Shown in pieces: positions 1 through 64,000 of a DNA stretch of 64,000 nucleotides. Positions within the stretch are counted from its first letter, which is position 1, and the number at the start of each line of letters is the position of its first letter. This stretch comes from an uncultured Opitutia bacterium (GTDB lineage Bacteria > Verrucomicrobiota > Verrucomicrobiia > Opitutales > Coraliomargaritaceae): the NCBI GenBank assembly GCA_937136395.1, contig CAKZOI010000022.1, positions 1 through 64,000 on the forward strand, read 5' to 3'. Both the position numbers and the translations under genes were made by a program. Under the pieces are notes generated by a model that was not told where the DNA came from, did no database searches, and saw only the letters and a list, made by a program, of their open reading frames with translations.

Positions 1-372
1 ACAAACAAACACCTAACTCAAGAAGAACGATACACGATAGAGCGGATGCCTAAAGAGGGATATACTCAGGCTCGTATAGCCGAGTGCCTGGGTCGAGATC
101 CCGGCACGGTCAGCCGGGAGATCCGGCGCAATAGTGGGCAGCGCGGCTACCGCCACAAACAGGCACAGCGGAAGGCTGAAGATCGGCGTTTCGCCAGTCG
201 GCGCAGGGTCAAGTTCACTCCGGTGATGCAGGCGAAGGTAGAGGCTTATCTGAAGGATGACCTGAGCCCTGAGCAAGTCACTGGTGTGATGCGCCGCAAC
301 GGCGAGCAGACGGTCAGCCATGAACGCATCTACCAGCATATCTATGCCGACGATAGCTTTGCTAGGGGTGGA
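1..372 (+). pseudogene. IS30-family transposase remnant (N-terminal half)
   Basis: The reading frame is open from the first base, and the first ATG at 46 lies inside the domain, so the true start is upstream of the window. The residues before it (LTQEERYTIERM) and then the stretch with EGYTQARIAECLGR and VSREIRRN are the helix-turn-helix region typical of IS30-family transposases. VSHERIYQHIYAD is the next conserved block. Homology is lost around 350-372, after about 120 residues. The DDE catalytic domain of a full transposase of about 320-350 residues is missing, so this copy cannot transpose. The frame then runs on to 434 antisense to the end of ccsA. The remnant abuts the ccsA stop codon. 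Confidence 0.8.
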
Positions 373-374
373 AG

Positions 375-2291
375 CTATGCTTCAGTTTCGCTGGCTTCTG
401 CCGCCACTAAGATCCGTTTGCGCTGCTTTTGACTATTGGCCTGTCCGAATTCGCTGCGCCAGAAGCGCCAGGGCAAGAGCACGATGCCGATGAAGAAGAG
501 CTGGCTACTTACGAAGGCCATCATCCACAAAAAGCCACTATCAGTGAAACCGTAGGAGTGTAATCCAACGCCCAGCAAGTTGGTGCCGAACCATGACCAT
601 GCGGTGATAATGTTGCCACAAATAGCGAGTGCCATGAGGCCGCGTTCTTTACAAATTCCACCCCAGCGGGCGTGTAGGAAAATGGCGGCCATCACGACGA
701 TCATGAGCGCGCCATTTTCTTTTGGATCCCAACCCCAGAATCGACCCCAGCTCTGATCTGCCCAGATGCCGCCGAGAATAGTGCCGACAAGGCTGAAAAG
801 CGCAGCGAAGCAGGTGATGCCGTATACCATACCGCTAAGGGAGCGGGCGGTCTCTTTATTGAAGTGCTTGCTGAAAATCCCGAGCAGTCCAAAGACGAGT
901 GCCAGTGCGCCTGCGAGAAACATCGCAGAATAGCCAAAGGTGATGACGGTTACGTGAGTTGCTAACCAGAAGTTTGAGTCCAGCACGGCGCGCATCATTT
1001 CGAGTGTATCGCCACTCATCGCTAAGTGGTGAGCAACGATCAATGTGCAAAAGCCGACCAGCGAAGCCATTGCGGCGCCAATACCGTTCTTGTAGAATTT
1101 CTCAATCAGCGCGCCGAGTAAGACGGCGCCCCAACCCACAAATACCGCGGAGGAATAAAGGTTGGTGACGAAGACGCCGTAGCGTTCCTGAATATACATC
1201 CGAGCGAGCAGTCCAAAAGTATGAACCACAAAGGCTGTAATGAGAATCCAAAAGGCGCAGCGGCTAAGTTCTGTCGGGAAGCAAAGCCATGAGATACAGA
1301 CCATTAGGAACACCAGCACGTAAAGCTGCATGGATAGATAGAAAGGCTGTGTATCGTTGAAGAGGCGTTCAAAGTGCACACGGTTGATGTCTGCTGGGAA
1401 ATCGGCAATGAAGCGTTGCCGAAGTTCGGCGACTTCATTGTTGAAGGCCTCTGGCTCGTCTAAGCGATAGGCCATTGTGAGCGCTGCATAGCTGGTGACA
1501 TAGGGGCTCAAGCCTTCTCCCTTCATGACGTCGAGTAGCTCTAAGCCGATGTTTTTCCAGTCTTCCATCGGGTCGATCGGTGCTGGCGGTGGCACAACGC
1601 TCAAGTGTGCCGTTTTGGAAAGCTTAAGATATTCGTCTCCGAAGAAAATGAAACTGTTGAGGATCGTGGAGTCGTATGCTTCACCCACTTGCTGCTTGCG
1701 TAGCTCCGCCATGCCGGGGCCGATGAGGCTCGCGTAGGTTTGATATTCATCGACTAAACTGTTTAGGCGCTTGGCATCTCCGATCGGATGGAGAGAATGC
1801 ATGACTCGATGGTAAAGCATCAGGCCTTCATTCAGATCGACGATTTGCTTTTCGTATGGACTGCGCTTTTGGGGCTCTGGGTTGACCTCTTGGTAGAGCT
1901 TATGGAGCTCATTGAAGTAGGGTTGCAAGTCGTTGAAAGAGTAGTAGCGCTGCCCCTGCTCTGCGAGGCCCGCAAAGCCTAGGTCGTCGGGAAACTCGAT
2001 TTTAAAGACGCGGTAGGTGTCGGCTACCTCAGGGCGCATGGTGAGGTCCATGAACCATTCAATGGGGCTGATCGTCTTGCCATCAGGAGTGATGACTTTT
2101 TGACGTGCAGATAACACGAGCAGTGTATTGCGAGCAACTGAGTCGAGAGGTTTGATGCGTCCGCCGACTTGCACAGGAAGCTCTGCAAAGTTTTCGATAT
2201 CGAAATCACTCGCGTATTGAGCGGGTTTCAATTCTCGACCGATCAGCGCGATAGCGAAGACGGCGACGAGGATGTAAATGAGTTTTTTCAT
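375..2291 (-). CDS. ccsA: Cytochrome c biogenesis protein CcsA/ResC, heme handling
   Basis: Integral membrane partner of ResB in system II cytochrome c maturation; together they move heme across the membrane and attach it to apocytochrome CXXCH motifs. The 638-residue protein has one N-terminal membrane segment, a long periplasmic region (about 30-325) and then a multi-spanning core. The tryptophan-rich WWD heme motif is visible as WGRFWGWDPKENG at about 515-527, with conserved histidines nearby (VAHHLAMSGD, LHSYGF). The long N-terminal extension makes it larger than the roughly 300-residue CcsA core. It follows resB with 6 bp between them, so the two are almost certainly co-transcribed. The C-terminus ends next to an IS30 remnant but appears intact. 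Confidence 0.9.
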   Translation of the reverse strand: MKKLIYILVAVFAIALIGRELKPAQYASDFDIENFAELPVQVGGRIKPLDSVARNTLLVLSARQKVITPDGKTISPIEWFMDLTMRPEVADTYRVFKIEFPDDLGFAGLAEQGQRYYSFNDLQPYFNELHKLYQEVNPEPQKRSPYEKQIVDLNEGLMLYHRVMHSLHPIGDAKRLNSLVDEYQTYASLIGPGMAELRKQQVGEAYDSTILNSFIFFGDEYLKLSKTAHLSVVPPPAPIDPMEDWKNIGLELLDVMKGEGLSPYVTSYAALTMAYRLDEPEAFNNEVAELRQRFIADFPADINRVHFERLFNDTQPFYLSMQLYVLVFLMVCISWLCFPTELSRCAFWILITAFVVHTFGLLARMYIQERYGVFVTNLYSSAVFVGWGAVLLGALIEKFYKNGIGAAMASLVGFCTLIVAHHLAMSGDTLEMMRAVLDSNFWLATHVTVITFGYSAMFLAGALALVFGLLGIFSKHFNKETARSLSGMVYGITCFAALFSLVGTILGGIWADQSWGRFWGWDPKENGALMIVVMAAIFLHARWGGICKERGLMALAICGNIITAWSWFGTNLLGVGLHSYGFTDSGFLWMMAFVSSQLFFIGIVLLPWRFWRSEFGQANSQKQRKRILVAAEASETEA

Positions 2292-2297
2292 CGTGAT

Positions 2298-3473
2298 CTA
2301 AGCGGAGCGCTTTCCGAGGAATTTGACGAAATGGATACCGAACTGAACGATCATGCCGAGCCCCATTAGGAGCACGCTGACATAGGGCAATATCCAACCG
2401 GGGTTGCGCACGACCTGAAAAATCGAGGTCTTGTCGTTGTTGGCAAACGACGCTTGGTAGAAGGTGAGCCCTTCGTAACGCAGTGGGTGGTTCATGTAAA
2501 TCAGTGCCTTTTGATTCTTAGTGGAATCGTTGTGATGCACCATGACTTCGCTGGAGTAGTTGAATGGAATCTCTGTTCCAGGATACTTGTCGTGTTTGAA
2601 ATCGATGAGCTCGACTTCGAATGGGTGGTAATAGCGTGTGAACCGCAGGGCGATTTCCCAAGATTGATCGCCTAGTTGAACCATTTGTGGAGGGAAGCGC
2701 TCGTCGATCACGTTCGATACCATCCAAACGCCCAGTGAATCCTCTGGGCCGAGCACTTCTACATATGCGGTGGCAGTGTTAATGGTATTCTCTGAGTAGA
2801 CGGCTTCCTTTGGGTTGACGACGATGCCCATTTTGACGGCAGCTCCTTGAGTCGCGGGCGATGGAACGGCTTGCCCGCTCGTTGCGCGACCAATTTCAGC
2901 GTTAGGGTAATACTTAACTGTTCGAATGCGTAGTGGTGAGTCGGGAACCTCGATCGTTTTGCCAGGTTTCAGTAGCTTCGCCGGAATCGAGTGCACCGTG
3001 TCGTGGTCTGGATGGCTGCGATCAATGAAGACGAGTTCGTTATCTCGGAACGCCTGTGAGTAGTTATTGCGCCCCCCTTCATCCACTGGCATCTGGCTTT
3101 CGACGGATAAAAGGTCGGTCATGAGCTCGCTGACAAGGAGTAAGATCAGTCCGAAGTGCACGAGGAAAATGCCACTTTTCTTCCAACTCATTTTGAAGCG
3201 AGTGATGTGAGCGGCGATCAAGTTGATAAATAGTAGGCCCCCGAGTGCGTATCCGCCAGGCATGGGGATGTGTAGCCAAAACAAGGCGTCGTATAGGGCG
3301 GCTTGCTTGGGCACAGAGTAGATGACGAAGAAACTCTCAAAATAATCTTTCTGTGTTTTCCAAATACCAGTGTCGACTTGCGCCAAGGTGCCGAAGAAAA
3401 TCAGCATCATGGAGAATCCGAGTAATACGACGGTAAGCTTCAGTGAGCTGAAAAAGTTGAAGAGGTTTTTCAC
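2298..3473 (-). CDS. resB: ResB/Ccs1-family cytochrome c biogenesis protein
   Basis: Second half of the system II (Ccs) cytochrome c synthetase. It starts with a membrane segment in the ResB pattern (FFSSLKLTVVLLGFSMMLIF), followed by FGTLAQVDTGIW, two further hydrophobic helices before residue 130, a large periplasmic domain, and a C-terminal helix (about 360-385) after LRYEGLTFYQASF, a block usual in ResB proteins. Length 391 residues, within the family range of about 350-550. It sits between a small lipoprotein gene (3 bp upstream) and ccsA (6 bp downstream), so the three form one transcript. Assignment rests on the N-terminal and C-terminal family motifs and on the ccsA neighbour. Confidence 0.88.
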   Translation of the reverse strand: MKNLFNFFSSLKLTVVLLGFSMMLIFFGTLAQVDTGIWKTQKDYFESFFVIYSVPKQAALYDALFWLHIPMPGGYALGGLLFINLIAAHITRFKMSWKKSGIFLVHFGLILLLVSELMTDLLSVESQMPVDEGGRNNYSQAFRDNELVFIDRSHPDHDTVHSIPAKLLKPGKTIEVPDSPLRIRTVKYYPNAEIGRATSGQAVPSPATQGAAVKMGIVVNPKEAVYSENTINTATAYVEVLGPEDSLGVWMVSNVIDERFPPQMVQLGDQSWEIALRFTRYYHPFEVELIDFKHDKYPGTEIPFNYSSEVMVHHNDSTKNQKALIYMNHPLRYEGLTFYQASFANNDKTSIFQVVRNPGWILPYVSVLLMGLGMIVQFGIHFVKFLGKRSA

Positions 3474-3476
3474 GAT

Positions 3477-4106
3477 TTAATGGTGTGTATCTGGCAGTCG
3501 AACCGAATCTAAGAAGCTTTCAAAGGCTTCATTATTCGCGAGCACGGTATCGGTGCTGCCTTGTAGTTTGAAAAACCAAGTGTTGCCGTGAAAGGGGAGT
3601 AGCCCTCCGAGTATGCTATCTGTTTCACCTTGGAGTGTTACGATGAGCCCTCTGTGATTAGAGATGGTGTAAGACTTTGTGAATGGCGGCAAGTCATCGG
3701 CTGTCACTGGATCGAGTCCGATTTGTCCGCGCCAACGATTTATATTGGCAAGGCGACCGCCGACGTCTCCTGGGAACACTGTAACGGCCAATTCAGCACT
3801 ACCGCTATCGCCTTCGATTCGGAAGTTTGCTTTGCGGATGCCACTTGAGGGCATCTCTGTCCAACCTTCAGGGATGGTGTAGGTGAGTTCACCTGCGGCG
3901 TCGGCAGCTTGTTGCATTCCGGGGAGCACATTCATGCCACTTGCGGTGGCTGCCTGCTTCTCAGGAGCTGCGGGCATCGGTAAATTTACTTCGCGCGTCT
4001 CTTTCGGTATTTGGTAGGCGCTGGGTTGCGCTTGGTCGCAGCCAGAGAAAAGCAGGAGCGCACCCGATAGGGAGCAAGCACTTAGGAGCTGAAATTTGGT
4101 AGCCAT
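3477..4106 (-). CDS. Lipoprotein of unknown function in the cytochrome c maturation operon
   Basis: An in-frame ATG exists at 4148, but the start at 4106 (MATKFQLLSACSLSG) places a lipoprotein signal directly at the N-terminus, ending in the lipobox LLFSGC. The mature protein is about 190 residues, with a proline- and alanine-rich linker followed by a globular domain that opens TYTIPEGWTEMPSSGIRKA. I cannot name a family with certainty. Small lipoproteins of this size precede resB-ccsA in related bacteria as I remember it, which suggests a role linked to membrane redox chemistry, but nothing in the sequence shows an active site. It is 3 bp from resB. Confidence 0.7.
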   Translation of the reverse strand: MATKFQLLSACSLSGALLLFSGCDQAQPSAYQIPKETREVNLPMPAAPEKQAATASGMNVLPGMQQAADAAGELTYTIPEGWTEMPSSGIRKANFRIEGDSGSAELAVTVFPGDVGGRLANINRWRGQIGLDPVTADDLPPFTKSYTISNHRGLIVTLQGETDSILGGLLPFHGNTWFFKLQGSTDTVLANNEAFESFLDSVRLPDTHH

Positions 4107-4187
4107 TTTCTGGATATGAAAAGGATTTGGTGATTGGGCCGAGGTCAACTCTATGCAGTTCGGTATTTGGTCAACTAATGGTGTCGA

Positions 4188-5291
4188 TTAGTTGTTGAAC
4201 CTGAAGAGCGTGACGTCGCCGTCTTTGAATTCGTAATCTTTACCTTCAAGGCGATATTTACCTGCATCGCGGGCACTCGCAACGCTTCCTGCGGCGATCA
4301 GATCCTCGTAGGCGACCACTTCGGCTTTAATAAAGCCGTGTTCAAAGTCAGTGTGGATCACTCCAGCGCATTGGGGTGCTTTCATTCCTTTCTTAAAGGT
4401 CCATGCACGCACCTCTTGCACACCTGCGGTGAAGTAAGAGGCCAGCCCAAGTAAATCGTAGGCCGCTCGGATGAGTAAGGATACGCCTGAATCCTTCACT
4501 CCGAGTGATTCTAGGTATTCTGCCGATTCAGCTTCATCGAAATCGATGAGTTCTGCCTCTACAGCTGCCGAAATGATGCAGATTCCTGCTCCGTGATGTT
4601 CTTCTGCGTATTGTTTGACCTTGGCTACATAGTCGTTGGCGGAGGTGTCGGCGAGGTCGTTTTCCGCCACGTTGCAGGCATATAGCACGCGTTTTGCAGA
4701 GAGTAGGCAAAGTCGCTTGAGGACAACGAGTTCGTCGTCCGTCATATTTAGAGTGATTGCTGGTTTGGTTTCGTTTAGGTGCGGTAGCAGACGATCTATA
4801 AGCTCGATGTTTTCGGCCGCTTCCTTGTCGCCACCACGTGCACGCTTAACGAGTTTCTCTTTTTGACTCTCTAGTGAGGTGATATCGGAAAGAATGAGCT
4901 CTGTGTTGATCACCTCGATATCGCGAATGGGATCGATTGAGCCCATGTTGTGGATGATGTCGTCATCGTCGAAGCAGCGCACTACGTGAGCGATCGCGTC
5001 GACTTCGCGAATATTGGCAAGGAATTTGTTTCCGAGGCCTTCCCCCTTACTGGCGCCTTCGACGAGGCCAGCAATGTCGACGAATTCGATCGCTGCGGGA
5101 ATGACTTTATCCGTCTTTGAAATTGCGCGCAGAGGCTCGAGTCGAGCGTCCGGGACTTGGACGACGCCCACATTTGGGTCGATCGTGCAAAACGGATAGT
5201 TTGCCGACTCAGCTTTACGCGTGCGTGTAAGCGCGTTGAAGAGTGTGCTTTTGCCCACATTGGGGAGACCTACGATACCAGCTTTTAGCAT
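4188..5291 (-). CDS. ychF: Redox-regulated ATPase/GTPase YchF (OLA1 family)
   Basis: Universally conserved Obg-like P-loop protein, 367 residues, the normal length. The G1 motif [15 protein letters not shown] is at residues 8-22, followed by [14 protein letters not shown], the G3-like [20 protein letters not shown], a coiled-coil insertion around 130-170, and a C-terminal TGS domain ([20 protein letters not shown] to [14 protein letters not shown]). Family members bind ATP in preference to GTP and associate with ribosomes and the oxidative stress response. It is a stand-alone gene after the cytochrome operon, with 81 bp between them. The start at 5291 places the P-loop at the usual distance from the N-terminus. 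Confidence 0.95.
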
Positions 5292-5422
5292 AGCGGGTAG
5301 AAGATGCGATCTGTTTGACTGGGTGCAATGTTAAATACTTCGAGGACTCAAGTATATGAGGCATAGATTGACAGCTCGTAGCTTGATATCTTTTACTCTA
5401 TAATCATCCACTGATAAACATT

Positions 5423-6570
5423 GTGAACGAATCTCAAAATATAAATACATAAGGCTCTAGAATTCTTGTTGTCGATGACGACGAGATTATCCGTAAATTG
5501 CTGCGCCGTGTATTGGAACGCAATGGTTTGGTCGTGGATGGGGCCGATTCTGGCGAAATTGCGATTAAATGTATCGAAGAGAATGCCCCCGATTTGATTC
5601 TATTGGATGTGATGATGGATGGTATTGATGGATTTATCACATGCCGTAAAGCCAAGGAAATGCCAGGGATGACAGAGGTTCCGATCATTTTTGTGACAGG
5701 ACGTTCGGATACAGGGTCAATCGTTGAGGGGTTAGATGCGGGAGGTAGTGACTATATCACAAAGCCGATCAATCGTCATGAGGCCTTGGCGCGTATTCGT
5801 AATCATTTGAAAATGCCCAAATTAATGCGCTTTCAGAATGAATTTATTGCGGGATTGAAACAAGCGAATCTAGCTAAGAACCGGATTATCGGGATGGCAT
5901 CGCATGATTTGAGAAACCCGATTGCCTCGATTCGAGGGCTTTCTGAATTTCTCGAGGAGCTTGGTCCGCTAAATGATGAGCAAAAAGAAATCGCAACGAC
6001 GATTCAGACGACGTCCGATTCAATGCTTCATCTCGTTGATGAGCTTCTGGACCTCTCAGTGATTGAAAGTGGTGAAGAGCGCACCGAGATGCAGCCTTAC
6101 CCTGTTCGTGAGCTTGTTGCTTCTTCGTTGAATATCTATCAATTTACAGCCAACAAGAAATCAATTAACCTTGAGTTGATTGATGATGGTCGTGTGCCTG
6201 ATATGCTGATGCTCGATAAGATGCAGTTTCGCCGCTTAATTGATAACTTGTTGAGCAATGAGGTGAAGTATTCGCCAACAGGTTCCTACATTCGAGTCAT
6301 CCTTAAGCAAGAGGGACGCCGGATGTTGATCCAAATCCAGGACGAAGGACCGGGAATACCTGCAAATGAGATGCACAAACTTTTTACCGATTTTGGTAAG
6401 ACCTCGGTTCAGCCGACTGGTAATGAAACGAGCACTGGCCTCGGGCTTTCGATTTGTCGTAAGATCGCGGAGGCACATAAAGGGCTCGTTTTGCTGAAAA
6501 TCGTGATGATCGCATCGGCGCACGGTTCACCGTTGAGCTCTATGAAGAGCTCATAGCTGTAGGTGCTTAG
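5423..6570 (+). pseudogene. Hybrid receiver / histidine kinase gene with a stop and a frameshift
   Basis: A GTG at 5423 opens VNESQNINT, then an in-frame TAA at 5450-5452, then GSRILVVDDDEIIRKLL, which is exactly how a receiver domain begins. No other normal start precedes the acidic pocket; the next one (TTG at 5498) would remove the first beta strand and the DDD. The rest shows a full receiver (LLDVMMDGIDGF, KPINRHEALARIR) and a HisKA/HATPase kinase (H-box ASHDLRNPIAS, N-box NLLSNEVKYSP, G-boxes EGPGIPANE and STGLGLSICR). At about 6489-6492 (TTTT) the frame shifts by one base: the other frame continues AENRDDRIGARFTVELYEEL to a stop at 6570, the expected kinase C-terminus. Both lesions suggest a decaying gene or sequence errors. 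Confidence 0.75.
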
Positions 6571-6774
6571 TTTTTGGATTGAATGGTTTTGCTGATCGAA
6601 TTGATTCGAGCTTGATTCAGATCAGCCTTTGATCGCTTGGTATTGTCAATGTGCTCAAGCGAAACTACCGCCGTGAATTGCGATTTCTAATTCAAGTGCC
6701 TTTTTCTTTTCCATTTGTCAGTCGTTGGTTAGATAATGATGACTCAATAAGGACTTAAAACAATTGAACACGCC

Positions 6775-8223
6775 GTGGATAAGAATTCGTTAAAACAACA
6801 ACAAACTGCCTACCGCGCACTGGTGCGAAAGTTACCAGGGATCGCATATACTGATGATGAAAGTCGTTTTCGTGCCTCGGTGGATAATTTGCGTCTTTCT
6901 TTTTTACCAGATGTTGTGATTCGGGTAAAAGAAGCCAGCCAAGTAGGGGAGGTCTTGAAGTTGGCGAATCGGTATACAGTTCCTGTCACGCCTCGCGGTG
7001 CCGGGTCTTCTGCAACGGGCTCCGCGGTTCCTTTGCATGGCGGCTGGGTCTTGGACCTTTCCGATCTTAATTCGATTGAAATTGATGTAGTTGGACGCAT
7101 TGCCACAATAGGCCCGGGTGTGATTACCGCAGATTTGCAAGCTGCCGTTGAAGACAAAGGCTTGTTTTTTCCGCCAGATCCATCCTCTAAAAAGTATTCT
7201 ACGATCGGTGGCAATGTGGCTTGCAACGCAGGTGGAATGCGTTGCGTGAAATACGGAGTGACTCGCGACTATGTGCTTGGATTGCAGGGTTTTATGGCAG
7301 ATGGAAGTCCATTTGTATTTGGTTTACCACTGAAGAAATATGTTTCAGGTTTAAATCTACGAGACCTCTTGATCGGTTCAGAAGGCACCCTAGGTGTGAT
7401 CACTTCGATCAATTTAAAGCTGATCCCTAAACCCGAGAAACGCTGGACAGGCATGTTTGCGTTTAAGTCCGAAGCCGCCGCATTGAAGGCAGTTGTCGGT
7501 TTATTTAAAGCTGGAGTGAGTCCGTCAATTTTAGAGTTTCTTGATCGCCAATCAGTTGCTTGTGCCGAGCGCTATACGGGCAAGGTGATTTTCGAGGGCT
7601 TTTCACGCTCGTCGATTCTTTTGATCGAACTGGATGGTCACCCCGCAGAAGTGCGTGGGCAGCGGAAGTTGTTATTAGGCTTTATGCGTGAGCGTGCATT
7701 GGCTACCCGAGAAGCGAAGACAGCGCTTTCAGCTGAGAAGCTTTGGCAAGTCCGTCGCACCTGCTCGCAGTCGATGTTCTCAATTGCGGATACTAAATTA
7801 AACGAAGACGTGGTGGTGCCGATTGCAAAACAAGCTGAGTTGATTCGCTATACGATTGCACTGAAGAAAGAAATTGGTCTTGCCACGCCAACTTTTGGCC
7901 ATGCGGGTGACGGTAATTTACATGTGCACATCATGTATAATCGAGGCAGCAAGGCGGAGATGAAAAAAGCCAAAGCTGGTATCAGAAAACTGATGGAAAA
8001 AGTCGTCGAGCTTGGCGGTGTCATCACTGGCGAACATGGAGTGGGACTTGCCAAAGCGCCGTTTATGTCCTTGCAGCACAGCAAAGCAGAAATCGCGTCA
8101 ATGAAAGCTGTAAAGGTGGCACTGGATCCGAAGGGAATTTTAAATCCTGGGAAAGTCTTCGAGCCATTCGAGGTTTGGAAACACGATAAAGTCGAAGTCG
8201 TGCTGCCGTGGGATCATCGATGA
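6775..8223 (+). CDS. FAD-binding oxidase, GlcD/D-lactate dehydrogenase family
   Basis: Oxidises a 2-hydroxy acid such as glycolate or D-lactate with FAD; the substrate cannot be fixed from sequence alone. The 482-residue protein starts at a GTG. The N-terminal FAD-binding domain carries TPRGAGSSATGSAVP, PPDPSSKKYSTIGGNVACNAGG and GSEGTLGVIT in the usual order. The C-terminal oxidase domain has FGHAGDGNLHVHI and ELGGVITGEHGVGLAK, both hallmark motifs of this flavoprotein group, and ends near LDPKGILNPGK. No GlcE or GlcF partner lies beside it. It stands alone, 204 bp after the broken kinase gene, and converges on moaD. Confidence 0.88.
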   Translation: MDKNSLKQQQTAYRALVRKLPGIAYTDDESRFRASVDNLRLSFLPDVVIRVKEASQVGEVLKLANRYTVPVTPRGAGSSATGSAVPLHGGWVLDLSDLNSIEIDVVGRIATIGPGVITADLQAAVEDKGLFFPPDPSSKKYSTIGGNVACNAGGMRCVKYGVTRDYVLGLQGFMADGSPFVFGLPLKKYVSGLNLRDLLIGSEGTLGVITSINLKLIPKPEKRWTGMFAFKSEAAALKAVVGLFKAGVSPSILEFLDRQSVACAERYTGKVIFEGFSRSSILLIELDGHPAEVRGQRKLLLGFMRERALATREAKTALSAEKLWQVRRTCSQSMFSIADTKLNEDVVVPIAKQAELIRYTIALKKEIGLATPTFGHAGDGNLHVHIMYNRGSKAEMKKAKAGIRKLMEKVVELGGVITGEHGVGLAKAPFMSLQHSKAEIASMKAVKVALDPKGILNPGKVFEPFEVWKHDKVEVVLPWDHR

Positions 8224-8237
8224 AACTCGGGGCTGTA

Positions 8238-8477
8238 TCAGCCGCCCGTCATCGGAGGTAGGAATGCGATCGAATCACCATCTTTGAGCTCCGTTTCATG
8301 GGCGGAGAGTTCATGATTGATGGCGACTTGTAGCTGTTTAAAAGAGTGCGGAAAATGGTAATTAGCCTGCAGCTCATCATATAGCTCGGAGGGCGAAACT
8401 CTGTTGAGCTCACGTGTTTCTTCTGTTTTTCCAGCTAGGTCGGCGAGTTGTGCGAAATAGAGAACCTTGATTTGCAT
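8238..8477 (-). CDS. moaD: Molybdopterin synthase sulfur carrier subunit MoaD
   Basis: Small ubiquitin-like sulfur carrier for molybdopterin synthase. It is 79 residues long, begins MQIKVLYFAQLADLAGK and ends FLPPMTGG, with the C-terminal Gly-Gly that becomes the thiocarboxylate. It is the last gene of a moaC-mobA-moaD run (21 bp after mobA), so its job in molybdenum cofactor synthesis is clear. MoaE, the catalytic subunit it needs, is not in the window. Confidence 0.93.
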   Translation of the reverse strand: MQIKVLYFAQLADLAGKTEETRELNRVSPSELYDELQANYHFPHSFKQLQVAINHELSAHETELKDGDSIAFLPPMTGG

Positions 8478-8498
8478 AGTCTTGATCGGAGCGAAAGT

Positions 8499-9128
8499 TT
8501 ATTTCTTTGCGTGATGGCTGTGTGCACTGTCTAGGCCGGAAGTGTTTCCTACCGCTTGGGCGTATTCCGTTGCGGTGTTTATATTATCCAGACTGTTCGG
8601 GTGGTCTTGTTTGATGAGTCGTGCTCCCTTGATAATGAGTAGCTTACGTGGGCAACTTTTTCCAAGTTCCTGGGAGAGTGCTAGGAGTTCGGCATCGCTA
8701 CCGCTTGGATAGATCGCGCACAATGGCTCGGGTAAGCCGTCGTGTGTGCTTTGGTAAGCGGTGAGCTGTGGCAGGTGTTGTTGAAATTCTAAGCTCAGTT
8801 TTTCCAAGGTGGCTTGCGTTAGAAATGGTAAATCGCATGCAAGCACCAACCAGTGGGCGTTTGGATGTGCTGCCATCGCCGAGAGGATGCCACAGAGTGG
8901 GCCTTTAACGTCATCGATCGAATCGTAGATGGGTTTAGCAATGGCCGGACACTCAAAGCTTTGTTCTGTGCGCTGAGAGATAAATACACGATCACACACC
9001 GTATTTAGCAGTGTTGATGTATGTTCAATTTGTGTGCCTTGCTTGCCGTAGCGTAGCAGTGCTTTATCGCTTCCCATTCGTTGGCTTTTACCACCAACCA
9101 GCACGAGTCCGTAAATGGGTTGATTCAT
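8499..9128 (-). CDS. mobA: Molybdenum cofactor guanylyltransferase MobA
   Basis: Nucleotidyltransferase that attaches GMP to Mo-molybdopterin, giving the bis-MGD cofactor type. The N-terminal signature LVLVGGKSQRMGSDKALLRYG is a clear GGxSxRMGxDKA nucleotide-binding loop; LVLACDLPFL holds the Asp that binds the metal, and LPEPLCAIYP is a further family block. Length 209 residues, normal. Its start overlaps the moaC stop by 4 bp (ATGA-type coupling). The last 20 residues are histidine-rich (SAHSHHAKK), a likely disordered tail. The presence of MobA implies at least one DMSO-reductase-family enzyme elsewhere in the genome. Confidence 0.92.
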   Translation of the reverse strand: MNQPIYGLVLVGGKSQRMGSDKALLRYGKQGTQIEHTSTLLNTVCDRVFISQRTEQSFECPAIAKPIYDSIDDVKGPLCGILSAMAAHPNAHWLVLACDLPFLTQATLEKLSLEFQQHLPQLTAYQSTHDGLPEPLCAIYPSGSDAELLALSQELGKSCPRKLLIIKGARLIKQDHPNSLDNINTATEYAQAVGNTSGLDSAHSHHAKK

Positions 9129-9595
9129 CGTGAGTAATCAGATTTGCCGCCTGTTTTTTCAATGAGTCGAGTGGACTCGATTACAATGTCTTTAGATGCG
9201 GCTTTGCACATATCGTAGAGGGTGAGTGCCGCGCCGCTAACGGCAGTGAGCGCTTCCATCTCAACGCCTGTTTGATCGAGGACTTTGACCCGTGCTTCGA
9301 TCCGTAAGCGCGCCTCGTCAACCGGTGTGATCTCAATTTTTACCGATTTTAAACTGAGTGGGTGGCAGAATGGAATCAGCTCAGAGGTTTTCTTAGCTGC
9401 CATCGTGCCCGCGATGATAGCGGTGTCGAGGATCGGTCCTTTTTTTGAGCTCCAGCCTGCGTCTTTGAAAGCGGCCATGATCTCAGTGCCTAAGTAGACA
9501 AAACCTTCGGCGATCGCGGTGCGCGACGTCGCGGTTTTTTCAGAGACATCAACCATGGTGGGTCGCTGATCTTTATCAAGATGTGTAAATTCCAT
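9125..9595 (-). CDS. moaC: Cyclic pyranopterin monophosphate synthase MoaC
   Basis: Catalyses the second step of cPMP formation, after the radical-SAM enzyme MoaA. The 156-residue protein begins MEFTHLDKDQRPTMVDVSEK and contains the highly conserved SELIPFCHPL block and GVEMEALTAVSGAALTLYDMCKA. The final segment ESTRLIEKTGGKSD is also typical. It is the first gene of the moaC-mobA-moaD set and overlaps mobA by 4 bp. MoaA is not in this window. Confidence 0.95.
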   Translation of the reverse strand: MEFTHLDKDQRPTMVDVSEKTATSRTAIAEGFVYLGTEIMAAFKDAGWSSKKGPILDTAIIAGTMAAKKTSELIPFCHPLSLKSVKIEITPVDEARLRIEARVKVLDQTGVEMEALTAVSGAALTLYDMCKAASKDIVIESTRLIEKTGGKSDYSR

Positions 9596-9640
9596 AATCT
9601 AGATGAAAGCAGGGAATCTCCACTCTTGAGTCATCGTAGC

Positions 9641-10945
9641 TTACTCGTAAGTGAGCGCCATTGTTCCGATTTCAATTGTGCGATCGTTGCCATAAGAGCG
9701 GGCGCTCAGAGTCAGTGAATCACCTTCGTCGATAATCTTTAAGAGTGCACCTGCCTGTTTCGCTTCAGGAGAGTCAGGGGAGCCATATGCTCGAAGGATA
9801 AAATCACTGTCGACCATTTTCATAGTCGTATTTTCGAGAATGGTATGGATCAACAGTGCAGAAGTGATGAGCGGCATTGGTGTTTCTGCGATGACTTCAA
9901 AATTATAGGTCTGTTGTGCGAGTTTATCGAGCCACATGTTTTGATCGCGAATGGTCACGCCACTCAAGATAGGCTCTGGCGAGACAGGTGCGTCAGCAAC
10001 CTTTTCTTCGGCTGTCTCTGTTGTGCTAGCTGCTTCTGCAGTGACCTCTTCGCTGCCTTCTTCGGTTTCTGCAACTACTTCGGTCGTTTCCGCTTCGAGC
10101 AAGGCATCTGGCTCCGTCACGATGGTCAAATGGTGAGCGATAATCTGGTGCGTGCGTAAATCAAGCAAGCGGAAGTAGAGATAGTTTACACCTGCTGATG
10201 CTTCAATTAGCTCAATCGCGAGTAAGGCGAGTTTGTCGTCTTTAAAACCTTCAAGGTTGTCGAAGGTCAGTTGTGCAGAGTCAGCCTCTTCGTCTAGCTT
10301 GAGACCTTGCGGCACGCTTAGCGCAAAATGTGTGCCATCGATATCGATCAATTTGTCGTAGACTTTATTGCGTGCACTGGGTGTGGAAGCGTGCGTGCCG
10401 TCTTGGTTTGTCTGAAAGATTTCGTCGAAGAATACTGTTTTGTAGCCCTTGGTTCTTGCAGTGGAAAGTAAGGCCTTGGCGCTTTCTGTGAATGCGTTTT
10501 CGTAGGTGTCAGTTTCGAGTGTGAAATCAAATTTCACTGCTTCTTTCGCCAGCACGACTTCGCGCTCAGCTTTGACCGTGGAGAGGAGTGAGACGAGTTC
10601 ACTTTGCGCATTCCGGAGGCGCGCCTCTGCTTCTCCGAGGAGTTTTTTACCTCGTTGATTGACCTTAGCGACTTCTTCCTTGGGGTTGAAGGCGCTGGGC
10701 TTCGTATCGATCATGAATTGAGCGGAGCTTATGTCAGACTGTGCTTGCTCAATCTTTCCTTCGAGCTGTAACAATGAGATGCGCTGCGACTGATCCATAT
10801 GAACGGCCAACTGGTCGCGTTGTTGAACAATGCTTAGATCGATCGGTTCTGCTTTTTTAGGGGCAGCGTGTGTGCTCAATGTGAAGGCGAATAGGCATGA
10901 TAATGCGATATTGCGGAGGCAGTTCTTATAGATGTTTTTCAACAT
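9641..10945 (-). CDS. Exported protein of unknown function, coiled-coil N-terminal part
   Basis: I chose the ATG at 10945 (MLKNIYKNCLRNIAL) rather than the upstream one at 11023 because it puts a normal signal peptide, ending near LSTHAAPKKA, at the N-terminus. The mature protein has a predicted helical, charged stretch (about residues 40-130, many E, K and Q), a globular middle part and a segment rich in Glu, Thr and Ala (about 295-330) that looks like a flexible linker, then a C-terminal domain ending IEIGTMALTYE. No family was recognised. It lies 45 bp downstream of nothing obvious and precedes moaC on the same strand by the same distance, without evidence of functional linkage. Confidence 0.65.
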   Translation of the reverse strand: MLKNIYKNCLRNIALSCLFAFTLSTHAAPKKAEPIDLSIVQQRDQLAVHMDQSQRISLLQLEGKIEQAQSDISSAQFMIDTKPSAFNPKEEVAKVNQRGKKLLGEAEARLRNAQSELVSLLSTVKAEREVVLAKEAVKFDFTLETDTYENAFTESAKALLSTARTKGYKTVFFDEIFQTNQDGTHASTPSARNKVYDKLIDIDGTHFALSVPQGLKLDEEADSAQLTFDNLEGFKDDKLALLAIELIEASAGVNYLYFRLLDLRTHQIIAHHLTIVTEPDALLEAETTEVVAETEEGSEEVTAEAASTTETAEEKVADAPVSPEPILSGVTIRDQNMWLDKLAQQTYNFEVIAETPMPLITSALLIHTILENTTMKMVDSDFILRAYGSPDSPEAKQAGALLKIIDEGDSLTLSARSYGNDRTIEIGTMALTYE

Positions 10946-11130
10946 AGGTGGGGGGGACTCGGGGATGTCTAATGAAATTGCGACTAGTTCCAAAGGATAT
11001 GCGGATTTGCTAAGAACTGCCAAGGAATTTTTCGTGCCTATTTCGCCTATTGCATTCGCGCAGCGTGACTATTAGCGGAATCAATATGAGGTGGATTGAC
11101 AGTATCGGGATATTGAATCTGTGTTGAAGT

Positions 11131-11697
11131 ATGAATTTTAATGATGAACTGATTCTTTCTCGGGATACGACCGCGACAATTATCCCCGCAGGTGAAGTGC
11201 ATACGCTCAAAGCTGGCACCAGAGCTGTGATTTCTCAAGCATTAGGTGGCACTGTTACCATACGCACAGATTCAGGGCTCTTTCGTCTCGCGAGTAAGGA
11301 TTGGGACGCTTTGGGTGCCGCCGCTGCTGCAGAACTCGAGGCCGCAGCAGATGCAGCAGAATCTGATCACGCGGATGTGCCATTTAGTGAAACGCTCGTA
11401 TGGGAGGCAATGAAGGGGTGTTTCGACCCAGAAATCCCTGTAAATATTGTCGACCTTGGTTTGATATATGATCTCCAAATTAATGATGCAGATGCCGACG
11501 GGAAGCATGCAGTTCAGGTGAAGATGACGCTTACCGCACAAGGTTGCGGCATGGGGCCAGTGATTGCGGAGGATGCGAAGCAAAGTATTGAGGCACTGCC
11601 AGCAGTCTCGCAAGCGCAGGTCGATATCGTATGGGATCCGCCATGGACGCCACATATGATCTCGGATGCTGGCCGTCAGAAACTTGGTATTGAGTAA
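11131..11697 (+). CDS. sufT: Putative Fe-S cluster assembly protein SufT (MIP18/DUF59 family)
   Basis: 188 residues. An N-terminal part (MNFNDELILSRDTTATIIPAG) matches the extension that distinguishes SufT from short PaaD/MIP18 proteins, and the C-terminal MIP18 domain holds DPEIPVNIVDLGLIYDL, TLTAQGCGMGPVIAEDAK with the conserved Cys, and VWDPPWTPHMISDAGR. The linker between the halves is an alanine-rich stretch. SufT supports maturation of iron-sulfur proteins; it is often found with sufBCDS, but no suf genes are beside it here. It stands alone on the plus strand and converges on dxs, with a hairpin between the two stop codons. Confidence 0.88.
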   Translation: MNFNDELILSRDTTATIIPAGEVHTLKAGTRAVISQALGGTVTIRTDSGLFRLASKDWDALGAAAAAELEAAADAAESDHADVPFSETLVWEAMKGCFDPEIPVNIVDLGLIYDLQINDADADGKHAVQVKMTLTAQGCGMGPVIAEDAKQSIEALPAVSQAQVDIVWDPPWTPHMISDAGRQKLGIE

Positions 11698-11701
11698 GCC
11701 G

Positions 11702-11720
11702 CCGGGGCTAGAAGCCTCGG
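11702..11720. terminator. Hairpin between convergent sufT and dxs
   Basis: CCGGGGCT and AGCCTCGG pair (one G-T wobble) across a three-base loop, followed on the plus strand by TTTGG. It lies 5 bp after the sufT stop and 14 bp before the dxs stop, so it could end transcription from either side. The U-tract is short, so termination efficiency is uncertain. Confidence 0.5.
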
Positions 11721-11733
11721 TTTGGCAATGTGC

Positions 11734-13647
11734 TTATTTGACCTCTGCGTGCGGTGTTGTTTTAGGGCGAATCGATTCAACTCTTTCGAGCACACGCTGA
11801 AAGATCGATTCGCTGTCGAGCCCGACACTCGCGCGGAGTCGTTTCACAGAGCTGCCGTGCTCGACAAAAGTGTCGGGCCAGCCAATGCGCTCGACCGGGC
11901 GTAGGCAATTCCCCGTTTGAAGTGCTTCCATGACCGCTGTGCCAAATCCACCTGTGATGACGTGATCTTCCATTGTTACAATCAGGTCAGTTTTTTCTGC
12001 AGATGCTAGGAGTGCTCGCGTGTCGAGCGGTTTTGCAAATCGTGCATTCACGACACCTGCTTTGATGCCGTGTTCACTCAGGCGTGCCGCCAGGTGCTCG
12101 GCATCAGCGACCATGCTGCCAATCGCCCAAATGTCGATTTCGCCAGCATCTTCTATGCGCACGGACTTTCCCACTTCGAGGGCGACAGGAGATTCTTTAA
12201 TGGGTGTGCCGACACCTTCACCGCGGGGGTAGCGGATGAATGCTGGACCTTGATATTCGATACCAGTTGCCATCATGTCGGCGAGTTCGTCTTCATTCGC
12301 CGGAGCCATAATGAGCGCGTCGGGAACACAGCGAAGGTAGGAAATATCAAACAGGCCGTGGTGTGTCGCACCGTCGTTTGGTGAAAGTCCGGAGCGGTCC
12401 ATGCAAAAGAGCACAGGCAGTTTTTGCAGTGCAATATCGTGGATGATTTGATCGTAAGCACGTTGCAGGAAGGTCGAATAGATGGCGCAGACTGGGTGAA
12501 AGCCTGAAGTCGCCATGCCTGCCGCGAAGAGTGCGGAATGTTCCTCGGCGATTCCGACATCAAAAAACTGATCTGGTAGCGCTTTCTCGAGAATGTTCAT
12601 ACCTGTGCCAGCAGGCATAGCGGCAGTGATGCCAACTATGTTCGAGTCGTTTCCAGCGAGTTTGACCATAGTTTGCCCCATCACGTCTTGATACTTCGGT
12701 GGGGCATCCGTAGCGCTGGGTGCGCCTTTGCCAGTGTTTACATCAAATGGGCTGGCGCCGTGGAAGCGCTCTGGGTTCTGTATGGCGACGTCGTAGCCTT
12801 TACCTTTGGTGGTTAAAACGTGGAGCAAAACGGGTTGCTCGGCATTTTTGGCAAATTCAAGATAGTGCTCCAACTGCTTTTGGTCGTGACCATCAATTGG
12901 CCCGATGTAGCGGACATTAAATTTTTCAAATAGTGAGGAAGAAACGAAAAAGTCTTTCGTTTCTTTTTTCCATTTAGAGCCGAAGTTGATCAAGGATTCA
13001 CCTCCAGGCACTTTCTGTAGAAGCGCTTCGATATCGTCATTCAGACGGTTGTAAACTGGATTGGTAATGAGCTCGTTAAAGTAGCGGGGAAGTGCACCTA
13101 CATTTTTAGCGATCGACCACTTATTGTCGTTGAGGATGATGACTAAGCGCTTAGTGGAAGTGGCGACATTATTAAGCGCCTCCATGGTGATACCGCAGGT
13201 AAAGGCAGCGTCGCCACATAAGGCGACTACATGTTCGTCGCTGCCACGCTTATCGCGAGCCGCTGCCATGCCGAGTGCTGCCGAGAGTGCTGTGCCTGCA
13301 TGCCCAGCGCCGAAGGCATCGTGCTCGCTTTCATTACGATTCAAAAAGCCGCTAAGCCCTTCATCCAAGCGGAGTTTATCGAAGCGCTCATCGTTACGCC
13401 CAGTCAGTAGTTTATGGACGTAGCCTTGATGGGCGACATCGAAGCAGAAACGATCCTTTGGTGTATCAAAAACACGATGCAGCGCGATGGAGAGCTCCAC
13501 GACACCTAAGTTCGGGCCAACATGGCCGCCATTCTTGGAAGTCACCGAAATGATACGCTGCCGAATTTCTTCGGCGAGTTGCGGTAAGGCGTCTTCCGTC
13601 AGTGCTTTCACATCTGCTGGAGATTGAATCTTCTCGAGTAGAGACAT
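11734..13647 (-). CDS. dxs: 1-deoxy-D-xylulose-5-phosphate synthase
   Basis: Thiamine-diphosphate enzyme that makes DXP from pyruvate and glyceraldehyde 3-phosphate, the first step of the MEP isoprenoid pathway. 637 residues, normal length. Visible landmarks: GGHVGPNLGVVELSIALH near the N-terminus, FDVAHQGYVHKLLTGR, ThDP-binding GDAAFTCGITMEALNN with ILNDNKWSIAKNVG, YIGPIDGHD, and the transketolase middle domain with DVGIAEEHSALFAAGMA, MDRSGLSPNDGATHHGLFDI. It follows xseB (43 bp), a pairing seen in many bacteria. Confidence 0.96.
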   Translation of the reverse strand: MSLLEKIQSPADVKALTEDALPQLAEEIRQRIISVTSKNGGHVGPNLGVVELSIALHRVFDTPKDRFCFDVAHQGYVHKLLTGRNDERFDKLRLDEGLSGFLNRNESEHDAFGAGHAGTALSAALGMAAARDKRGSDEHVVALCGDAAFTCGITMEALNNVATSTKRLVIILNDNKWSIAKNVGALPRYFNELITNPVYNRLNDDIEALLQKVPGGESLINFGSKWKKETKDFFVSSSLFEKFNVRYIGPIDGHDQKQLEHYLEFAKNAEQPVLLHVLTTKGKGYDVAIQNPERFHGASPFDVNTGKGAPSATDAPPKYQDVMGQTMVKLAGNDSNIVGITAAMPAGTGMNILEKALPDQFFDVGIAEEHSALFAAGMATSGFHPVCAIYSTFLQRAYDQIIHDIALQKLPVLFCMDRSGLSPNDGATHHGLFDISYLRCVPDALIMAPANEDELADMMATGIEYQGPAFIRYPRGEGVGTPIKESPVALEVGKSVRIEDAGEIDIWAIGSMVADAEHLAARLSEHGIKAGVVNARFAKPLDTRALLASAEKTDLIVTMEDHVITGGFGTAVMEALQTGNCLRPVERIGWPDTFVEHGSSVKRLRASVGLDSESIFQRVLERVESIRPKTTPHAEVK

Positions 13648-13690
13648 TTAATTAAAGAGTGCGTGATTGGGTCGTGCGAGGTGCTGTGCT

Positions 13691-13930
13691 CTAATCGTTG
13701 GCAGGATCGTCGTCGAACGCTTCCACTTCACCTGTTTTGAGGTTCAGCTTTTCAATTTTTAGTTCGGATTCTTTGAGTTGAGCTTGGCATGCCTTTAGTA
13801 ACTTGGAGCCTTCTTCGAATTTCGCAACTAAATCGGCCAAAGCGATATCACCAGTTTCCATGGATTCGATAATGTTTTCAAGGCGCTCTAAGGCCTCTTC
13901 AAAAGTGGGAGCTTTGTTAGTCTTTGCCAT
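13691..13930 (-). CDS. xseB: Exodeoxyribonuclease VII small subunit
   Basis: 79 residues, begins MAKTNKAPTFEEALERLENI and continues VAKFEEGSKLLKACQAQL, the standard XseB helical hairpin. Partner of XseA (not in the window) in degrading single-stranded DNA. It lies 43 bp upstream of dxs and 30 bp after the P-loop/DRTGG gene, so it may belong to a longer pta-xseB-dxs transcript. The acidic C-terminal tail (EVEAFDDDPAND) is unremarkable. Confidence 0.93.
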   Translation of the reverse strand: MAKTNKAPTFEEALERLENIIESMETGDIALADLVAKFEEGSKLLKACQAQLKESELKIEKLNLKTGEVEAFDDDPAND

Positions 13931-13960
13931 GTTTTTTAAAGTATAGGGAGTGCGTGTCGC

Positions 13961-15136
13961 TTAATCATCTGCTTTAAATGCATCGCGGATCACGTCGATA
14001 TCAATGTTCTTGGTAATAAGATCTTTAATGATTGGGATTTTGTCGGCATCGCTTGGCTGCGTTTTGACAGTCATGTTATTGATTTTTGAGGCGACACCGT
14101 AACTTTCGTCCTCGCAGATCACCACGGGAATACGAGTCTTTGAAATCATATCCATCAATTTCGGATGTGGCTCTACATTCCTAGTGAGCACGAGCCCAGA
14201 AAGCATACGTTTGCCAGCGATGCCTTCAGCGGCGATCGCGGCAAGTATGATATCTTCACGATCGCCCGGCGCAACGATGAGCACGCCGGGTTGGAGGAAA
14301 TCGACTAAGCCCTTGGCAGCCATCGCTCCGATGATCACTTTGTCAACGCGCTCTCTACCGCCTTCTTTCTGTCCATTCAACCAGCGGCCATTTACCTCGC
14401 TCGCGATTTGATTGAGGTTGGGGCGTGTCAGCTTGTGCTCTATGGGGATACAGCCCAGCAGGGAGATGCCCATTCGCTCGAGTGCGATGCGGCAGTATTT
14501 GTCGACCATTTCCAGTTTGTCAGGTTCGACTTTATTGATGATCGCTCCGATGACTTCGACACCAGCTTGGTCGAACAAAGCTTTGTTCATTGCAATCTCA
14601 TCAATTGGGCGGCCGATGCCTCCCCGTGCGACGATGACCACCTTTGCATTGAGGTCGCGTGCGACATCCGCATTCGATAATTTAAACACTGAGCCGACGC
14701 CAGCATGGCCAGTGCCTTCAATAATGATGTATTCATTCTTATAGGCGGCGCGGTCAAAGGCGCGGCACATTTTATCGATGAGTAGTGCGTGGCTTTGGTT
14801 TGGGTTGTCTAAGAATTCACGTGTAAAAGTGCTGTGCACTGCAATCGGGCTCATCGCTTCGATTGGTGTCGTTACATTAAATATTTGATTGAGTAGCACT
14901 GAGTCTTCATCGACTTGATGCCCTTGCATTTCGACAAAACGCTGGCCGACTGGCTTGATGAAGCCGACGTTTTGGGTGAGTGTGCGTAGTGCAGCAAAGA
15001 GGGCGAGACTCGTAGTGGTTTTACCATCATTCATACGCGTCGCCGCGATGAAAATACGCTTCGTCGACTTATTGCGAGGCTTGGTCAGGATGGTATCGTC
15101 ATCCAGTTCTGTGAAGGGCTTTTGAGTCTTAGCCAT
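13961..15136 (-). CDS. P-loop (BioD-like) plus DRTGG-domain protein, detached N-terminal part of Pta
   Basis: 391 residues. The N-terminal half has a BioD/cobyrinate-synthase-type P-loop (FIAATRMNDGKTTTSLALFA, about residues 29-48), with EGTGHAGVGSVF further on; the C-terminal half is a DRTGG domain (VIIGAMAAKGLVDFLQPGVL, APGDREDIILAA). In enterobacterial Pta these two domains precede the catalytic domain in one polypeptide of about 714 residues. Here they form a separate gene 27 bp downstream of the catalytic pta gene on the same strand. A regulatory or scaffold role for acetyl-phosphate synthesis is inferred. It might instead be annotated as a phosphotransacetylase family protein or a CobB/BioD-like protein. 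Confidence 0.82.
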   Translation of the reverse strand: MAKTQKPFTELDDDTILTKPRNKSTKRIFIAATRMNDGKTTTSLALFAALRTLTQNVGFIKPVGQRFVEMQGHQVDEDSVLLNQIFNVTTPIEAMSPIAVHSTFTREFLDNPNQSHALLIDKMCRAFDRAAYKNEYIIIEGTGHAGVGSVFKLSNADVARDLNAKVVIVARGGIGRPIDEIAMNKALFDQAGVEVIGAIINKVEPDKLEMVDKYCRIALERMGISLLGCIPIEHKLTRPNLNQIASEVNGRWLNGQKEGGRERVDKVIIGAMAAKGLVDFLQPGVLIVAPGDREDIILAAIAAEGIAGKRMLSGLVLTRNVEPHPKLMDMISKTRIPVVICEDESYGVASKINNMTVKTQPSDADKIPIIKDLITKNIDIDVIRDAFKADD

Positions 15137-15163
15137 AGCGAGTGCGCTCTAGCGCTACAGTGA

Positions 15164-16234
15164 TTAATCGATTTTAGTGATGTCTTCGTTCAGCTCTTCG
15201 CCATCGGTTGGATAGAGAAGCTTGTGGTCGATTGCTTGAGAGGCGACCATCACTGCGGTGCCGAATATATCACTGGCTGTGGCACCGCGACTGATTTCGG
15301 CTGCAGGTTTGTTAAGCCCAGTCAATACCGGTCCGTAGTTGCGTGCTCGTGTCAGCACATCGATCAGCTTTGATGCAATATTTGCAGCGTGTAGATCGGG
15401 GAAGATTAATACATTTGCGCGTCCTGCGACAGGGCCATCGATTTGTTTTGTTTTCGCGACGACTGCATCGAGGGCGGCGTCGACTTGTAGTTCGCCGTCG
15501 ATCTCCATTGGGAAGCCAAGTTGTTGCGCCTTTTTGCGTGCGAGCACCGCTGCTGCCTTCATCTTGGCTACTGTGGGATTTTTGCTGGAAACGCTCTTAC
15601 TCGAGTAACTGAGTAAGGCGACGCGTGGTGTCGAATTAGTCAAATGGTAGCGCATTGCCGCGGTCGTGACGGCGATATCGCAAAGTTGCTCACTCGTTGG
15701 GTCGGGGATAACCGCACAGTCGGCGAGAAATAGTTCGCGATCTTTACCTGTTTTCGGGTCTTCTAGATCGAAAATGTTGAGCGAGGACATACTCGCCACG
15801 TCTTTATGTAAAGGAATGATCTGCAAGAGAGGGCGCAGCGCGCTAGAGGCAGTCGATGTGGCACCCGAAACGATGGCATCGGCTTGTCCACTCGCCAGCA
15901 TCATCGTCGCAAAGTAGTTGGGGTTTTCCAGATAGGTCTCAGCATCCTTTCCCTTCAGGTTCTTAAAACGGCTTAGCCCTTGGAATTTACTGACAAAGTT
16001 GTCCCACTCGCTGCTACGGCGTGGTTCGATGACTCGGATGTGCTCTAGGCTGATGTCTAGTTTTTCTGCATGTTCTTTAATTTTGGCACGGTCACCGAGT
16101 AGAATGGGGATGCCTAATCCGCGAGTCGCAAATTTGCGTGCAGCTTGCAAGATGCGTGGGTCGCTGCCTTCTGGGAAGACAACACGTTTCGGGTGGCGTT
16201 TGAGGCGTTCGGCTAGTTTTGCGATGAGTGGCAT
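15164..16234 (-). CDS. pta: Phosphate acetyltransferase, catalytic domain protein
   Basis: Interconverts acetyl-CoA and acetyl phosphate. The 356 residues correspond to the PTA/PTB domain alone: VVFPEGSDPRILQAARKF near the start, MLASGQADAIVSGATSTASS, and PLTGLNKPAAEISRGATASD-like sequence (here VLTGLNKPAAEISRGATASD) near the C-terminus. This is the length of short, Bacillus-like Pta enzymes. The regulatory P-loop/DRTGG domains are encoded by the next gene. No acetate kinase is in the window. A divergent 154-bp gap to murJ should hold its promoter, though I cannot point to convincing -35/-10 boxes. Confidence 0.92.
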   Translation of the reverse strand: MPLIAKLAERLKRHPKRVVFPEGSDPRILQAARKFATRGLGIPILLGDRAKIKEHAEKLDISLEHIRVIEPRRSSEWDNFVSKFQGLSRFKNLKGKDAETYLENPNYFATMMLASGQADAIVSGATSTASSALRPLLQIIPLHKDVASMSSLNIFDLEDPKTGKDRELFLADCAVIPDPTSEQLCDIAVTTAAMRYHLTNSTPRVALLSYSSKSVSSKNPTVAKMKAAAVLARKKAQQLGFPMEIDGELQVDAALDAVVAKTKQIDGPVAGRANVLIFPDLHAANIASKLIDVLTRARNYGPVLTGLNKPAAEISRGATASDIFGTAVMVASQAIDHKLLYPTDGEELNEDITKID

Positions 16235-16388
16235 GGTAATAGTCTGTTAAGTTACTTATGTGATAGAGTGTAAAAATGTTAAATACTGGTCGTAAGCATC
16301 CACATAGAGCACGAAATATACAATTGCCAAAGTTTTTTCCCAAGTAGTTTCTTATGCACCCGCAGGATTATATGCAAAATATCGATAT

Positions 16389-17939
16389 ATGCCTAGTAAA
16401 CTGAAGAACATTGCCGTGGTCAGCCTCTCGACTGTAGGCTCGCGTGTGCTTGGATTGCTGCGCGATATACTGATTTTTGCAGCTTTAGGCGCGAGTTTGT
16501 GGAACTCTGCCTTTATTTTAGCGTTTACCCTGCCGAATCTATTTCGCCGCTTACTGGGGGAGGGCGCGCTGACCTCCGCTATCGTGCCAGTCTTTTCGGA
16601 TGTGTTGGAGCGTGATGGGCGTGAGGGTGCCTTTTTATTTCTGAATCAAGTATTACTGCGCCTGACGCTTTGCTTAACCGTGATAGTAACGGCTGGCTGC
16701 GTCCTGTTTGGTTTTTTGGCGCGTAGCGATCTGCTTTCAGGGCGCTGGGCGCTCGGCTCCGAGCTCGCCGTGGTGCTGTTACCCTACATGCTATTTATCT
16801 GCCTCGCAGCGATTGTTTCCGCAACGCTGAATATACTCGGCCGCTTTGCCGTCGCTGCGGCAACGCCGATTTTGCTGAACTTAGCGATGATTGCTGCCGT
16901 GGCTGCTGGCATGTGGCTAGAGGCTGACGCGGCGCGCCTTGTGTATTGGCTGTGTGGCGGTGTTTTAGTGGGTGGTTTACTGCAGCTGGCAGCACCCGTT
17001 TGGGATCTGTTTCGGCAGGGCTGGCGGCCCCAGTTTCGCTTGGCTCACACTCAAGCGATGTCGGAGCTGTGGCAATTGTTTCTGCCTGGCTTGATGGGCG
17101 CGGCGATTTTACAGGTCAATATTTTGGTGTCTCGTTTGCTGGCGTATACTTTGGATGATTCGGCAGTCTCGGTGCTGTATTTGGCCAGCCGTCTAATGGA
17201 ATTACCACTCGGTATCTTCACGATTGCAGTGGCCACTGTCTTTTTCCCGCTTATGGCAAAGGCCCTATCGGCGGACGACTCGACTGAATTTTCGAAGGCC
17301 TTTCTACAGGGGATGCGCTTAGTGCTTGGTATTTCGGTTCCCGCTGGCGTGGGGCTTTGTGTGCTCGGCGAGCCGATTCTTGAGTTACTTTTCCAGTGGG
17401 GTGCTTTTGATCGAGCGGATGTTGTCGCGACGATTCCTTTGATCGCGATTTATGGCATTGGGCTACCATTTTATTCAGCAGCGACCTTTGCCACACGCGG
17501 GTTGCATGCAGGAAAAGATATGAAGACGCCGGTTCGAATCGCGGGCATTTGTCTACTCGTCAATGCAGTGTTCGGAGTGGTGTTGATGCAATTTTTTGGT
17601 GCGAGTGGTCTTGCGGCTGCCAATGTGTTCGCGGCATTGGTTCAAGCGGTCTTGCTTTGGTCGGCATTGTCAAAAAGCCGCGGTGAGATTGCATTTCAAT
17701 GGCTGCGTTCGGCAGTTGTGAAGATTCTTGTTGCGGGTGCGCTAATGGGCGTCGGTTGTGCGGCAGGTCTGCGGTTGGTCGAGCATTTCCATCTGATAGA
17801 GAAATTACACGCACTGGTTGCCGTGGGAGCTTTAGTTCCAGGGGGTGTCGCGCTGTATTTCGGACTGCTTTATTTGTTTAAATTCGAAGAGTTCGATCGT
17901 CTCGCAGGCTTGTTGAAACGCTTTCTGCCGAAAGCTTAG
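16389..17939 (+). CDS. murJ: Lipid II flippase MurJ (MviN family)
   Basis: 516 residues, about 14 hydrophobic helices. It begins PSKLKNIAVVSLSTVGSRVL and continues LGLLRDILIFAALGAS and PNLFRRLLGEGALTSAIVP, which are the best-conserved MurJ motifs; the Arg residues in these loops face the central cavity and are needed for lipid II transport. LLFQWGAFDRADV is the typical block before helix 10. Expected to flip the undecaprenyl-linked peptidoglycan precursor across the inner membrane. The nucleoside phosphorylase gene follows after 56 bp and may be co-transcribed. Confidence 0.94.
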   Translation: MPSKLKNIAVVSLSTVGSRVLGLLRDILIFAALGASLWNSAFILAFTLPNLFRRLLGEGALTSAIVPVFSDVLERDGREGAFLFLNQVLLRLTLCLTVIVTAGCVLFGFLARSDLLSGRWALGSELAVVLLPYMLFICLAAIVSATLNILGRFAVAAATPILLNLAMIAAVAAGMWLEADAARLVYWLCGGVLVGGLLQLAAPVWDLFRQGWRPQFRLAHTQAMSELWQLFLPGLMGAAILQVNILVSRLLAYTLDDSAVSVLYLASRLMELPLGIFTIAVATVFFPLMAKALSADDSTEFSKAFLQGMRLVLGISVPAGVGLCVLGEPILELLFQWGAFDRADVVATIPLIAIYGIGLPFYSAATFATRGLHAGKDMKTPVRIAGICLLVNAVFGVVLMQFFGASGLAAANVFAALVQAVLLWSALSKSRGEIAFQWLRSAVVKILVAGALMGVGCAAGLRLVEHFHLIEKLHALVAVGALVPGGVALYFGLLYLFKFEEFDRLAGLLKRFLPKA

Positions 17940-17995
17940 TCGGATTTCGCATCTCTTGCGTTGAATTCAGATCACCCAGTGGCATATTGAATGTC

Positions 17996-19318
17996 ATGGC
18001 GGATCTACCCCAAGACATTATTCGAATCAAGCGCGACGGCCGGGCCCTATCGAAGGGGCAGATTGAACAATTTGTCGCAGGCGTAGTCTCGGGTGAGTTT
18101 CGTGATTATCAGGCAAGTGCATTGCTCATGGCGATTGTGTTGAAAGGCATGACGGCGGAAGAAACGGCCCACTTGACGGATGCGATGATGCGTTCGGGGC
18201 GCGTGCTTGCATTACCTGAGGTTCAACGACCGAAGGTCGACAAGCATTCGACAGGTGGGGTGGGTGATAAAGTTTCCCTAATCCTTGCGCCACTTGCTGC
18301 GGCGTGTGGTTTATGTGTGCCAATGATGAGTGGGCGAGGATTGGGGCATACGGGAGGCACGCTCGATAAATTGGAAGCGATCCCTGGCTTCACCGTGTCG
18401 CTCGATGATCCGGCGTATCGTGCGCAACTGCTGAAAATTCATCAAGCCATGATCGGGCAGTCGGCAGATATGGTGCCAGCGGATCGTAAGCTCTATGCCT
18501 TACGCGATGTCACCTCTACGGTCGAGAGTGTGCCACTGATTTGTGCGAGTATTTTAAGTAAGAAGCTCGCCGAAGGTATCGACGCTCTGGTGCTAGATGT
18601 GAAGTGTGGCAGTGGAGCATTTATGAAGACCGAAGCGGATGCGCGCAACTTAGCGGAATCACTTGTGCGCATTAGTTCGGCGATGGGTAAGCCGACCACC
18701 GCTTTGCTCACACGGATGGATGCACCGCTTGGCCTTGCGGTGGGCAATGCACTGGAAGTGAACGAAGCGATTGCTTGTTTGAAGGGTGAGGGCCCGCAAG
18801 ATTTAATGGAAGTGACCTATGCGCTCACTGCTGAGATGTTACTCCTCGGCGGGCTATATACGGACCGGGATACGGCGCGAGCGCGCTTGGAAGCCGCTAT
18901 TGCAGACGGCTCTGCATTGCGTGCATTTAGGGAGCTTGTCGCGGCGCAAGGGGGCGATCCACGAATCATTGATGAGCCTAGCCGATTGCCGGTTGCGCCG
19001 CACACGCATGATGTTTGCTATCCGTCAGAGACGCCTGCATTTGTCGAGTCGATCGATGCGCTGAGTATCGGCGAGGCAGCACGTTTACTCGGCGCAGGGC
19101 GGGCGCATGCGGATGCGGAAATTGACCTCTCTGTCGGGATTGAGTTGATGAAGAAGCCTGGCGATTCGGTGGTTACAGGTGAGCCGATCTGCCGTGTTTA
19201 TTATAGTCAACCCGATGAGCTTGCTGCCGCCTTGAAGCGTATAGAAAACGCATTTACTTTTTCACCTAACGCGCCTGCGATTCCAGCATTGGTAGTCGAC
19301 CGTATTTTCAGTCATTAA
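17996..19318 (+). CDS. deoA: Thymidine / pyrimidine-nucleoside phosphorylase
   Basis: Phosphorolysis of thymidine, deoxyuridine or uridine to base and (deoxy)ribose 1-phosphate. The ATG at 17996 (MADLPQDIIRIKRDGRAL) is preferred to a TTG three codons earlier. Motifs: VDKHSTGGVGDKVSL for phosphate, MSGRGLGHTGGTLDKLE (the family signature), LVLDVKCGSGAFMKT, and a C-terminal dimerisation region with GIELMKKPGDSVVTGEPICR. 440 residues, the normal length. It is followed at 6 bp by PNP and then by upp, making a nucleoside salvage set. Whether it is the thymidine-specific enzyme or the broader pyrimidine-nucleoside phosphorylase cannot be decided by eye. Confidence 0.92.
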   Translation: MADLPQDIIRIKRDGRALSKGQIEQFVAGVVSGEFRDYQASALLMAIVLKGMTAEETAHLTDAMMRSGRVLALPEVQRPKVDKHSTGGVGDKVSLILAPLAAACGLCVPMMSGRGLGHTGGTLDKLEAIPGFTVSLDDPAYRAQLLKIHQAMIGQSADMVPADRKLYALRDVTSTVESVPLICASILSKKLAEGIDALVLDVKCGSGAFMKTEADARNLAESLVRISSAMGKPTTALLTRMDAPLGLAVGNALEVNEAIACLKGEGPQDLMEVTYALTAEMLLLGGLYTDRDTARARLEAAIADGSALRAFRELVAAQGGDPRIIDEPSRLPVAPHTHDVCYPSETPAFVESIDALSIGEAARLLGAGRAHADAEIDLSVGIELMKKPGDSVVTGEPICRVYYSQPDELAAALKRIENAFTFSPNAPAIPALVVDRIFSH

Positions 19319-19324
19319 ACGATT

Positions 19325-20122
19325 ATGCAAGATTCACAAATACCCACCGAGCTCACGGAGTTTAAGCCAGAAGTCGGACTCATCTTAGGCTCAGGTTTGG
19401 GCTTTTTTGCTGACGACCGAATCGAAGTCGCAGGCCGCATACCCTATGGCGAAATGGATGGGTTCCCTGTATCCACAGTTCCAGGACATGTGGGGCAATT
19501 TGTTTATGGGCACTTAGATGGAAAGCGTGTGATATGTATGCAAGGGCGCTTTCATTATTATGAAGGTTATACGATGCAGCAGCTGACGATGCCGATCCGC
19601 TTGATGGCTAAGGTTGGAGTGCACACGCTCTTCGTTACGAATGCCGCAGGCGGCATTAATCGTAGCTACACTCCTGGTGACTTTATGTTGCTCAGCGATC
19701 ATATTAACTTTCTTGGCACCAATCCTCTCATCGGGGCACACTCCGGAGAAGGTGTGCGCTTTCCAGATATGACTGCGGTCTATGATGCGGATCTACGCTC
19801 GATCATTCGCACATGGGCGGCGACTAAAGGAATCGAATTAAAAGAAGGCGTTTATCTTGCGACGACTGGACCCAGCTTTGAGACGCCCGCCGAGATTCGC
19901 GCGTTTGCGCATTTAGGCGCAGACGCCGTTGGCATGTCCACCGTGCCGGAAGCCATCGTCGCTCGCCAGCTTGGTTTGCGTGTGATCGGTATTTCCTGTA
20001 TCACTAACGCTGCCGCAGGTATTTCACAATCGTTACTGACACACGAAGAAGTGTCTGAAACTGCCGACCGCGTGCGACCACAGTTTGCCGAACTACTCGC
20101 CAGTTCGGTCGCCCTCGCGTAG
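19325..20122 (+). CDS. punA: Purine-nucleoside phosphorylase (trimeric type)
   Basis: 265 residues. Motifs of the low-molecular-mass trimeric PNP family are in order: LILGSGLG, VPGHVGQFVYG, MQGRFHYYEGYTMQQLTMPI, LFVTNAAGGINRSYTPGDFM, DHINFLGTNPL, and GPSFETPAEIRAFAHLGADAVGMSTVPEAI, the last holding the Glu and Met of the base site. The CITNAAAGIS block gives the catalytic Asn. It probably acts on inosine and guanosine. It lies 6 bp after the pyrimidine phosphorylase gene, so both are in one transcript. Confidence 0.95.
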   Translation: MQDSQIPTELTEFKPEVGLILGSGLGFFADDRIEVAGRIPYGEMDGFPVSTVPGHVGQFVYGHLDGKRVICMQGRFHYYEGYTMQQLTMPIRLMAKVGVHTLFVTNAAGGINRSYTPGDFMLLSDHINFLGTNPLIGAHSGEGVRFPDMTAVYDADLRSIIRTWAATKGIELKEGVYLATTGPSFETPAEIRAFAHLGADAVGMSTVPEAIVARQLGLRVIGISCITNAAAGISQSLLTHEEVSETADRVRPQFAELLASSVALA

Positions 20123-20232
20123 AGAATCGAGTATTACTGGGCCGATGAATCTCCAGCTCACCGCCCCTATCTTGACCAAAGAAATTACATTGTTTTTAAT
20201 TCCCAGCCCTGACTCTTGAACCCTTTTTATAC

Positions 20233-20853
20233 ATGTCTATTGAGCTCTCCAGTCATCCGCTAGTTCGTCATCATATTACTATCCTTCGTGACTGTGAAAC
20301 TCACGCCGACGATTTTCGCCGTGCGTGCACAGGCATCACCAATGTGTTGATGATGGAGGCCGCTAAGCAATTAGAGCTGGAGACGTTCTCGGTGCAGACG
20401 CCTCTAGAAAAGACAGATGGTGCACGCATTACAGGTGATGTTGTCTTTGTGCCCATCTTACGCGCTGGGCTAGGGATGCTCGATGCAGCGATGGCAACCG
20501 TGCCGAGCGCAAGTGTTGGTTACATTGGTCTTGAGCGCGATGAAGCGACTGCTGAAGCCAGTTGCTATTATTCGAAAATGCCCGAGCTCGGTGCTGCGCA
20601 GATTGTCTACGTGCTCGATCCCATGCTGGCGACAGGAGGCTCCGCGATCCAAACGATTGAGCGAATCAAAGCCGATGGCGCAACGCGTGTATCGATGGTA
20701 TGTATTATCGCTGCTCCCGAAGGGATTGCCGCATTGCAAGAAGCTCATCCCGATGTGACCATCATGACCGGAGTGATTGATCGTGGATTAGACGACAATA
20801 AATACATCCGCCCTGGTTTAGGTGACTTTGGCGATCGTTTGTTTCGAACCTAG
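20233..20853 (+). CDS. upp: Uracil phosphoribosyltransferase
   Basis: Makes UMP from uracil and PRPP. 206 residues. [14 protein letters not shown] at the N-terminus, [22 protein letters not shown]-like core and the PRPP loop [18 protein letters not shown] are all diagnostic, with [12 protein letters not shown] closing the protein in the uracil-binding region. It lies 110 bp after PNP and completes the nucleoside salvage set: the phosphorylase frees uracil and this enzyme recovers it. Confidence 0.95.
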
Positions 20854-20924
20854 TGAGTTCTTTCAACGACGATGCCTTATACGAGTTGGTGCGTGCCGCG
20901 CCGCAGCTTTTAAGCCCTGTGTGC

Positions 20925-21878
20925 TTAATCTCTAGTGGTGAGTTTTGCGATCAGGTAGTCGGTCGGGCTTTTATGGCGGATGCCTGTCGCGCCAGGGTAG
21001 ACGACCTCGCAGTCTATTCCAAGTTCAGTGCAACGCTCTTGAAGTTTGACGCCGAAGTTCGCGGTATGTGTGGGGTCTTTTTGCTGTTTTCCGATCGCTG
21101 GCGCGGCTTTGAAAATCATGTAGACTGGTGGGTCGTCAGCACTCACCAATGCATAGGGCGAATACTCGGCGATCCATTGTAAGATGCTCTCTCGTTCTTC
21201 TAGAAATTGAGCGAAGTTTTTCTTCCCGAAAGCATGGCCGCCGTATCGACTGTTTGGCGTCCATTCGACCATTTGTTGAGGGTCCAAAGTTGTCTGTGGG
21301 CCGACAACGGCCGCGCAGTAGAGCCTTGTGGATTCGCGCGCGATGGGGTCCTTGCTGTTGGGATCTGCGAGGTCGTCGTGATAGGCGAGCCAGAGGCTAG
21401 AGCAGCCGCCTGCAGAACCACCCGCTGCGCCTATACGGGTCTTATCAATGTTCCATTCATCCGCTTGACTGCGGACAAATTGAAGTGCGCGTGCTGCATC
21501 GTGCAACGGAGCTTTGACCCGTGGGACGACGTCTTTAGAATGTTTCATCAAGCGGTAATTGATGGCGACAACTGAGATGCCCGCATCGAGCAGTGCTTGG
21601 GTGTCGGCAAAGCGATGTAGCCGCTCTTTGCTACCGCCGCTCCACCCACCGCCGTGGATCACAAAAACTAAAGGAGTGGGCTTGTCTGATTCGGCTTTCC
21701 AGAAGTCGAGAATGTGTCGCTCGTGCTCACCATAGCGGACGCCTGACAGAGTCGCTTTGGGCACGGAGCTGTCATAGACTTCTGCTTTTGTCGCGGGCGT
21801 GGGTGATTGCGCAAACGCTTCAGGCGTCAGTGTGAGTATACTAGCAAGACAGTAGGCAACTACAGATTGAATTTTCAT
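20925..21878 (-). CDS. Secreted alpha/beta hydrolase (esterase/lipase-like)
   Basis: The ATG at 21878 (MKIQSVVAYCLASILTLTP) gives a signal peptide ending near AFAQSP and is preferred to the earlier ATG at 21953. The mature protein shows the HGGGW oxyanion motif (VFVIHGGGWSGGSK) and a nucleophile elbow GAAGGSAGGCSSLW with Ser in the GxSxG position, plus PVYMIFKAAP near the acid residue. Family: BD-FAE/esterase-like alpha/beta hydrolases, commonly acting on carbohydrate acetyl esters in this phylum; the substrate here is unknown. It is a monocistronic gene converging on upp. Confidence 0.82.
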   Translation of the reverse strand: MKIQSVVAYCLASILTLTPEAFAQSPTPATKAEVYDSSVPKATLSGVRYGEHERHILDFWKAESDKPTPLVFVIHGGGWSGGSKERLHRFADTQALLDAGISVVAINYRLMKHSKDVVPRVKAPLHDAARALQFVRSQADEWNIDKTRIGAAGGSAGGCSSLWLAYHDDLADPNSKDPIARESTRLYCAAVVGPQTTLDPQQMVEWTPNSRYGGHAFGKKNFAQFLEERESILQWIAEYSPYALVSADDPPVYMIFKAAPAIGKQQKDPTHTANFGVKLQERCTELGIDCEVVYPGATGIRHKSPTDYLIAKLTTRD

Positions 21879-22007
21879 GATGAATCCTTGCTCTGGGGTG
21901 AGGTTGAATGATTCGATATCGCTCGTTCGGCAAAACCGATATGCTTGGTGCACGAGTTAGACAGTGCTCATTTATGCGCATTTGGCAACAGCTAGTCTGC
22001 AAAGCCC

Positions 22008-22370
22008 TCAGCTACAGCCTAGGCTAGTGCCGCAGTTTAAACAGCAAGCGCAGGTGCCTGTTACTTTGACTTTGCCACTGCCACACTCAGGGTAAGTAAG
22101 GTTACCTTCGCTTTGGGTTAAGAACTCGAGTTGGGCTTTATCCACTTTGGGGACTTCGATGTCGTCTTGTTTAAAGATCGCTTGCCCCTTGTCGTCGGTG
22201 ATCTCGGCACTACGTATCGACCACGTTTGTTCATCGTATGGGTGAACTGAATCGGATGAGAAAACACGAGGAATTTCAAGGGAGTAAGGGGCTTTGCTTG
22301 GGGTGGTGGCGTCGTCTTTAGGTATGATGGTTGTTTGCTTGTTTGATGCTATATGTGGTGTCGGTTTTAT
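22008..22370 (-). pseudogene. nrdJ: Fossil of B12-dependent ribonucleotide reductase NrdJ (both ends joined)
   Basis: The minus strand is open for 120 codons from 22370 to a TGA at 22008-22010, with an in-frame TAG just upstream and no ATG, GTG or TTG in the early part. The first ~74 codons contain PRVFSSDSVHPYDEQTWSIR and GQAIFKQDDIEVP, which resemble the N-terminus of class II (adenosylcobalamin) ribonucleotide reductases. At about 22148 this joins, in frame, a C-terminal zinc-binding tail ECGSGKVKVTGTCACCLNCG ending TSLGCS, as in NrdJ C-termini. About 1,000 central residues are missing, including all catalytic cysteines. One zinc-site Cys appears changed to Tyr (LTYPECG). Recognition is by memory of the family; no alignment was run. 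Confidence 0.68.
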
Positions 22371-22702
22371 CTATTTTTACTATATGTAGTTTAAGGTGCC
22401 TGCGCTGCCCTAGAAAACCACGAATAAATTTCCGCAGTTCTAATGTTATGAGCGGACGTTTTGGAGACGATTAAGAAGCTTTTAGTTTACAGCGGACTTT
22501 CTGTGGAGTCCTCAAAGAGTCGACTTCGTATCGCATCAGTGCGATATGAGTCGCTTACTGGATTTCGATGCTTTCCTTCACTCAAAGCACAAAATCGGTA
22601 GAGTGCTTGATCTCAATGCGGCTTGGTATTAACCCTATTTACACTACTTCGGGTCCTTGTTGGTCCGAGCCTCATCCACTCTTCTTACGCAAATCTACCC
22701 TT
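22371..22702. other. Intergenic region before the Tat oxidoreductase gene
   Basis: 332 bp without a supportable gene. The only structure seen is a small hairpin at 22529-22546 (TATCGCA and TGCGATA across TCAG). An in-frame extension of the next gene upstream to 22568 exists, but it would bury the Tat signal, so it is treated as non-coding. Confidence 0.4.
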
Positions 22703-23998
22703 ATGAGCGATCCGACCCGCCGCACCTTCCTTAAAGCAGCCGCATTTACCATTGGTATGCCGACAATTATTCCAGCTAGTGTGCTGGGCAAAAACGGTGC
22801 AGTTGCACCGAGTAATCGAATTGTCTTAGGCGCCGTAGGTCTCGGTGGTCGGGGGCGCAAAGTGCTCGACTGTTTTCTTAGCCAGCCAGACCTGCAGTTT
22901 GTCGCCGTCGCCGATGTTCAAGCTGAACGTGCGCAGCGCGTTCGCCGTATGGCGATGGAAAAATATGCTTACGACGACTGCTACACGACTTCCGATATGT
23001 TTGAAATCTTTCAACGTAAAGATATCGATGCGGTTCTCACAGCGACAGGTGATCGTTGGCATGCACTGGTCTCGATTCTCGCGGCTAAAGCAGGCAAAGA
23101 TATCTACTGCGAGAAGCCCTGCAGTATGACGATACGTGAGAGCCAAGAACTTGCTGACACGACCAACCATTATAAGCGTGTCTTTCAAGCCGGCACACAA
23201 CGCCGCAATATTGATAACTTTAGTTTCGCTGCCAAACTTGCTCGTAGCGGTCAACTCGGCCAGATTCATACGGTTCATGCCTCCATACTTGAACTAAAGC
23301 CAAACAAAGAATGGCTCCCAGAACAACCATTGCCCGATCCTGCTGTTTGCGACTGGGATCGATGGCTCGGCCCCGCTCCATGGCGCCCCTATAATAAAGC
23401 CTACGTTCAAAGACATTGGCGTGGCCATTACGACTTTCATGCAGGTGCTGGCTTGCCTGATTGGGGCGCACACACTGTCGACCTTTGCCAGTGGGCTGCC
23501 AATGCCGACGAGACCATGCCGAATCGATTCGAATACAATGGCAACACGATCACCGGTTATTACACAAACGGCGTGAAACTCGTGATGCGACTTGGTGGCT
23601 TTAAAGGCGAAGGCGATTGGGTCGTGCCTGGCACTTGCCCTGTGCGCTTCGAAGGCGATGAAGGTTGGGTGGAAACTGCCGACACTGGCGAGATTGCTGC
23701 CAGTGCCGACTCGCTGCTCGTTGGACAGCCCGCCGCCAATATCAATGGCTTAAGCGCGCTTCAGCACGTCCGTGATTTTCTAGACTGTGTGAAATCCAGA
23801 GAGGCCCCTGCAGCAAATGCAGACGTCACTCGACACGGCCATATCGCCTCTCACGCCGCCGCCATCGGTTGGCAGCTCGGGCGCGATGAGATACATTTTG
23901 ATCCAGAGACCGAAGCCTTCATCAATGACGACGAAGCCAACCGTATGTGCAGCAAAGAGCGCCGCGCTCCTTGGAATCCGTCATCACGCTTGGTTTGA
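22703..23998 (+). CDS. Tat-exported Gfo/Idh/MocA-family oxidoreductase
   Basis: NAD(P)-dependent sugar or cyclitol oxidoreductase family. The ATG at 22703 begins MSDPTRRTFLKAAAF, a twin-arginine signal (RRTFLK), with a cleavage region near IIPASVLG. The Rossmann motif AVGLGGRGRKVLD follows at about residue 46, then the family Lys-Pro motif YCEKPCSM. The C-terminal half has the extra domain of the long periplasmic subtype (DWGAHTVDLCQWA). 431 residues. The substrate is unknown. It is not in an obvious operon: the NrdJ fossil is upstream and a repeat-filled gap is downstream. Confidence 0.88.
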   Translation: MSDPTRRTFLKAAAFTIGMPTIIPASVLGKNGAVAPSNRIVLGAVGLGGRGRKVLDCFLSQPDLQFVAVADVQAERAQRVRRMAMEKYAYDDCYTTSDMFEIFQRKDIDAVLTATGDRWHALVSILAAKAGKDIYCEKPCSMTIRESQELADTTNHYKRVFQAGTQRRNIDNFSFAAKLARSGQLGQIHTVHASILELKPNKEWLPEQPLPDPAVCDWDRWLGPAPWRPYNKAYVQRHWRGHYDFHAGAGLPDWGAHTVDLCQWAANADETMPNRFEYNGNTITGYYTNGVKLVMRLGGFKGEGDWVVPGTCPVRFEGDEGWVETADTGEIAASADSLLVGQPAANINGLSALQHVRDFLDCVKSREAPAANADVTRHGHIASHAAAIGWQLGRDEIHFDPETEAFINDDEANRMCSKERRAPWNPSSRLV

Positions 23999-24092
23999 TG
24001 GTAAAGAAGTAAACCACTGAAGGTTAGCTTTGGATTCCCATTGCTTGTTTCGTGTTTTTAGTGCCTTTCGTGGTTGAAAATACCTAGGAGAC

Positions 24093-24139
24093 GTGGCGCT
24101 CGGGGACGTGCGCCGCTACCTTTGCTGCTCGGACGCCAC
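24093..24139. repeat. Dispersed palindromic repeat, GTGGCGCTCGG...CGCCAC type
   Basis: Unit bounded by GTGGCG and CGCCAC with GACGTGCGCCGCTACCTTTG inside. Related copies are at 49512-49579 (longer) and, as fragments, around 30402-30462 and 51926-51957. All are intergenic. Upstream, at about 24013-24075, AACCACTGA and TTCGTGGTTGA form a second, degenerate inverted pair. Together these fill most of the 295-bp gap between the oxidoreductase and the pseudouridine synthase gene. Confidence 0.7.
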
Positions 24140-24293
24140 GGTGGACTGCAGTGTGACTTGTGAGTGGTTTCTACGTTCCTGCCTTTCTTACAAATCGATG
24201 AAATTGTCTCAATTTTTTTGAGCGGGGCTCTTGGAGGTGATGAAGAAAGAGTTGTCCTTTTCATAATATCTGCGAACGATTGGTAGTCTCTAT

Positions 24294-25205
24294 ATGTCAA
24301 ATCTGGCTCAAATCGATGAATTACCACTCGCTCAGGGTGTGACTGTGATCACTTCAAACGAAGATGGTCTCGTCGCGTTGGATAAGCCTGTAGGTGTATT
24401 ATCTCACCCTAATTCAGATCGAGATATCAAACGCTCTTTGTTAAAGGCGACTTACGACTACGATGGTGAAGTGTTTATCTGGCAGGATACATCGGGTGTC
24501 GAGAAGCGTGCTTGGCTGATTAATCGTCTCGATTCTTCAACTTCGGGTGTGATCTTACTCGCGCTCAATCCAGAGGTGAATGCGATTGTTAAGGAGTGTT
24601 TTGCCACGCATAAGGTGAACAAGGTCTATTACGCACTGGTTAAAAAAACGCCGGGTAAGCCTGTAGGCGTCTGGAATGATGTGCTTCTTAAGGATCGGCA
24701 CAATGGCGCACGGGTGATCAAGAAAGCTCAAAGTATACCAGCTAAGGCGCGCTATCAAGTCGTGCGCACGCCGATCGGGGGCTTCCCGATCTGTCTTTTG
24801 AAATTGATGCCGGTGACGGGGCGCACGCACCAACTACGTGTGCAGTGTGCGAAGCATGGTCACCCAATTGTGGGGGATCGGACGTATGGTAGCTTTAGCT
24901 TCAATCGGGAGGTGGCACATGAGACGAGCCAGAAGCGTATGATGCTCCATTCGTGTGAGACAGTCGTGAATTATGCCTTCAAAGGTAAATTGCGGGTGTT
25001 TAGCGCCAAATCAGAATTACCCGAGGCATTCCAGGAGGTCATGGGTTTTCGCCCAGGGCTCAGCCATGGGCGTCCGCAACCTCAAGCGATTAAAAAACCG
25101 GTTCCCAATAAGATCGTTCGACCGACTCCTCCTACGTTGAGTGGGGAGAGCCCCAGTCAGCGCCTCAAAAACAAAGCGCTCGCCCAGCGTCGTTTTAAAC
25201 ATTGA
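24294..25205 (+). CDS. RluA-family RNA pseudouridine synthase
   Basis: 303 residues. GLVALDKPVGVLSHPNSD opens the catalytic fold, and WLINRLDSSTSGVILLAL carries the catalytic Asp in the RLD motif. MPVTGRTHQLRVQCAKHGHPIVGD is the usual RTHQLR block. There is no N-terminal S4 domain, and a basic C-terminal tail of about 45 residues (ending KNKALAQRRFKH) may help RNA binding. The modified uridine cannot be named. The small gene downstream begins 116 bp later. Confidence 0.9.
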   Translation: MSNLAQIDELPLAQGVTVITSNEDGLVALDKPVGVLSHPNSDRDIKRSLLKATYDYDGEVFIWQDTSGVEKRAWLINRLDSSTSGVILLALNPEVNAIVKECFATHKVNKVYYALVKKTPGKPVGVWNDVLLKDRHNGARVIKKAQSIPAKARYQVVRTPIGGFPICLLKLMPVTGRTHQLRVQCAKHGHPIVGDRTYGSFSFNREVAHETSQKRMMLHSCETVVNYAFKGKLRVFSAKSELPEAFQEVMGFRPGLSHGRPQPQAIKKPVPNKIVRPTPPTLSGESPSQRLKNKALAQRRFKH

Positions 25206-25321
25206 GGGGCGGGTTCCTTCGGGCTGTAAAGAAGTCGTTTGATCGTATCATCTGCAGCTATGGACATTTTTATCTGCCCTTTAGGTTTGAAGCTTTGCGC
25301 AGACTCTTTTTGCTCGTCGTT

Positions 25322-25744
25322 ATGAATTTAGAAGCTGCGATCCAACGTATTCAGAAATCATTTGCAAAACTTGACGAAGCTTATGGTCGAGCGGTTTTTG
25401 ACGAAATTGCCGTGGTCGGTATAGCTGGTAGTGAGTTGAAACTGTATCATTACGCAGGACCGCGTGAGGCAGAGTTTATGTCGGATTTTGCTGATGATAG
25501 TCGTTCGTTGCGCAAAGAGCTGACGGCGGAGCAATCCGCCAATGGGGGCGAATTCAGTTTTACGCGCGAAGGTGATGGCGCTGGGATCGATGCGTATATC
25601 TGTTTGGGACCAGAGGTTTACTTGTTCTGTAACAATACAGAAAAATCGATGTCAGAGGTGACAGCGGATCCCGCATGGTTCAACGCGCAAGGCGAGTTTC
25701 TAAACGCGAGTCAGTTTTTCGCGGTGGATCCCTTGTCGATTTAG
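25322..25744 (+). CDS. Conserved hypothetical protein, 140 residues
   Basis: The ATG at 25322 (MNLEAAIQRIQKSFAKLDE) is preferred; a longer frame starting with TTG at 25202 would overlap the pseudouridine synthase stop and has no support. The protein is acidic, without signal peptide or membrane helix. Segments such as DEIAVVGIAGSELKLYHYAG and GIDAYICLGPEVYLFCNN suggest an alternating alpha/beta fold. No family was recognised. It converges on the ion channel gene at a 31-bp gap. Confidence 0.6.
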   Translation: MNLEAAIQRIQKSFAKLDEAYGRAVFDEIAVVGIAGSELKLYHYAGPREAEFMSDFADDSRSLRKELTAEQSANGGEFSFTREGDGAGIDAYICLGPEVYLFCNNTEKSMSEVTADPAWFNAQGEFLNASQFFAVDPLSI

Positions 25745-25775
25745 TTAATGCATGAATCGGTTTGCTGTTAGCCGT

Positions 25776-26687
<912 letters not shown>

Positions 26688-26780
26688 GATGGTGGCTGAA
26701 TTGGCTGAATAAGATACAGCCCCCGTTCGTTTTCAAGCCATGAACGGAGGAATTGGCGTGGCATTGTTCGGTTGTATTTT

Positions 26781-26931
26781 GGTAGGGTCGCCTCGCCGAG
26801 GCGACCGTTTGCCCTCTGGTAACGATTCGCCAAAAGATTTTGAATGGCCGTTTTGTAGAGTTGGATAATCCACATTCTATAGGTATTCGCTGCTTGTTGC
26901 CGAACGGTCGCCTCGGCGAGGCGACCCCACC
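26781..26931. repeat. 151-bp element with palindromic, mutually inverted ends
   Basis: GGTCGCCTCG-C-CGAGGCGACC lies at the left end (within 26781-26810) and GGTCGCCTCG-G-CGAGGCGACC at the right (within 26901-26931). Each end is itself a near-perfect palindrome, and with their flanks (AGGGTCG...CGTTTG; CGAACGG...CCCCACC) they are also inverted copies of each other over about 28 bp. The interior (about 90 bp) has no gene. This is the organisation of a small non-autonomous element or a repetitive extragenic palindrome pair. Confidence 0.65.
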
Positions 26932-27021
26932 TCTTGTAAGGGCTTAAATTATCCTAAAGGTAGTGCCATTCAAGACACACCTGCGCTACCGGATCAAACA
27001 ATACTAGAAATGGTATAAGCC

Positions 27022-27203
27022 GAATGGCGCTAACTTAAGCGATTCGGGCCTAAAGTTGTAGGGCTTTTGCTTGCGAAGTGCCGCAGTTCACAGGTCGAGT
27101 TCTATCGGCGTTGTCATGGCATCGAGCGATGCTCGAGCCCTACATATAAATCGATGTTCAATCCATGTGCAGTGTTGTTTTGGTGCTTAAGTTAGCGTCA
27201 TTC
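27022..27203. mobile_element. MITE copy 1 (182 bp)
   Basis: Begins GAATGGCGCTAACTTAAGC and ends GCTTAAGTTAGCGTCATTC, terminal inverted repeats of 19 bp with one mismatch. The same element recurs at 30480-30661 with the same length and about 90% identity by eye. It carries no reading frame of note, has an inner inverted pair (TGTAGGGC and GAGCCCTAC), and lies in intergenic DNA beside pnp. No clear target-site duplication was seen at either copy. It is probably mobilised by the transposase of an insertion sequence located elsewhere. Confidence 0.82.
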
Positions 27204-27211
27204 ACGATGAA

Positions 27212-27245
<34 letters not shown>

Positions 27246-27300
27246 GGTTAAACGATTCTAGATAGAGGGTAGGGATTGATATTCTAATTAATCCGCTGAC

Positions 27301-27327
27301 GGCTCGTTAGGGATAACGAGCCCTACC
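27301..27327. repeat. GGCTCGTT-AGGGAT-AACGAGCC hairpin repeat, copy 1
   Basis: Perfect 8-bp inverted repeat with a six-base AGGGAT loop followed by CTACC, directly after the pnp stop codon. A second copy at 32719-32746 has GGTTCGTT-AGGGAT-AACGAACC: the C-G pair at the third stem position is replaced by T-A, so pairing is preserved. It may be an RNA 3'-end structure or an extragenic palindrome. Confidence 0.65.
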
Positions 27328-27330
27328 TAA

Positions 27331-29487
<2,157 letters not shown>

Positions 29488-29877
29488 ACTATTTTGTTTT
29501 GCTTTATGCATTCAACGGCAGTTCGGGGATTGGACCCTACATTTGCCGCTCGCAGCTCAAATCGGTTGAGCTGCTCCGGGAAAAGTTGTTTGAAAAGCTG
29601 AAATGCTAAAAAACGGAAACGCTGAAATCTCGTCGGTGAGAAGCGCTGAAGTCCTAGTTAGCTATTATTCGTGATTAAGTGAGGCTTAGGCCATCCGTCT
29701 TAATCTTACTCCTAATCGTAATCCTCGGGTTGAGGTAGGATTACGATTAAGATTATGATTAAGAGCGAGTAGCGGGGTGGGGTTTGAGGTGTTTTAGTAA
29801 ATCTGGACCCGCCTTCGCTAAAGCTTCGGCGTGGTGTATTATTGGCAGCATCACTAAAGCGCTGGCCAATAATCAAA
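29488..29877. other. Spacer between rpsO and pnp with a large inverted repeat
   Basis: 390 bp without a gene. Around 29697-29765, CTTAATCTTACTCCTAATCG... and its complement ...CGATTAAGATTATGATTAAG form an imperfect inverted repeat of about 30 bp per arm, with CCTCGGGTTGAGG at the tip. In other bacteria the pnp leader carries a long hairpin cut by RNase III, by which PNPase represses itself; this arm pair could be comparable, but the position is over 200 bp upstream of the pnp start. Short repeated phrases (GCTGAAATGC, CGCTGAAATC) lie at 29595-29650. Confidence 0.45.
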
Positions 29878-29908
29878 ATGCCGAACCCCGGTTGACGAGG
29901 TTCGGCAT
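29878..29908 (-). terminator. Rho-independent terminator of rpsO
   Basis: ATGCCGAACC and GGTTCGGCAT form a perfect 10-bp stem with an 11-base loop. On the minus strand the stem is followed by TTTTGATTATT. It begins 15 bp after the rpsO stop codon. Confidence 0.88.
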
Positions 29909-29922
29909 GTAAAGTGTTTTGA

Positions 29923-30210
29923 CTATCGGCGAAGACCTAGCTTTTCGATGATCGCTGTGTAGCGATTGAACTCAGTGCGCTTCAAGTAGTCGAGAAGCTT
30001 ACGACGACGTGCGGTCATCGCGATCAGACCACGACGTGAGTGGAAATCCTTGCGGTTGTCGCGAAGGTGCTCAGTGAGGTGCTTGATACGTGCTGTAAGT
30101 AGCGCGACTTGAACCTCGGATGAACCGGTGTCTGTTTCAGATGCACCGAACTCTTTGATGATCGCTGCTTTATCGACTGTTGTATCCCCTACGGGTGCTG
30201 ATTTTGCCAT
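29923..30210 (-). CDS. rpsO: 30S ribosomal protein S15
   Basis: 95 residues. After a short extension ([14 protein letters not shown]) the canonical sequence follows: [40 protein letters not shown] and [20 protein letters not shown], ending EKLGLRR. The extra ~7 N-terminal residues relative to the 89-residue E. coli protein are mild. S15 binds 16S rRNA helices 20-22 early in 30S assembly. The 270 bp upstream contain small GC-rich hairpins, for example CTCTCC and GGAGAG across GGCT, that could act in autoregulation, but no known S15 leader motif was recognised. Confidence 0.97.
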
Positions 30211-30401
30211 TGTATTTGATTATGTGATCACGACTTACGGACTTCGAGTTGTCGAAGTCGTTAAAACCGCCACTGAGCCGTCTTAACCGTTGGACTCTCC
30301 GGCTGGAGAGAAGCCGAGGAGCGGGCCCTTCGCAGGACGCGCTCTAACGCTGAAGGGCAGGAAAATGCGGTTCTAGGCCCACGGTGCAAGCACAAAGTGA
30401 G

Positions 30402-30462
30402 GGAGGTGCGCCGCTACCATGAGGATTGTTTGGCGCGCAGGGACGCGCGCCGCTACCTTGAG
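30402..30462. repeat. Partial dispersed GTGCGCCGCTACC repeats
   Basis: GAGGTGCGCCGCTACCATGAGG and then GGACGCGCGCCGCTACCTTG lie close together, two fragments of the same GC-rich family as 24093-24139 and 49512-49579. They are upstream of rpsO on its coding strand. Confidence 0.55.
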
Positions 30463-30479
30463 CATTCAGAGTAGGACTG

Positions 30480-30661
30480 GAATGGCGCTAACTTAAGCGA
30501 TTCGGGCCTAAAGTTGTAGGGCCTTTGCTTGCAAAGTGCCGCAATTCACAGGTTGAGTCCTATCGGCGTTGTCATGGCATCGAGCGAGCTCGAGCCCTAC
30601 AAATAAATCTATGTTCAATCCATGTGCAGTGTTGTTCTCGGCGCTTAAGTTAGCGCCATTC
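30480..30661. mobile_element. MITE copy 2 (182 bp), perfect ends
   Basis: Begins GAATGGCGCTAACTTAAGC and ends GCTTAAGTTAGCGCCATTC, perfect 19-bp terminal inverted repeats. The interior matches the copy at 27022-27203 along its whole length in the same orientation, with scattered substitutions. It lies between rpsO and the TPR gene, ending 16 bp from the TPR stop codon. Confidence 0.85.
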
Positions 30662-30677
30662 GAGTAAGATGGTTATT

Positions 30678-32639
30678 CTACTTCCGCGGCTTTCCTTTGA
30701 GCTGCCAGCGGGCGAGTTGGTATTCTGAAATATCGGCGTGCCCGATTTGGATGATCAACTCTAGGAGCTCGTAAAAGGCCTGAGGGTTGCCGATGGCACG
30801 TTCGTGTTGCGCGATCCAGAAGGCGGCTTCACAGATTTGTTGTTTCGCAATCTGCGGAGATTCTGCGATTCCAGCGTGATCAATAATCGCTTTTCGGTCG
30901 AGTTTGCCGATGTTGTAACGGATGAATTGTTTAACAAAATCAGAGCGTTCGCGACTGCCGAGACGTTGATTGAGTCCAAGAATTGCAAGGCTGATATCCT
31001 CCTGTGCTTGTAGTGCGTATTCGAGGTAGAGCGCGCTTTCGTTGGGTATCTCGGAACTTAGTTTGAAGTATCTAGCCAGTGCGTCTTTGGCGACTCTGGG
31101 CTTGTCGATGGTGTAGGCCAGGAGTGCGTGCAGGAGCTGTATGCCTGCATTGTTTTTCAATGCGCTCGCAGCGGCTCCTATTTGTTGCTCGGCCCCGATG
31201 AGTTGCCCTTGCTGAAAGTAGGTGAGCCCCAGTGCGTAGGCGTAGCCTGCATTTTCTGGGTCGATTTTGAGGGCAGCGAGGTAGTCGCTCTTCGCGCCTT
31301 CGAGATCACCGATTATGCGCAGTAAGGACCCCCGAGTGGCTCTAGTCTCTGGATCTTTTGAGTCTAGTTTGATGGCCTCATTGTAGGCACTGATTGCGAG
31401 AGCGGGCGTTTTTTCGATTTGGTGTGCTCGGCCTAATAGTGCCCATGTTTCTGCGGTGGGGGCGACTTGGTTGAGTGTCAGTGCTTCAAGAATCGGGATG
31501 GCGCGTTCGGCTTGCTTTGATTGGATCAGCGTCTTGCTCGCTGCGATGCCTTCTTCAGTGGTTTCAGGACGGAAGCCTTGGTTGAGTGCTTTGATGATTT
31601 CTGATTTGGCTTCTGCATCTCGATTGAGTGCCAGTAGGCAGAGCCCGCGGTAGAAGTGAAGTGAGGCGGTAAGTTGGCTTTCAATCTTTAGGTTGATGGC
31701 TTCTTCGAATTTTGCTCGAGCGGTGCCGACACGTTTTTTTGAATAAGCGGATCGGCCTTCGAAGTAGAGCGTGATATCGGCGAGCTCTGGCACTTGTGAG
31801 ATGCTTGGTATGAGTTCATCGAGCGAGGTCCAGCGCTCAGCACTGGCATAAATGGAGGCGAGTGTGATGACAGCTTCTAGGTTGTTTGGTTGCTGAGCAA
31901 TGAGGGTTTGAAGGTCAGAGGCCGCACGTTCGTAGTGGCCCAGTTGTGCGAGTAGGCGCGCACGTATGAGCTGTAGTTGAGTTCGCTCTTTGAGCGCGTC
32001 TTGGCCGGTTTTGTAGCTATAGACTGCGATCGCTTGGTCAATGGCGGCGATGGCCTCAGACTGTTCGGTCAGTTCGAGGGCCAGGCGTGCCTTTTCTAAA
32101 TAAGCCTCGCTGCTGAGCTTGAGGCTGCTGGCGGCGGTGGCTGGGTCGGCGAGGTAGATCTGATTGAAACTCTCTGCGGCGGCATCCCAATTACCCTCTG
32201 CCATTTGCAAAAGTCCGAGCAGTTGGTTGGCGGCGCGAAAGTCCTCGCTACCAGAAGGTGCTTTCGCGATGACCTCGCGGATGATGGTGATGGCGGCGTC
32301 GCTTTGCTCCATCTTCTCGAGAACGAGTGCTTTGAGGAGTTGGTGTTCTAATTGCTCGGGTTCGACTTGAATCGCTTGTTCGGCGGCACTTAATGCGGCT
32401 TGACTATCACCTTGGTCAAGCATGACGCGCGCTTTGAGTGTCAGCGCTGGAACGTGCTTAGGGTTGATGCGTAGCATTTGTTCAATACTGCTGGCCGCAC
32501 CGTCGAGATTGCCCACAAGGTAATTACCTTCAGCGATCCCGTAATAGAAATCGATACGGTCGGTTTGCTGCGCATGCGCGACCAAGGACGCGCCGAGCAG
32601 GCAGCAGAGGCTAAAGTATCGAATGCAGGTTCGCAGCAT
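30678..32639 (-). CDS. Large tetratricopeptide-repeat protein, secreted
   Basis: The start at 32639 (MLRTCIRYFSLCCLLGASL) gives a signal peptide ending at VAHAQQ; an ATG ten codons earlier is possible. About 653 residues, nearly all helical TPR units: YYGIAEGNYLVGNLDGAASS, VPALTLKARVMLDQGDSQAA, NLEAVITLASIYASAERW, AETWALLGRAHQIEKTPALA, GYAYALGLTYFQQGQLIGAE. There is no enzymatic domain. It is probably a periplasmic or outer-membrane-associated scaffold; the partner is unknown. The gene stands alone, between a MITE and a small hairpin repeat. Confidence 0.85.
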   Translation of the reverse strand: MLRTCIRYFSLCCLLGASLVAHAQQTDRIDFYYGIAEGNYLVGNLDGAASSIEQMLRINPKHVPALTLKARVMLDQGDSQAALSAAEQAIQVEPEQLEHQLLKALVLEKMEQSDAAITIIREVIAKAPSGSEDFRAANQLLGLLQMAEGNWDAAAESFNQIYLADPATAASSLKLSSEAYLEKARLALELTEQSEAIAAIDQAIAVYSYKTGQDALKERTQLQLIRARLLAQLGHYERAASDLQTLIAQQPNNLEAVITLASIYASAERWTSLDELIPSISQVPELADITLYFEGRSAYSKKRVGTARAKFEEAINLKIESQLTASLHFYRGLCLLALNRDAEAKSEIIKALNQGFRPETTEEGIAASKTLIQSKQAERAIPILEALTLNQVAPTAETWALLGRAHQIEKTPALAISAYNEAIKLDSKDPETRATRGSLLRIIGDLEGAKSDYLAALKIDPENAGYAYALGLTYFQQGQLIGAEQQIGAAASALKNNAGIQLLHALLAYTIDKPRVAKDALARYFKLSSEIPNESALYLEYALQAQEDISLAILGLNQRLGSRERSDFVKQFIRYNIGKLDRKAIIDHAGIAESPQIAKQQICEAAFWIAQHERAIGNPQAFYELLELIIQIGHADISEYQLARWQLKGKPRK

Positions 32640-32718
32640 CCGACTAGGAGAACAGGCTGGCGGAAACATTCAACTGAGAAACTGAAGTGAGTGGAGAGTC
32701 CGGGGGGCGACTCGCGGC

Positions 32719-32746
32719 GGTTCGTTAGGGATAACGAACCCTACCC
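32719..32746. repeat. GGTTCGTT-AGGGAT-AACGAACC hairpin repeat, copy 2
   Basis: Perfect 8-bp inverted repeat with the same AGGGAT loop and the same CCTACC flank as the copy at 27301-27327, differing by a compensatory base pair. It lies upstream of the TPR gene. Confidence 0.65.
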
Positions 32747-32886
32747 AAAGGCATTGAGGTAGGGCGTGATATCCTTATCGCGCCGAGACGGCTTGAGATC
32801 TACCTAAAAATGTTAATTCGAGAAACTTGCCGTAAAAGTGTCGAAGGCGCTGGAAATTTGACGTTTTGAGTCTAGCCTGTGTGCAG

Positions 32887-33135
32887 ATGTCCAAATCAAA
32901 GCCACAATCCAAAAGTTTCGCCGATCACGCCTTCGATGTTTTTGGCGCGATTGTGCCAAGTTGTGGCCCTGCCTTGCGTATGGTGGAACTCGGACAAGAG
33001 CGACCGCTGAAATTGAAAGAGCGTTTTGTGCTATTGTATAATAGCCCGCTTTGCCCGCACTGTCGTTGCAATCGAGCCAAGTTTAATAAAGAGCGGGCGA
33101 AGATGCGTGAGATTGAAACGGCACGCCGTGGCTAG
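32887..33135 (+). CDS. Small conserved hypothetical protein with CPHCRC motif
   Basis: The ATG at 32887 (MSKSKPQSKSFADHAFDVFG) is preferred to a TTG seven codons earlier. 82 residues, basic, with NSPLCPHCRCNRAKFNKERA near the C-terminus. CxxCxC could bind a metal, but there is no second cysteine pair of the same kind, apart from one Cys in IVPSCGPALRM. The function is unknown. The stop codon is 5 bp from the convergent ruvA stop. Confidence 0.6.
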   Translation: MSKSKPQSKSFADHAFDVFGAIVPSCGPALRMVELGQERPLKLKERFVLLYNSPLCPHCRCNRAKFNKERAKMREIETARRG

Positions 33136-33139
33136 TTTT

Positions 33140-33733
33140 CTATGAAAGCGCTGCTTTGATCAGTGCTTCCACACTCGCATCAGCGGATAACTGGCTGGCT
33201 GCTTTGCGTGCGAGCTTGTCGGCTTCAGCGGGTTTGTAGCCGAGAATTATGAGGCCCGCGACGGCGTCTTGGAAATGACTTGGTTCCGTGGGGCTCGCAG
33301 ATGTGCTGGCCTGAGAAGTCGTGGCGACGAGGCCTACTTTGTCTTTGAGCTCAATGACGAGTCGTTCGGCAGTCTTTTTGCCGATGCCCGGGCATTTGGA
33401 AAGGAGTGCGACGTCTGAGTTGGCGATGGCACTGCGCAAGAGCTCGACCGACATGCGGCTGAGTATGCTGATGCCTATCTTGGGGCCGATTCCAGAAACT
33501 TTTTCGACGAGCAGGCGGAAGAAGTCTTTGTCTTCGCGGGTGGCGAAGCCGTAGAGTGTGGCGCTGTCTTCACGATAGACCGCGTGCACGAAGAGGCTGC
33601 ATTCCTTGCCAATCGCCGGGATCTTCTCGGCGGTCGTCACGGGAATATTGACTTCGTAGCCAAGCCCGCCGGCTTCCAGCACTACTTGCAGTGGAGTGGC
33701 TTCGAGGACGGTTCCTTTTATGCGGGCGATCAA
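33140..33733 (-). CDS. ruvA: Holliday junction branch migration protein RuvA
   Basis: 197 residues, begins MIARIKGTVLEATPLQVVLE. The OB-fold region is followed by the helix-hairpin-helix blocks (KVSGIGPKIGISILS; CPGIGKKTAERLVIELKDK) that bind the four arms of the junction, and a C-terminal RuvB-binding domain (DAVAGLIILGYKPAEADKLA) after a Ser/Thr-rich linker. RuvB and RuvC are not in the window. The dapB gene begins upstream after a 36-bp gap made of repeated ATTAGTAA. Confidence 0.94.
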   Translation of the reverse strand: MIARIKGTVLEATPLQVVLEAGGLGYEVNIPVTTAEKIPAIGKECSLFVHAVYREDSATLYGFATREDKDFFRLLVEKVSGIGPKIGISILSRMSVELLRSAIANSDVALLSKCPGIGKKTAERLVIELKDKVGLVATTSQASTSASPTEPSHFQDAVAGLIILGYKPAEADKLARKAASQLSADASVEALIKAALS

Positions 33734-33769
33734 AGTGAAGAATTAGGAATTAGTAATTAGTAATTGAGA

Positions 33770-34507
33770 TTAGTCAGTCAGGCCGAGCACGTCTTCCATG
33801 TTGTAGACGGCGGCTTCTTTGCCGACTGCCCATGCGGCGGCGCGGACGGCACCTTGGGCAAAGATCTTGCGGTCGGTTGCTTTGTGGGTGAGCTCGATGC
33901 GCTCACCGTCGCCAATGAAGTAAACGGTGTGTTCGCCAACGATGTCGCCACCGCGGATCGCATGCACGCCGATTTCCTTTTGTGGGCGTGCGCCGACGAG
34001 GCCTTCGCGGCCATGCACGACTTGATCGTCGTTGAGGGCGTAGCCTTCTTTTAGAATTTCGATGAGTCGTTCGGCAGTGCCGCTGGGTGCATCCTTTTTA
34101 TGGTGGTGGTGCATTTCCATGACTTCTGGTTCGTATTGCTCGCCGAGAATGGCGGCGGCTTTACGAGTGAGGTAGTTGAGTGTGTTGACGCCTACGGAGT
34201 AGTTGCCTGCCCAGACGACTGGAATCTTACCTTCGACAGTCTGTAGGATCGCTGCTTTTTCTTCGGCAGTGTGGCCAGTTGTCCCAATCACGAGCGGGAT
34301 GTTATGCTCGACTGCGAGTTCGGCGATGCCCGGCGTGACTTCGTGGAAGCTGAAATCGATAATGGCCTCGCAGCCAATGACAGCAGCAGAGGCGTCATCG
34401 CCAGCATCGCAGGCTGCGTGTATGACGCCGCCATTGGCTTCAGCGACGTTGGCTATCGCGACGCCCATGCGTCCGCGTGATCCGTTGAGTAAAATCTTAA
34501 GTGGCAT
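33770..34507 (-). CDS. dapB: 4-hydroxy-tetrahydrodipicolinate reductase
   Basis: NAD(P)H-dependent step of lysine and meso-diaminopimelate synthesis. 245 residues. GSRGRMGVAIANVA is the dinucleotide-binding loop, VIGTTGHTAEEKAAI the next conserved block, and EMHHHHKKDAPSGTAERL the catalytic His/Lys signature of DapB. HAIRGGDIVGEHTVYF is the substrate and tetramer region. It follows dapA on the same strand (50 bp), giving a dapA-dapB unit for cell-wall diaminopimelate. Confidence 0.95.
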   Translation of the reverse strand: MPLKILLNGSRGRMGVAIANVAEANGGVIHAACDAGDDASAAVIGCEAIIDFSFHEVTPGIAELAVEHNIPLVIGTTGHTAEEKAAILQTVEGKIPVVWAGNYSVGVNTLNYLTRKAAAILGEQYEPEVMEMHHHHKKDAPSGTAERLIEILKEGYALNDDQVVHGREGLVGARPQKEIGVHAIRGGDIVGEHTVYFIGDGERIELTHKATDRKIFAQGAVRAAAWAVGKEAAVYNMEDVLGLTD

Positions 34508-34557
34508 TTTTGAAAGGAGCTAGAAGTTAGAATATAGCAGTCAGAATCTAACTAAAG

Positions 34558-35448
34558 TTATACGAGGCGGAGTTCAGAAAGTAGGGGATCCAAGGTGGTT
34601 TTAGTCGCATCTGTTAGCGGACTGAGTGGTAGGCGCACTTCACCGGATGCGATGATACCTGCCTGCTTGAGCGCATACTTGATGGGCACAGGATTTGGCT
34701 CGAGGAAGATGGCTTTGAACAGCGGGTAATACTTGAGGTAGGTCTCACGAGCGGTGGCGTAGTCGCCGGAGTTGGCGGCTTTGACCATGTCGACGAGTGG
34801 TTGCACGACGAGGTTGGATGCGACGCTGATGACTCCGGTCGCACCACAGGACATAAATGGAAGAGTGAGGCCATCATCACCACTCATTACGGAGTAATCG
34901 GGGCCGAGTGCTCGCACGTATTCGGTGACTTTTTCACACGAGCCTTCCGCTGCCTTCATGCAATTTACATGAGGATACTTTTCATATAGGCGGGCAGTGA
35001 CATCGACGGAAATTTCGATGCCGCAACGTGAGGGGATTGAGTAAAGAATGATCGGTTTTTCGGTGCACTCGGCTATTTTGCTGAAGTGCAGGAAAAGTCC
35101 TTCCTGGCTTGGCTTGTTGTAGTATGGGGCGACGACCAGAAAGCCATCGGCTCCTGCTGCTTCAGCTTTTTGCGTGAGAAGGACTGCTTCATCCGTTGAA
35201 TTTGAGCCTGTTCCTGCATACACAGGAACCTTGCCTCCAGTTGCGGCGACGGTCGCGCGCACGACATCGATGTGCTCTTGGCTGGTCAGTGTCGGCGATT
35301 CTCCTGTTGTGCCGACCGAGACTAATCCGTCGATATTACCCGCGAGTTGGTGTGCAATCAGGGCTTCGAGGTCGGAATAGGAGACAGCATTGCCTTTCAT
35401 CGGCGTGGCGAGTGCTGTGAAAACTCCAGAAAATTGATTTGTGTTCAT
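34558..35448 (-). CDS. dapA: 4-hydroxy-tetrahydrodipicolinate synthase
   Basis: Condenses pyruvate with aspartate semialdehyde. The start at 35448 (MNTNQFSGVFTALATPMKG) is preferred; the frame runs up to 35526 but would cross the pilT leader. 296 residues. SVGTTGESPTLTSQEH holds the conserved Thr-Thr, APYYNKPSQEGL the Tyr, ILYSIPSRCGIEI the catalytic Tyr region, and VNCMKAAEGS the Schiff-base Lys. Divergent from pilT with 118 bp between start codons, a region that must hold both promoters. Confidence 0.95.
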   Translation of the reverse strand: MNTNQFSGVFTALATPMKGNAVSYSDLEALIAHQLAGNIDGLVSVGTTGESPTLTSQEHIDVVRATVAATGGKVPVYAGTGSNSTDEAVLLTQKAEAAGADGFLVVAPYYNKPSQEGLFLHFSKIAECTEKPIILYSIPSRCGIEISVDVTARLYEKYPHVNCMKAAEGSCEKVTEYVRALGPDYSVMSGDDGLTLPFMSCGATGVISVASNLVVQPLVDMVKAANSGDYATARETYLKYYPLFKAIFLEPNPVPIKYALKQAGIIASGEVRLPLSPLTDATKTTLDPLLSELRLV

Positions 35449-35566
35449 GTTCGTTTCGAAAAGAATGATTTTAGTCTGACGACTATAGTTAGTCACTAGC
35501 ACGTCGATAACGTAGTGCTTGTTCAACAGAAAATTTCGCCTTCATCCAACCAAATCTTTATCAATT

Positions 35567-36667
35567 ATGTCGGTTCTTGAAACAATGCACGGCCTACTCT
35601 TCCTCGCTGTTGAAAATGGTGCGAGTGATGTTCACATAAAATCAAATAAGCCAGCCTTCCTCCGATTGAGTGGTCACTTAGAGTCCGTGGAGATGGAACC
35701 AATTCCGCCTGAGGATGTTCGGGAGTTTATCGATCAGAGTGTGCCAGCTGAATTCTTCGATCTGTGGAGTAAAAATAGGCAGGTGGACTATTCGTATCGT
35801 GTCGAAGGAATCGGGCGTTTCCGTGTGAACGGTTTTTTCCAACGTGGCCTTCCGAGTGTGGTCATGCGCCATGTGAGTGACGATCCTCCAACCTTTGATT
35901 CTTTGAATATTGATGGTGATGTCTTAAAGACTCTGTGCGCAGAGAAAGACGGTATCGTGATTCTTTGCGGACCTACGGGCTCGGGTAAGAGTTCTACGCT
36001 GGCTGCGATGATCAACCATATCAACCATACCTACGATAAGCATATCGTGACTTTGGAGGATCCGATTGAATTTACCTATCACGATTTTAAATCGATCATT
36101 AACCAGCGAGAAATTGGTATTGATTGCCCAACGTTTGCTCAAGGTATGAAGGCAGTGTTGCGTCAGGACCCAGATGTTATTCTGGTCGGGGAAATGCGTG
36201 ATAGTGCGACATTTGAAACTGCATTGCAGGCTTCGGAAACAGGACACTTGGTATTTGGCACTTTACACGCATCCAACGCTCAGCAAGCAATCCAACGTCT
36301 GTTTGAATTCTTCCCAGAGGAGCGCCGTGTCGCTTTGCAGCGTCAGATTGCGAGCACCTTGCGGGCTACGATTACACAACAATTGGTGCCCGCACTTGAG
36401 GGTGGAGGACGCTATCCAGTGTCTGAAAGTTTTATCGTTGATGCGCTGGCTCGTAAGACGATTACTGAGGGTAATTACGAGAAGATCGAAGCGGTGATTG
36501 AAGCGAACGAAGATAATGGTTCAAAGACCTTTAATCAGGACTTATTCCGTCTCGTAAAAGAGGGTAAAGTTTCGAAAGTGGATGCGCTGAAGAATTCGCC
36601 GAACCCTCGCCAGTTGGAAATGAACCTGAAAGGTATCTTTCTCAGCAGTGGCGGAATCGTTGGTTAA
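35567..36667 (+). CDS. pilT: Type IV pilus retraction ATPase PilT-like
   Basis: 366 residues from the ATG at 35567 (MSVLETMHGLLFLAVENGAS), which fits PilT N-termini; an upstream alternative at 35519 adds 16 unlikely residues. Walker A GPTGSGKSS at 135-143, Asp box EDPIEFTYHDF, QREIGIDCPTFAQGMKAVLRQDPDVILVGEMRD (Walker B and catalytic Glu region), and the His box ETGHLVFGTLHASNA. Hexameric ATPase powering pilus retraction for twitching or DNA uptake. A glycosyltransferase gene follows 14 bp later. Confidence 0.93.
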   Translation: MSVLETMHGLLFLAVENGASDVHIKSNKPAFLRLSGHLESVEMEPIPPEDVREFIDQSVPAEFFDLWSKNRQVDYSYRVEGIGRFRVNGFFQRGLPSVVMRHVSDDPPTFDSLNIDGDVLKTLCAEKDGIVILCGPTGSGKSSTLAAMINHINHTYDKHIVTLEDPIEFTYHDFKSIINQREIGIDCPTFAQGMKAVLRQDPDVILVGEMRDSATFETALQASETGHLVFGTLHASNAQQAIQRLFEFFPEERRVALQRQIASTLRATITQQLVPALEGGGRYPVSESFIVDALARKTITEGNYEKIEAVIEANEDNGSKTFNQDLFRLVKEGKVSKVDALKNSPNPRQLEMNLKGIFLSSGGIVG

Positions 36668-36681
36668 GGGCTTTTACAAAC

Positions 36682-37890
36682 GTGCATTGCCTCATTATTG
36701 GCAAAGTTTGGCCTGAGCCTGCTTCAACGGCAGCGGGGCGCCGGACTTTGGATATCTTACAATCTTTGCAAGCGGCAGGTTGGCAGCTCAGCTATGCATC
36801 GAGTGCGCAAGTCGGGCCCTATAGTTTGGATATGGCCGCGATGGGTATCCAAACGCATACGATTCAAATTAATAACAGTGCTTTCGATAGCTGGCTTGCA
36901 GAGTTGGCGCCAGATGTGGTGATCTTTGATCGCTTTATGATTGAGGAGCAATTCGGCTGGCGCGTCGAAACCACATGTCCACAAGCGCTACGTGTGCTTG
37001 ATACGGTAGACTTACACTGTTTGCGTGATGCGCGACAACGCCATGTGAAGACTGGCGAGCCTTTGGACCTATTTAATGACATGGCGCTACGTGAGATCGC
37101 TGCCATTCACCGCTGTGATCTCACCTTGATGATTTCTGATTTCGAGATGCAGCTTTTGCAGGACGTATTTTCGATTCATTTCAGACAGTTGGCTTATTGG
37201 CCATTTGTATTAAATGGAGTTGAGCATGATGTTCCGAGTTTTGAGCAGCGACAGCATTTTATAATGATCGGCAGTTTTCAGCACGCGCCTAATTTGGATG
37301 CTGCGCGTTGGTGTAAGCAAACGGTCTGGCCACTTATCCGAAAAGCACTGCCTGATGCTGAACTGCATCTCTATGGATCGTATGGCGAGAAATATGCAGG
37401 CGAACTAAATGTGCCGAAATCGGGCTTTCATTTTAAGGGGCGCGCTTCGGATGCGCTCAAGACTATGCAATGCTATCGCGTTAACATGGCGCCGTTGCGA
37501 TTTGGCGCGGGCCTGAAAGGTAAATTGTTTGATGCCTTTGAAACAGGCACACCAAGTGTGACGACTCCAGTTGGGGCGGAAGGCGTTTCCTCTGATACTT
37601 GTCAATGGGGATGCGAGGTGAGCGACGTTCCTGAAGAAATCGCCGTCGCCGCGATCGGTCTATACCAAGATCCGGAGCTGTGGCAGCAGGTTCAAAATTG
37701 TGGGGCTAATATCGTGCGTGAGCGTTTTCATCGAGACATGTGGTTTGGTCGCTTGCCGCAGTTGATCGCCGACGCGCGCGCACAGCTGATCAGCAGCCGA
37801 AAGGCGAATTTTGTCGGGCAGATGCTGCGTCACCATCACCATCGCAGCACCGAGTTTATGAGCCGTTGGATCGAAGCAAAGAATGGGTAG
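36682..37890 (+). CDS. Glycosyltransferase, probably GT4-like
   Basis: 402 residues, starts at GTG (MHCLIIGKVWPEPASTAAGR). Two-Rossmann (GT-B) layout: an N-terminal half with an AGRR motif and DVVIFDRFMIEEQFGW, and a C-terminal half with MIGSFQHAPNLDAARWC, DAELHLYGSYG, and MAPLRFGAGLKGKLFDAFETGTPSVTT, the last holding the usual nucleotide-sugar contact region of GT4 enzymes. The sugar and acceptor are unknown. It lies 14 bp after pilT, so it may be co-transcribed; a role in glycosylating pili or surface polymers is only a possibility. Confidence 0.8.
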   Translation: MHCLIIGKVWPEPASTAAGRRTLDILQSLQAAGWQLSYASSAQVGPYSLDMAAMGIQTHTIQINNSAFDSWLAELAPDVVIFDRFMIEEQFGWRVETTCPQALRVLDTVDLHCLRDARQRHVKTGEPLDLFNDMALREIAAIHRCDLTLMISDFEMQLLQDVFSIHFRQLAYWPFVLNGVEHDVPSFEQRQHFIMIGSFQHAPNLDAARWCKQTVWPLIRKALPDAELHLYGSYGEKYAGELNVPKSGFHFKGRASDALKTMQCYRVNMAPLRFGAGLKGKLFDAFETGTPSVTTPVGAEGVSSDTCQWGCEVSDVPEEIAVAAIGLYQDPELWQQVQNCGANIVRERFHRDMWFGRLPQLIADARAQLISSRKANFVGQMLRHHHHRSTEFMSRWIEAKNG

Positions 37891-38045
37891 ATGAGTGGGT
37901 AGTAGGTAGGTCGGGACGTCTGCCCTCAGGCGACTTCAGGATTACGACGATACGCGGACGCCTAGCGGTAGCCGTCACTACCGCAATGATTCCGGTCAGT
38001 TTTTTTATCTTCTCACTCCTGCATTCTGTTGCCTACATTCTTCCC

Positions 38046-38408
38046 ATGAAAATTTATACCTACAAGAATTGCGGCAGTTGTAAGAAAGCCACTAAGTGGT
38101 TGAAGGAGCAGGGGGTCGACTTCGAAGAGCTGCCGATCCGTGAGACCCCACCTGCGGTGAAAGAATTAAAGCAAATGCTCGCGTATCAAAACGGTGAGCT
38201 GAAGAAATTGTTTAACACCGCAGGCGGCGATTACCGCGAACTAGATATGAAAAATAAGCTCCCAAGCATGTCGGAGGCCGAAGCATTTGAGCTACTGGCG
38301 AGCCGTGGCAACTTGGTGAAGCGCCCCTTTGTTTTGGGTGATGGCTTTGGGCTCGTCGGATTCAAAGAAGCCGACTGGGCGGATCAGTTGTGTAGCTCTA
38401 AGTCGTAG
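38046..38408 (+). CDS. Arsenate reductase (ArsC/Spx/YffB) family protein
   Basis: The ATG at 38046 (MKIYTYKNCGSCKKATKWL) matches the family N-terminus with CGSC, the redox Cys pair; the frame is open far upstream over the glycosyltransferase but that part is not coding. 120 residues. IRETPPAVKELKQML and NTAGGDYRELDMKNKL are typical, and NLVKRPFVLGDGFGLVGFKE has the conserved Arg-Pro. This subgroup (YffB/Spx-like) is often not a true arsenate reductase. A hairpin follows directly after the stop. Confidence 0.88.
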   Translation: MKIYTYKNCGSCKKATKWLKEQGVDFEELPIRETPPAVKELKQMLAYQNGELKKLFNTAGGDYRELDMKNKLPSMSEAEAFELLASRGNLVKRPFVLGDGFGLVGFKEADWADQLCSSKS

Positions 38409-38426
38409 AAGCGGTTTCAACCGCTT
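38409..38426 (+). terminator. Hairpin after the ArsC-like gene
   Basis: AAGCGGTT and AACCGCTT pair perfectly around TC, immediately after the stop codon, followed by TATCC. The U-tract is poor, so it may be an inefficient terminator or an extragenic palindrome; GTGGTTAAAACCGCCCC at about 38478 is a related phrase. Confidence 0.45.
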
Positions 38427-38521
38427 TATCCCGTAGTCGTTTTTCTTAGCTACAAGCAACGCCACATTGCGCTGGTGTAAGTGGTTAAAACCGCCCCTAC
38501 GTTTTTCAGTCGCATCACACT

Positions 38522-39205
38522 ATGACTTTCTCCAGTAGTATTCGCATGAGTGGAATCGACGAATTGATTAAAACAGTAGCCGCCTTGCGCGAGCCGGAAA
38601 CGGGGTGCCCGTGGGATATTGAGCAGGATCATCAGTCCATTGCGGAATGCTTGATCGATGAGTGCTGCGAGTTGTTACAGACGATTGACCGCCTCGACAT
38701 GGATCACATGGAAGAGGAGCTTGGTGATGTTCTCTTGCAAGTGGTGATGCATGCGCAGATGGCGCAAGAAGCGGGGCACTTCGATTTTGATAAAGTCTGT
38801 CATGTGGTGAACGACAAATTGGTGCACCGTCATCCACATGTCTTTGGTGAAAATGCCTTGGGTGATTCCGATGCGGTGCTGAAACAATGGGATGAAATTA
38901 AAGCCGCTGAAAAGAAACGCGGTCCCGAGCAACGGGGCCGCTTCAAAGACCTCCCGCGTCAACTCCCGGCGCTGATGTTTGCGCAGGATGTGTATAAACA
39001 AATCCAGAAACAGAAAATGGATGCCGGCGACGTGATCGACGAAGGCGGAATTGAAATGACCGCCGCCGCACTTGCCGCCGATGAGGAAGCCCTTGGCAAA
39101 CAACTCTTCGAAATCGCCGCTGCCTGCCGCATTAAAAAACTCGATGCAGAATCAGCCCTTCGCCGCTACGCACAGAAAGTGGTGGATCAGTTGGATCAAG
39201 CGTAG
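38522..39205 (+). CDS. mazG: Nucleoside triphosphate pyrophosphohydrolase MazG
   Basis: Hydrolyses (d)NTPs to monophosphates, cleaning the nucleotide pool. 227 residues; a start at 38546 (MSGIDELIKTVAALREPETG) would match homologues equally well. LREPETGCPWDIEQDHQSI is the canonical MazG opening, DECCELLQTID the first metal-binding EExxE-like motif, and MEEELGDVLLQVVMHAQMAQ the second. KLVHRHPHVFGE follows as in E. coli MazG. The second, C-terminal domain is present but its metal motif is altered, as usual in this family. Confidence 0.92.
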   Translation: MTFSSSIRMSGIDELIKTVAALREPETGCPWDIEQDHQSIAECLIDECCELLQTIDRLDMDHMEEELGDVLLQVVMHAQMAQEAGHFDFDKVCHVVNDKLVHRHPHVFGENALGDSDAVLKQWDEIKAAEKKRGPEQRGRFKDLPRQLPALMFAQDVYKQIQKQKMDAGDVIDEGGIEMTAAALAADEEALGKQLFEIAAACRIKKLDAESALRRYAQKVVDQLDQA

Positions 39206-39276
39206 GGCTCGTGCTTGCACGATGCCTCACTTCGGGATGGCGGTATTCCGCAAGCGAAAGCCCTGCGATTTAAACA

Positions 39277-40002
39277 ATGCATTTCACCTTTTCAGATGAT
39301 CAGCAAGTGCCCATCGAGATTCGTCGGCGGAAGGGCACGCGGCATTTGAAGCTGAGTATTGGGCATCGCAATCAAATCGTGTTGTCGGTGCCTTATCATT
39401 GTTCGGATAAAGCCGCCTTGGAGTTTGCCGACAAGCAGCGTGCGTGGATTGTGCAGCAATTGCAGAAAACCCCACAGGCGCGAAGCTTGGTGGATTGGTT
39501 GCGGGAGCATCCGCGGATCTCTGCGAGTGGAGATCTCTTTCATGTAAGCATTCAACAGGTCACCGATCGCAAGCGTGCGGACTATACTTTCACCGCAGGT
39601 GGATCCGAACTGGTGCTGCGTATTCCCGCGTCGAGTGAAGATTGTGAATTGGCAGTCCTACAACTCGTTCGTCGTTTTGCGAAAGACGCATTAATGTGTC
39701 GAGTGGCGTATCATGCCAAGCGATTGGGCTTGGAATATACGAAATTAAGCGTGCGTGACCAATCCAGTCGATGGGGTTCCTGCTCGAGTCGTCGAGGTAT
39801 TTCTTTGAATTGGCGCCTAGTATTATTGGATCCGAAGCTTCAGGATTACGTGATTCTCCACGAACTCGCGCATTTGACTGAAATGAATCATTCATCTCGC
39901 TTTTGGAAATTACTCGACACATACGATCCTGAACGTGTGCAGAACGATCGTCGTATCGATTCCCTTACGGCAGAGTATATGCGCGTCGGACGTTCTATGT
40001 AG
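39277..40002 (+). CDS. YgjP-like zinc metallopeptidase (DUF45)
   Basis: 241 residues. The HExxH zinc motif appears in VILHELAHLTEMNHSSRFWK, which also contains the third ligand region typical of the SprT/YgjP clan. The preceding SSRWGSCSSRRGISLNWRLV is the most conserved block of DUF45. No signal peptide. In other bacteria these proteins sit near type I restriction genes or stand alone; here there is no such neighbour. The substrate is unknown. Confidence 0.88.
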   Translation: MHFTFSDDQQVPIEIRRRKGTRHLKLSIGHRNQIVLSVPYHCSDKAALEFADKQRAWIVQQLQKTPQARSLVDWLREHPRISASGDLFHVSIQQVTDRKRADYTFTAGGSELVLRIPASSEDCELAVLQLVRRFAKDALMCRVAYHAKRLGLEYTKLSVRDQSSRWGSCSSRRGISLNWRLVLLDPKLQDYVILHELAHLTEMNHSSRFWKLLDTYDPERVQNDRRIDSLTAEYMRVGRSM

Positions 40003-40092
40003 TGCACGCATTTCAGCGTTGTCACTAGTTACAGGTGCGATGGGCGTATTGAGGTCGCAAGGCTTACTCGCCACAGCGATTGTATGCACTGG

Positions 40093-41037
40093 CTACTTGC
40101 CTGCAAACTCTCTCATGAAGCTTTCGCAGTCGCGCTGAATGGATGAACTTAAGGTGTTTGTGCGCTGCATGCCTTGTAAGTGCTCTTTGAGGGAGTTTAA
40201 TAAATGCTTATAGTTTGCTTGTTTCGGTGCGTCCGCAATCAGCCGGCCATCATCGATAATCGCTGCTTGATTTTCTAGCAACTCGATCAAGGGATTGAGT
40301 CCTTTGGGGTAGGCGCTAAAATATTTACTGCAGCGAGGGCGCGAGCGTGTGTTCTTATTTCCGAAAAATTCGATTACTTGTAAGCCAGAGAGCTGAATGC
40401 TTTTATGGTCTTTAAGAGTGGCCTCTCTCACAATTACGAATGGGTCGTTCGAGTCGTAAGTCCACGTTATCGTATTTGTCGCCAGTTGTGGATTCTTCAC
40501 TCTGAAAAACTCTGTCATTAAGTCGGTAAAATCTTTGACGAAGCGCTCGGAGCGTTTGGCAGCATTTTTATCCTCTCCGTAACTTGTCGACATGAATGAT
40601 TTGTCGTCGTTTTTATGCTCAAAGAAATCGCTGAGCATCGGCACCGTGAATTCATGTTTTTTCGAGAGTGCTTTTGTGAGGTTATCGAGAAAGTCTTTCT
40701 CCGAAAGCATGTTCTCGTAATAGCCCATGTTTATGGGAACCACCTTTCGCGTGGATGTCGCTTTTTGATAGGCGGCATATATGGCTTGCTGGTATTTCAA
40801 CGCCTCGAGATCGAGGCTTTCCCATAATACGAACATCGGCTTGTCGCCTTCTCTCATCATCAAGGTGATTCCTTTTGCACTTGCTTCTTTGACGCCTGCA
40901 AACGTCATAGTTTTTCCATTTGCTCCGGTTAACTTGATCGGCTCATAAGCATTTGCAGTGGAAGCACCGCATAATTGAGCGATAATCAGAAGTAATATAA
41001 GGCAGGATCTATTTTGAAAGGGGATTGAAGCACACAT
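40093..41037 (-). CDS. Exported hypothetical protein
   Basis: 314 residues with a signal peptide (SCLILLLIIAQLCGASTANA) ending at about residue 30. The first part of the mature protein, KLTGANGKTMTFAGVKEASA through FVLWESLDLEALKYQQ, resembles short beta-rich modules seen in exported proteins of this phylum. The remaining 200 residues are mostly helical and charged, with no catalytic motif I recognise. Cys residues are few. It stands alone between YgjP-like and sialate O-acetylesterase genes. Confidence 0.6.
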   Translation of the reverse strand: MCASIPFQNRSCLILLLIIAQLCGASTANAYEPIKLTGANGKTMTFAGVKEASAKGITLMMREGDKPMFVLWESLDLEALKYQQAIYAAYQKATSTRKVVPINMGYYENMLSEKDFLDNLTKALSKKHEFTVPMLSDFFEHKNDDKSFMSTSYGEDKNAAKRSERFVKDFTDLMTEFFRVKNPQLATNTITWTYDSNDPFVIVREATLKDHKSIQLSGLQVIEFFGNKNTRSRPRCSKYFSAYPKGLNPLIELLENQAAIIDDGRLIADAPKQANYKHLLNSLKEHLQGMQRTNTLSSSIQRDCESFMREFAGK

Positions 41038-41094
41038 GTCTTCGTTAATAAGGCAAGTTATGTTGCGCTCTTTTTCAGAGCGATGATTGCGTTT

Positions 41095-42495
41095 CTATTC
41101 TGCCCAATCATCGGTTCTAAAGGATGACGCGGGGAGTCCAGAGGTGCTAAATAGAGTCGTTTCAGGTGTGTTTTCAAAGGCGTAACGCACGGCGACTGGC
41201 TTAGCAACTGCTGGTGACCAGACAATGAGCTGAGCTAGAGGTCGACCGATCTTAGCATATGCAGGGTGGAATACTTTGTCGGCCCCAGCGATGGTGAAGC
41301 CACTGAGTTCTTTGCCGAAACTGTTGATTCCCATAGGTGCACCGTCGAATAGGATGCTGATTTTGTTGCCGTCGATGATTGTATGGCTTTTATAGATTGG
41401 CCCAGTTGCTTCTAGATGGGGAAATCCGTAGTCTTTCGAGAGTGCCCAGTAGGCGAGGCGTTCACCGACGGTTTTCTTTTCGCGCGGGTGGATGCAGTTC
41501 GCATCACCGATGTCTAAGGTCACCGCCATGCCAGAATTTTTGAGTGTTTGCATCGTGTGTAACTGAGCTTCACGAAGGTAGGCAGCATTTGTTTTCTTGC
41601 CGTAGTTAAAGGGGGCAATCTGCACATAGTAGAATGGGAAGTCGCCTTGGTTCCATTGCTCACGCCAAGAGGTGACCATCGCAGTTACGAGCTGATCATA
41701 TTCACTTGCACGGTTTCGGTTGGACTCTCCTTGATACCAGATGGCGCCTTTTATGGTGTAGCCAATGAGCGGATGTAGCATGCCATTATAGAGCTGGCTT
41801 GGTTGTTGTTGCACATTCTTTGCTCGTTTCAATTGGTCTACCGCATCGGTGAAGGACTCAAGTGTAGGGGCATCGGTCCATGCCTCCGCGCTAGAGCCTC
41901 CCCAACTGGTGACGATTAGGCCGATCGGCACGTCTAAAGTGGCTTGGAGTTTCTTCGCGAAAAAATACGCGGTTGCACTGAATTCGCCTGCAGTGGAAGT
42001 GTTTGAGGCGATCCATTGCCCGTTGACTGAATCGATCGGTGTGTTGCTTGGGTTTCTTTCTACCTGAAACACCCGTATGCGATCTTGGTTGGCTGTCAGG
42101 ATGGCTTCTTGGCTGCCATTAATCGGTTCGTTGGGCTTTCCCTTTAGTGGCATTTCCATGTTGGATTGACCAGAGCAGAGCCAGACTTCTCCGATGAGGA
42201 TATCGTGGTATTCGAGCTCGGAAGATCCCTGCACGTGCAGTTTGTAGGGTCCGCCTGCGACAGGAGTCGTGAGCTTTAGCTGCCATTTACCCTTGTTGTC
42301 AGTCGTCGCACTGGCTGATTGGCCCCATCCCGCAGAGACTTTTACTGCTTGGCCAGGCTCGTCGGTTCCCCAGATCACGGCTTGATCTTGCTGTTGGAGC
42401 ACCATGGACTCGGTGAAGATGGAGGCGAGCTGGGTGGTGGCCTGTGCAACCGAGAATACGGTCAGCATGAGAAAAGTTAGGTTGAATAGACGCAT
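41095..42495 (-). CDS. Sialate O-acetylesterase-like SGNH hydrolase
   Basis: Removes acetyl groups from sugars. The ATG at 42495 (MRLFNLTFLMLTVFSVAQA) gives a clean signal peptide; an earlier ATG at 42531 is possible. An N-terminal beta domain precedes the catalytic block VWLCSGQSNMEMPL with the nucleophile Ser; IWYQGESNRNR is block III-like, and LDIGDANCIHPREKKTVGER holds the Asp/His pair. 466 residues, normal for bacterial family members, which in Verrucomicrobia usually act on algal or host polysaccharides. Monocistronic. Confidence 0.9.
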   Translation of the reverse strand: MRLFNLTFLMLTVFSVAQATTQLASIFTESMVLQQQDQAVIWGTDEPGQAVKVSAGWGQSASATTDNKGKWQLKLTTPVAGGPYKLHVQGSSELEYHDILIGEVWLCSGQSNMEMPLKGKPNEPINGSQEAILTANQDRIRVFQVERNPSNTPIDSVNGQWIASNTSTAGEFSATAYFFAKKLQATLDVPIGLIVTSWGGSSAEAWTDAPTLESFTDAVDQLKRAKNVQQQPSQLYNGMLHPLIGYTIKGAIWYQGESNRNRASEYDQLVTAMVTSWREQWNQGDFPFYYVQIAPFNYGKKTNAAYLREAQLHTMQTLKNSGMAVTLDIGDANCIHPREKKTVGERLAYWALSKDYGFPHLEATGPIYKSHTIIDGNKISILFDGAPMGINSFGKELSGFTIAGADKVFHPAYAKIGRPLAQLIVWSPAVAKPVAVRYAFENTPETTLFSTSGLPASSFRTDDWAE

Positions 42496-42547
42496 AGTGT
42501 GGGAATGTTGGAGTGGATTCATTTTGTGCACAAGAGATACTTTCTGG

Positions 42548-42640
42548 AGTTAGCGCAGCCCCGCCTCGGGGCGCATCACACTTCGTAGCTGCCAGCAGTT
42601 TAGGTCCATCGGTGCGGCGCGAGACGCACCTGCGCTACCC
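42548..42640. repeat. GC-rich dispersed repeats before gatC
   Basis: GTTAGCGCAGCCCCGCCTCGG and GAGACGCACCTGCGCTACCC lie here in opposite directions, bracketing CCATCGGTGC. Similar phrases (GGTAGCGCAGCTGCGTCTCG) occur at 47151-47172 beside the toxin-antitoxin genes and at 48030-48052. Confidence 0.5.
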
Positions 42641-42729
42641 AATGCGACTGCACCTCTCGTGATATTTGCGGACGATGCGGCTTTTCAGAGGTTGCCAAAG
42701 CGAGCGGTTTACTTTGTATCGTGCGCACT

Positions 42730-43023
<294 letters not shown>

Positions 43024-43044
43024 CTCTTAGAACCTAATTTTTGA

Positions 43045-43129
43045 TTAACCACAAAAAGCACAGAAGACACAGAAAACTATCATGAACGCGATTTGCTCGT
43101 TTTGTGAATTTTGTGCCTTCTGTGGTTAA
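43045..43129. repeat. 85-bp inverted-repeat element between gatC and gatA
   Basis: The left arm TTAACCACAAAAAGCACAGA (continuing to 43077) and the right arm ending GTGCCTTCTGTGGTTAAA are imperfect inverted copies with a central gap of about 25 bp. The right arm ends 16 bp before the gatA start codon. It has the same arm-spacer-arm layout as the elements before gatB but a different sequence. Confidence 0.75.
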
Positions 43130-43144
43130 ATATCACATCAGAAC

Positions 43145-44611
43145 ATGTCTGAACTGTATTTCAAAACTATCACTGAACTCTCCGCGATGCTTGCGGCGGG
43201 TGAAACCACTTCTGTCGAAATCACTCAAGCGGTGATCGACCGCACCGCGGCTGTCGACGGCCAGGTGAAAGCCTTTCTTTCCACCGATAATGACGATGCG
43301 CTGGCACAAGCCAAAGCATCCGACGAGCGTCGTGCCGCAGGCAATGCGCTTGGGCCACTTGATGGTATCCCAATCGGTATTAAAGACACCCTCGCGGTGA
43401 AGGATCAACCGCTTCGTTGCGCGTCCAAGATGCTCGAGAACTACGTATCTCCCTTCGACGCGACCTGTATCGTCAAGCTCCGCGAAGCGGGCGCGGTGAT
43501 CTGGGGCCGTCTCAATATGGACGAATTTGCGATGGGTTCCTCGACCGAGAACTCTGCCTATCAAACCACCGCCAATCCCTGGGATCTCGAAACGATTCCC
43601 GGTGGCTCTTCCGGTGGTAGTGCCGCAGCGATGGCGGTGGGGGAGGCGATTGCGACACTCGGCACCGATACCGGCGGCTCGATTCGTCAGCCGGCTGCAC
43701 TTTGTGGTGTGGTTGGGATGAAGCCAACCTACGGACTTATTTCTCGCTACGGACTCGTGGCCTTTGCATCCTCGCTTGATCAAGTCGGTCCGTTTGCCCG
43801 CACGGTGGAAGACGCCGCATTGTTGATGGAAGCGATGCTCGGCAAAGACGACCTCGATTCGACATCCATCGCACCGCAGGGTGAAACGAATTACGCCGAA
43901 GCGCTCAAAGAAAAGAAAGGACCGTGGAAACTCGGCGTGCCACGTGAATTCTTCGGCGAAGGCATCGACCCTGAAGTAAAGGCCAACATCGAGAAAGCCA
44001 TCGACTGGTATAAGAGCCAAGGCAGTGAGATCGTTGATATTTCTTTGCCGCACTCCGAGCTGGCTGTTCCCGTTTACTACATAGTCGCGACAGCGGAAGC
44101 GTCGTCCAACCTCGCTCGTTTCGATGGGGTGCGTTACAGTCACCGTAGCGAAGAGTCCAAAGATGCGCTCACACTCTTTACCAAGAGCCGTGGCGAAGGC
44201 TTCGGCGATGAAGTGAAGCGCCGTATCATTCTCGGCACTTATGTGCTCAGCTCTGGTTACTATGATGCGTATTACTTGCGCGCTCAGAAAGTGCGTCGTT
44301 TGATCCTTGGCGATTTCGAGAATGCCTTTGAGCAATGCGATGCGATCCTCACACCAACTTCGCCGACACCTGCGTTCAAGCGCGGCGAGCGAAGTGATGA
44401 TCCACTCGCGATGTATCTCAGTGATGTTTACACCATCTCGGTCAACCTCGCTGGCCTGCCCGCCATCTCCGTGCCCAGTGGTTTCACCGAAAGCGGCTTG
44501 CCCATCGGCCTCCAAGTCATCGGCAAAGCCTTCGGCGAAGCCGACATGTTCGCCGTAGCCCACTCGTTTGAGCAGGCACATGATTATCACAAACAGACAC
44601 CTGCTCTGTAA
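43145..44611 (+). CDS. gatA: Glutamyl/aspartyl-tRNA amidotransferase subunit A
   Basis: The amidase subunit: it frees ammonia from glutamine and passes it to GatB. 488 residues. The Ser-cisSer-Lys triad is visible: Lys in DGIPIGIKDTLAVKDQ, cis-Ser in GGSSGGSAAAMAVGEAIATL (as amidase signature), nucleophile Ser in GTDTGGSIRQPAALCGVVG. GLISRYGLVAFASSLDQVGP follows. The C-terminus SFEQAHDYHKQTPAL is intact and its stop is 5 bp from the GxxExxY element. Same strand as gatC and gatB. Confidence 0.97.
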   Translation: MSELYFKTITELSAMLAAGETTSVEITQAVIDRTAAVDGQVKAFLSTDNDDALAQAKASDERRAAGNALGPLDGIPIGIKDTLAVKDQPLRCASKMLENYVSPFDATCIVKLREAGAVIWGRLNMDEFAMGSSTENSAYQTTANPWDLETIPGGSSGGSAAAMAVGEAIATLGTDTGGSIRQPAALCGVVGMKPTYGLISRYGLVAFASSLDQVGPFARTVEDAALLMEAMLGKDDLDSTSIAPQGETNYAEALKEKKGPWKLGVPREFFGEGIDPEVKANIEKAIDWYKSQGSEIVDISLPHSELAVPVYYIVATAEASSNLARFDGVRYSHRSEESKDALTLFTKSRGEGFGDEVKRRIILGTYVLSSGYYDAYYLRAQKVRRLILGDFENAFEQCDAILTPTSPTPAFKRGERSDDPLAMYLSDVYTISVNLAGLPAISVPSGFTESGLPIGLQVIGKAFGEADMFAVAHSFEQAHDYHKQTPAL

Positions 44612-44616
44612 TTAAT

Positions 44617-45049
44617 TCTCACGCAAAGGCGCAGAGATGGACGCGAATGAAATAAGCAAGGAAGTTGTAGATGCATCCGTAAAGGTGCACCAAGCGCTGG
44701 GGCCTGGCTTGCTGGAAAGTGTCTATGAGGCGGTTCTATGTAAGGAACTGTCAACGCGAGGGCTGTCCGTGAAGTGCCAGGAGCCTGTATCAATTAACTA
44801 CGATGGAGAGGTTATTGGAGAAGCTTTCCGTGCAGATGTCGTCGTTAACGATTTAGTGATTCTAGAGCTCAAATCTGTGGAGCAAATGAGTAAGCTTCAT
44901 CACAAACAACTTTTCACCTATCTAAAACTATCAAACAAACCCCTAGGACTTTTACTTAACTTCGGAGCATCTCTAATGAAGGACGGGATCGTTCGAGTCG
45001 TTAACAATCTGCCCGAGTAATACTTTGCGTCTCTGCGCCTTTGCGTGAG
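44617..45049 (+). mobile_element. Candidate minimal mobile element: GxxExxY gene between inverted repeats
   Basis: The left arm TCTCACGCAAAGGCGCAGAG ends directly at the ATG, and the right arm (45023-45049, ends CTCTGCGCCTTTGCGTGAG) starts 2 bp after the stop codon. Nothing else is inside. The first codons ATG GAC GCG AAT even look like a continuation of the arm. Two gene-less elements with the same arms follow at 45169-45313 and 45432-45585. The unit sits in the gatA-gatB gap. Mobility is inferred from structure; no transposase or recombinase of a known family is present. Confidence 0.62.
44637..45020 (+). CDS. GxxExxY family protein (PD-(D/E)XK nuclease-like)
   Basis: 127 residues. The name-giving motif is GLLESVYE (Gly-x-x-Glu-x-x-Tyr) at about residues 24-31. 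FRADVVVNDLVILELKSVE contains D-x(9)-ELK, the PD-(D/E)XK active-site pattern, and LHHKQLFTYLKLSNKPLGLL is the following conserved helix. The family is widespread and often in many copies per genome, with no settled function as far as I know. The gene is exactly bracketed by inverted repeats and lies inside the gat operon, so it is likely passenger DNA and not part of tRNA amidation. Codon use is more AT-rich than gatA or gatB. Confidence 0.88.
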   Translation: MDANEISKEVVDASVKVHQALGPGLLESVYEAVLCKELSTRGLSVKCQEPVSINYDGEVIGEAFRADVVVNDLVILELKSVEQMSKLHHKQLFTYLKLSNKPLGLLLNFGASLMKDGIVRVVNNLPE

Positions 45050-45078
45050 CCCCTTTTTATATCAGTCAATTTTTCATC

Positions 45079-45312
45079 ATGGAATACGAAGCCGTCATCG
45101 GACTTGAAATTCACGTTCAAATCAAAACCCGCACCAAGATGTTTACCGCCGCGCCTGCAGGATTTTTGTCTCACGCAAAGCCGCAGAGGCGCAAAGTTAA
45201 GCTGCTACAATGTTTAAATAGTATGCTTTGTTTTTGCAGAAGTTTATATCTACACAATCTTAGTTTCATAAGTCCCGATCAACACCCTTTGCGTCTCTGC
45301 GCCTTTGCGTGA
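45079..45312 (+). pseudogene. gatB: Duplicated gatB 5' fragment, copy 1, running into element A
   Basis: The ATG at 45079 opens 26 codons almost identical to gatB (MEYEAVIGLEIHVQIKT...FTAAP, to 45156), then 12 bp (GCAGGATTTTTG) and element A. The frame stays open through the element (LSHAKPQRRK ... PLRLCAFA) and stops in its right arm. Compared with the intact gene it has several substitutions, including K2E and V15I, more than copy 2, so it appears the oldest duplicate. Its leader (29 bp before the ATG) also matches that of gatB. Confidence 0.88.
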
Positions 45313-45313
45313 G
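45169..45313. repeat. Gene-less inverted-repeat element A
   Basis: 145 bp. Left arm starts TCTCACGCAAAGCCGCAGAG, right arm ends CTCTGCGCCTTTGCGTGAG; over 27 nt the arms pair with two mismatches. They match the arms around the GxxExxY gene. The interior of about 90 bp is AT-rich and unlike element B or the GxxExxY gene. Confidence 0.85.
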
Positions 45314-45341
45314 CCCCTTCTCATACTAGTCATTTTTCATT

Positions 45342-45584
45342 ATGAAATACGAAGCCGTCATCGGACTTGAAATCCACGTCCAAGTCAAAACCCGCACCAA
45401 GATGTTAACCGCCGCGCCTGCAGGATTTTTGTCTCACGCAAAGCCACAGAGGCGCAAAGTTGGATTGGTTCAATGTATCAATGATCTGTGCAGTTTCTTC
45501 AGTCGATTAGATCTCCAGAATGTATCTAATTTTTGTCATATACGTTCTGATCAAAAGCCTTTGCGTCTCTGCGCCTTTGCGTGA
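45342..45584 (+). pseudogene. gatB: Duplicated gatB 5' fragment, copy 2, running into element B
   Basis: The ATG at 45342 opens 26 codons (MKYEAVIGLEIHVQVKT...LTAAP, to 45419) that differ from the intact gatB start at only about one codon (Met-Leu for Met-Phe at 21-22), followed by the same 12 bp GCAGGATTTTTG and element B. The frame continues through the element to a TGA in the right arm, giving an 80-residue product with the same LSHAKPQRRK and PLRLCAFA tail segments as copy 1. Confidence 0.88.
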
Positions 45585-45585
45585 G
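45432..45585. repeat. Gene-less inverted-repeat element B
   Basis: 154 bp with the same arms as element A and the GxxExxY element (left TCTCACGCAAAGCCACAGAG, right CTCTGCGCCTTTGCGTGAG). The interior differs from A. It is followed by the leader CCTCTTTTCATACTAGTC and the intact gatB. Confidence 0.85.
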
Positions 45586-45613
45586 CCTCTTTTCATACTA
45601 GTCATTTTTTATC

Positions 45614-47080
45614 ATGAAATACGAAGCCGTCATCGGACTTGAAATCCACGTCCAAGTCAAAACCCGCACCAAGATGTTCACCGCCGCGCCTTACGAATAC
45701 GGTGCCGCGCCCAATACATTGACCGACGCCGTTGTGCTCGGTCTTCCGGGCACCTTGCCGGTGCTCAACCACGCGGCGATCGAAAAGTGCGCCAAGCTCG
45801 GCCTCATGCTCGGCTGCGAGATCGCCGAGGTCTGTAAGTGGGACCGGAAGAACTACTTTTATCCGGACTCGCCCAAGAACTACCAGCTTACACAAAACGA
45901 GCAGCCGCTCTGCATTGGTGGTAAAGTCGAAATCGAGCTGCCCGGCCCATCGCGCAACGTCGAGGGCGAGCACCGCTGGGTCACGCTCAACCGCATCCAC
46001 CTCGAAGAAGACCCCGGCAAGCTGACCCACGAGGCCTTCGAGACCGTGATCGACTTCAACCGCGCCGGCGTCCCGCTCGCCGAGATCGTGACCGAGCCGG
46101 ACATGAGCTCTTCCACCGAGGCCGTCGCTTTCCTCAACGCTCTACGCAACCTCATCGTCTATGCCGGTATTTCCGACTGCGACATGGAGAAGGGCCAAAT
46201 GCGCTGCGACGCCAACGTCTCCCTGCGCCCCGTCGGCTCCGAGAAACTCGGCACCCGCACCGAGATGAAGAACCTCAATTCCATTTCCAACGTCAAAGCC
46301 GCCATCGAATACGAGATCGAGCGCCAGACCGAGATCCTCGAAGAGGGCGGCAGCATCGTGCAGGAGACTCGCCGCTGGGACGTCGAGAGCGGCACCAGCT
46401 TCTCCCTCCGTAGCAAGGAAGAAGCCCACGACTACCGCTACTTCCCCGATCCCGACCTCATGCCCGTGCAAATGGATCGCGCCCGCGTAGCCGAGCTCGA
46501 AGCCGAGCTCCCCGAGCGCCCGCTCGATAAGCAGCGCCGCTACCAGCAGGAGCTCGATTTGCCCTTCACCATCACCTCCGTGCTCTGCGTCAACCGCGAG
46601 CTGAGCGAGTTCTTCGAGGAAGCCCTCAAGACGCACAACGCGCCCAAGCAGATCGCCAACTACATCACCAACGACTTGCTCCGCGAACTCTCCGCCGCCT
46701 CCGAGCACGGTGACAGCGCCCTTGACGTCAGCCAATCGAAATTGACGCCCGCCCACATCGGCACCCTGGCCAAGATCATCGACGAAGGCGTCATCTCCAA
46801 GCAGATCGGCAAAGAAGTCTTCACAGCGATGTTCCTAACTGGCCAAATGCCCGATGCCATCGTCGAAGAAAAAGGTCTCAAGCAAAGCAACGACACCGGC
46901 GAAATCGAAGCCCTCTGCCGCGAAGCAATCGCCGGTAATGCCAAAGCAGTCGGTCAGTATAAAGACGGCAACGAAAAAGCCCTCAACGCCCTCAAAGGCC
47001 CCGTCATGAAAGCGACCAAAGGTAAAGCCAATCCGGCTATGCTTGACCAGCTATTGAAGAAGCTGATTGATGAGGGCTGA
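45614..47080 (+). CDS. gatB: Glutamyl/aspartyl-tRNA amidotransferase subunit B
   Basis: 488 residues. MKYEAVIGLEIHVQVKT is followed by PYEYGAAPNTLTDAVVLGLP, WDRKNYFYPDSPKNYQLTQN, RIHLEEDPGKLTHE, FNRAGVPLAEIVTEPDMSSS, and GQMRCDANVSLRPVGS; the C-terminal YqeY-like tRNA-binding domain ends LKGPVMKATKGKANPAMLDQ. GatB activates the mischarged glutamate or aspartate. The first 26 codons and the leader exist twice more upstream. Between about 45700 and 46750 the gene is strongly C-ended at third positions (CTC, GAG, AAC, CGC), unlike most neighbours. Confidence 0.97.
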   Translation: MKYEAVIGLEIHVQVKTRTKMFTAAPYEYGAAPNTLTDAVVLGLPGTLPVLNHAAIEKCAKLGLMLGCEIAEVCKWDRKNYFYPDSPKNYQLTQNEQPLCIGGKVEIELPGPSRNVEGEHRWVTLNRIHLEEDPGKLTHEAFETVIDFNRAGVPLAEIVTEPDMSSSTEAVAFLNALRNLIVYAGISDCDMEKGQMRCDANVSLRPVGSEKLGTRTEMKNLNSISNVKAAIEYEIERQTEILEEGGSIVQETRRWDVESGTSFSLRSKEEAHDYRYFPDPDLMPVQMDRARVAELEAELPERPLDKQRRYQQELDLPFTITSVLCVNRELSEFFEEALKTHNAPKQIANYITNDLLRELSAASEHGDSALDVSQSKLTPAHIGTLAKIIDEGVISKQIGKEVFTAMFLTGQMPDAIVEEKGLKQSNDTGEIEALCREAIAGNAKAVGQYKDGNEKALNALKGPVMKATKGKANPAMLDQLLKKLIDEG

Positions 47081-47088
47081 GGAACTCT

Positions 47089-47180
47089 CAACGTCGAACG
47101 TCCAACGCTCAATATCGAATGTAGAAGCGACACTCCTGTCGCTTTGCTTTGGTAGCGCAGCTGCGTCTCGCAGCGCATCC
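47089..47180 (+). repeat. Direct repeat left of the toxin-antitoxin module
   Basis: Contains TCGAATGTAGAAGCGACACT, CCTGTCG, CTTTGGTAGCGCAG and TGCGTCTCG in this order. A copy in the same orientation lies at 47974-48052, so the two bracket the VapBC-like pair. Both begin with iterated CGAACGTC-type words. The left copy starts 9 bp after the gatB stop codon. Confidence 0.72.
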
Positions 47181-47205
47181 TTCGATTCCATCGGCCGCAA
47201 CAAGC

Positions 47206-47616
47206 TCACGTAGGCACGTGCGTATTCGCTAGCTTACGTGCAGCCTTTTCAAAGGTTAACATACCTGCTGTCGATGCGAGGTAATCCGCGTGGATGAGTC
47301 GATCCACAAATCCTGGATTAGCGCGTCCCAGTCTTGCTTCTGAGAGAACAGTCTGCGCCACGCCGAGGGCGACGACTTCTGGCGCGTTTAGAAATTCTTT
47401 GAGCGTGTCGAGTGCTTCCTGCTTAGGGACCTCATAGTGATGTTGTAGCGCGAAATAAGTTTCTGCGACTACGAGGTCAGAGACGGCGAGTGTTTCACCT
47501 TTTGCGGAACGTCGGTTGAATTCTATTTCCGCTGCTTCGGCTTGCGCGATGGGTTCACCTATCAGTAGGCGTAGGATGAAAGAAGTATCCGCGCCGATCC
47601 GTTTTGATGACTTCAT
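47206..47616 (-). CDS. PIN-domain toxin, VapC-like ribonuclease
   Basis: 136 residues. The PIN-domain acidic residues are visible: Asp in GADTSFILRLL, Glu in VSDLVVAETYFALQHHY, and Asp in FVDRLIHADYLASTAGMLTFE. Such toxins cut tRNA or rRNA. Its start overlaps the antitoxin stop by 4 bp, the usual translational coupling. The last part KAARKLANTHVPT is complete. The pair lies between two direct repeats, in an intergenic stretch with other repeats. Confidence 0.85.
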   Translation of the reverse strand: MKSSKRIGADTSFILRLLIGEPIAQAEAAEIEFNRRSAKGETLAVSDLVVAETYFALQHHYEVPKQEALDTLKEFLNAPEVVALGVAQTVLSEARLGRANPGFVDRLIHADYLASTAGMLTFEKAARKLANTHVPT

Positions 47617-47867
47617 TTTGGCTGACGTCCTTTGGCTATACTCGCTCGAATGCGCTCCATCGAGTGGTCTTTACCTGTCGCATAACGGTTCAAGCGATGT
47701 AGCCAAGGCCGCTGACGTGCTTTGACCGGACGCAGCTCCCAAGTTTCCTCGCCATTAGTGATTTTTGGTTCGAGCACAATTTCATCACCCGGTTCAAGTC
47801 CAAGTGATTCGCATACACCTCGCGGGAAAGTCGCCTGTCGTTTCGTGGAAAGTTTCACTTTAAGCAT
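47613..47867 (-). CDS. AbrB/SpoVT-type antitoxin
   Basis: 84 residues. The swapped-hairpin DNA-binding sequence is clear: KLSTKRQATFPRGVCESLGL followed by EPGDEIVLEP. The C-terminal half (PWLHRLNRYATGKDHSMERI) is the toxin-binding tail. As the first gene of the pair it should repress its own promoter just upstream, in an AT-rich stretch (TATAATTTGCC is visible near 47880 on the plus strand, but not in an obvious promoter context on the minus strand). Confidence 0.85.
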   Translation of the reverse strand: MLKVKLSTKRQATFPRGVCESLGLEPGDEIVLEPKITNGEETWELRPVKARQRPWLHRLNRYATGKDHSMERIRASIAKGRQPK

Positions 47868-48316
47868 GTGCTTAATGAAATATAATTTGCCTTACTTGTC
47901 AATTCTTTAGTAAGGCGCAACAAGTCGCTTGTTCCGAGCACAGCGACATGACCGGGCGCGAAGCGGCCGCATTGAACATCGAACGTCGAACGTCGAATGT
48001 AGAAGCGACACTCCTGTCGTTTTCCTTTGGTAACTCAGTTGCGTCCCGGCTGTGCTGAGCCTGCCGAGGGTGGAAATGGGGTCCAACGCAAAATATAAAG
48101 ATTTGGTATGTCCGGGGCAGGGACTGAAAACGAATCAAACGTAGGATATAGAATTGTTAAGACTCTAATTATCATTAACTGACCATTAGCGACAAATGGT
48201 CTTTTCGGATGTGCATCCTTTCGAGCCGAAAACGAGGCGGCGGAGTGTCCCATGACGTATTGACTTTTTTGAATCTTAGTCTCGCTTGAACGCTTTTTGG
48301 GAGATCTTATCACGGC
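47868..48316. other. Gene-free stretch upstream of the broken membrane-protein gene
   Basis: About 450 bp. It holds the antitoxin promoter region, the right direct repeat (47974-48052), a phrase CCAACGCAAAATATAAAG near 48086 that recurs as GAACGCAAAATATAAAG near 49325, and a weak hairpin ACCATT/AAATGGT near 48182. The two phrase copies lie on either side of the membrane-protein pseudogene. Short frames here are built from repeats and are not supported as genes. Confidence 0.45.
47974..48052 (+). repeat. Direct repeat right of the toxin-antitoxin module
   Basis: Shares TCGAATGTAGAAGCGACACT, CCTGTCG, CTTTGGTA and TTGCGTC with the copy at 47089-47180, in the same orientation. The start has GAACATCGAACGTCGAACGT, an iterated word common in intergenic repeats. 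Confidence 0.72.
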
Positions 48317-49267
48317 ATGTATGAAATTACTGAAATGCCACCGCCATTACCAGAGGGCGAAGTCCTGCCATCGGACTTGGTTTTATTTTATCCGACCGCG
48401 CGGGCGAAGTTCATCATACTATCACTTGTTACTTTTGGACTCTACGAGATGTATTGGTGCTACAAATGTTAGACGTTTGTGAAAGAAAATGGTCGGCCTG
48501 AGATTAGCCCATTTTGGCGAGCGGTATTTTCTCTATTTTGGCTTTATAGCCTACAGAAAGCGATTGATCCGGACACTTCGAAGAACCGTATTATGCTCAT
48601 CGCGGGGGCATATCTCGTGCTCAACTTGATTGCTGAACTGCCTGATCCGTATTGGTTGCTCTCCTTTTTTACTTTTGTGCCGATGTTGTCTGTGCTCTCG
48701 GTCGTGAATAATCTGAATACTGATCCGGAGATTCGCTGTTCGTCGAACTATTCACGTTTTGGGTTCAAGCATGTCGTGGTGTCTATTGCCTCTGGCGCGA
48801 TGGTTCTGATTACAATTATGATGTCGATTGCTCTGCTGCCTCCTACCTATGTGGTCGAAGGGGAGAAGATGTCGCAGAATCATCTTGATTTCATGACGGA
48901 GCTGGAAGTTTTCTCTGAGGACGAGGAATTGATTCTTTTCTATTCGCTTGGAATCTTTTCTTACAAAGAGGACGGTAACTTTTTTACCGACAAGCGGGTG
49001 GGTAGCTATTGGGAGAGTTATTTCGAAGAAGGTTATGAGGCCGAATCGGCATTTTACCATGAAATCGAAGACATCACTGTGGAATATAGTGACTCTGAGT
49101 GGATCGATACAGCTCTCACAATCGTTCGAGATGATGGCACCGAGTTTACACTAAGTATTTCTCATGAAATGGAACTGGACCGCGACTTCGTCAATCAAGT
49201 CATGGAGCGTTTGCGCGCTGTGAAGCTTGAGGCCGAAAAAGGAGGCGGGCTGAAACGTAGAATGTAG
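48317..49267 (+). pseudogene. Membrane protein gene interrupted by an in-frame TAG
   Basis: The ATG at 48317 opens MYEITEMPPPLPEGEVLPSD and a first helix with FIILSLVTFGLYEMYWCYKC, then TAG at 48470-48472, then TFVKENGRPEISPFWRAVFS in the same frame to a stop at 49267. Related membrane proteins (DUF4234-like) have FGLYxxYWxYKNWxxxKE at this place, so the stop probably replaces a Trp codon (TGG to TAG). Downstream are two or three further helices and a roughly 140-residue soluble domain (IEDITVEYSDSEWIDTALTI). A GTG at 48479 could restart translation but would lack the first helix. Confidence 0.7.
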
Positions 49268-49621
49268 AAATTCAGAAAGGTAAATTATCCTGAAATAGGC
49301 AACCTAGGGTTGAAAAAGAGGGCGAACGCAAAATATAAAGAACTCATTCTAATGTCTGAATGCAGTGGTGTATTTGTCTTTATGTATAAGCGTAAATTCA
49401 GCGTCGATAAGCGGTTTCCAGCTTTGCTGGTTAAATTTCTTTTTCGAGTATTTTGCGCGTTTGGAATCACGTTCGGAGAACGGTCGTCGCTACCTTGGGG
49501 CTGCTCATACGGTGGCGCTCGGGACGTGCGCCGCTACCTTTGCGGCTCATACGGTGGCCCGAGCGAGCTTGGACGCCACTAAAGGCAGAGCGTGACCTTC
49601 CAGTGGCATCCTATTTTTCTG
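49268..49621. other. Repeat-filled gap between the pseudogene and the ABC ATPase gene
   Basis: 354 bp. It holds GAACGCAAAATATAAAG near 49325, a repeat of the GTGGCGCTCGGGACGTGCGC family at 49512-49579 with an inner ACGGTGGCCCGAGCGAGC phrase, and nothing else recognisable. A 90-codon frame at 49310-49582 reads into the repeat and is not supported. Confidence 0.45.
49512..49579. repeat. Dispersed palindromic repeat, longer copy
   Basis: Starts GTGGCGCTCGGGACGTGCGC and ends GGACGCCAC, as the copy at 24093-24139 does, but with an additional internal segment of about 20 bp (CATACGGTGGCCCGAGCG). CTTGGACGCCACTAAAG recurs as GCGTGGACGCCACTAAAG near 51942. Confidence 0.68.
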
Positions 49622-50647
49622 CTATGGATTCGTGTAAGTGGTTTGAATCCAATCGATCAAGTCGGTGATGCTGGAAAATGTCTTTGTGTGATCCTTATGG
49701 GTGACGTTCCATTGGGGGCTTTCTGTGTTGCCAGAAATTTGAATGGAGAAGGTGGCTTTGCTTTCGCTATCGGTGATGCCGTAGCCGAGGCGTTCGAGGG
49801 CGCGGCGTGTCCATGTGCTGCGTGTGCACTGGCTTGGCATATACACATAGAGGCAGGGCTCGGTATGGGCGCGGAAGGAGCCGAGGGCTTCGTCCCATTG
49901 GATGTTTTTGTTGGCAAAGGCCTTTGCTAATCGCCCGTCGAGTGCGAGGGCTTCGGGGTAGCCTTGGATGAGTTCGCCGCCTTCGGTCATGATCCATAGT
50001 CGGTCGGCGAAACGTAGTGCGAGGTCGAGATCGTGGGTGGAGAGCAGGAGTGCGATGGTTTCTTTATGCGCGAGTTTGCGTAGGAGGCTCATCAGCTCGA
50101 CACGACGTGGTAAGTCGAGAAAGGCGGTGGGCTCGTCGAGTAGCATGACTGTGGCTTCTTGAGCGAGTGCGCGTGCGATGGAAATTTTTTGGCGTTCGCC
50201 GTCGCTGAGTTCGGCGACCTGACGGGCGGCGAAGGCTTTGGCATCGACGGCATTGAGCGCCCATTCGATACGTTGTTTGTCGTGTGGACTGAGTCCACCA
50301 AACCAGCCTGAGTAAGGGTGGCGTCCGAGCGAAACCATGGAGTAGGCATCCATGGTGCCTGTGGGGATGGTTTCGGTGAGCACGACGCTAATGGCTTTGG
50401 CGCGTTCGCGTGGTGCGATTTCGGCGAGCGGATGACCTTTGAGATCGATCTCGCCTGCGAGGGGCGCTTGCATGCCGGAGAGTGTGCGGATAAGGGTCGA
50501 TTTGCCACTGCCGTTGGGGCCGAGGAGGCAGACAAACTCGCCTGCTTGGAGAGCAAGTTTGAGGTCGCTGGCAATGGTTTTGTTTTCCCGTTTAAGTGGA
50601 TAACCGATGCTCAGCTGGCTGGTTGATAGTTGTGGGTCTTTAGCCAT
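49622..50647 (-). CDS. ABC transporter ATP-binding protein (FecE/BtuD type) with C-terminal extension
   Basis: 341 residues, about 85 more than a normal FecE or BtuD. The ATPase part (about 1-255) has Walker [18 protein letters not shown]-loop region [10 protein letters not shown], signature [16 protein letters not shown], Walker [15 protein letters not shown] and the switch His in [14 protein letters not shown]. The extra tail ([20 protein letters not shown] to [16 protein letters not shown]) looks like a small alpha/beta domain I do not recognise. It is the last gene of a three-gene importer, 58 bp after the permease gene. Confidence 0.88.
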
Positions 50648-50705
50648 TCAGATTAGTCGATTCAAGCGCATGATTATTCATTATCTATAACTCATTAGCC
50701 ATTTC

Positions 50706-51764
50706 CTAAAAGAGTCGTTTCAAGTTACGTTGTTTGACGAGTGCCGCGATGATAACTGGTGCGCCGACGAGTGCAGTGATGGCGTTGAGCGGCAGCACAA
50801 AGTCGAGCCCTGGGCCGCGGGCGACGAAGTCCGATGCGAGTGAAAGGAGCGCGCCGATGGCGATCGATGCGGGAATGAGTATGCGATGTTGACTGGTTTG
50901 AAAGAGGTGGCGGCTGAGGTGCGGTGCCGCAATGCCGAGAAAACCGATTGGGCCACAAAATCCCGTTACAGTGCCAGCCAGTAGTGAGGCCGAGAGTAGG
51001 GCGAAGAAGCGCACTTGCTTGGCACGTGTGCCAACGCTTTCGGCATAGTGCTCGCCGAGCAGCAGGGCATCGAGTGGTTTGACAAACAGCATACTGGTGA
51101 TGAGCCCGAGTAGGATGGCGGGGGCGAAGATCTGCATGTGCGACCAGCTGACATTGCCGTAGTCGCCAAATGCCCAGTTGACGAAGGTCTGTAGTCGCTC
51201 GGCCATGCTGAAAAACATGAGGATACTGACGAGTGCGCCGACGGTGTAGCTAATCATCAAGCCAATGATGAGGACTGACATGATGTCGACTTTTCTGGAA
51301 AGTGTGAGGACGACGAAGAGTGTGGCGGCAGCGCCTCCTGTTGAGGCGAGCACGACGATGAGTTGTCCCGAGCCATTGAGTCCGTCGATCAGGCTGATGC
51401 CGGCGGGAGCGAGCGCGAGGAGGACCAGGGCCACGCCGAGGCTGGCACCTGAGTTGACGCCGAGCACAAAGGGGTCGGCGAGTGGGTTGCGAAATACGGT
51501 CTGCATCATCAAGCCTGCGGTCGCGAGGGCCGCCCCCGCGAGCAATGCGGTCAGTATGCGGGGTAGTCTAAAGTCGAGCACAATTTGTTGGTGCACTGGA
51601 TTGACTGTCTCCGATCCGAAGATGGACCCTAGAACCGTTGAGATGGGTAAGTTGACGCTGCCGATGCATGCGCTCGCAATGATCAGTGCGATGATCCCAA
51701 GACCTAGTGATGTAAAGATGACTAGGGTGCGCGTGGTGTTTCGATCTGTGCCAAGGTTCGACAT
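50706..51764 (-). CDS. FecCD/BtuC-family ABC transporter permease
   Basis: 352 residues with about ten hydrophobic helices, as in BtuC. Conserved sequence includes [40 protein letters not shown] near the N-terminus, and [17 protein letters not shown] (the coupling helix region) with [20 protein letters not shown] near the end. Imports a siderophore, heme or cobalamin; the substrate cannot be read from the permease. The substrate-binding protein gene is 350 bp upstream on the same strand, and that gap contains only repeat fragments. Confidence 0.9.
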
Positions 51765-52114
51765 GTATAAATCGCCAGCTTTACAGATCTATTCGCGTGG
51801 GCGAACAGAAATCGTGCTCTCAAGGGCACAAATTTGTTGGGAGAGGGGGGTAGAATGATTTTACGGGGCTGAGGGGAATGACACCAACTTGAGAAAGTGT
51901 TCGATGCAGAGCTGGAGGGCGGCTAATGCTAAAGCCCGAGCAAGCGTGGACGCCACTAAAGAGAAGGGCTGAAACTGCTTTGCAGTTCCGCTACGATGGA
52001 AGTAGTTGTTGAATCTTTTGGGTGTAGCCGTGTCGCTCTGCCGACGCGTTTTCTCGATCCGTAGGGCGGCAGAGTGCCTTACTACAATTTCTGTAGTAGG
52101 TTCTAGTGCGGAGA
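51765..52114. other. Gap between substrate-binding protein and permease genes
   Basis: 350 bp inside what should be one operon. It holds a fragment of the dispersed repeat (AGCCCGAGCAAGCGTGGACG, about 51938-51957), two TACTACAA/TGTAGTA-type words near 52080 and 52092 that form a small inverted repeat (CTACAATTTCTGTAG), and no recognisable riboswitch. Insertion of repeats into an operon gap seems likely. Confidence 0.4.
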
Positions 52115-53224
52115 TTACTTGAGCTGTTCGTAGAATACAAATTCGTGATCGGGGAGGAGTTCTGGATGGAAGATGGCGATGAGGTCGGCGAGGACCTTAT
52201 CGGGATGAACGATACCGTCTTCCCAGATGGCGTTACCACCGCTGCTGCCAGTTTGTTTGGTATTGTTGAAGACTGTGCGCTCTCGGGCGGCTTTGAATTT
52301 ACCGAATCGATTGTCGGCTTTTAATAATTCGGCGTGGCTGCGGTAGAAGCTTGGGTTCAGCCAGTAATCGGCATTGGCCGCTTTGAGAAAGACACGCTCT
52401 GTGTCGAGTGGAATGGCACCTTGTGAGGCGATTTCGGACCAGAGGTAGTTAGCGCCCGCATCGCGGATGGCTTGGGCAGTGTAGCTTTCGCCGGCAGCGA
52501 CATGCCAAGTGCCTGAATAGGGCGCGCCAACAAAGACGCTGGGTGGGTCATCTACGTTGGCGGCGCGAGCCTGAAGGGCTTCGTAATTGTCGGCGATTTG
52601 ATCGAATTGCGCGTGAGCTGCTTCATCGGCATCAAAAAACGCAGCGATGAATTTAATCCATTCTGCCCGAGCTAAGGGATGTGCTTCCATGTAGCCTGCG
52701 GTCAGCACGACGGGAAGCCCTAAGCGGGTAAGTTTAGCGGGCACATCAAAGGTGGGATCGCCAGAAATACTGGTGAGTATCAAGTCAGGCTGGAGGAGGA
52801 GCATGCGCTCGATGTCGAGCCCTTGCCCGATTTGCACGCGTTGAATCGCGCCGTTGGCTACATGGTCCTGCACTTGTTGGTTGCTAATAAAGTCGACGGT
52901 GCCAGCACCGACGATGGTGTCGATTGCATGGAGCGCATTAAGGTAGCCGATGTAGACGGTCTCCATGACGACCACGCGCTCGACGGGAGTGCGGATGACG
53001 GTGAGCCCTTTCGGGAGCTCGGGGAGTTTACTTGATTTCGGAACGAGTGCATACTGGAGTTTCGAATCTGCTTTGGTGTGTGCGTTACGTATCGTCAGGA
53101 TGCGGTGTGTGGACAATTCGGTGATCTCGAAATTCTCAGCATAGCGAAGCTCGACCGTGGGCTCGGCGTTGATGGCGAGCGTGGCGATCATCAGTAAGAT
53201 CAAGTTCTGGATGAGGCGATGCAT
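52115..53224 (-). CDS. Periplasmic substrate-binding protein (FecB/BtuF-like)
   Basis: 369 residues with a signal peptide ending at about LAINAEP. The type III binding-protein fold shows RVVVMETVYIGYLNALHAID, IVGAGTVDFI, GQGLDIERMLLLQPDLILTS and the helical backbone, then VFVGAPYSGTWHVAAGESYT in the C-terminal lobe. The ligand is unknown. The operon order binding protein-permease-ATPase is normal for siderophore or cobalamin importers, and the divergently placed adenosyltransferase-like gene next door favours cobalamin or a cobinamide, though iron-siderophore uptake is equally compatible with the sequence. Confidence 0.85.
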   Translation of the reverse strand: MHRLIQNLILLMIATLAINAEPTVELRYAENFEITELSTHRILTIRNAHTKADSKLQYALVPKSSKLPELPKGLTVIRTPVERVVVMETVYIGYLNALHAIDTIVGAGTVDFISNQQVQDHVANGAIQRVQIGQGLDIERMLLLQPDLILTSISGDPTFDVPAKLTRLGLPVVLTAGYMEAHPLARAEWIKFIAAFFDADEAAHAQFDQIADNYEALQARAANVDDPPSVFVGAPYSGTWHVAAGESYTAQAIRDAGANYLWSEIASQGAIPLDTERVFLKAANADYWLNPSFYRSHAELLKADNRFGKFKAARERTVFNNTKQTGSSGGNAIWEDGIVHPDKVLADLIAIFHPELLPDHEFVFYEQLK

Positions 53225-53239
53225 GTGAAAGGAATGTTT

Positions 53240-53317
53240 ATCCGCAGATTTCGCAGATGAACACAGATTATTTATTTAAATTCACTTTATCTGTGTAAAT
53301 CTGCGAAATCTGTGGAT
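53240..53317. repeat. 78-bp inverted-repeat element between divergent genes
   Basis: The left arm ATCCGCAGATTTCGCAGATG (to 53268) and the right arm (from 53289, ATCTGTGTAAATCTGCGAAA) pair over about 29 nt with few mismatches and leave a 20-bp AT-rich loop. It fills nearly the whole gap between the substrate-binding protein and the adenosyltransferase-like gene, so it must overlap any promoters there. Confidence 0.82.
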
Positions 53318-53331
53318 GATTATAGTTACCT

Positions 53332-53890
53332 ATGTCAAAGCTTAAGCTCAGTAAGAATATCGATGAAGTGTGTTATCCGTTTATATATGAGCACTCGCTG
53401 AAGTGTGATTATGAGATATTGACGGATGAAATGTGCCGACAAGTCGGTGGCCTCATTGCAGAGGTTCCCGAAACCTTTGGACATTTGATCGAAGAGTTGA
53501 AGACCTTGCAGTCGATGATCTACCATTTGAATGGTTCGATTCGAGGCAAATGTGCGGTTTCCGAATCAGATCTTGAATGGTTACGCACGTGCTATGTGCG
53601 GCACAAGGAGGCGACGGCAGATTGCTTGTCGGGATTCGTCTTACCTCGAGGTAAGCCTCCTGTTGCGCAACTGAATGCGGCGAGCTCAAATGCAAAAAAA
53701 AGCAATTCGTCTAATGGTGCGCTTGCATCAGCAAGAGGCGGTGGAGATCCCCGATGTGTTGCACCGTTTTTGCAACGTGTTGTGTAATTATTATTTCATC
53801 TTAACCATTGTGATCAATCACGCTCGCGGTGAGGAGGAGATACCGTTTGAAAGTGAAAGCTATCGTGTGCGTGCGCCTAGGAAACCCTAG
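53332..53890 (+). pseudogene. Cobalamin adenosyltransferase-like gene, frameshifted at an A8 tract
   Basis: The first frame (from ATG at 53332, MSKLKLSKNIDEVCYPFIYE) runs to DLEWLRTCYVRHKEATADCL and GFVLPRGKPPVAQLNAASSN, then meets AAAAAAAA at 53694-53701. With seven A's the protein would continue KKAIRLMVRLHQQEAVEIPD, LHRFCNVLCNYYFILTIVIN to a stop at 53890. FVLPxG, a basic KKAxR-like block and a final helix are the pattern of PduO-type ATP:cob(I)alamin adenosyltransferases (usually RRAER and NRLSD, here altered). The N-terminal ATP loop of the family (GDxGxT) is absent. With eight A's the product ends early with an unrelated tail. A divergent family member without activity is also possible. 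Confidence 0.58.
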
Positions 53891-53995
53891 GGGAGGGGCG
53901 TCAGTTTGAATTAAAAATGAGGGTGTGGAAGCGAGTCGGGGGCGGGCTTGGATTCGTTTCTTGCTTTCCGATGCGTAGGGGCGCATCAATGAAGC

Positions 53996-54409
53996 ATGCG
54001 AAGTCTATTTTTTGGTTGTTTACTCGCCTTGTGTATAAGTGTGGCACAGGGGCAAGGGCTGGAGCCTAAGTATGACATTCCTTCTTCGATTGCGAAAGTG
54101 CCTGAGCAATTCGATTTTATCGGTTCTTGGACCCGTGGGGATGGCACGTATCGTGTGGAGGTCATCGCGGGCAAAACGCCGGGAACTGTGATGGTGAAAT
54201 ATTTTAACCCGGAGCCGATCAATGTGGAAAGTGCGGTTTTTGATACGGTCGATGATTTGCCGCGTTTGACCTTTGTGTTGCGTGACGAAGGCTATCCAGG
54301 TTCCACATATCAATTGGAGTTTTATTCGGAGCGACGTGTGTTGTATGGTCAATACACACGCCCTGGGGCGGCTCCGTCAGAAGTGTATTTTATAAATGAT
54401 AACGAATAG
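53996..54409 (+). CDS. Small exported hypothetical protein
   Basis: 137 residues. The signal peptide RSLFFGCLLALCISVAQGQG is followed by a beta-rich domain (FDFIGSWTRGDGTYRVEVIA; YQLEFYSERRVLYGQYTRPG) that looks like a lipocalin-like or DUF-type single barrel. No catalytic motif. The K+ channel gene begins 10 bp later, so it may share its transcript. The stop codon is TAG. Confidence 0.62.
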   Translation: MRSLFFGCLLALCISVAQGQGLEPKYDIPSSIAKVPEQFDFIGSWTRGDGTYRVEVIAGKTPGTVMVKYFNPEPINVESAVFDTVDDLPRLTFVLRDEGYPGSTYQLEFYSERRVLYGQYTRPGAAPSEVYFINDNE

Positions 54410-54419
54410 TTAATCGACT

Positions 54420-55259
54420 ATGTCAGGGCGTTTTCGAGCAGAGTGTCGGCGGATTATTTTTCAGTCTCACCGTTGGGATGAAAAGCTGTTCGATATTGTT
54501 TTGATCATCGTTATTTTGATCAGTGTAGGCTTGGTCATGCTGGAGAGTGTGCCCACATTGGAGTCAGGCACGCGACATCTATTGTATGTCGCTGAGTGGG
54601 TGATCACGATCTTTTTCACACTCGAATATATACTTCGGCTGTATGTCTCAGATCGTCCTGCGCGCTATGCGCGTAGCTTCTTCGGGGTGGTCGACCTGCT
54701 TGCGATTTTACCGACATACATCGATTTACTGATCCCCGGTGCCCATTACTTAATGCTGCTTCGGGTGCTACGTGTCCTACGAATATTCCGTGTGCTGAAG
54801 CTTGCTAAGTATATTGGTGAAGCGAATATGTTGATGCGTGCGATGCGCTCCAGTATGCGGAAAATAGCCGTATTCATTTTTGCAGTCATCAATCTGGTGC
54901 TGATTTTAGGATCATTGATGTATTTGATCGAAGGCTCTGAAAACGGTTTTACCAGTATCCCTAAAAGTGTGTATTGGGCGATTGTGACACTGACGACCGT
55001 CGGTTATGGCGATATCTCCCCGCAGACACCGTTGGGGCAGTTTGTTGCTTCGATAATTATGATTACTGGGTATGGAATCATCGCGGTGCCGACAGCGATT
55101 GTGACTGCGGAAATGACGCAGCCGAAAAAGTTGGATGTGGAATCCGACCCCATATGTCCTGCTTGCGGATGGGAAAATCACGATCACGATGCGACTTATT
55201 GCAAGGTGTGTGGAGATAAACTGCCAGAGATTACCGTGGAACCTAAAGTTGATCTATGA
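54420..55259 (+). CDS. Voltage-gated K+ channel (Kv type) with C-terminal zinc ribbon
   Basis: 279 residues. S1 about 24-44, S2 57-77, S3 88-105, S4 about 111-128 ([20 protein letters not shown], arginines every third residue), S5 148-170, filter TTVGYGD at 192-198, S6 207-231. After S6 a short linker leads to two CxxC knuckles: CPACG at 246-250 and CKVCG at 261-265, a zinc-ribbon pattern. Kv family members do not normally have this; zinc or redox sensing is inferred. The following 77-codon gene overlaps by 4 bp, so both are translated together. Confidence 0.9.
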
Positions 55260-55489
55260 ATAGCGAAGTGAATCAAAGTATTGAGCGATTACTCGATAAA
55301 GATGCGACCTCAGCGCAACGTAAAATGGCGCTGAAGCAACTGGGGGAGGTGTTGGAGGAAGACTATATTCTCAATTTACCTCCTCAGCGGCCGATTTTGA
55401 AAGCATTAGAGTCGCTCTCGAGGCGTGGGGCAGTTGAATCGGCCGTGAAGTCGAAAGCGAAGAAATTAATCAAGGAATATGGGCTGTAA
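55256..55489 (+). CDS. Small hypothetical protein coupled to the K+ channel gene
   Basis: 77 residues, no membrane helix. [20 protein letters not shown] is followed by [20 protein letters not shown], a charged helical protein. The ATG overlaps the channel stop codon (ATGA), strong evidence of translational coupling and perhaps a regulatory partner of the channel, but I recognise no family. Confidence 0.65.
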
Positions 55490-55556
55490 AGTCGCTAGCT
55501 TGTGGCTTGTGATTTGATGATTCAGTCGCCTAACTCGTCTATTAATTTTAATTTCC

Positions 55557-56693
55557 ATGCTTAAACTGCTGCATCGTCATATTTTGAAGGAAATCCTGCT
55601 TGCCACTGGAATGGCGATGGGACTTTTCATTTTCGTGCTTTTAATGGGCAATGCGCTGCGCGATGTGGCGGAGTTGGTGGCTGCAGGTAAGCTTGGGGTG
55701 GGTATTTTCTTTAAGCTGATCGGCCTGTTGATCCCATACGTTGCTGCCTATGCCTTACCCTTGGGCATGTTGACTGGCACCTTGATCGCGCTTGGGCGAT
55801 TGTCTTCGCAGCAGGAGATCGTGGCGATGAAAGCAGCTGGGATTAGCCTATACCAAATCGCTTCGCCCGTATTTTTGATTTCGTTTGTTGGAATGGTGCT
55901 TGGGGTGATTGTGAACCTTCACTACGCGCCACAATCACGTCTCGCCTATAAGCAACTGATGGCGGAGGCGATCACTCAGAACCCTGTGGGGTTCATTGAG
56001 GAGAAGCGCTTTATCAATGAGTTTCCTGGCTATGTCATTTATATGGGCGGGCGTGAAGGCCAGACGATGAAAGACTTCTGGATCTGGGAGTTGAATGACG
56101 ATAAGCAAGTGACTCGTTTTGTGCGCGCGGCAGAGGGTGAGTTGCGCTACGACGAAGGCGCCAATGAATTGGTTCTAGACTTGATCGATAGTGTCGCGGA
56201 GATTCGTTCAGAGAGTAACCAAGAGTCGTTCAATGAAATGCCAGAATTACCCTCATTTGGGGCGCTTTCTTTGGCCTTGCCGCTCGATCAATTATTTGGC
56301 GAGAAGACGCGGCGACGTGTGCGCACAAAAGAAATGACCTTCGCTCAGTTAATGGATCGTCGGAGTGAGATTATGGAGCAGGAAGCCGGGGCGGGGATGT
56401 CGAAAGAGCGCTTGAAGGTGCAGGTGCACTTGCAGAAGAACTTTGCGATGGCGTTCTCGGTGTTTTCGCTCGCTATTTTCGGCGTGCCTTTAGCGATTCA
56501 TGTCGGCCGTAAGGAGACCTATGCTAATCTTGCTATCGCGCTGATTATAGCGATGACCTATTACTTCTTGATGATCATCGTGAGTTGGATGGAAGATACG
56601 CCTGCCATGCGAGCGGATATCTTAATTTGGATTCCGAATATACTCTTTCAAGGAGTCGGCTTCTGGTTAATGCGTCGAGCGAGTCGACACTAA
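55557..56693 (+). CDS. LptF/LptG (YjgP/YjgQ) family permease
   Basis: 378 residues. It begins MLKLLHRHILKEILLATGMA with an N-terminal helix pair, YVAAYALPLGMLTGTLIALGRL, and a periplasmic beta-jellyroll (about 105-265), then three C-terminal helices (FAMAFSVFSLAIFGVPLAIH). This family joins LptB as the inner-membrane part of the LPS export machine. The usual second permease gene is not adjacent, as is often true in this phylum. Which of LptF or LptG it corresponds to cannot be decided. pabB follows 6 bp later. Confidence 0.9.
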   Translation: MLKLLHRHILKEILLATGMAMGLFIFVLLMGNALRDVAELVAAGKLGVGIFFKLIGLLIPYVAAYALPLGMLTGTLIALGRLSSQQEIVAMKAAGISLYQIASPVFLISFVGMVLGVIVNLHYAPQSRLAYKQLMAEAITQNPVGFIEEKRFINEFPGYVIYMGGREGQTMKDFWIWELNDDKQVTRFVRAAEGELRYDEGANELVLDLIDSVAEIRSESNQESFNEMPELPSFGALSLALPLDQLFGEKTRRRVRTKEMTFAQLMDRRSEIMEQEAGAGMSKERLKVQVHLQKNFAMAFSVFSLAIFGVPLAIHVGRKETYANLAIALIIAMTYYFLMIIVSWMEDTPAMRADILIWIPNILFQGVGFWLMRRASRH

Positions 56694-56699
56694 TACGCT

Positions 56700-58046
56700 A
56701 TGCGGATTATTAAGATTTCGGATCCCCCGTCGGTGGAAGCCTTGATTGAGCGCTTTGGTGCACGTCGCTCACCGTTCGTTTTAGACAGCTCGCAATTTAA
56801 CGATGGCTTAGGGCAGTGGAGCTTTTTTGGCGCGGACCCCTTTGAAGTGGTGACGCATACCAGTAGTCAGATGCTCCCTGCAGAAGCAGATGGTCTTGCG
56901 CTATTACGGTCGAAATTGGCGCCGTATCGCTTCGATCGAGAGGCGGATGATATTCCTTTCGTAGGCGGCGCTGTTGGTTTTTTATCTTACGACTATGGTC
57001 GCCAGATTGAATCGTTGCCAAGTCTGGCAGAGGATGATCGCTCGGTGCCAGACTTGTGCTTTGGGCTCTATGATGGTATTGCTGCGCTGAACCATCAAAC
57101 AGGTGAGTTATCTCTGATCGCACTTGGTATTCGCAGTGAAGCTGATGTCGTGATTCAAGAATTGCAGCAGATCGTTGATGCGGATGTGGCGAGTGCGCCT
57201 TCGAGTGCTGTGCACGGTGATTGGCAGTGGAATATGAGTCGCGAAGCATTTGAGTCGAAAGTGTCTCAAGTGCGCGAATATATAGCGAGCGGTGACATCT
57301 ATCAGGTGAACCTATCAAGACGTGCACGTTGTCCATTTGATGGTAATGCGTTGACTTTGTTTCAAGCGCTTCGCCATGGAAACCCATCGCCTTACGGTGC
57401 TTATATTGATATCGGGTCGCTGCAGATTATCTCCACATCACCAGAGCAATTCTTACGTAAGCGAGGGCGCTCTGTAGAGACGCGTCCTATCAAAGGCACA
57501 CGCCCTCGAGGCGAAAATGCTGTCGAAGACGCGCGCAACGCGCAGGCGCTCCGTAGTTCTGAAAAGGAGCGCGCGGAGCTCTTGATGATCGTCGATTTAG
57601 AGCGCAACGACCTTGGTCGAGTTGCCGAGTTCGGTAGCGTGCGCGTTGAAGCGCTGTATCACCTTGAGCACTACAAGCGAGTTATGCACCAGACGGCGCA
57701 GGTGAAGGCGCAACTTGCTCAGCCACACGATGTGTTTGATTGTGTGCGAGCCTTGTTTCCCGGGGGGTCGATTTCAGGTGCGCCGAAGGTGCGAGCCATG
57801 GAAATTATCGAGGAATTAGAACCGACTCGACGCGGGGTCTACTGTGGTTCGGTCGGCTATATTGGCTTCGATGGAGATGCTGAATTGAACATCGCAATAC
57901 GTAGTTTACATATTAAGGATGGCTATTTGGACTACCAAGTCGGTGGTGGAATTGTGTGGGATTCGGACTCGGCCAGCGAGTATCAAGAAACGCTCGATAA
58001 AGGACGCGCGATTAGAGAGACTTTAGATAGTTTATGTCAGAAATAA
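56700..58046 (+). CDS. pabB: Aminodeoxychorismate synthase component I
   Basis: Makes 4-amino-4-deoxychorismate for folate. 448 residues. ETRPIKGTRPRGENAVEDA is decisive: the PIKGT lysine is characteristic of PabB, where anthranilate synthase has PIAGT. Other landmarks are YIASGDIYQVNLSRRARC, STSPEQFLRKRGRSVETRP, LMIVDLERNDLGRVAEFGSV and FPGGSISGAPKVRAMEIIEE. No pabA is adjacent. pabC overlaps the 3' end by 13 bp. Confidence 0.93.
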   Translation: MRIIKISDPPSVEALIERFGARRSPFVLDSSQFNDGLGQWSFFGADPFEVVTHTSSQMLPAEADGLALLRSKLAPYRFDREADDIPFVGGAVGFLSYDYGRQIESLPSLAEDDRSVPDLCFGLYDGIAALNHQTGELSLIALGIRSEADVVIQELQQIVDADVASAPSSAVHGDWQWNMSREAFESKVSQVREYIASGDIYQVNLSRRARCPFDGNALTLFQALRHGNPSPYGAYIDIGSLQIISTSPEQFLRKRGRSVETRPIKGTRPRGENAVEDARNAQALRSSEKERAELLMIVDLERNDLGRVAEFGSVRVEALYHLEHYKRVMHQTAQVKAQLAQPHDVFDCVRALFPGGSISGAPKVRAMEIIEELEPTRRGVYCGSVGYIGFDGDAELNIAIRSLHIKDGYLDYQVGGGIVWDSDSASEYQETLDKGRAIRETLDSLCQK

Positions 58047-58846
58047 AAATTATAAGCGCGAAGGATCAAGTCAGGCTGAGGCCATTGGATGCTGGCTTTG
58101 CTTATAGTTATGGCTTGTTTGAAACGATCAAGTATGCAGAGGGTGTGCTCTCTTTTTGGGCAGGGCATTGGTCGCGATTAAAGGCATCGGCTAAGGCGTT
58201 GAACCTCGAGTTTACTTTTTTGGAAGGTGCGGTTTTGGATGCCATTCGTGCACTTGTGCAGCAAGATTCAATTCGTTGCTCCATGATTAAATTGTCCTTG
58301 TTACGTGTAGAGGCTGGAGTGCGGCTCTATGTCTATGCGCGACCGATGGGGGATGCGCTGGAGTCGGTCGAGCTTAAGCTAGAGACGAAGTATCCACTGA
58401 ATCCGCATTCCTTGTTGGCGGGGCATAAGACGCACAACTATCTGGAGAATTTTGCACTTTTAGAGCAGGCGCGGGCGGAAGGCTACTATGATGCAATACG
58501 ATTAGACCCTCTGGATCATCTTGCAGAGACGACGATCGGTAACTTGTTTATTTTTGCCGATGGGCACCTGCGCACACCTTCGCTCGTGCATGGTATCTTG
58601 CCCGGTGTGATTCGTGCGCAGCTACTTGATGTGGCGGACGTTGAGGTAGGTAGTTATTATTCGGACATGCTGCAAAAGGCGAAGGCGGTGTATTTGACGA
58701 ATTCAGGTTCGGGAATTGTTCCAGTGGCCCGGATTGCAGGTGGAGGCGTTGATTGTAGGTATGAGAGCCGAGAGCATTCTTCGTTTGCGGATTTGAGTGC
58801 ACTACTTCAAGCCGCTGAGCGCTCGAACTCGACGAGAATCAAGTAG
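58034..58846 (+). CDS. pabC: Aminodeoxychorismate lyase-like, class IV aminotransferase
   Basis: 270 residues. RPLDAGFAYSYGLFETIKYA is the class IV opening; the PLP Lys is in LLAGHKTHNYLENFALLEQA, followed by TTIGNLFIFADGHLRTPSLV and GILPGVIRAQLLDV. Position directly after pabB, with a 13-bp overlap, points to releasing p-aminobenzoate rather than branched-chain amino acid transamination. The last 20 residues are Ser-rich and probably disordered. Confidence 0.85.
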   Translation: MSEIKIISAKDQVRLRPLDAGFAYSYGLFETIKYAEGVLSFWAGHWSRLKASAKALNLEFTFLEGAVLDAIRALVQQDSIRCSMIKLSLLRVEAGVRLYVYARPMGDALESVELKLETKYPLNPHSLLAGHKTHNYLENFALLEQARAEGYYDAIRLDPLDHLAETTIGNLFIFADGHLRTPSLVHGILPGVIRAQLLDVADVEVGSYYSDMLQKAKAVYLTNSGSGIVPVARIAGGGVDCRYESREHSSFADLSALLQAAERSNSTRIK

Positions 58847-58911
58847 GCGCCGATTGGCTGGCCGGCCTGAGGGGAGTCTGTGTAGTGCTATTTATGCAAA
58901 TTCCCAGATTT

Positions 58912-58941
58912 TTGTCAATTTAGATAGAATTCAAATAAAAT
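58912..58941 (+). promoter_or_regulatory. Possible sigma70-like promoter upstream of the araC-type gene
   Basis: TTGTCA at 58912-58917 and TAAAAT at 58936-58941 with an 18-bp spacer in an AT-rich gap (58847-59102). The distance to the gene start is about 160 bp, so a long 5' leader would result. TTGTCA recurs at 59061. Judged by eye only. Confidence 0.3.
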
Positions 58942-59102
58942 GGTTAACTTCGGGTTATCTTTGTTTATAAGTTCTTTAATTTAACATATTTATAGTATTC
59001 GCAGTGGATGGTATTTGTGTGATACTTGTGGCTTATTGGTTCTTCTTCTGTATTATTATCTTGTCAATTTGCTTCAGATGAGTGCTTTATGTGGCATACT
59101 TT

Positions 59103-59921
59103 ATGAAACCCCGTCCCCTAAATGAGTCAGAGCTCCGTGATGCGCAGAGTGAATTCCTTGGTCGACTGCGCCCTGGGCAACTTGTGGAGGGACTATTTGA
59201 TGTAATTCCGGGAGTGTTTTACTTTGTGAAAGACCTGGAGAGTCGATTCATGGGAGGTAGTCTGAGTTTTGCTCAATCAATGGGCGTGTCTACTGTCGCA
59301 GAATTAATCGGTAAGACTGACTATGACTTTAGCCCGGATTTTTTGGCGGATGCCTTTTACGCCGATGATCAAAGTGTCATGGTGGGTGCTAAAGAGATTC
59401 ACGATAAAGTTGAACTTGTTCCAGCTGCCGACGGCTCTCTTGATTGGTTGAGCACAACAAAAATACCACTGTATGGTAACAATGCTTCAGTTGTCGGACT
59501 TGCTGGTGTGGCGCGCATCATACGCGATGATGATAGGGTGTATGCTGATCATCCAGAAATGCACCGTATTGTGCACCATGTGCGTGGGCACTATCGGGAG
59601 AAGATGTCGGTTGCCGACATGGCGAATGTCGGTGGGATTTCAGTCAGTTCGCAAGAGCGTTTATTTCGCAAGATTTTTGGTCTCACGCCTTTAATGTATT
59701 TACGTAAAACACGTTTGAATGCCGCGTGCGCGATGCTTCGAGGCACGTCTACCGGCTTAGCTCAGATCGCGATCGAGTGTGGCTTAACGGATCAGACTAA
59801 TATGACGCGTGCGTTTCGTTTGGAGCTAAAGATCACTCCGTTGAAGTATCGTCGTCGCTTTCAAGAAGCAAAGCCGCGCCGTAAAGAATCTAATAAAGCA
59901 GTATTATTAACCTATTCCTAA
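59103..59921 (+). CDS. AraC-family transcriptional regulator with PAS-like sensor
   Basis: Start at ATG 59103 (MKPRPLNESELRDAQSEFLG); a GTG at 59082 is an alternative. 272 residues. The N-terminal part (about 35-150: FDVIPGVFYFVKDLESRFMG, KTDYDFSPDFLADAFYADDQ) is a PAS fold. The C-terminal AraC domain (about 165-260) has two helix-turn-helix units: MSVADMANVGGISVSSQERL and GLAQIAIECGLTDQTNMTRA, then FRLELKITPLKYRRRF. It probably controls the transporter and oxidoreductase genes that follow after 24 bp. Confidence 0.9.
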   Translation: MKPRPLNESELRDAQSEFLGRLRPGQLVEGLFDVIPGVFYFVKDLESRFMGGSLSFAQSMGVSTVAELIGKTDYDFSPDFLADAFYADDQSVMVGAKEIHDKVELVPAADGSLDWLSTTKIPLYGNNASVVGLAGVARIIRDDDRVYADHPEMHRIVHHVRGHYREKMSVADMANVGGISVSSQERLFRKIFGLTPLMYLRKTRLNAACAMLRGTSTGLAQIAIECGLTDQTNMTRAFRLELKITPLKYRRRFQEAKPRRKESNKAVLLTYS

Positions 59922-59945
59922 TAAACACACAAACAAACTCCTCGC

Positions 59946-61502
59946 ATGCAGCATAGTAAAAACGACAAAATAGTATTTTGGGGCTCCTTTATAGCCCTGA
60001 TTACGACTTCGATGGCATTTATCATACGTGCCTTTTTAATTAATAACGCCAATTTATGGCCAGCGGAGTTTGGTTTCGATAAAGTGCAGGGTGGCGAGCT
60101 TTTCGGAGCTGGCATCTGGCCGTTTGCGATCAGTATTATCGCCTTCAGTTTGATCATCGATAAGGTCGGTTACAAATTTGCAATGTTCTTTAGTTTCGCT
60201 TGTTACGCGATCTTTGGCGGGATGGCGATGATGGCATACAGTGTGGTTAATGGCGACGTTGCGGACCTCGCACTGGCACAGGCCGAAGCGTGGAATTATC
60301 TCTATTGGGGCTCAGTGATTCTCGGCTTGGGTAACGGCACTGTGGAAGCTTTTATTAACCCAGTGGTTGCGACGCTCTTTAAGGACGAGAAGTCTAAGTG
60401 GTTGAATATCTTGCATGCTGGCTGGCCCGGTGGCTTGGTGCTCGGCGGTGTGGTGGCAATTGCCTTGAGTGGTGCGGTCGCAAATGACTGGCGTATTCTT
60501 ATCGCTACGATGTTTTTGCCAGCGTTTATCTATCTTGTTATGCTCGCCACGGTGAAGTTTCCAATTAACGAGCGTGTGGCTGCCGGCTCCAGTTATAAGG
60601 AGATGCTTGCAGAGTTTGGCACGCCAGCTGCGTTTATTGCATTTTACCTTATCTACGCTCAACTTGGTCAAGTGTTTGGATGGTCGGGTTCGCTTACCTG
60701 GTCATTGATTGCGGCAACAGTAATTGGCTATGCCGTGTATAGTCGCTCATTTGGAAATATCTTATTGTTGATTCTCGTCATTGTGATGATGCCTTTGGCG
60801 ACAACTGAGATCGGCACAGATGGCTGGATTTCAGGCTTGATGGAGAAACCGATGCACGAGGCAGGCTGGGATCCGACATGGGTATTGGTCTATACTTCTG
60901 CGATTATGATGGTGCTGCGCTTTTTTGCAGGCCCAGTCATTAAGAAATTCGGGCCACTTGGTTTGTTAGCGATTTGTTCTGCATTAGCGATTGTGGGGCT
61001 TATGCTGCTTTCGAAGGCAGTCGGTGTCGCATTCATCTTTTTTGCCGCAACCCTCTATGGTGTGGCTAAAACATACTTCTGGCCGACGATGCTTGGCGTA
61101 GTTGCCGAGCAAACTCCAAAGGGTGGAGCCCTTACTCTGAACGCGATTGCAGGCATTGGAATGCTTGCCGTGGGTATTCTGGGTTTCCCGTTTATTGGCT
61201 TTTTGCAAGAAAGCTCGGTCTCGACTGCAGTGAAAGAGGAGATGCCTGCGGTATACGAGCAGGCGTCGATGGATAGTGATTATTTACTCGGTAAATATAC
61301 AGTTATTGATTCTTCGGTAGTCACGACTTTACCAGAAGCGGCTCAAAATGAAGTTGCTGCGATTCAAGAACGCGAGACGCAAGGAGCACTTGGCAAGATG
61401 GTTATGTTCCCCGCATTTATGCTCGTTATTTATATTGGTCTAATTCTCTACTTTAAATCTAAGGGCGGGTATAAGCCTAAGGTTCTAGATTCTGCTCATT
61501 AA
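59946..61502 (+). CDS. MFS transporter, sugar-type
   Basis: 518 residues, 12 or more hydrophobic helices, with a cytoplasmic or periplasmic insertion near 420-475 (ESSVSTAVKEEMPAVYEQAS). WNYLYWGSVILGLGNGTVEA is in the position of the MFS A/B motif region. Members of this subgroup in Verrucomicrobia and Planctomycetes occur with ThuA and Gfo/Idh/MocA genes, so a sugar or polyol substrate is inferred. The gene directly follows the AraC regulator and precedes an ankyrin gene with no gap, so operon structure is likely. Confidence 0.85.
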   Translation: MQHSKNDKIVFWGSFIALITTSMAFIIRAFLINNANLWPAEFGFDKVQGGELFGAGIWPFAISIIAFSLIIDKVGYKFAMFFSFACYAIFGGMAMMAYSVVNGDVADLALAQAEAWNYLYWGSVILGLGNGTVEAFINPVVATLFKDEKSKWLNILHAGWPGGLVLGGVVAIALSGAVANDWRILIATMFLPAFIYLVMLATVKFPINERVAAGSSYKEMLAEFGTPAAFIAFYLIYAQLGQVFGWSGSLTWSLIAATVIGYAVYSRSFGNILLLILVIVMMPLATTEIGTDGWISGLMEKPMHEAGWDPTWVLVYTSAIMMVLRFFAGPVIKKFGPLGLLAICSALAIVGLMLLSKAVGVAFIFFAATLYGVAKTYFWPTMLGVVAEQTPKGGALTLNAIAGIGMLAVGILGFPFIGFLQESSVSTAVKEEMPAVYEQASMDSDYLLGKYTVIDSSVVTTLPEAAQNEVAAIQERETQGALGKMVMFPAFMLVIYIGLILYFKSKGGYKPKVLDSAH

Positions 61503-61532
61503 TTGAATCGTTCTATGTGTTTACGGAGTTTA

Positions 61533-62144
61533 ATGAAAGCGCTTCTCTTTTGGGCACTTGTTATTGGGTCAGCTCAGGCTGCCGAGGTGACTATCGACAA
61601 AGCAATCGCCAAAGGAGAGCTTGCTGTCGTGCGAGAACTCGTTGCGGCAGACCCAGCAGCGGCCAATCAAGGAGTGCATCCGAAGTTGACTCCGTTACAT
61701 CAAGCGATCCTGCGTAAGAAGGTTGAGATTGCTGTCTTCTTAATCGAATCTGGGGCAGATGTGAATCGCCCTGATTCGAGCAAGCGCACGCCCTTGCATT
61801 TGTGTGTAGACCGAGACTTGCCTAGAGTTGCGGCTGCGCTGCTCAAGGCAAAGGCAAAGCCTGACGAGTGGGATAAGGCTGGTTGGACGCCTTTGCACAA
61901 CGCTGCGGCTAAAAATAAATTAGCGATTGCTAAAGTGCTCATCAAGGGAGGGGTCAACCCTAAAGCCCTTAGTGAGCGTGGTGGCACGCCATTGCATGAA
62001 GCCGCCGCCAGTGCTGACGCGGGATTTGTGCAATACTTATTGGATCAAGGAGTAGATCCTGTTGTCAAAGCATCAGACGGAAGCACGGCACTTTCCATAG
62101 CCACGGCGAACAAAAATCAAGCCGCGACAACCCTTTTAAAATAA
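61533..62144 (+). CDS. Exported ankyrin-repeat protein
   Basis: The ATG at 61533 (MKALLFWALVIGSAQAAEVT) gives a signal peptide cut near AQA-AE; a TTG at 61503, which touches the MFS stop, is a longer option. About 203 residues, five ankyrin repeats with the TPLH consensus: LTPLHQAILRKKVEIAVFLI, RTPLHLCVDRDLPRVAAALL, WTPLHNAAAKNKLAIAKVLI, GTPLHEAAASADAGFVQYLL and STALSIATANKNQAATTLL. A binding scaffold in the periplasm; partner unknown, but its position in a Tat/oxidoreductase cluster is suggestive. Confidence 0.87.
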   Translation: MKALLFWALVIGSAQAAEVTIDKAIAKGELAVVRELVAADPAAANQGVHPKLTPLHQAILRKKVEIAVFLIESGADVNRPDSSKRTPLHLCVDRDLPRVAAALLKAKAKPDEWDKAGWTPLHNAAAKNKLAIAKVLIKGGVNPKALSERGGTPLHEAAASADAGFVQYLLDQGVDPVVKASDGSTALSIATANKNQAATTLLK

Positions 62145-62166
62145 ACACTCTAAATTGAATTAATTA

Positions 62167-63546
62167 ATGAAAAATCAAACTCGTAGAGCATTTCTAAAAA
62201 CATCTGCTGCGACTGCGGCAGGCGCTTTTGTCTTACCACGTTTCTCGATTGGCCAAGCAGGCGGCTCGGCGAATAGTAAGCTAAATATCGCACACATTGG
62301 TGCCGGTAACATTGCTGCAATGGCTTACTCCGGATGTAAGAGCGAAAACTTGATCGCGCTTTGCGATATCGATTCGCGTATGTTTTTACAACATAAGGGA
62401 AAGCATCCTGAAGTAGCTAAAGCGCAGACATTTACTGATTTCCGCGTCATGTTGGATAAGCTTGGCAAGGATATTGACGGCGTCTGTATCAACACTCCCG
62501 ATCATACGCACTTCAATGCAACCATTGCTTGTATGGAGCGGGGTATCCACGTATGCACTCAGAAACCCTTGACGCATAATATCTGGCAAGCTCGGACTTT
62601 GCGCAAGGCGAAGGCGAAATATGGCGTGGTCACCAATATGGCAAACCAGGGGCATACCTATGATGGGATTCGTGCGATGCGCGAGATGTATGAAGCAGAC
62701 AGTTTTGGTCAGATTCGTGAGGTGCATATGGGGTTTGGTGGCCCGAATTGGAAGGGTCCGTATTTTCAAAAACCAATGAGTATGCCGCTTCCTAGCGAAG
62801 CTGTGCCAGTGAGCGTGGACTGGGATTTGTGGTTGGGGCCTCAGGCAGAGCGACCTTATAACAAGCTGTATCACCCGAAAAAATGGCGTGGCTTTTATGA
62901 TTTTGGCACTGGGCAATTTGGTGATTGGTTCTGCCACATTGGAGATGGCGCGGTATGGGTCTTGGATCTGTATGAACCGACAGTAGTTGAGTGTGTTGAA
63001 CGCGGTCCAGCGATGTCAGGGATGATTCCTGACTACAGCGTTGTTCGTTTCGATTTCCCCGCACGTGGTAAAAAGCAAGCATGTTCAATGTATTGGTATG
63101 ACGGCGCTGTAAACGGGGGCACGCCGATTAAAACGCCCGATGATTGGGGTTGGGGCAAACTGCCGACTATGGGCTCTTACTGGTATGGGGATAAAGCAAA
63201 TGCATTCCTCGATGAACGTTCTAATAATCCACGCTTTACGGATAAGCAAAGAGCGCGAGTCTTCAAGGAGAGTGGTGGTGTTGCAAAAAAGTATCCACGC
63301 GTCCCTAAAGGTGGGCCATTCAAGGAATGGGTCCAAGCAATCAAAGGGGGCCCAGAGTGTGGCTCGAACTTCGACTATGCTGCACCGATGACTGAAGTTG
63401 CTTTACTCGGTGTGTTGGCGCAGCGCTTCGGAGGCCGTATCGAGTGGGATCCAATTAAAGGGGTGACCAATCGTCCAGAGTTGAATGCATATGTTAAGGA
63501 GCCCGTGCGTGCTGGTTGGGAAGCCGGTGAAGACCTTTGGGCTTAA
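62167..63546 (+). CDS. Tat-exported Gfo/Idh/MocA-family oxidoreductase, second copy
   Basis: 459 residues. The Tat signal is [20 protein letters not shown] (RRAFLK). The nucleotide loop [16 protein letters not shown] follows at about residue 40, and the catalytic-region block is [12 protein letters not shown], with Gln where EKP is usual. The C-terminal domain has [20 protein letters not shown]. It resembles the gene at 22703-23998 in architecture but is clearly a different paralogue. The TatA-like gene starts 8 bp after its stop. Likely a periplasmic sugar oxidoreductase; the substrate is unknown. Confidence 0.9.
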
Positions 63547-63553
63547 TTGAGCT

Positions 63554-63748
63554 ATGTATATGCAAACACTTGCTTTTATTCAAAACGTTAGCATGTCCGA
63601 TCTCGTATTGGTGGTGTGTGTGATTTTACTATTTTTCGGCGCGAAGCGTTTGCCAAGACTTATCAAATCAATTGGTCAATCCTGCCGGGAGTTCAAGGGG
63701 GCGGCACGTTCCGACATGCCGTCTCGAGATTCGAACGATGTTAAATAA
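63554..63748 (+). CDS. tatA: TatA/E-like protein translocase subunit
   Basis: 64 residues. One N-terminal helix (SDLVLVVCVILLFFGAKRLP) with the FGAKRLP hinge is followed by an amphipathic helix RLIKSIGQSCREFKGAARSD, which is the TatA/E plan. MQTLAFIQN from 63560 may be the true start, three residues later. It pores or recruits for folded Tat substrates; the upstream neighbour is a Tat substrate. Whether this copy is general or dedicated to the cluster is unknown. TatB and TatC are not in the window. The next gene starts 23 bp after its stop. Confidence 0.83.
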   Translation: MYMQTLAFIQNVSMSDLVLVVCVILLFFGAKRLPRLIKSIGQSCREFKGAARSDMPSRDSNDVK

Positions 63749-63770
63749 ATTTACCCGAGATGATCCTATT

Positions 63771-64000
63771 ATGAAACGAATGAACTATTTTTTGGCTCTC
63801 CTTGCAGTCAGTTCATTAAATGCGGCCTCAAGCTGGGAGTCGCAGTTTAATGACAAGCCTGTAACTTCGGAGCAGATTTCGAAAATCGATGAAGCCTTGC
63901 CGAGCAAATCAATTGTTACACCTAAAGCGCAACGTAAGGTATTGATTTTTAGTGCAACTGCCGGTTTTCGTCATCCATCGATTCCTATTGGTAAATATGC
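63771..64000 (+). CDS. ThuA-type protein, partial (runs off the window)
   Basis: ATG at 63771. Signal peptide MKRMNYFLALLAVSSLNAAS, then QRKVLIFSATAGFRHPSIPI, the opening strand and the ATxGFRH motif of the ThuA (trehalose utilisation) / class I glutamine amidotransferase-like fold. Only 76 residues are visible. ThuA proteins occur with Gfo/Idh/MocA oxidoreductases in sugar-catabolic clusters, matching the genes upstream. Confidence 0.85.
   Translation, partial: MKRMNYFLALLAVSSLNAASSWESQFNDKPVTSEQISKIDEALPSKSIVTPKAQRKVLIFSATAGFRHPSIPIGKY

Follow-up and report, generated by a model that had tools for sequence, protein, structure and literature searches.

What is a single small gene, closely bracketed by inverted repeats, doing between gatA and gatB, and can such a unit move? 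The window analysed here, a stretch of 64,000 nucleotides from an uncultured Opitutia bacterium, has a gap of about 1 kb between these two genes which holds an ORF of 127 aa belonging to the GxxExxY family (Table 1). An earlier sequence-only reading had taken this ORF and its repeats for a candidate minimal mobile element. This unit of 433 bp belongs to a widespread class of cassettes in which a single small ORF lies between inverted iteron arrays. The account that we prefer, with a probability of a little under 0.6, is a homing-like one in which the nuclease would act at arm-type sites, cleavage being the presumed step, and the cassette would be copied in by repair.

Table 1. Features of the gatA-gatB interval, in positions of the window.
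Feature	Position	Strand	Remarks
gatA, upstream, co-directional	43145..44611	+	ORF; syntenic in relatives
Left arm	44618..44637	+	CACGCAAAG GCGCAGAG, two period-8 iterons; last base is the A of ATG
GxxExxY PD-(D/E)XK nuclease gene, 127 aa	44637..45020	+	PF13366 / TIGR04256; conserved catalytic residues; model pLDDT 94
Right arm	45022..45049	-	Three period-8 iterons (CTTTGCGTCTCTGCGCCTTTGCGTGAG)
gatB codons 1-26, first duplicated copy	45079..45156	+	94% identical to copy 2
Gene-less element 2	45170..45313	.	Arms 45170-45196 and 45287-45313; 90-nt interior
gatB codons 1-26, second duplicated copy	45342..45419	+	99% identical to gatB
Gene-less element 3	45433..45585	.	Arms 45433-45459 and 45559-45585; 99-nt interior
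gatB, intact copy, downstream, co-directional	45614..47080	+	ORF; 92-95% aa identity in near relatives

The gene is enclosed, as had been stated at the outset, by a perfect 20-nt inverted repeat (44618-44637 / 45030-45049), with the left arm running up to the start codon and the right arm reaching inward to 45022, two bases past the stop codon, and matching the neighbouring arms over 28 nt. The arm motif occurs six times in the 64 kb against 0.21 occurrences expected, and all six lie between gatA and gatB. A search of the host genome for further copies of the arm pair found none and returned four weak single matches (two phage-like contigs), and no RNA family was found by Rfam in positions 44500-45700. 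Single arm-like motifs (CTCACGCAGAGGCGCAGAG) are present in phage-like contigs of the host (L009 at 1500 and 2063, L010 at 1243, L012 at 1502); those in L009 lie ahead of genes in direct orientation, with GxxExxY absent nearby.

Two gene-less arm pairs do exist just downstream (Table 1), and the sequence-only reading had likened their relation to the GxxExxY unit to that between MITEs and autonomous elements. This part of the reading did not hold up. Both gene-less elements belong to a tandem duplication whose units, 263 and 272 bp long, contain the gatB leader together with the first 26 codons (gatB'), and are therefore local duplications rather than independent insertions, the arm pair having no other copy in the host genome. 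The tandem units share one junction, GCGCCT-GCAGGATTTTTG-TCTCACGC, which places the duplication break point at the outer arm end. The interiors of the two elements are identical in 61 of 99 aligned columns, compared with 94-99% identity for the gatB' copies; either gatB' has been homogenised or the interiors have been exchanged. The gatB' frames are open through the gene-less elements (45079-45312 and 45342-45584; 77 and 80 aa) and end in ...PLRLCAFA.

The expectation that arms would be found around GxxExxY genes generally was confirmed in the host family and in other groups. The host genome contains three GxxExxY genes whose inverted arms differ in sequence from gene to gene, and in the host family such genes were found in 23 of 44 genomes with up to ten copies per genome, many of them decayed. 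Arms, defined as an inverted repeat scoring at least 30 within 400 bp, are present at 50 of the 63 full-length genes of the family, compared with 5.6% of cross-paired control flanks judged by the same score. Relatives from many phyla have them at 64 of 76 loci, as opposed to 1 of 781 shifted control positions in the same contigs. This second sample covers one subfamily only (80 loci, sampled from 84,980 species genomes), since a broad alignment of 47 sequences was too diverse for a contig scan, and it is drawn from Verrucomicrobiota, Planctomycetota, Cyanobacteria, Desulfobacterota, Chloroflexota, Acidobacteriota, Bacteroidota and others. Gene-less arm pairs were also found in an unbiased 400-kb scan. 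Unrelated REP-like palindromes (CGTAGGGGCTTTGCTTGCGAAGCCCGCG) were observed as inverted pairs at G010:C1:894027-905385 and 1049399-1049618.

A typical arm consists of three iterons with a core of 6-7 nt and a period of 8, 9 or 10 nt, as in AACC-GCAGAT-NNAC-GCAGAT-NNAC-GCAGAT or TCACGCAAAG-RCGCAAAG-RCGCAAAG. Between the left and right arms of one element the cores agree at about 0.9-1.0 whereas the spacer positions agree at 0.38-0.70. The iterons look like protein-binding sites rather than a selected stem, as a stem selected for pairing would keep both cores and spacers. Arm similarity tracks protein similarity with a Mantel r of 0.53 (at most 0.13 in 2000 permutations), and with an r of 0.68 in the host family alone (permutations at most 0.18). 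The correlation is carried mainly by pairs of more than 60% identity, below which r is 0.16 (family only). One protein subfamily has the same period-8 arm across many phyla, and within one genome its arms differ from those of other subfamilies; the arm type goes with the protein clade rather than with the host.

The window protein matches TIGR04256 (E 6e-41; 139 bits against a cut-off of 35) and PF13366 (E 1.6e-40; 138.6 bits against a cut-off of 22). Its D-x(9)-ELK pattern, which had been compared with PD-(D/E)XK nucleases, proved to be part of a conserved active site of the form E..D-x9-(E/D)xK, with E22, D62 and (E/D)72-x-K74 kept in 47 relatives and K74 invariant. The structure model is a PD-(D/E)XK core (Table 1), and the fold search recovered this general core without pointing to any particular relative (best Z 8.6, Foldseek E 0.025), the near-tied PDB matches being archaeal Hjc, XisH, Cas4-like proteins and the R2 endonuclease. 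A sequence search of the PDB gave no significant match, T7 endonuclease I appearing at E 1.4; this enzyme has the same catalytic spacing as GxxExxY, which we did not count as evidence. The dN/dS ratios of 0.1-0.4 in five comparisons of GxxExxY genes point to purifying selection on the protein. GxxExxY has the direction of its upstream neighbour in 75 of the 81 elements with near neighbours, and 58 of 61 genes point likewise among elements with co-directional flanks, the neighbours in this count being long ORFs rather than curated genes. Expression probably depends on read-through, since the orientation follows the upstream gene. Double-length homologues of about 240-270 aa (L003, L105, L106, L107) have their own arm type, with ACAGAATCATT every ~16 nt.

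Searches of PADLOC and PHROGs gave no firm match, and the best that PADLOC returned was a marginal match to Cas4 (E 0.009). This bears on the idea of a defence or addiction cassette, whose protein would protect the host or itself. A small nuclease would suit such a role, as would the antitoxin-like gene bracketed by the gatA-gatB arm pair of one relative, but with the Cas4 match so marginal, no partner gene beside GxxExxY and frequent decay to pseudogenes we consider it very improbable. No relative of the window GxxExxY subfamily was found in IMG/VR viral contigs, so that viral carriage is unsupported here, and the plasmid search for relatives yielded only seven records.

What lies at the gatA-gatB site varies among near relatives: differing elements, arm pairs that lack a gene, or short gaps. 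GatB of the window is 93% identical to that of G001, a genome of the same genus, compared with 63% for the GxxExxY proteins at the same site, and the window protein is closer to Verrucomicrobiota proteins of other groups (up to 70%) than to that of G001. In G021 the gatA-gatB arms are of the GCAGAT type and bracket a small antitoxin-like gene, not GxxExxY (L019, complement of ~3035-3260). A second hotspot was found in the host family between leuB and alaS (L192-L221), where either GxxExxY or an S23 four-helix gene lies between differing arms. The GxxExxY elements at this hotspot have four arm types, and the S23 gene is found between GAACGTCGAAC-type arms in six genomes. An internally deleted GxxExxY with intact arms (L219), a composite with a remnant of another arm outside it, single-arm remnants and arm-free short gaps were also observed, and most other genomes of the family have remnants at this locus. 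We found no empty allele that lacked arms and had near-identical flanks; the short arm-free gaps at gatA-gatB and leuB-alaS occur only in divergent genomes. The clean pairs of empty and occupied sites that the sequence-only reading had named as support for mobility were thus not obtained, and the evidence for mobility consists of exchange between occupied alleles.

Such exchange is clearest in the Dolichospermum group, at an intergenic site between convergent genes. Three types of element, each with arms and a protein of its own, occupy the same position there, one of them reversed. The proteins are 66-78% identical between types and 90-97% identical within types in these genomes. G057, G064 and G069 have one type each, with flanks that are 97% identical and proteins that are 69-78% identical, and a tree of the 3-kb flanks pairs G065 (type C) with G069 (type B) as sisters. 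The flank tree of 11 genomes requires at least six type changes, and a single clade for each element type is rejected by the AU test (p 1e-5, 4e-7 and 7e-53). The differences reach no further than about 20-27 bp from the left arm on the outer side, and about 10 bp from the right. Element types have been replaced repeatedly at this fixed site with the flanks almost untouched, a replacement that belongs to the Dolichospermum-group relatives and not to the window copy. G066 has a mini arm pair with no gene at the swap site. The two flanks of the site are separated in G070, G071 and G073 (L286, L297, L284, L299, L283, L300), and G070 has a decayed GxxExxY remnant on the left-flank side. For a second cyanobacterial element, L301, the flanks were too repetitive for an empty-site search to be read.

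Ordinary homologous recombination among related strains might also have shuffled nuclease genes that are neutral or useful to the host, in which case the arms would serve in processing or as terminators and would not be ends for mobility. The flanks at swap loci are indeed homologous and the loci persist vertically over whole families. We nevertheless judge this unlikely, as the swap boundaries lie less than about 30 bp from the element on both sides in independent comparisons (G057/G064, G065/G069), closer than ordinary tracts would lead one to expect, arm type travels with the protein, and many genes decay between their arms. A conventional transposon, with GxxExxY as the transposase acting on terminal inverted repeats and the gene-less pairs as MITEs, would explain the inverted ends, the copy numbers of up to ten per genome, the gene-less pairs of the unbiased 400-kb scan and the internally deleted L219. 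On the other hand, no convincing target-site duplication of 2-12 bp was found in 99 elements whose boundaries were set by repeat alignment, the sites are persistently fixed (gatA-gatB, leuB-alaS and the cyanobacterial locus), and the window arm pair is confined to one locus in the host genome. These three observations disfavour ordinary transposition, as do the swaps, which replace about 20-27 bp beyond the left arm as well. We regard the transposon as quite improbable.

Of the S23 genes (TIGR02436), 15 of 29 in the host family have arms, compared with 0 of 106 controls, as do 21 of 24 in the Dolichospermum group, compared with 1 of 92 controls, the arms in the latter being tandem heptamers. 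GxxExxY and S23 genes occur together in 22 genomes of the host family, each occurs without the other in one genome and 20 genomes have neither (Fisher p 3.7e-10), a co-occurrence figure that might also arise through genome reduction. The S23 arms of the Dolichospermum group (L303-L331) are inverted heptamer arrays that resemble the cyanobacterial heptanucleotide repeats.

The S23 genes lead to the intervening sequences (IVSs) of 23S rRNA. The Coxiella IVS has terminal inverted repeats, an ORF in the sense of the transcript and, ahead of the start codon of S23p, three GACAGAT heptamers (PMC4990558). The GxxExxY cassettes share with it a length of about 430 bp, one small sense ORF between terminal inverted repeats, short tandem repeats within these that run as far as the start codon, fixed sites of insertion, and decay (PMC4990558). 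They differ in their cargo, an unrelated PD-(D/E)XK nuclease, and the window unit sits between the protein genes gatA and gatB and not in an rRNA helix, the location that defines a 23S rRNA IVS. From the shared anatomy and the shared leuB-alaS locus we infer that the IVSs may be linked to the GxxExxY cassettes. An RNA-level element of the IVS kind, in which the arms of the transcript would pair and RNase III would remove the insert, with spread via RNA or a reverse transcriptase in trans, would agree with the marked preference of the gene for the sense of its upstream neighbour, with the Coxiella anatomy and with the alternation of S23 and GxxExxY at leuB-alaS. However, the arm spacers are often non-complementary while the cores are complementary, so that pairing is not what is conserved; the protein has a core of the DNA-nuclease type with a conserved active site; and the need for read-through expression also explains the orientation. 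We therefore regard the RNA-level element, including its spread through RNA, as rather unlikely.

The homing-like cassette is favoured by the arm counts, the contrast between cores and spacers, the coupling of arm and protein, the swap locus, the gene orientation, the dN/dS ratios, the nuclease fold and the divergence of the window GxxExxY from that of G001 beside a well conserved GatB. The GxxExxY nuclease would bind the iterons and would cut DNA at rival arms, mini alleles or the cognate site. The break would then be repaired from a donor chromosome with another element, whereby the cassette would be copied in as in homing, and decay would give rise to the gene-less arm pairs. Against this, the swaps could have arisen through ordinary recombination and then been kept by selection. 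Moreover, the S23 elements have the same anatomy with no known nuclease, so that the nuclease is not the sole mover for the whole class. The failure to find a clean empty allele, the low arm-protein correlation below 60% identity and the unspecific fold matches also speak against the homing-like account. The proposal that a nuclease moves by cutting and repair, unlike ordinary transposons, fits best where it concerns element exchange and the conserved active site, with cutting itself still presumed.

The recurrence of the arrangement across many bacterial phyla, and the replacement of one version by another at a fixed cyanobacterial site, suggest that minimal selfish elements of this kind form a widespread class. 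As far as the open-licence literature goes the class is apparently undescribed, the arm sequences being absent from it and its mentions of 'GxxExxY' concerning other matters. We tentatively propose, at somewhat less than an even chance, that inverted iteron arrays with one small ORF (GxxExxY, S23 and perhaps others), swapping at occupied sites, form a previously unrecognised bacterial superfamily which would include the rRNA IVSs and account for the heptanucleotide repeats of cyanobacteria and Xanthomonas. If true, this would assign both a function and a class to a gene family that is very common but unexplained, and would explain widespread short repeats. The origin of the 23S rRNA IVSs, which like their function has been termed unclear (PMC4990558), would also become testable by comparison with intergenic relatives.

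Several known systems resemble the cassettes in part. The STRR repeats of cyanobacteria and the GGGAATC repeats of Xanthomonas are tandem 7-mers, often in inverted pairs, and the S23 arms of the Dolichospermum group have the same form; in the portions of the source papers available to us these repeats are described as of unknown function, with no link to S23 or GxxExxY (PMC2670836, PMC4692102). REPINs and RAYTs likewise combine short inverted repeat pairs tied to one protein clade, gene-less derivatives and coevolution of repeat and protein (PMC3116915). GxxExxY, however, is a PD-(D/E)XK protein by Pfam and by its model core and not a HuH tyrosine transposase, the arms bracket the gene itself, and they are iterons of period 7-10 instead of palindromic REPs, with the window arm pair not being dispersed in the host. 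MITEs and IS elements share the terminal inverted repeats and the internal-deletion derivatives, whereas the cassettes have fixed sites, no target-site duplication and no DDE or tyrosine transposase. As in homing endonuclease genes, alleles at a fixed site are replaced by a nuclease gene while the flanks change little; unlike these, the cassettes have iterated inverted arms matched to the protein and lie outside introns and inteins, and the exchange observed is from one occupied allele to another, not into an empty allele.
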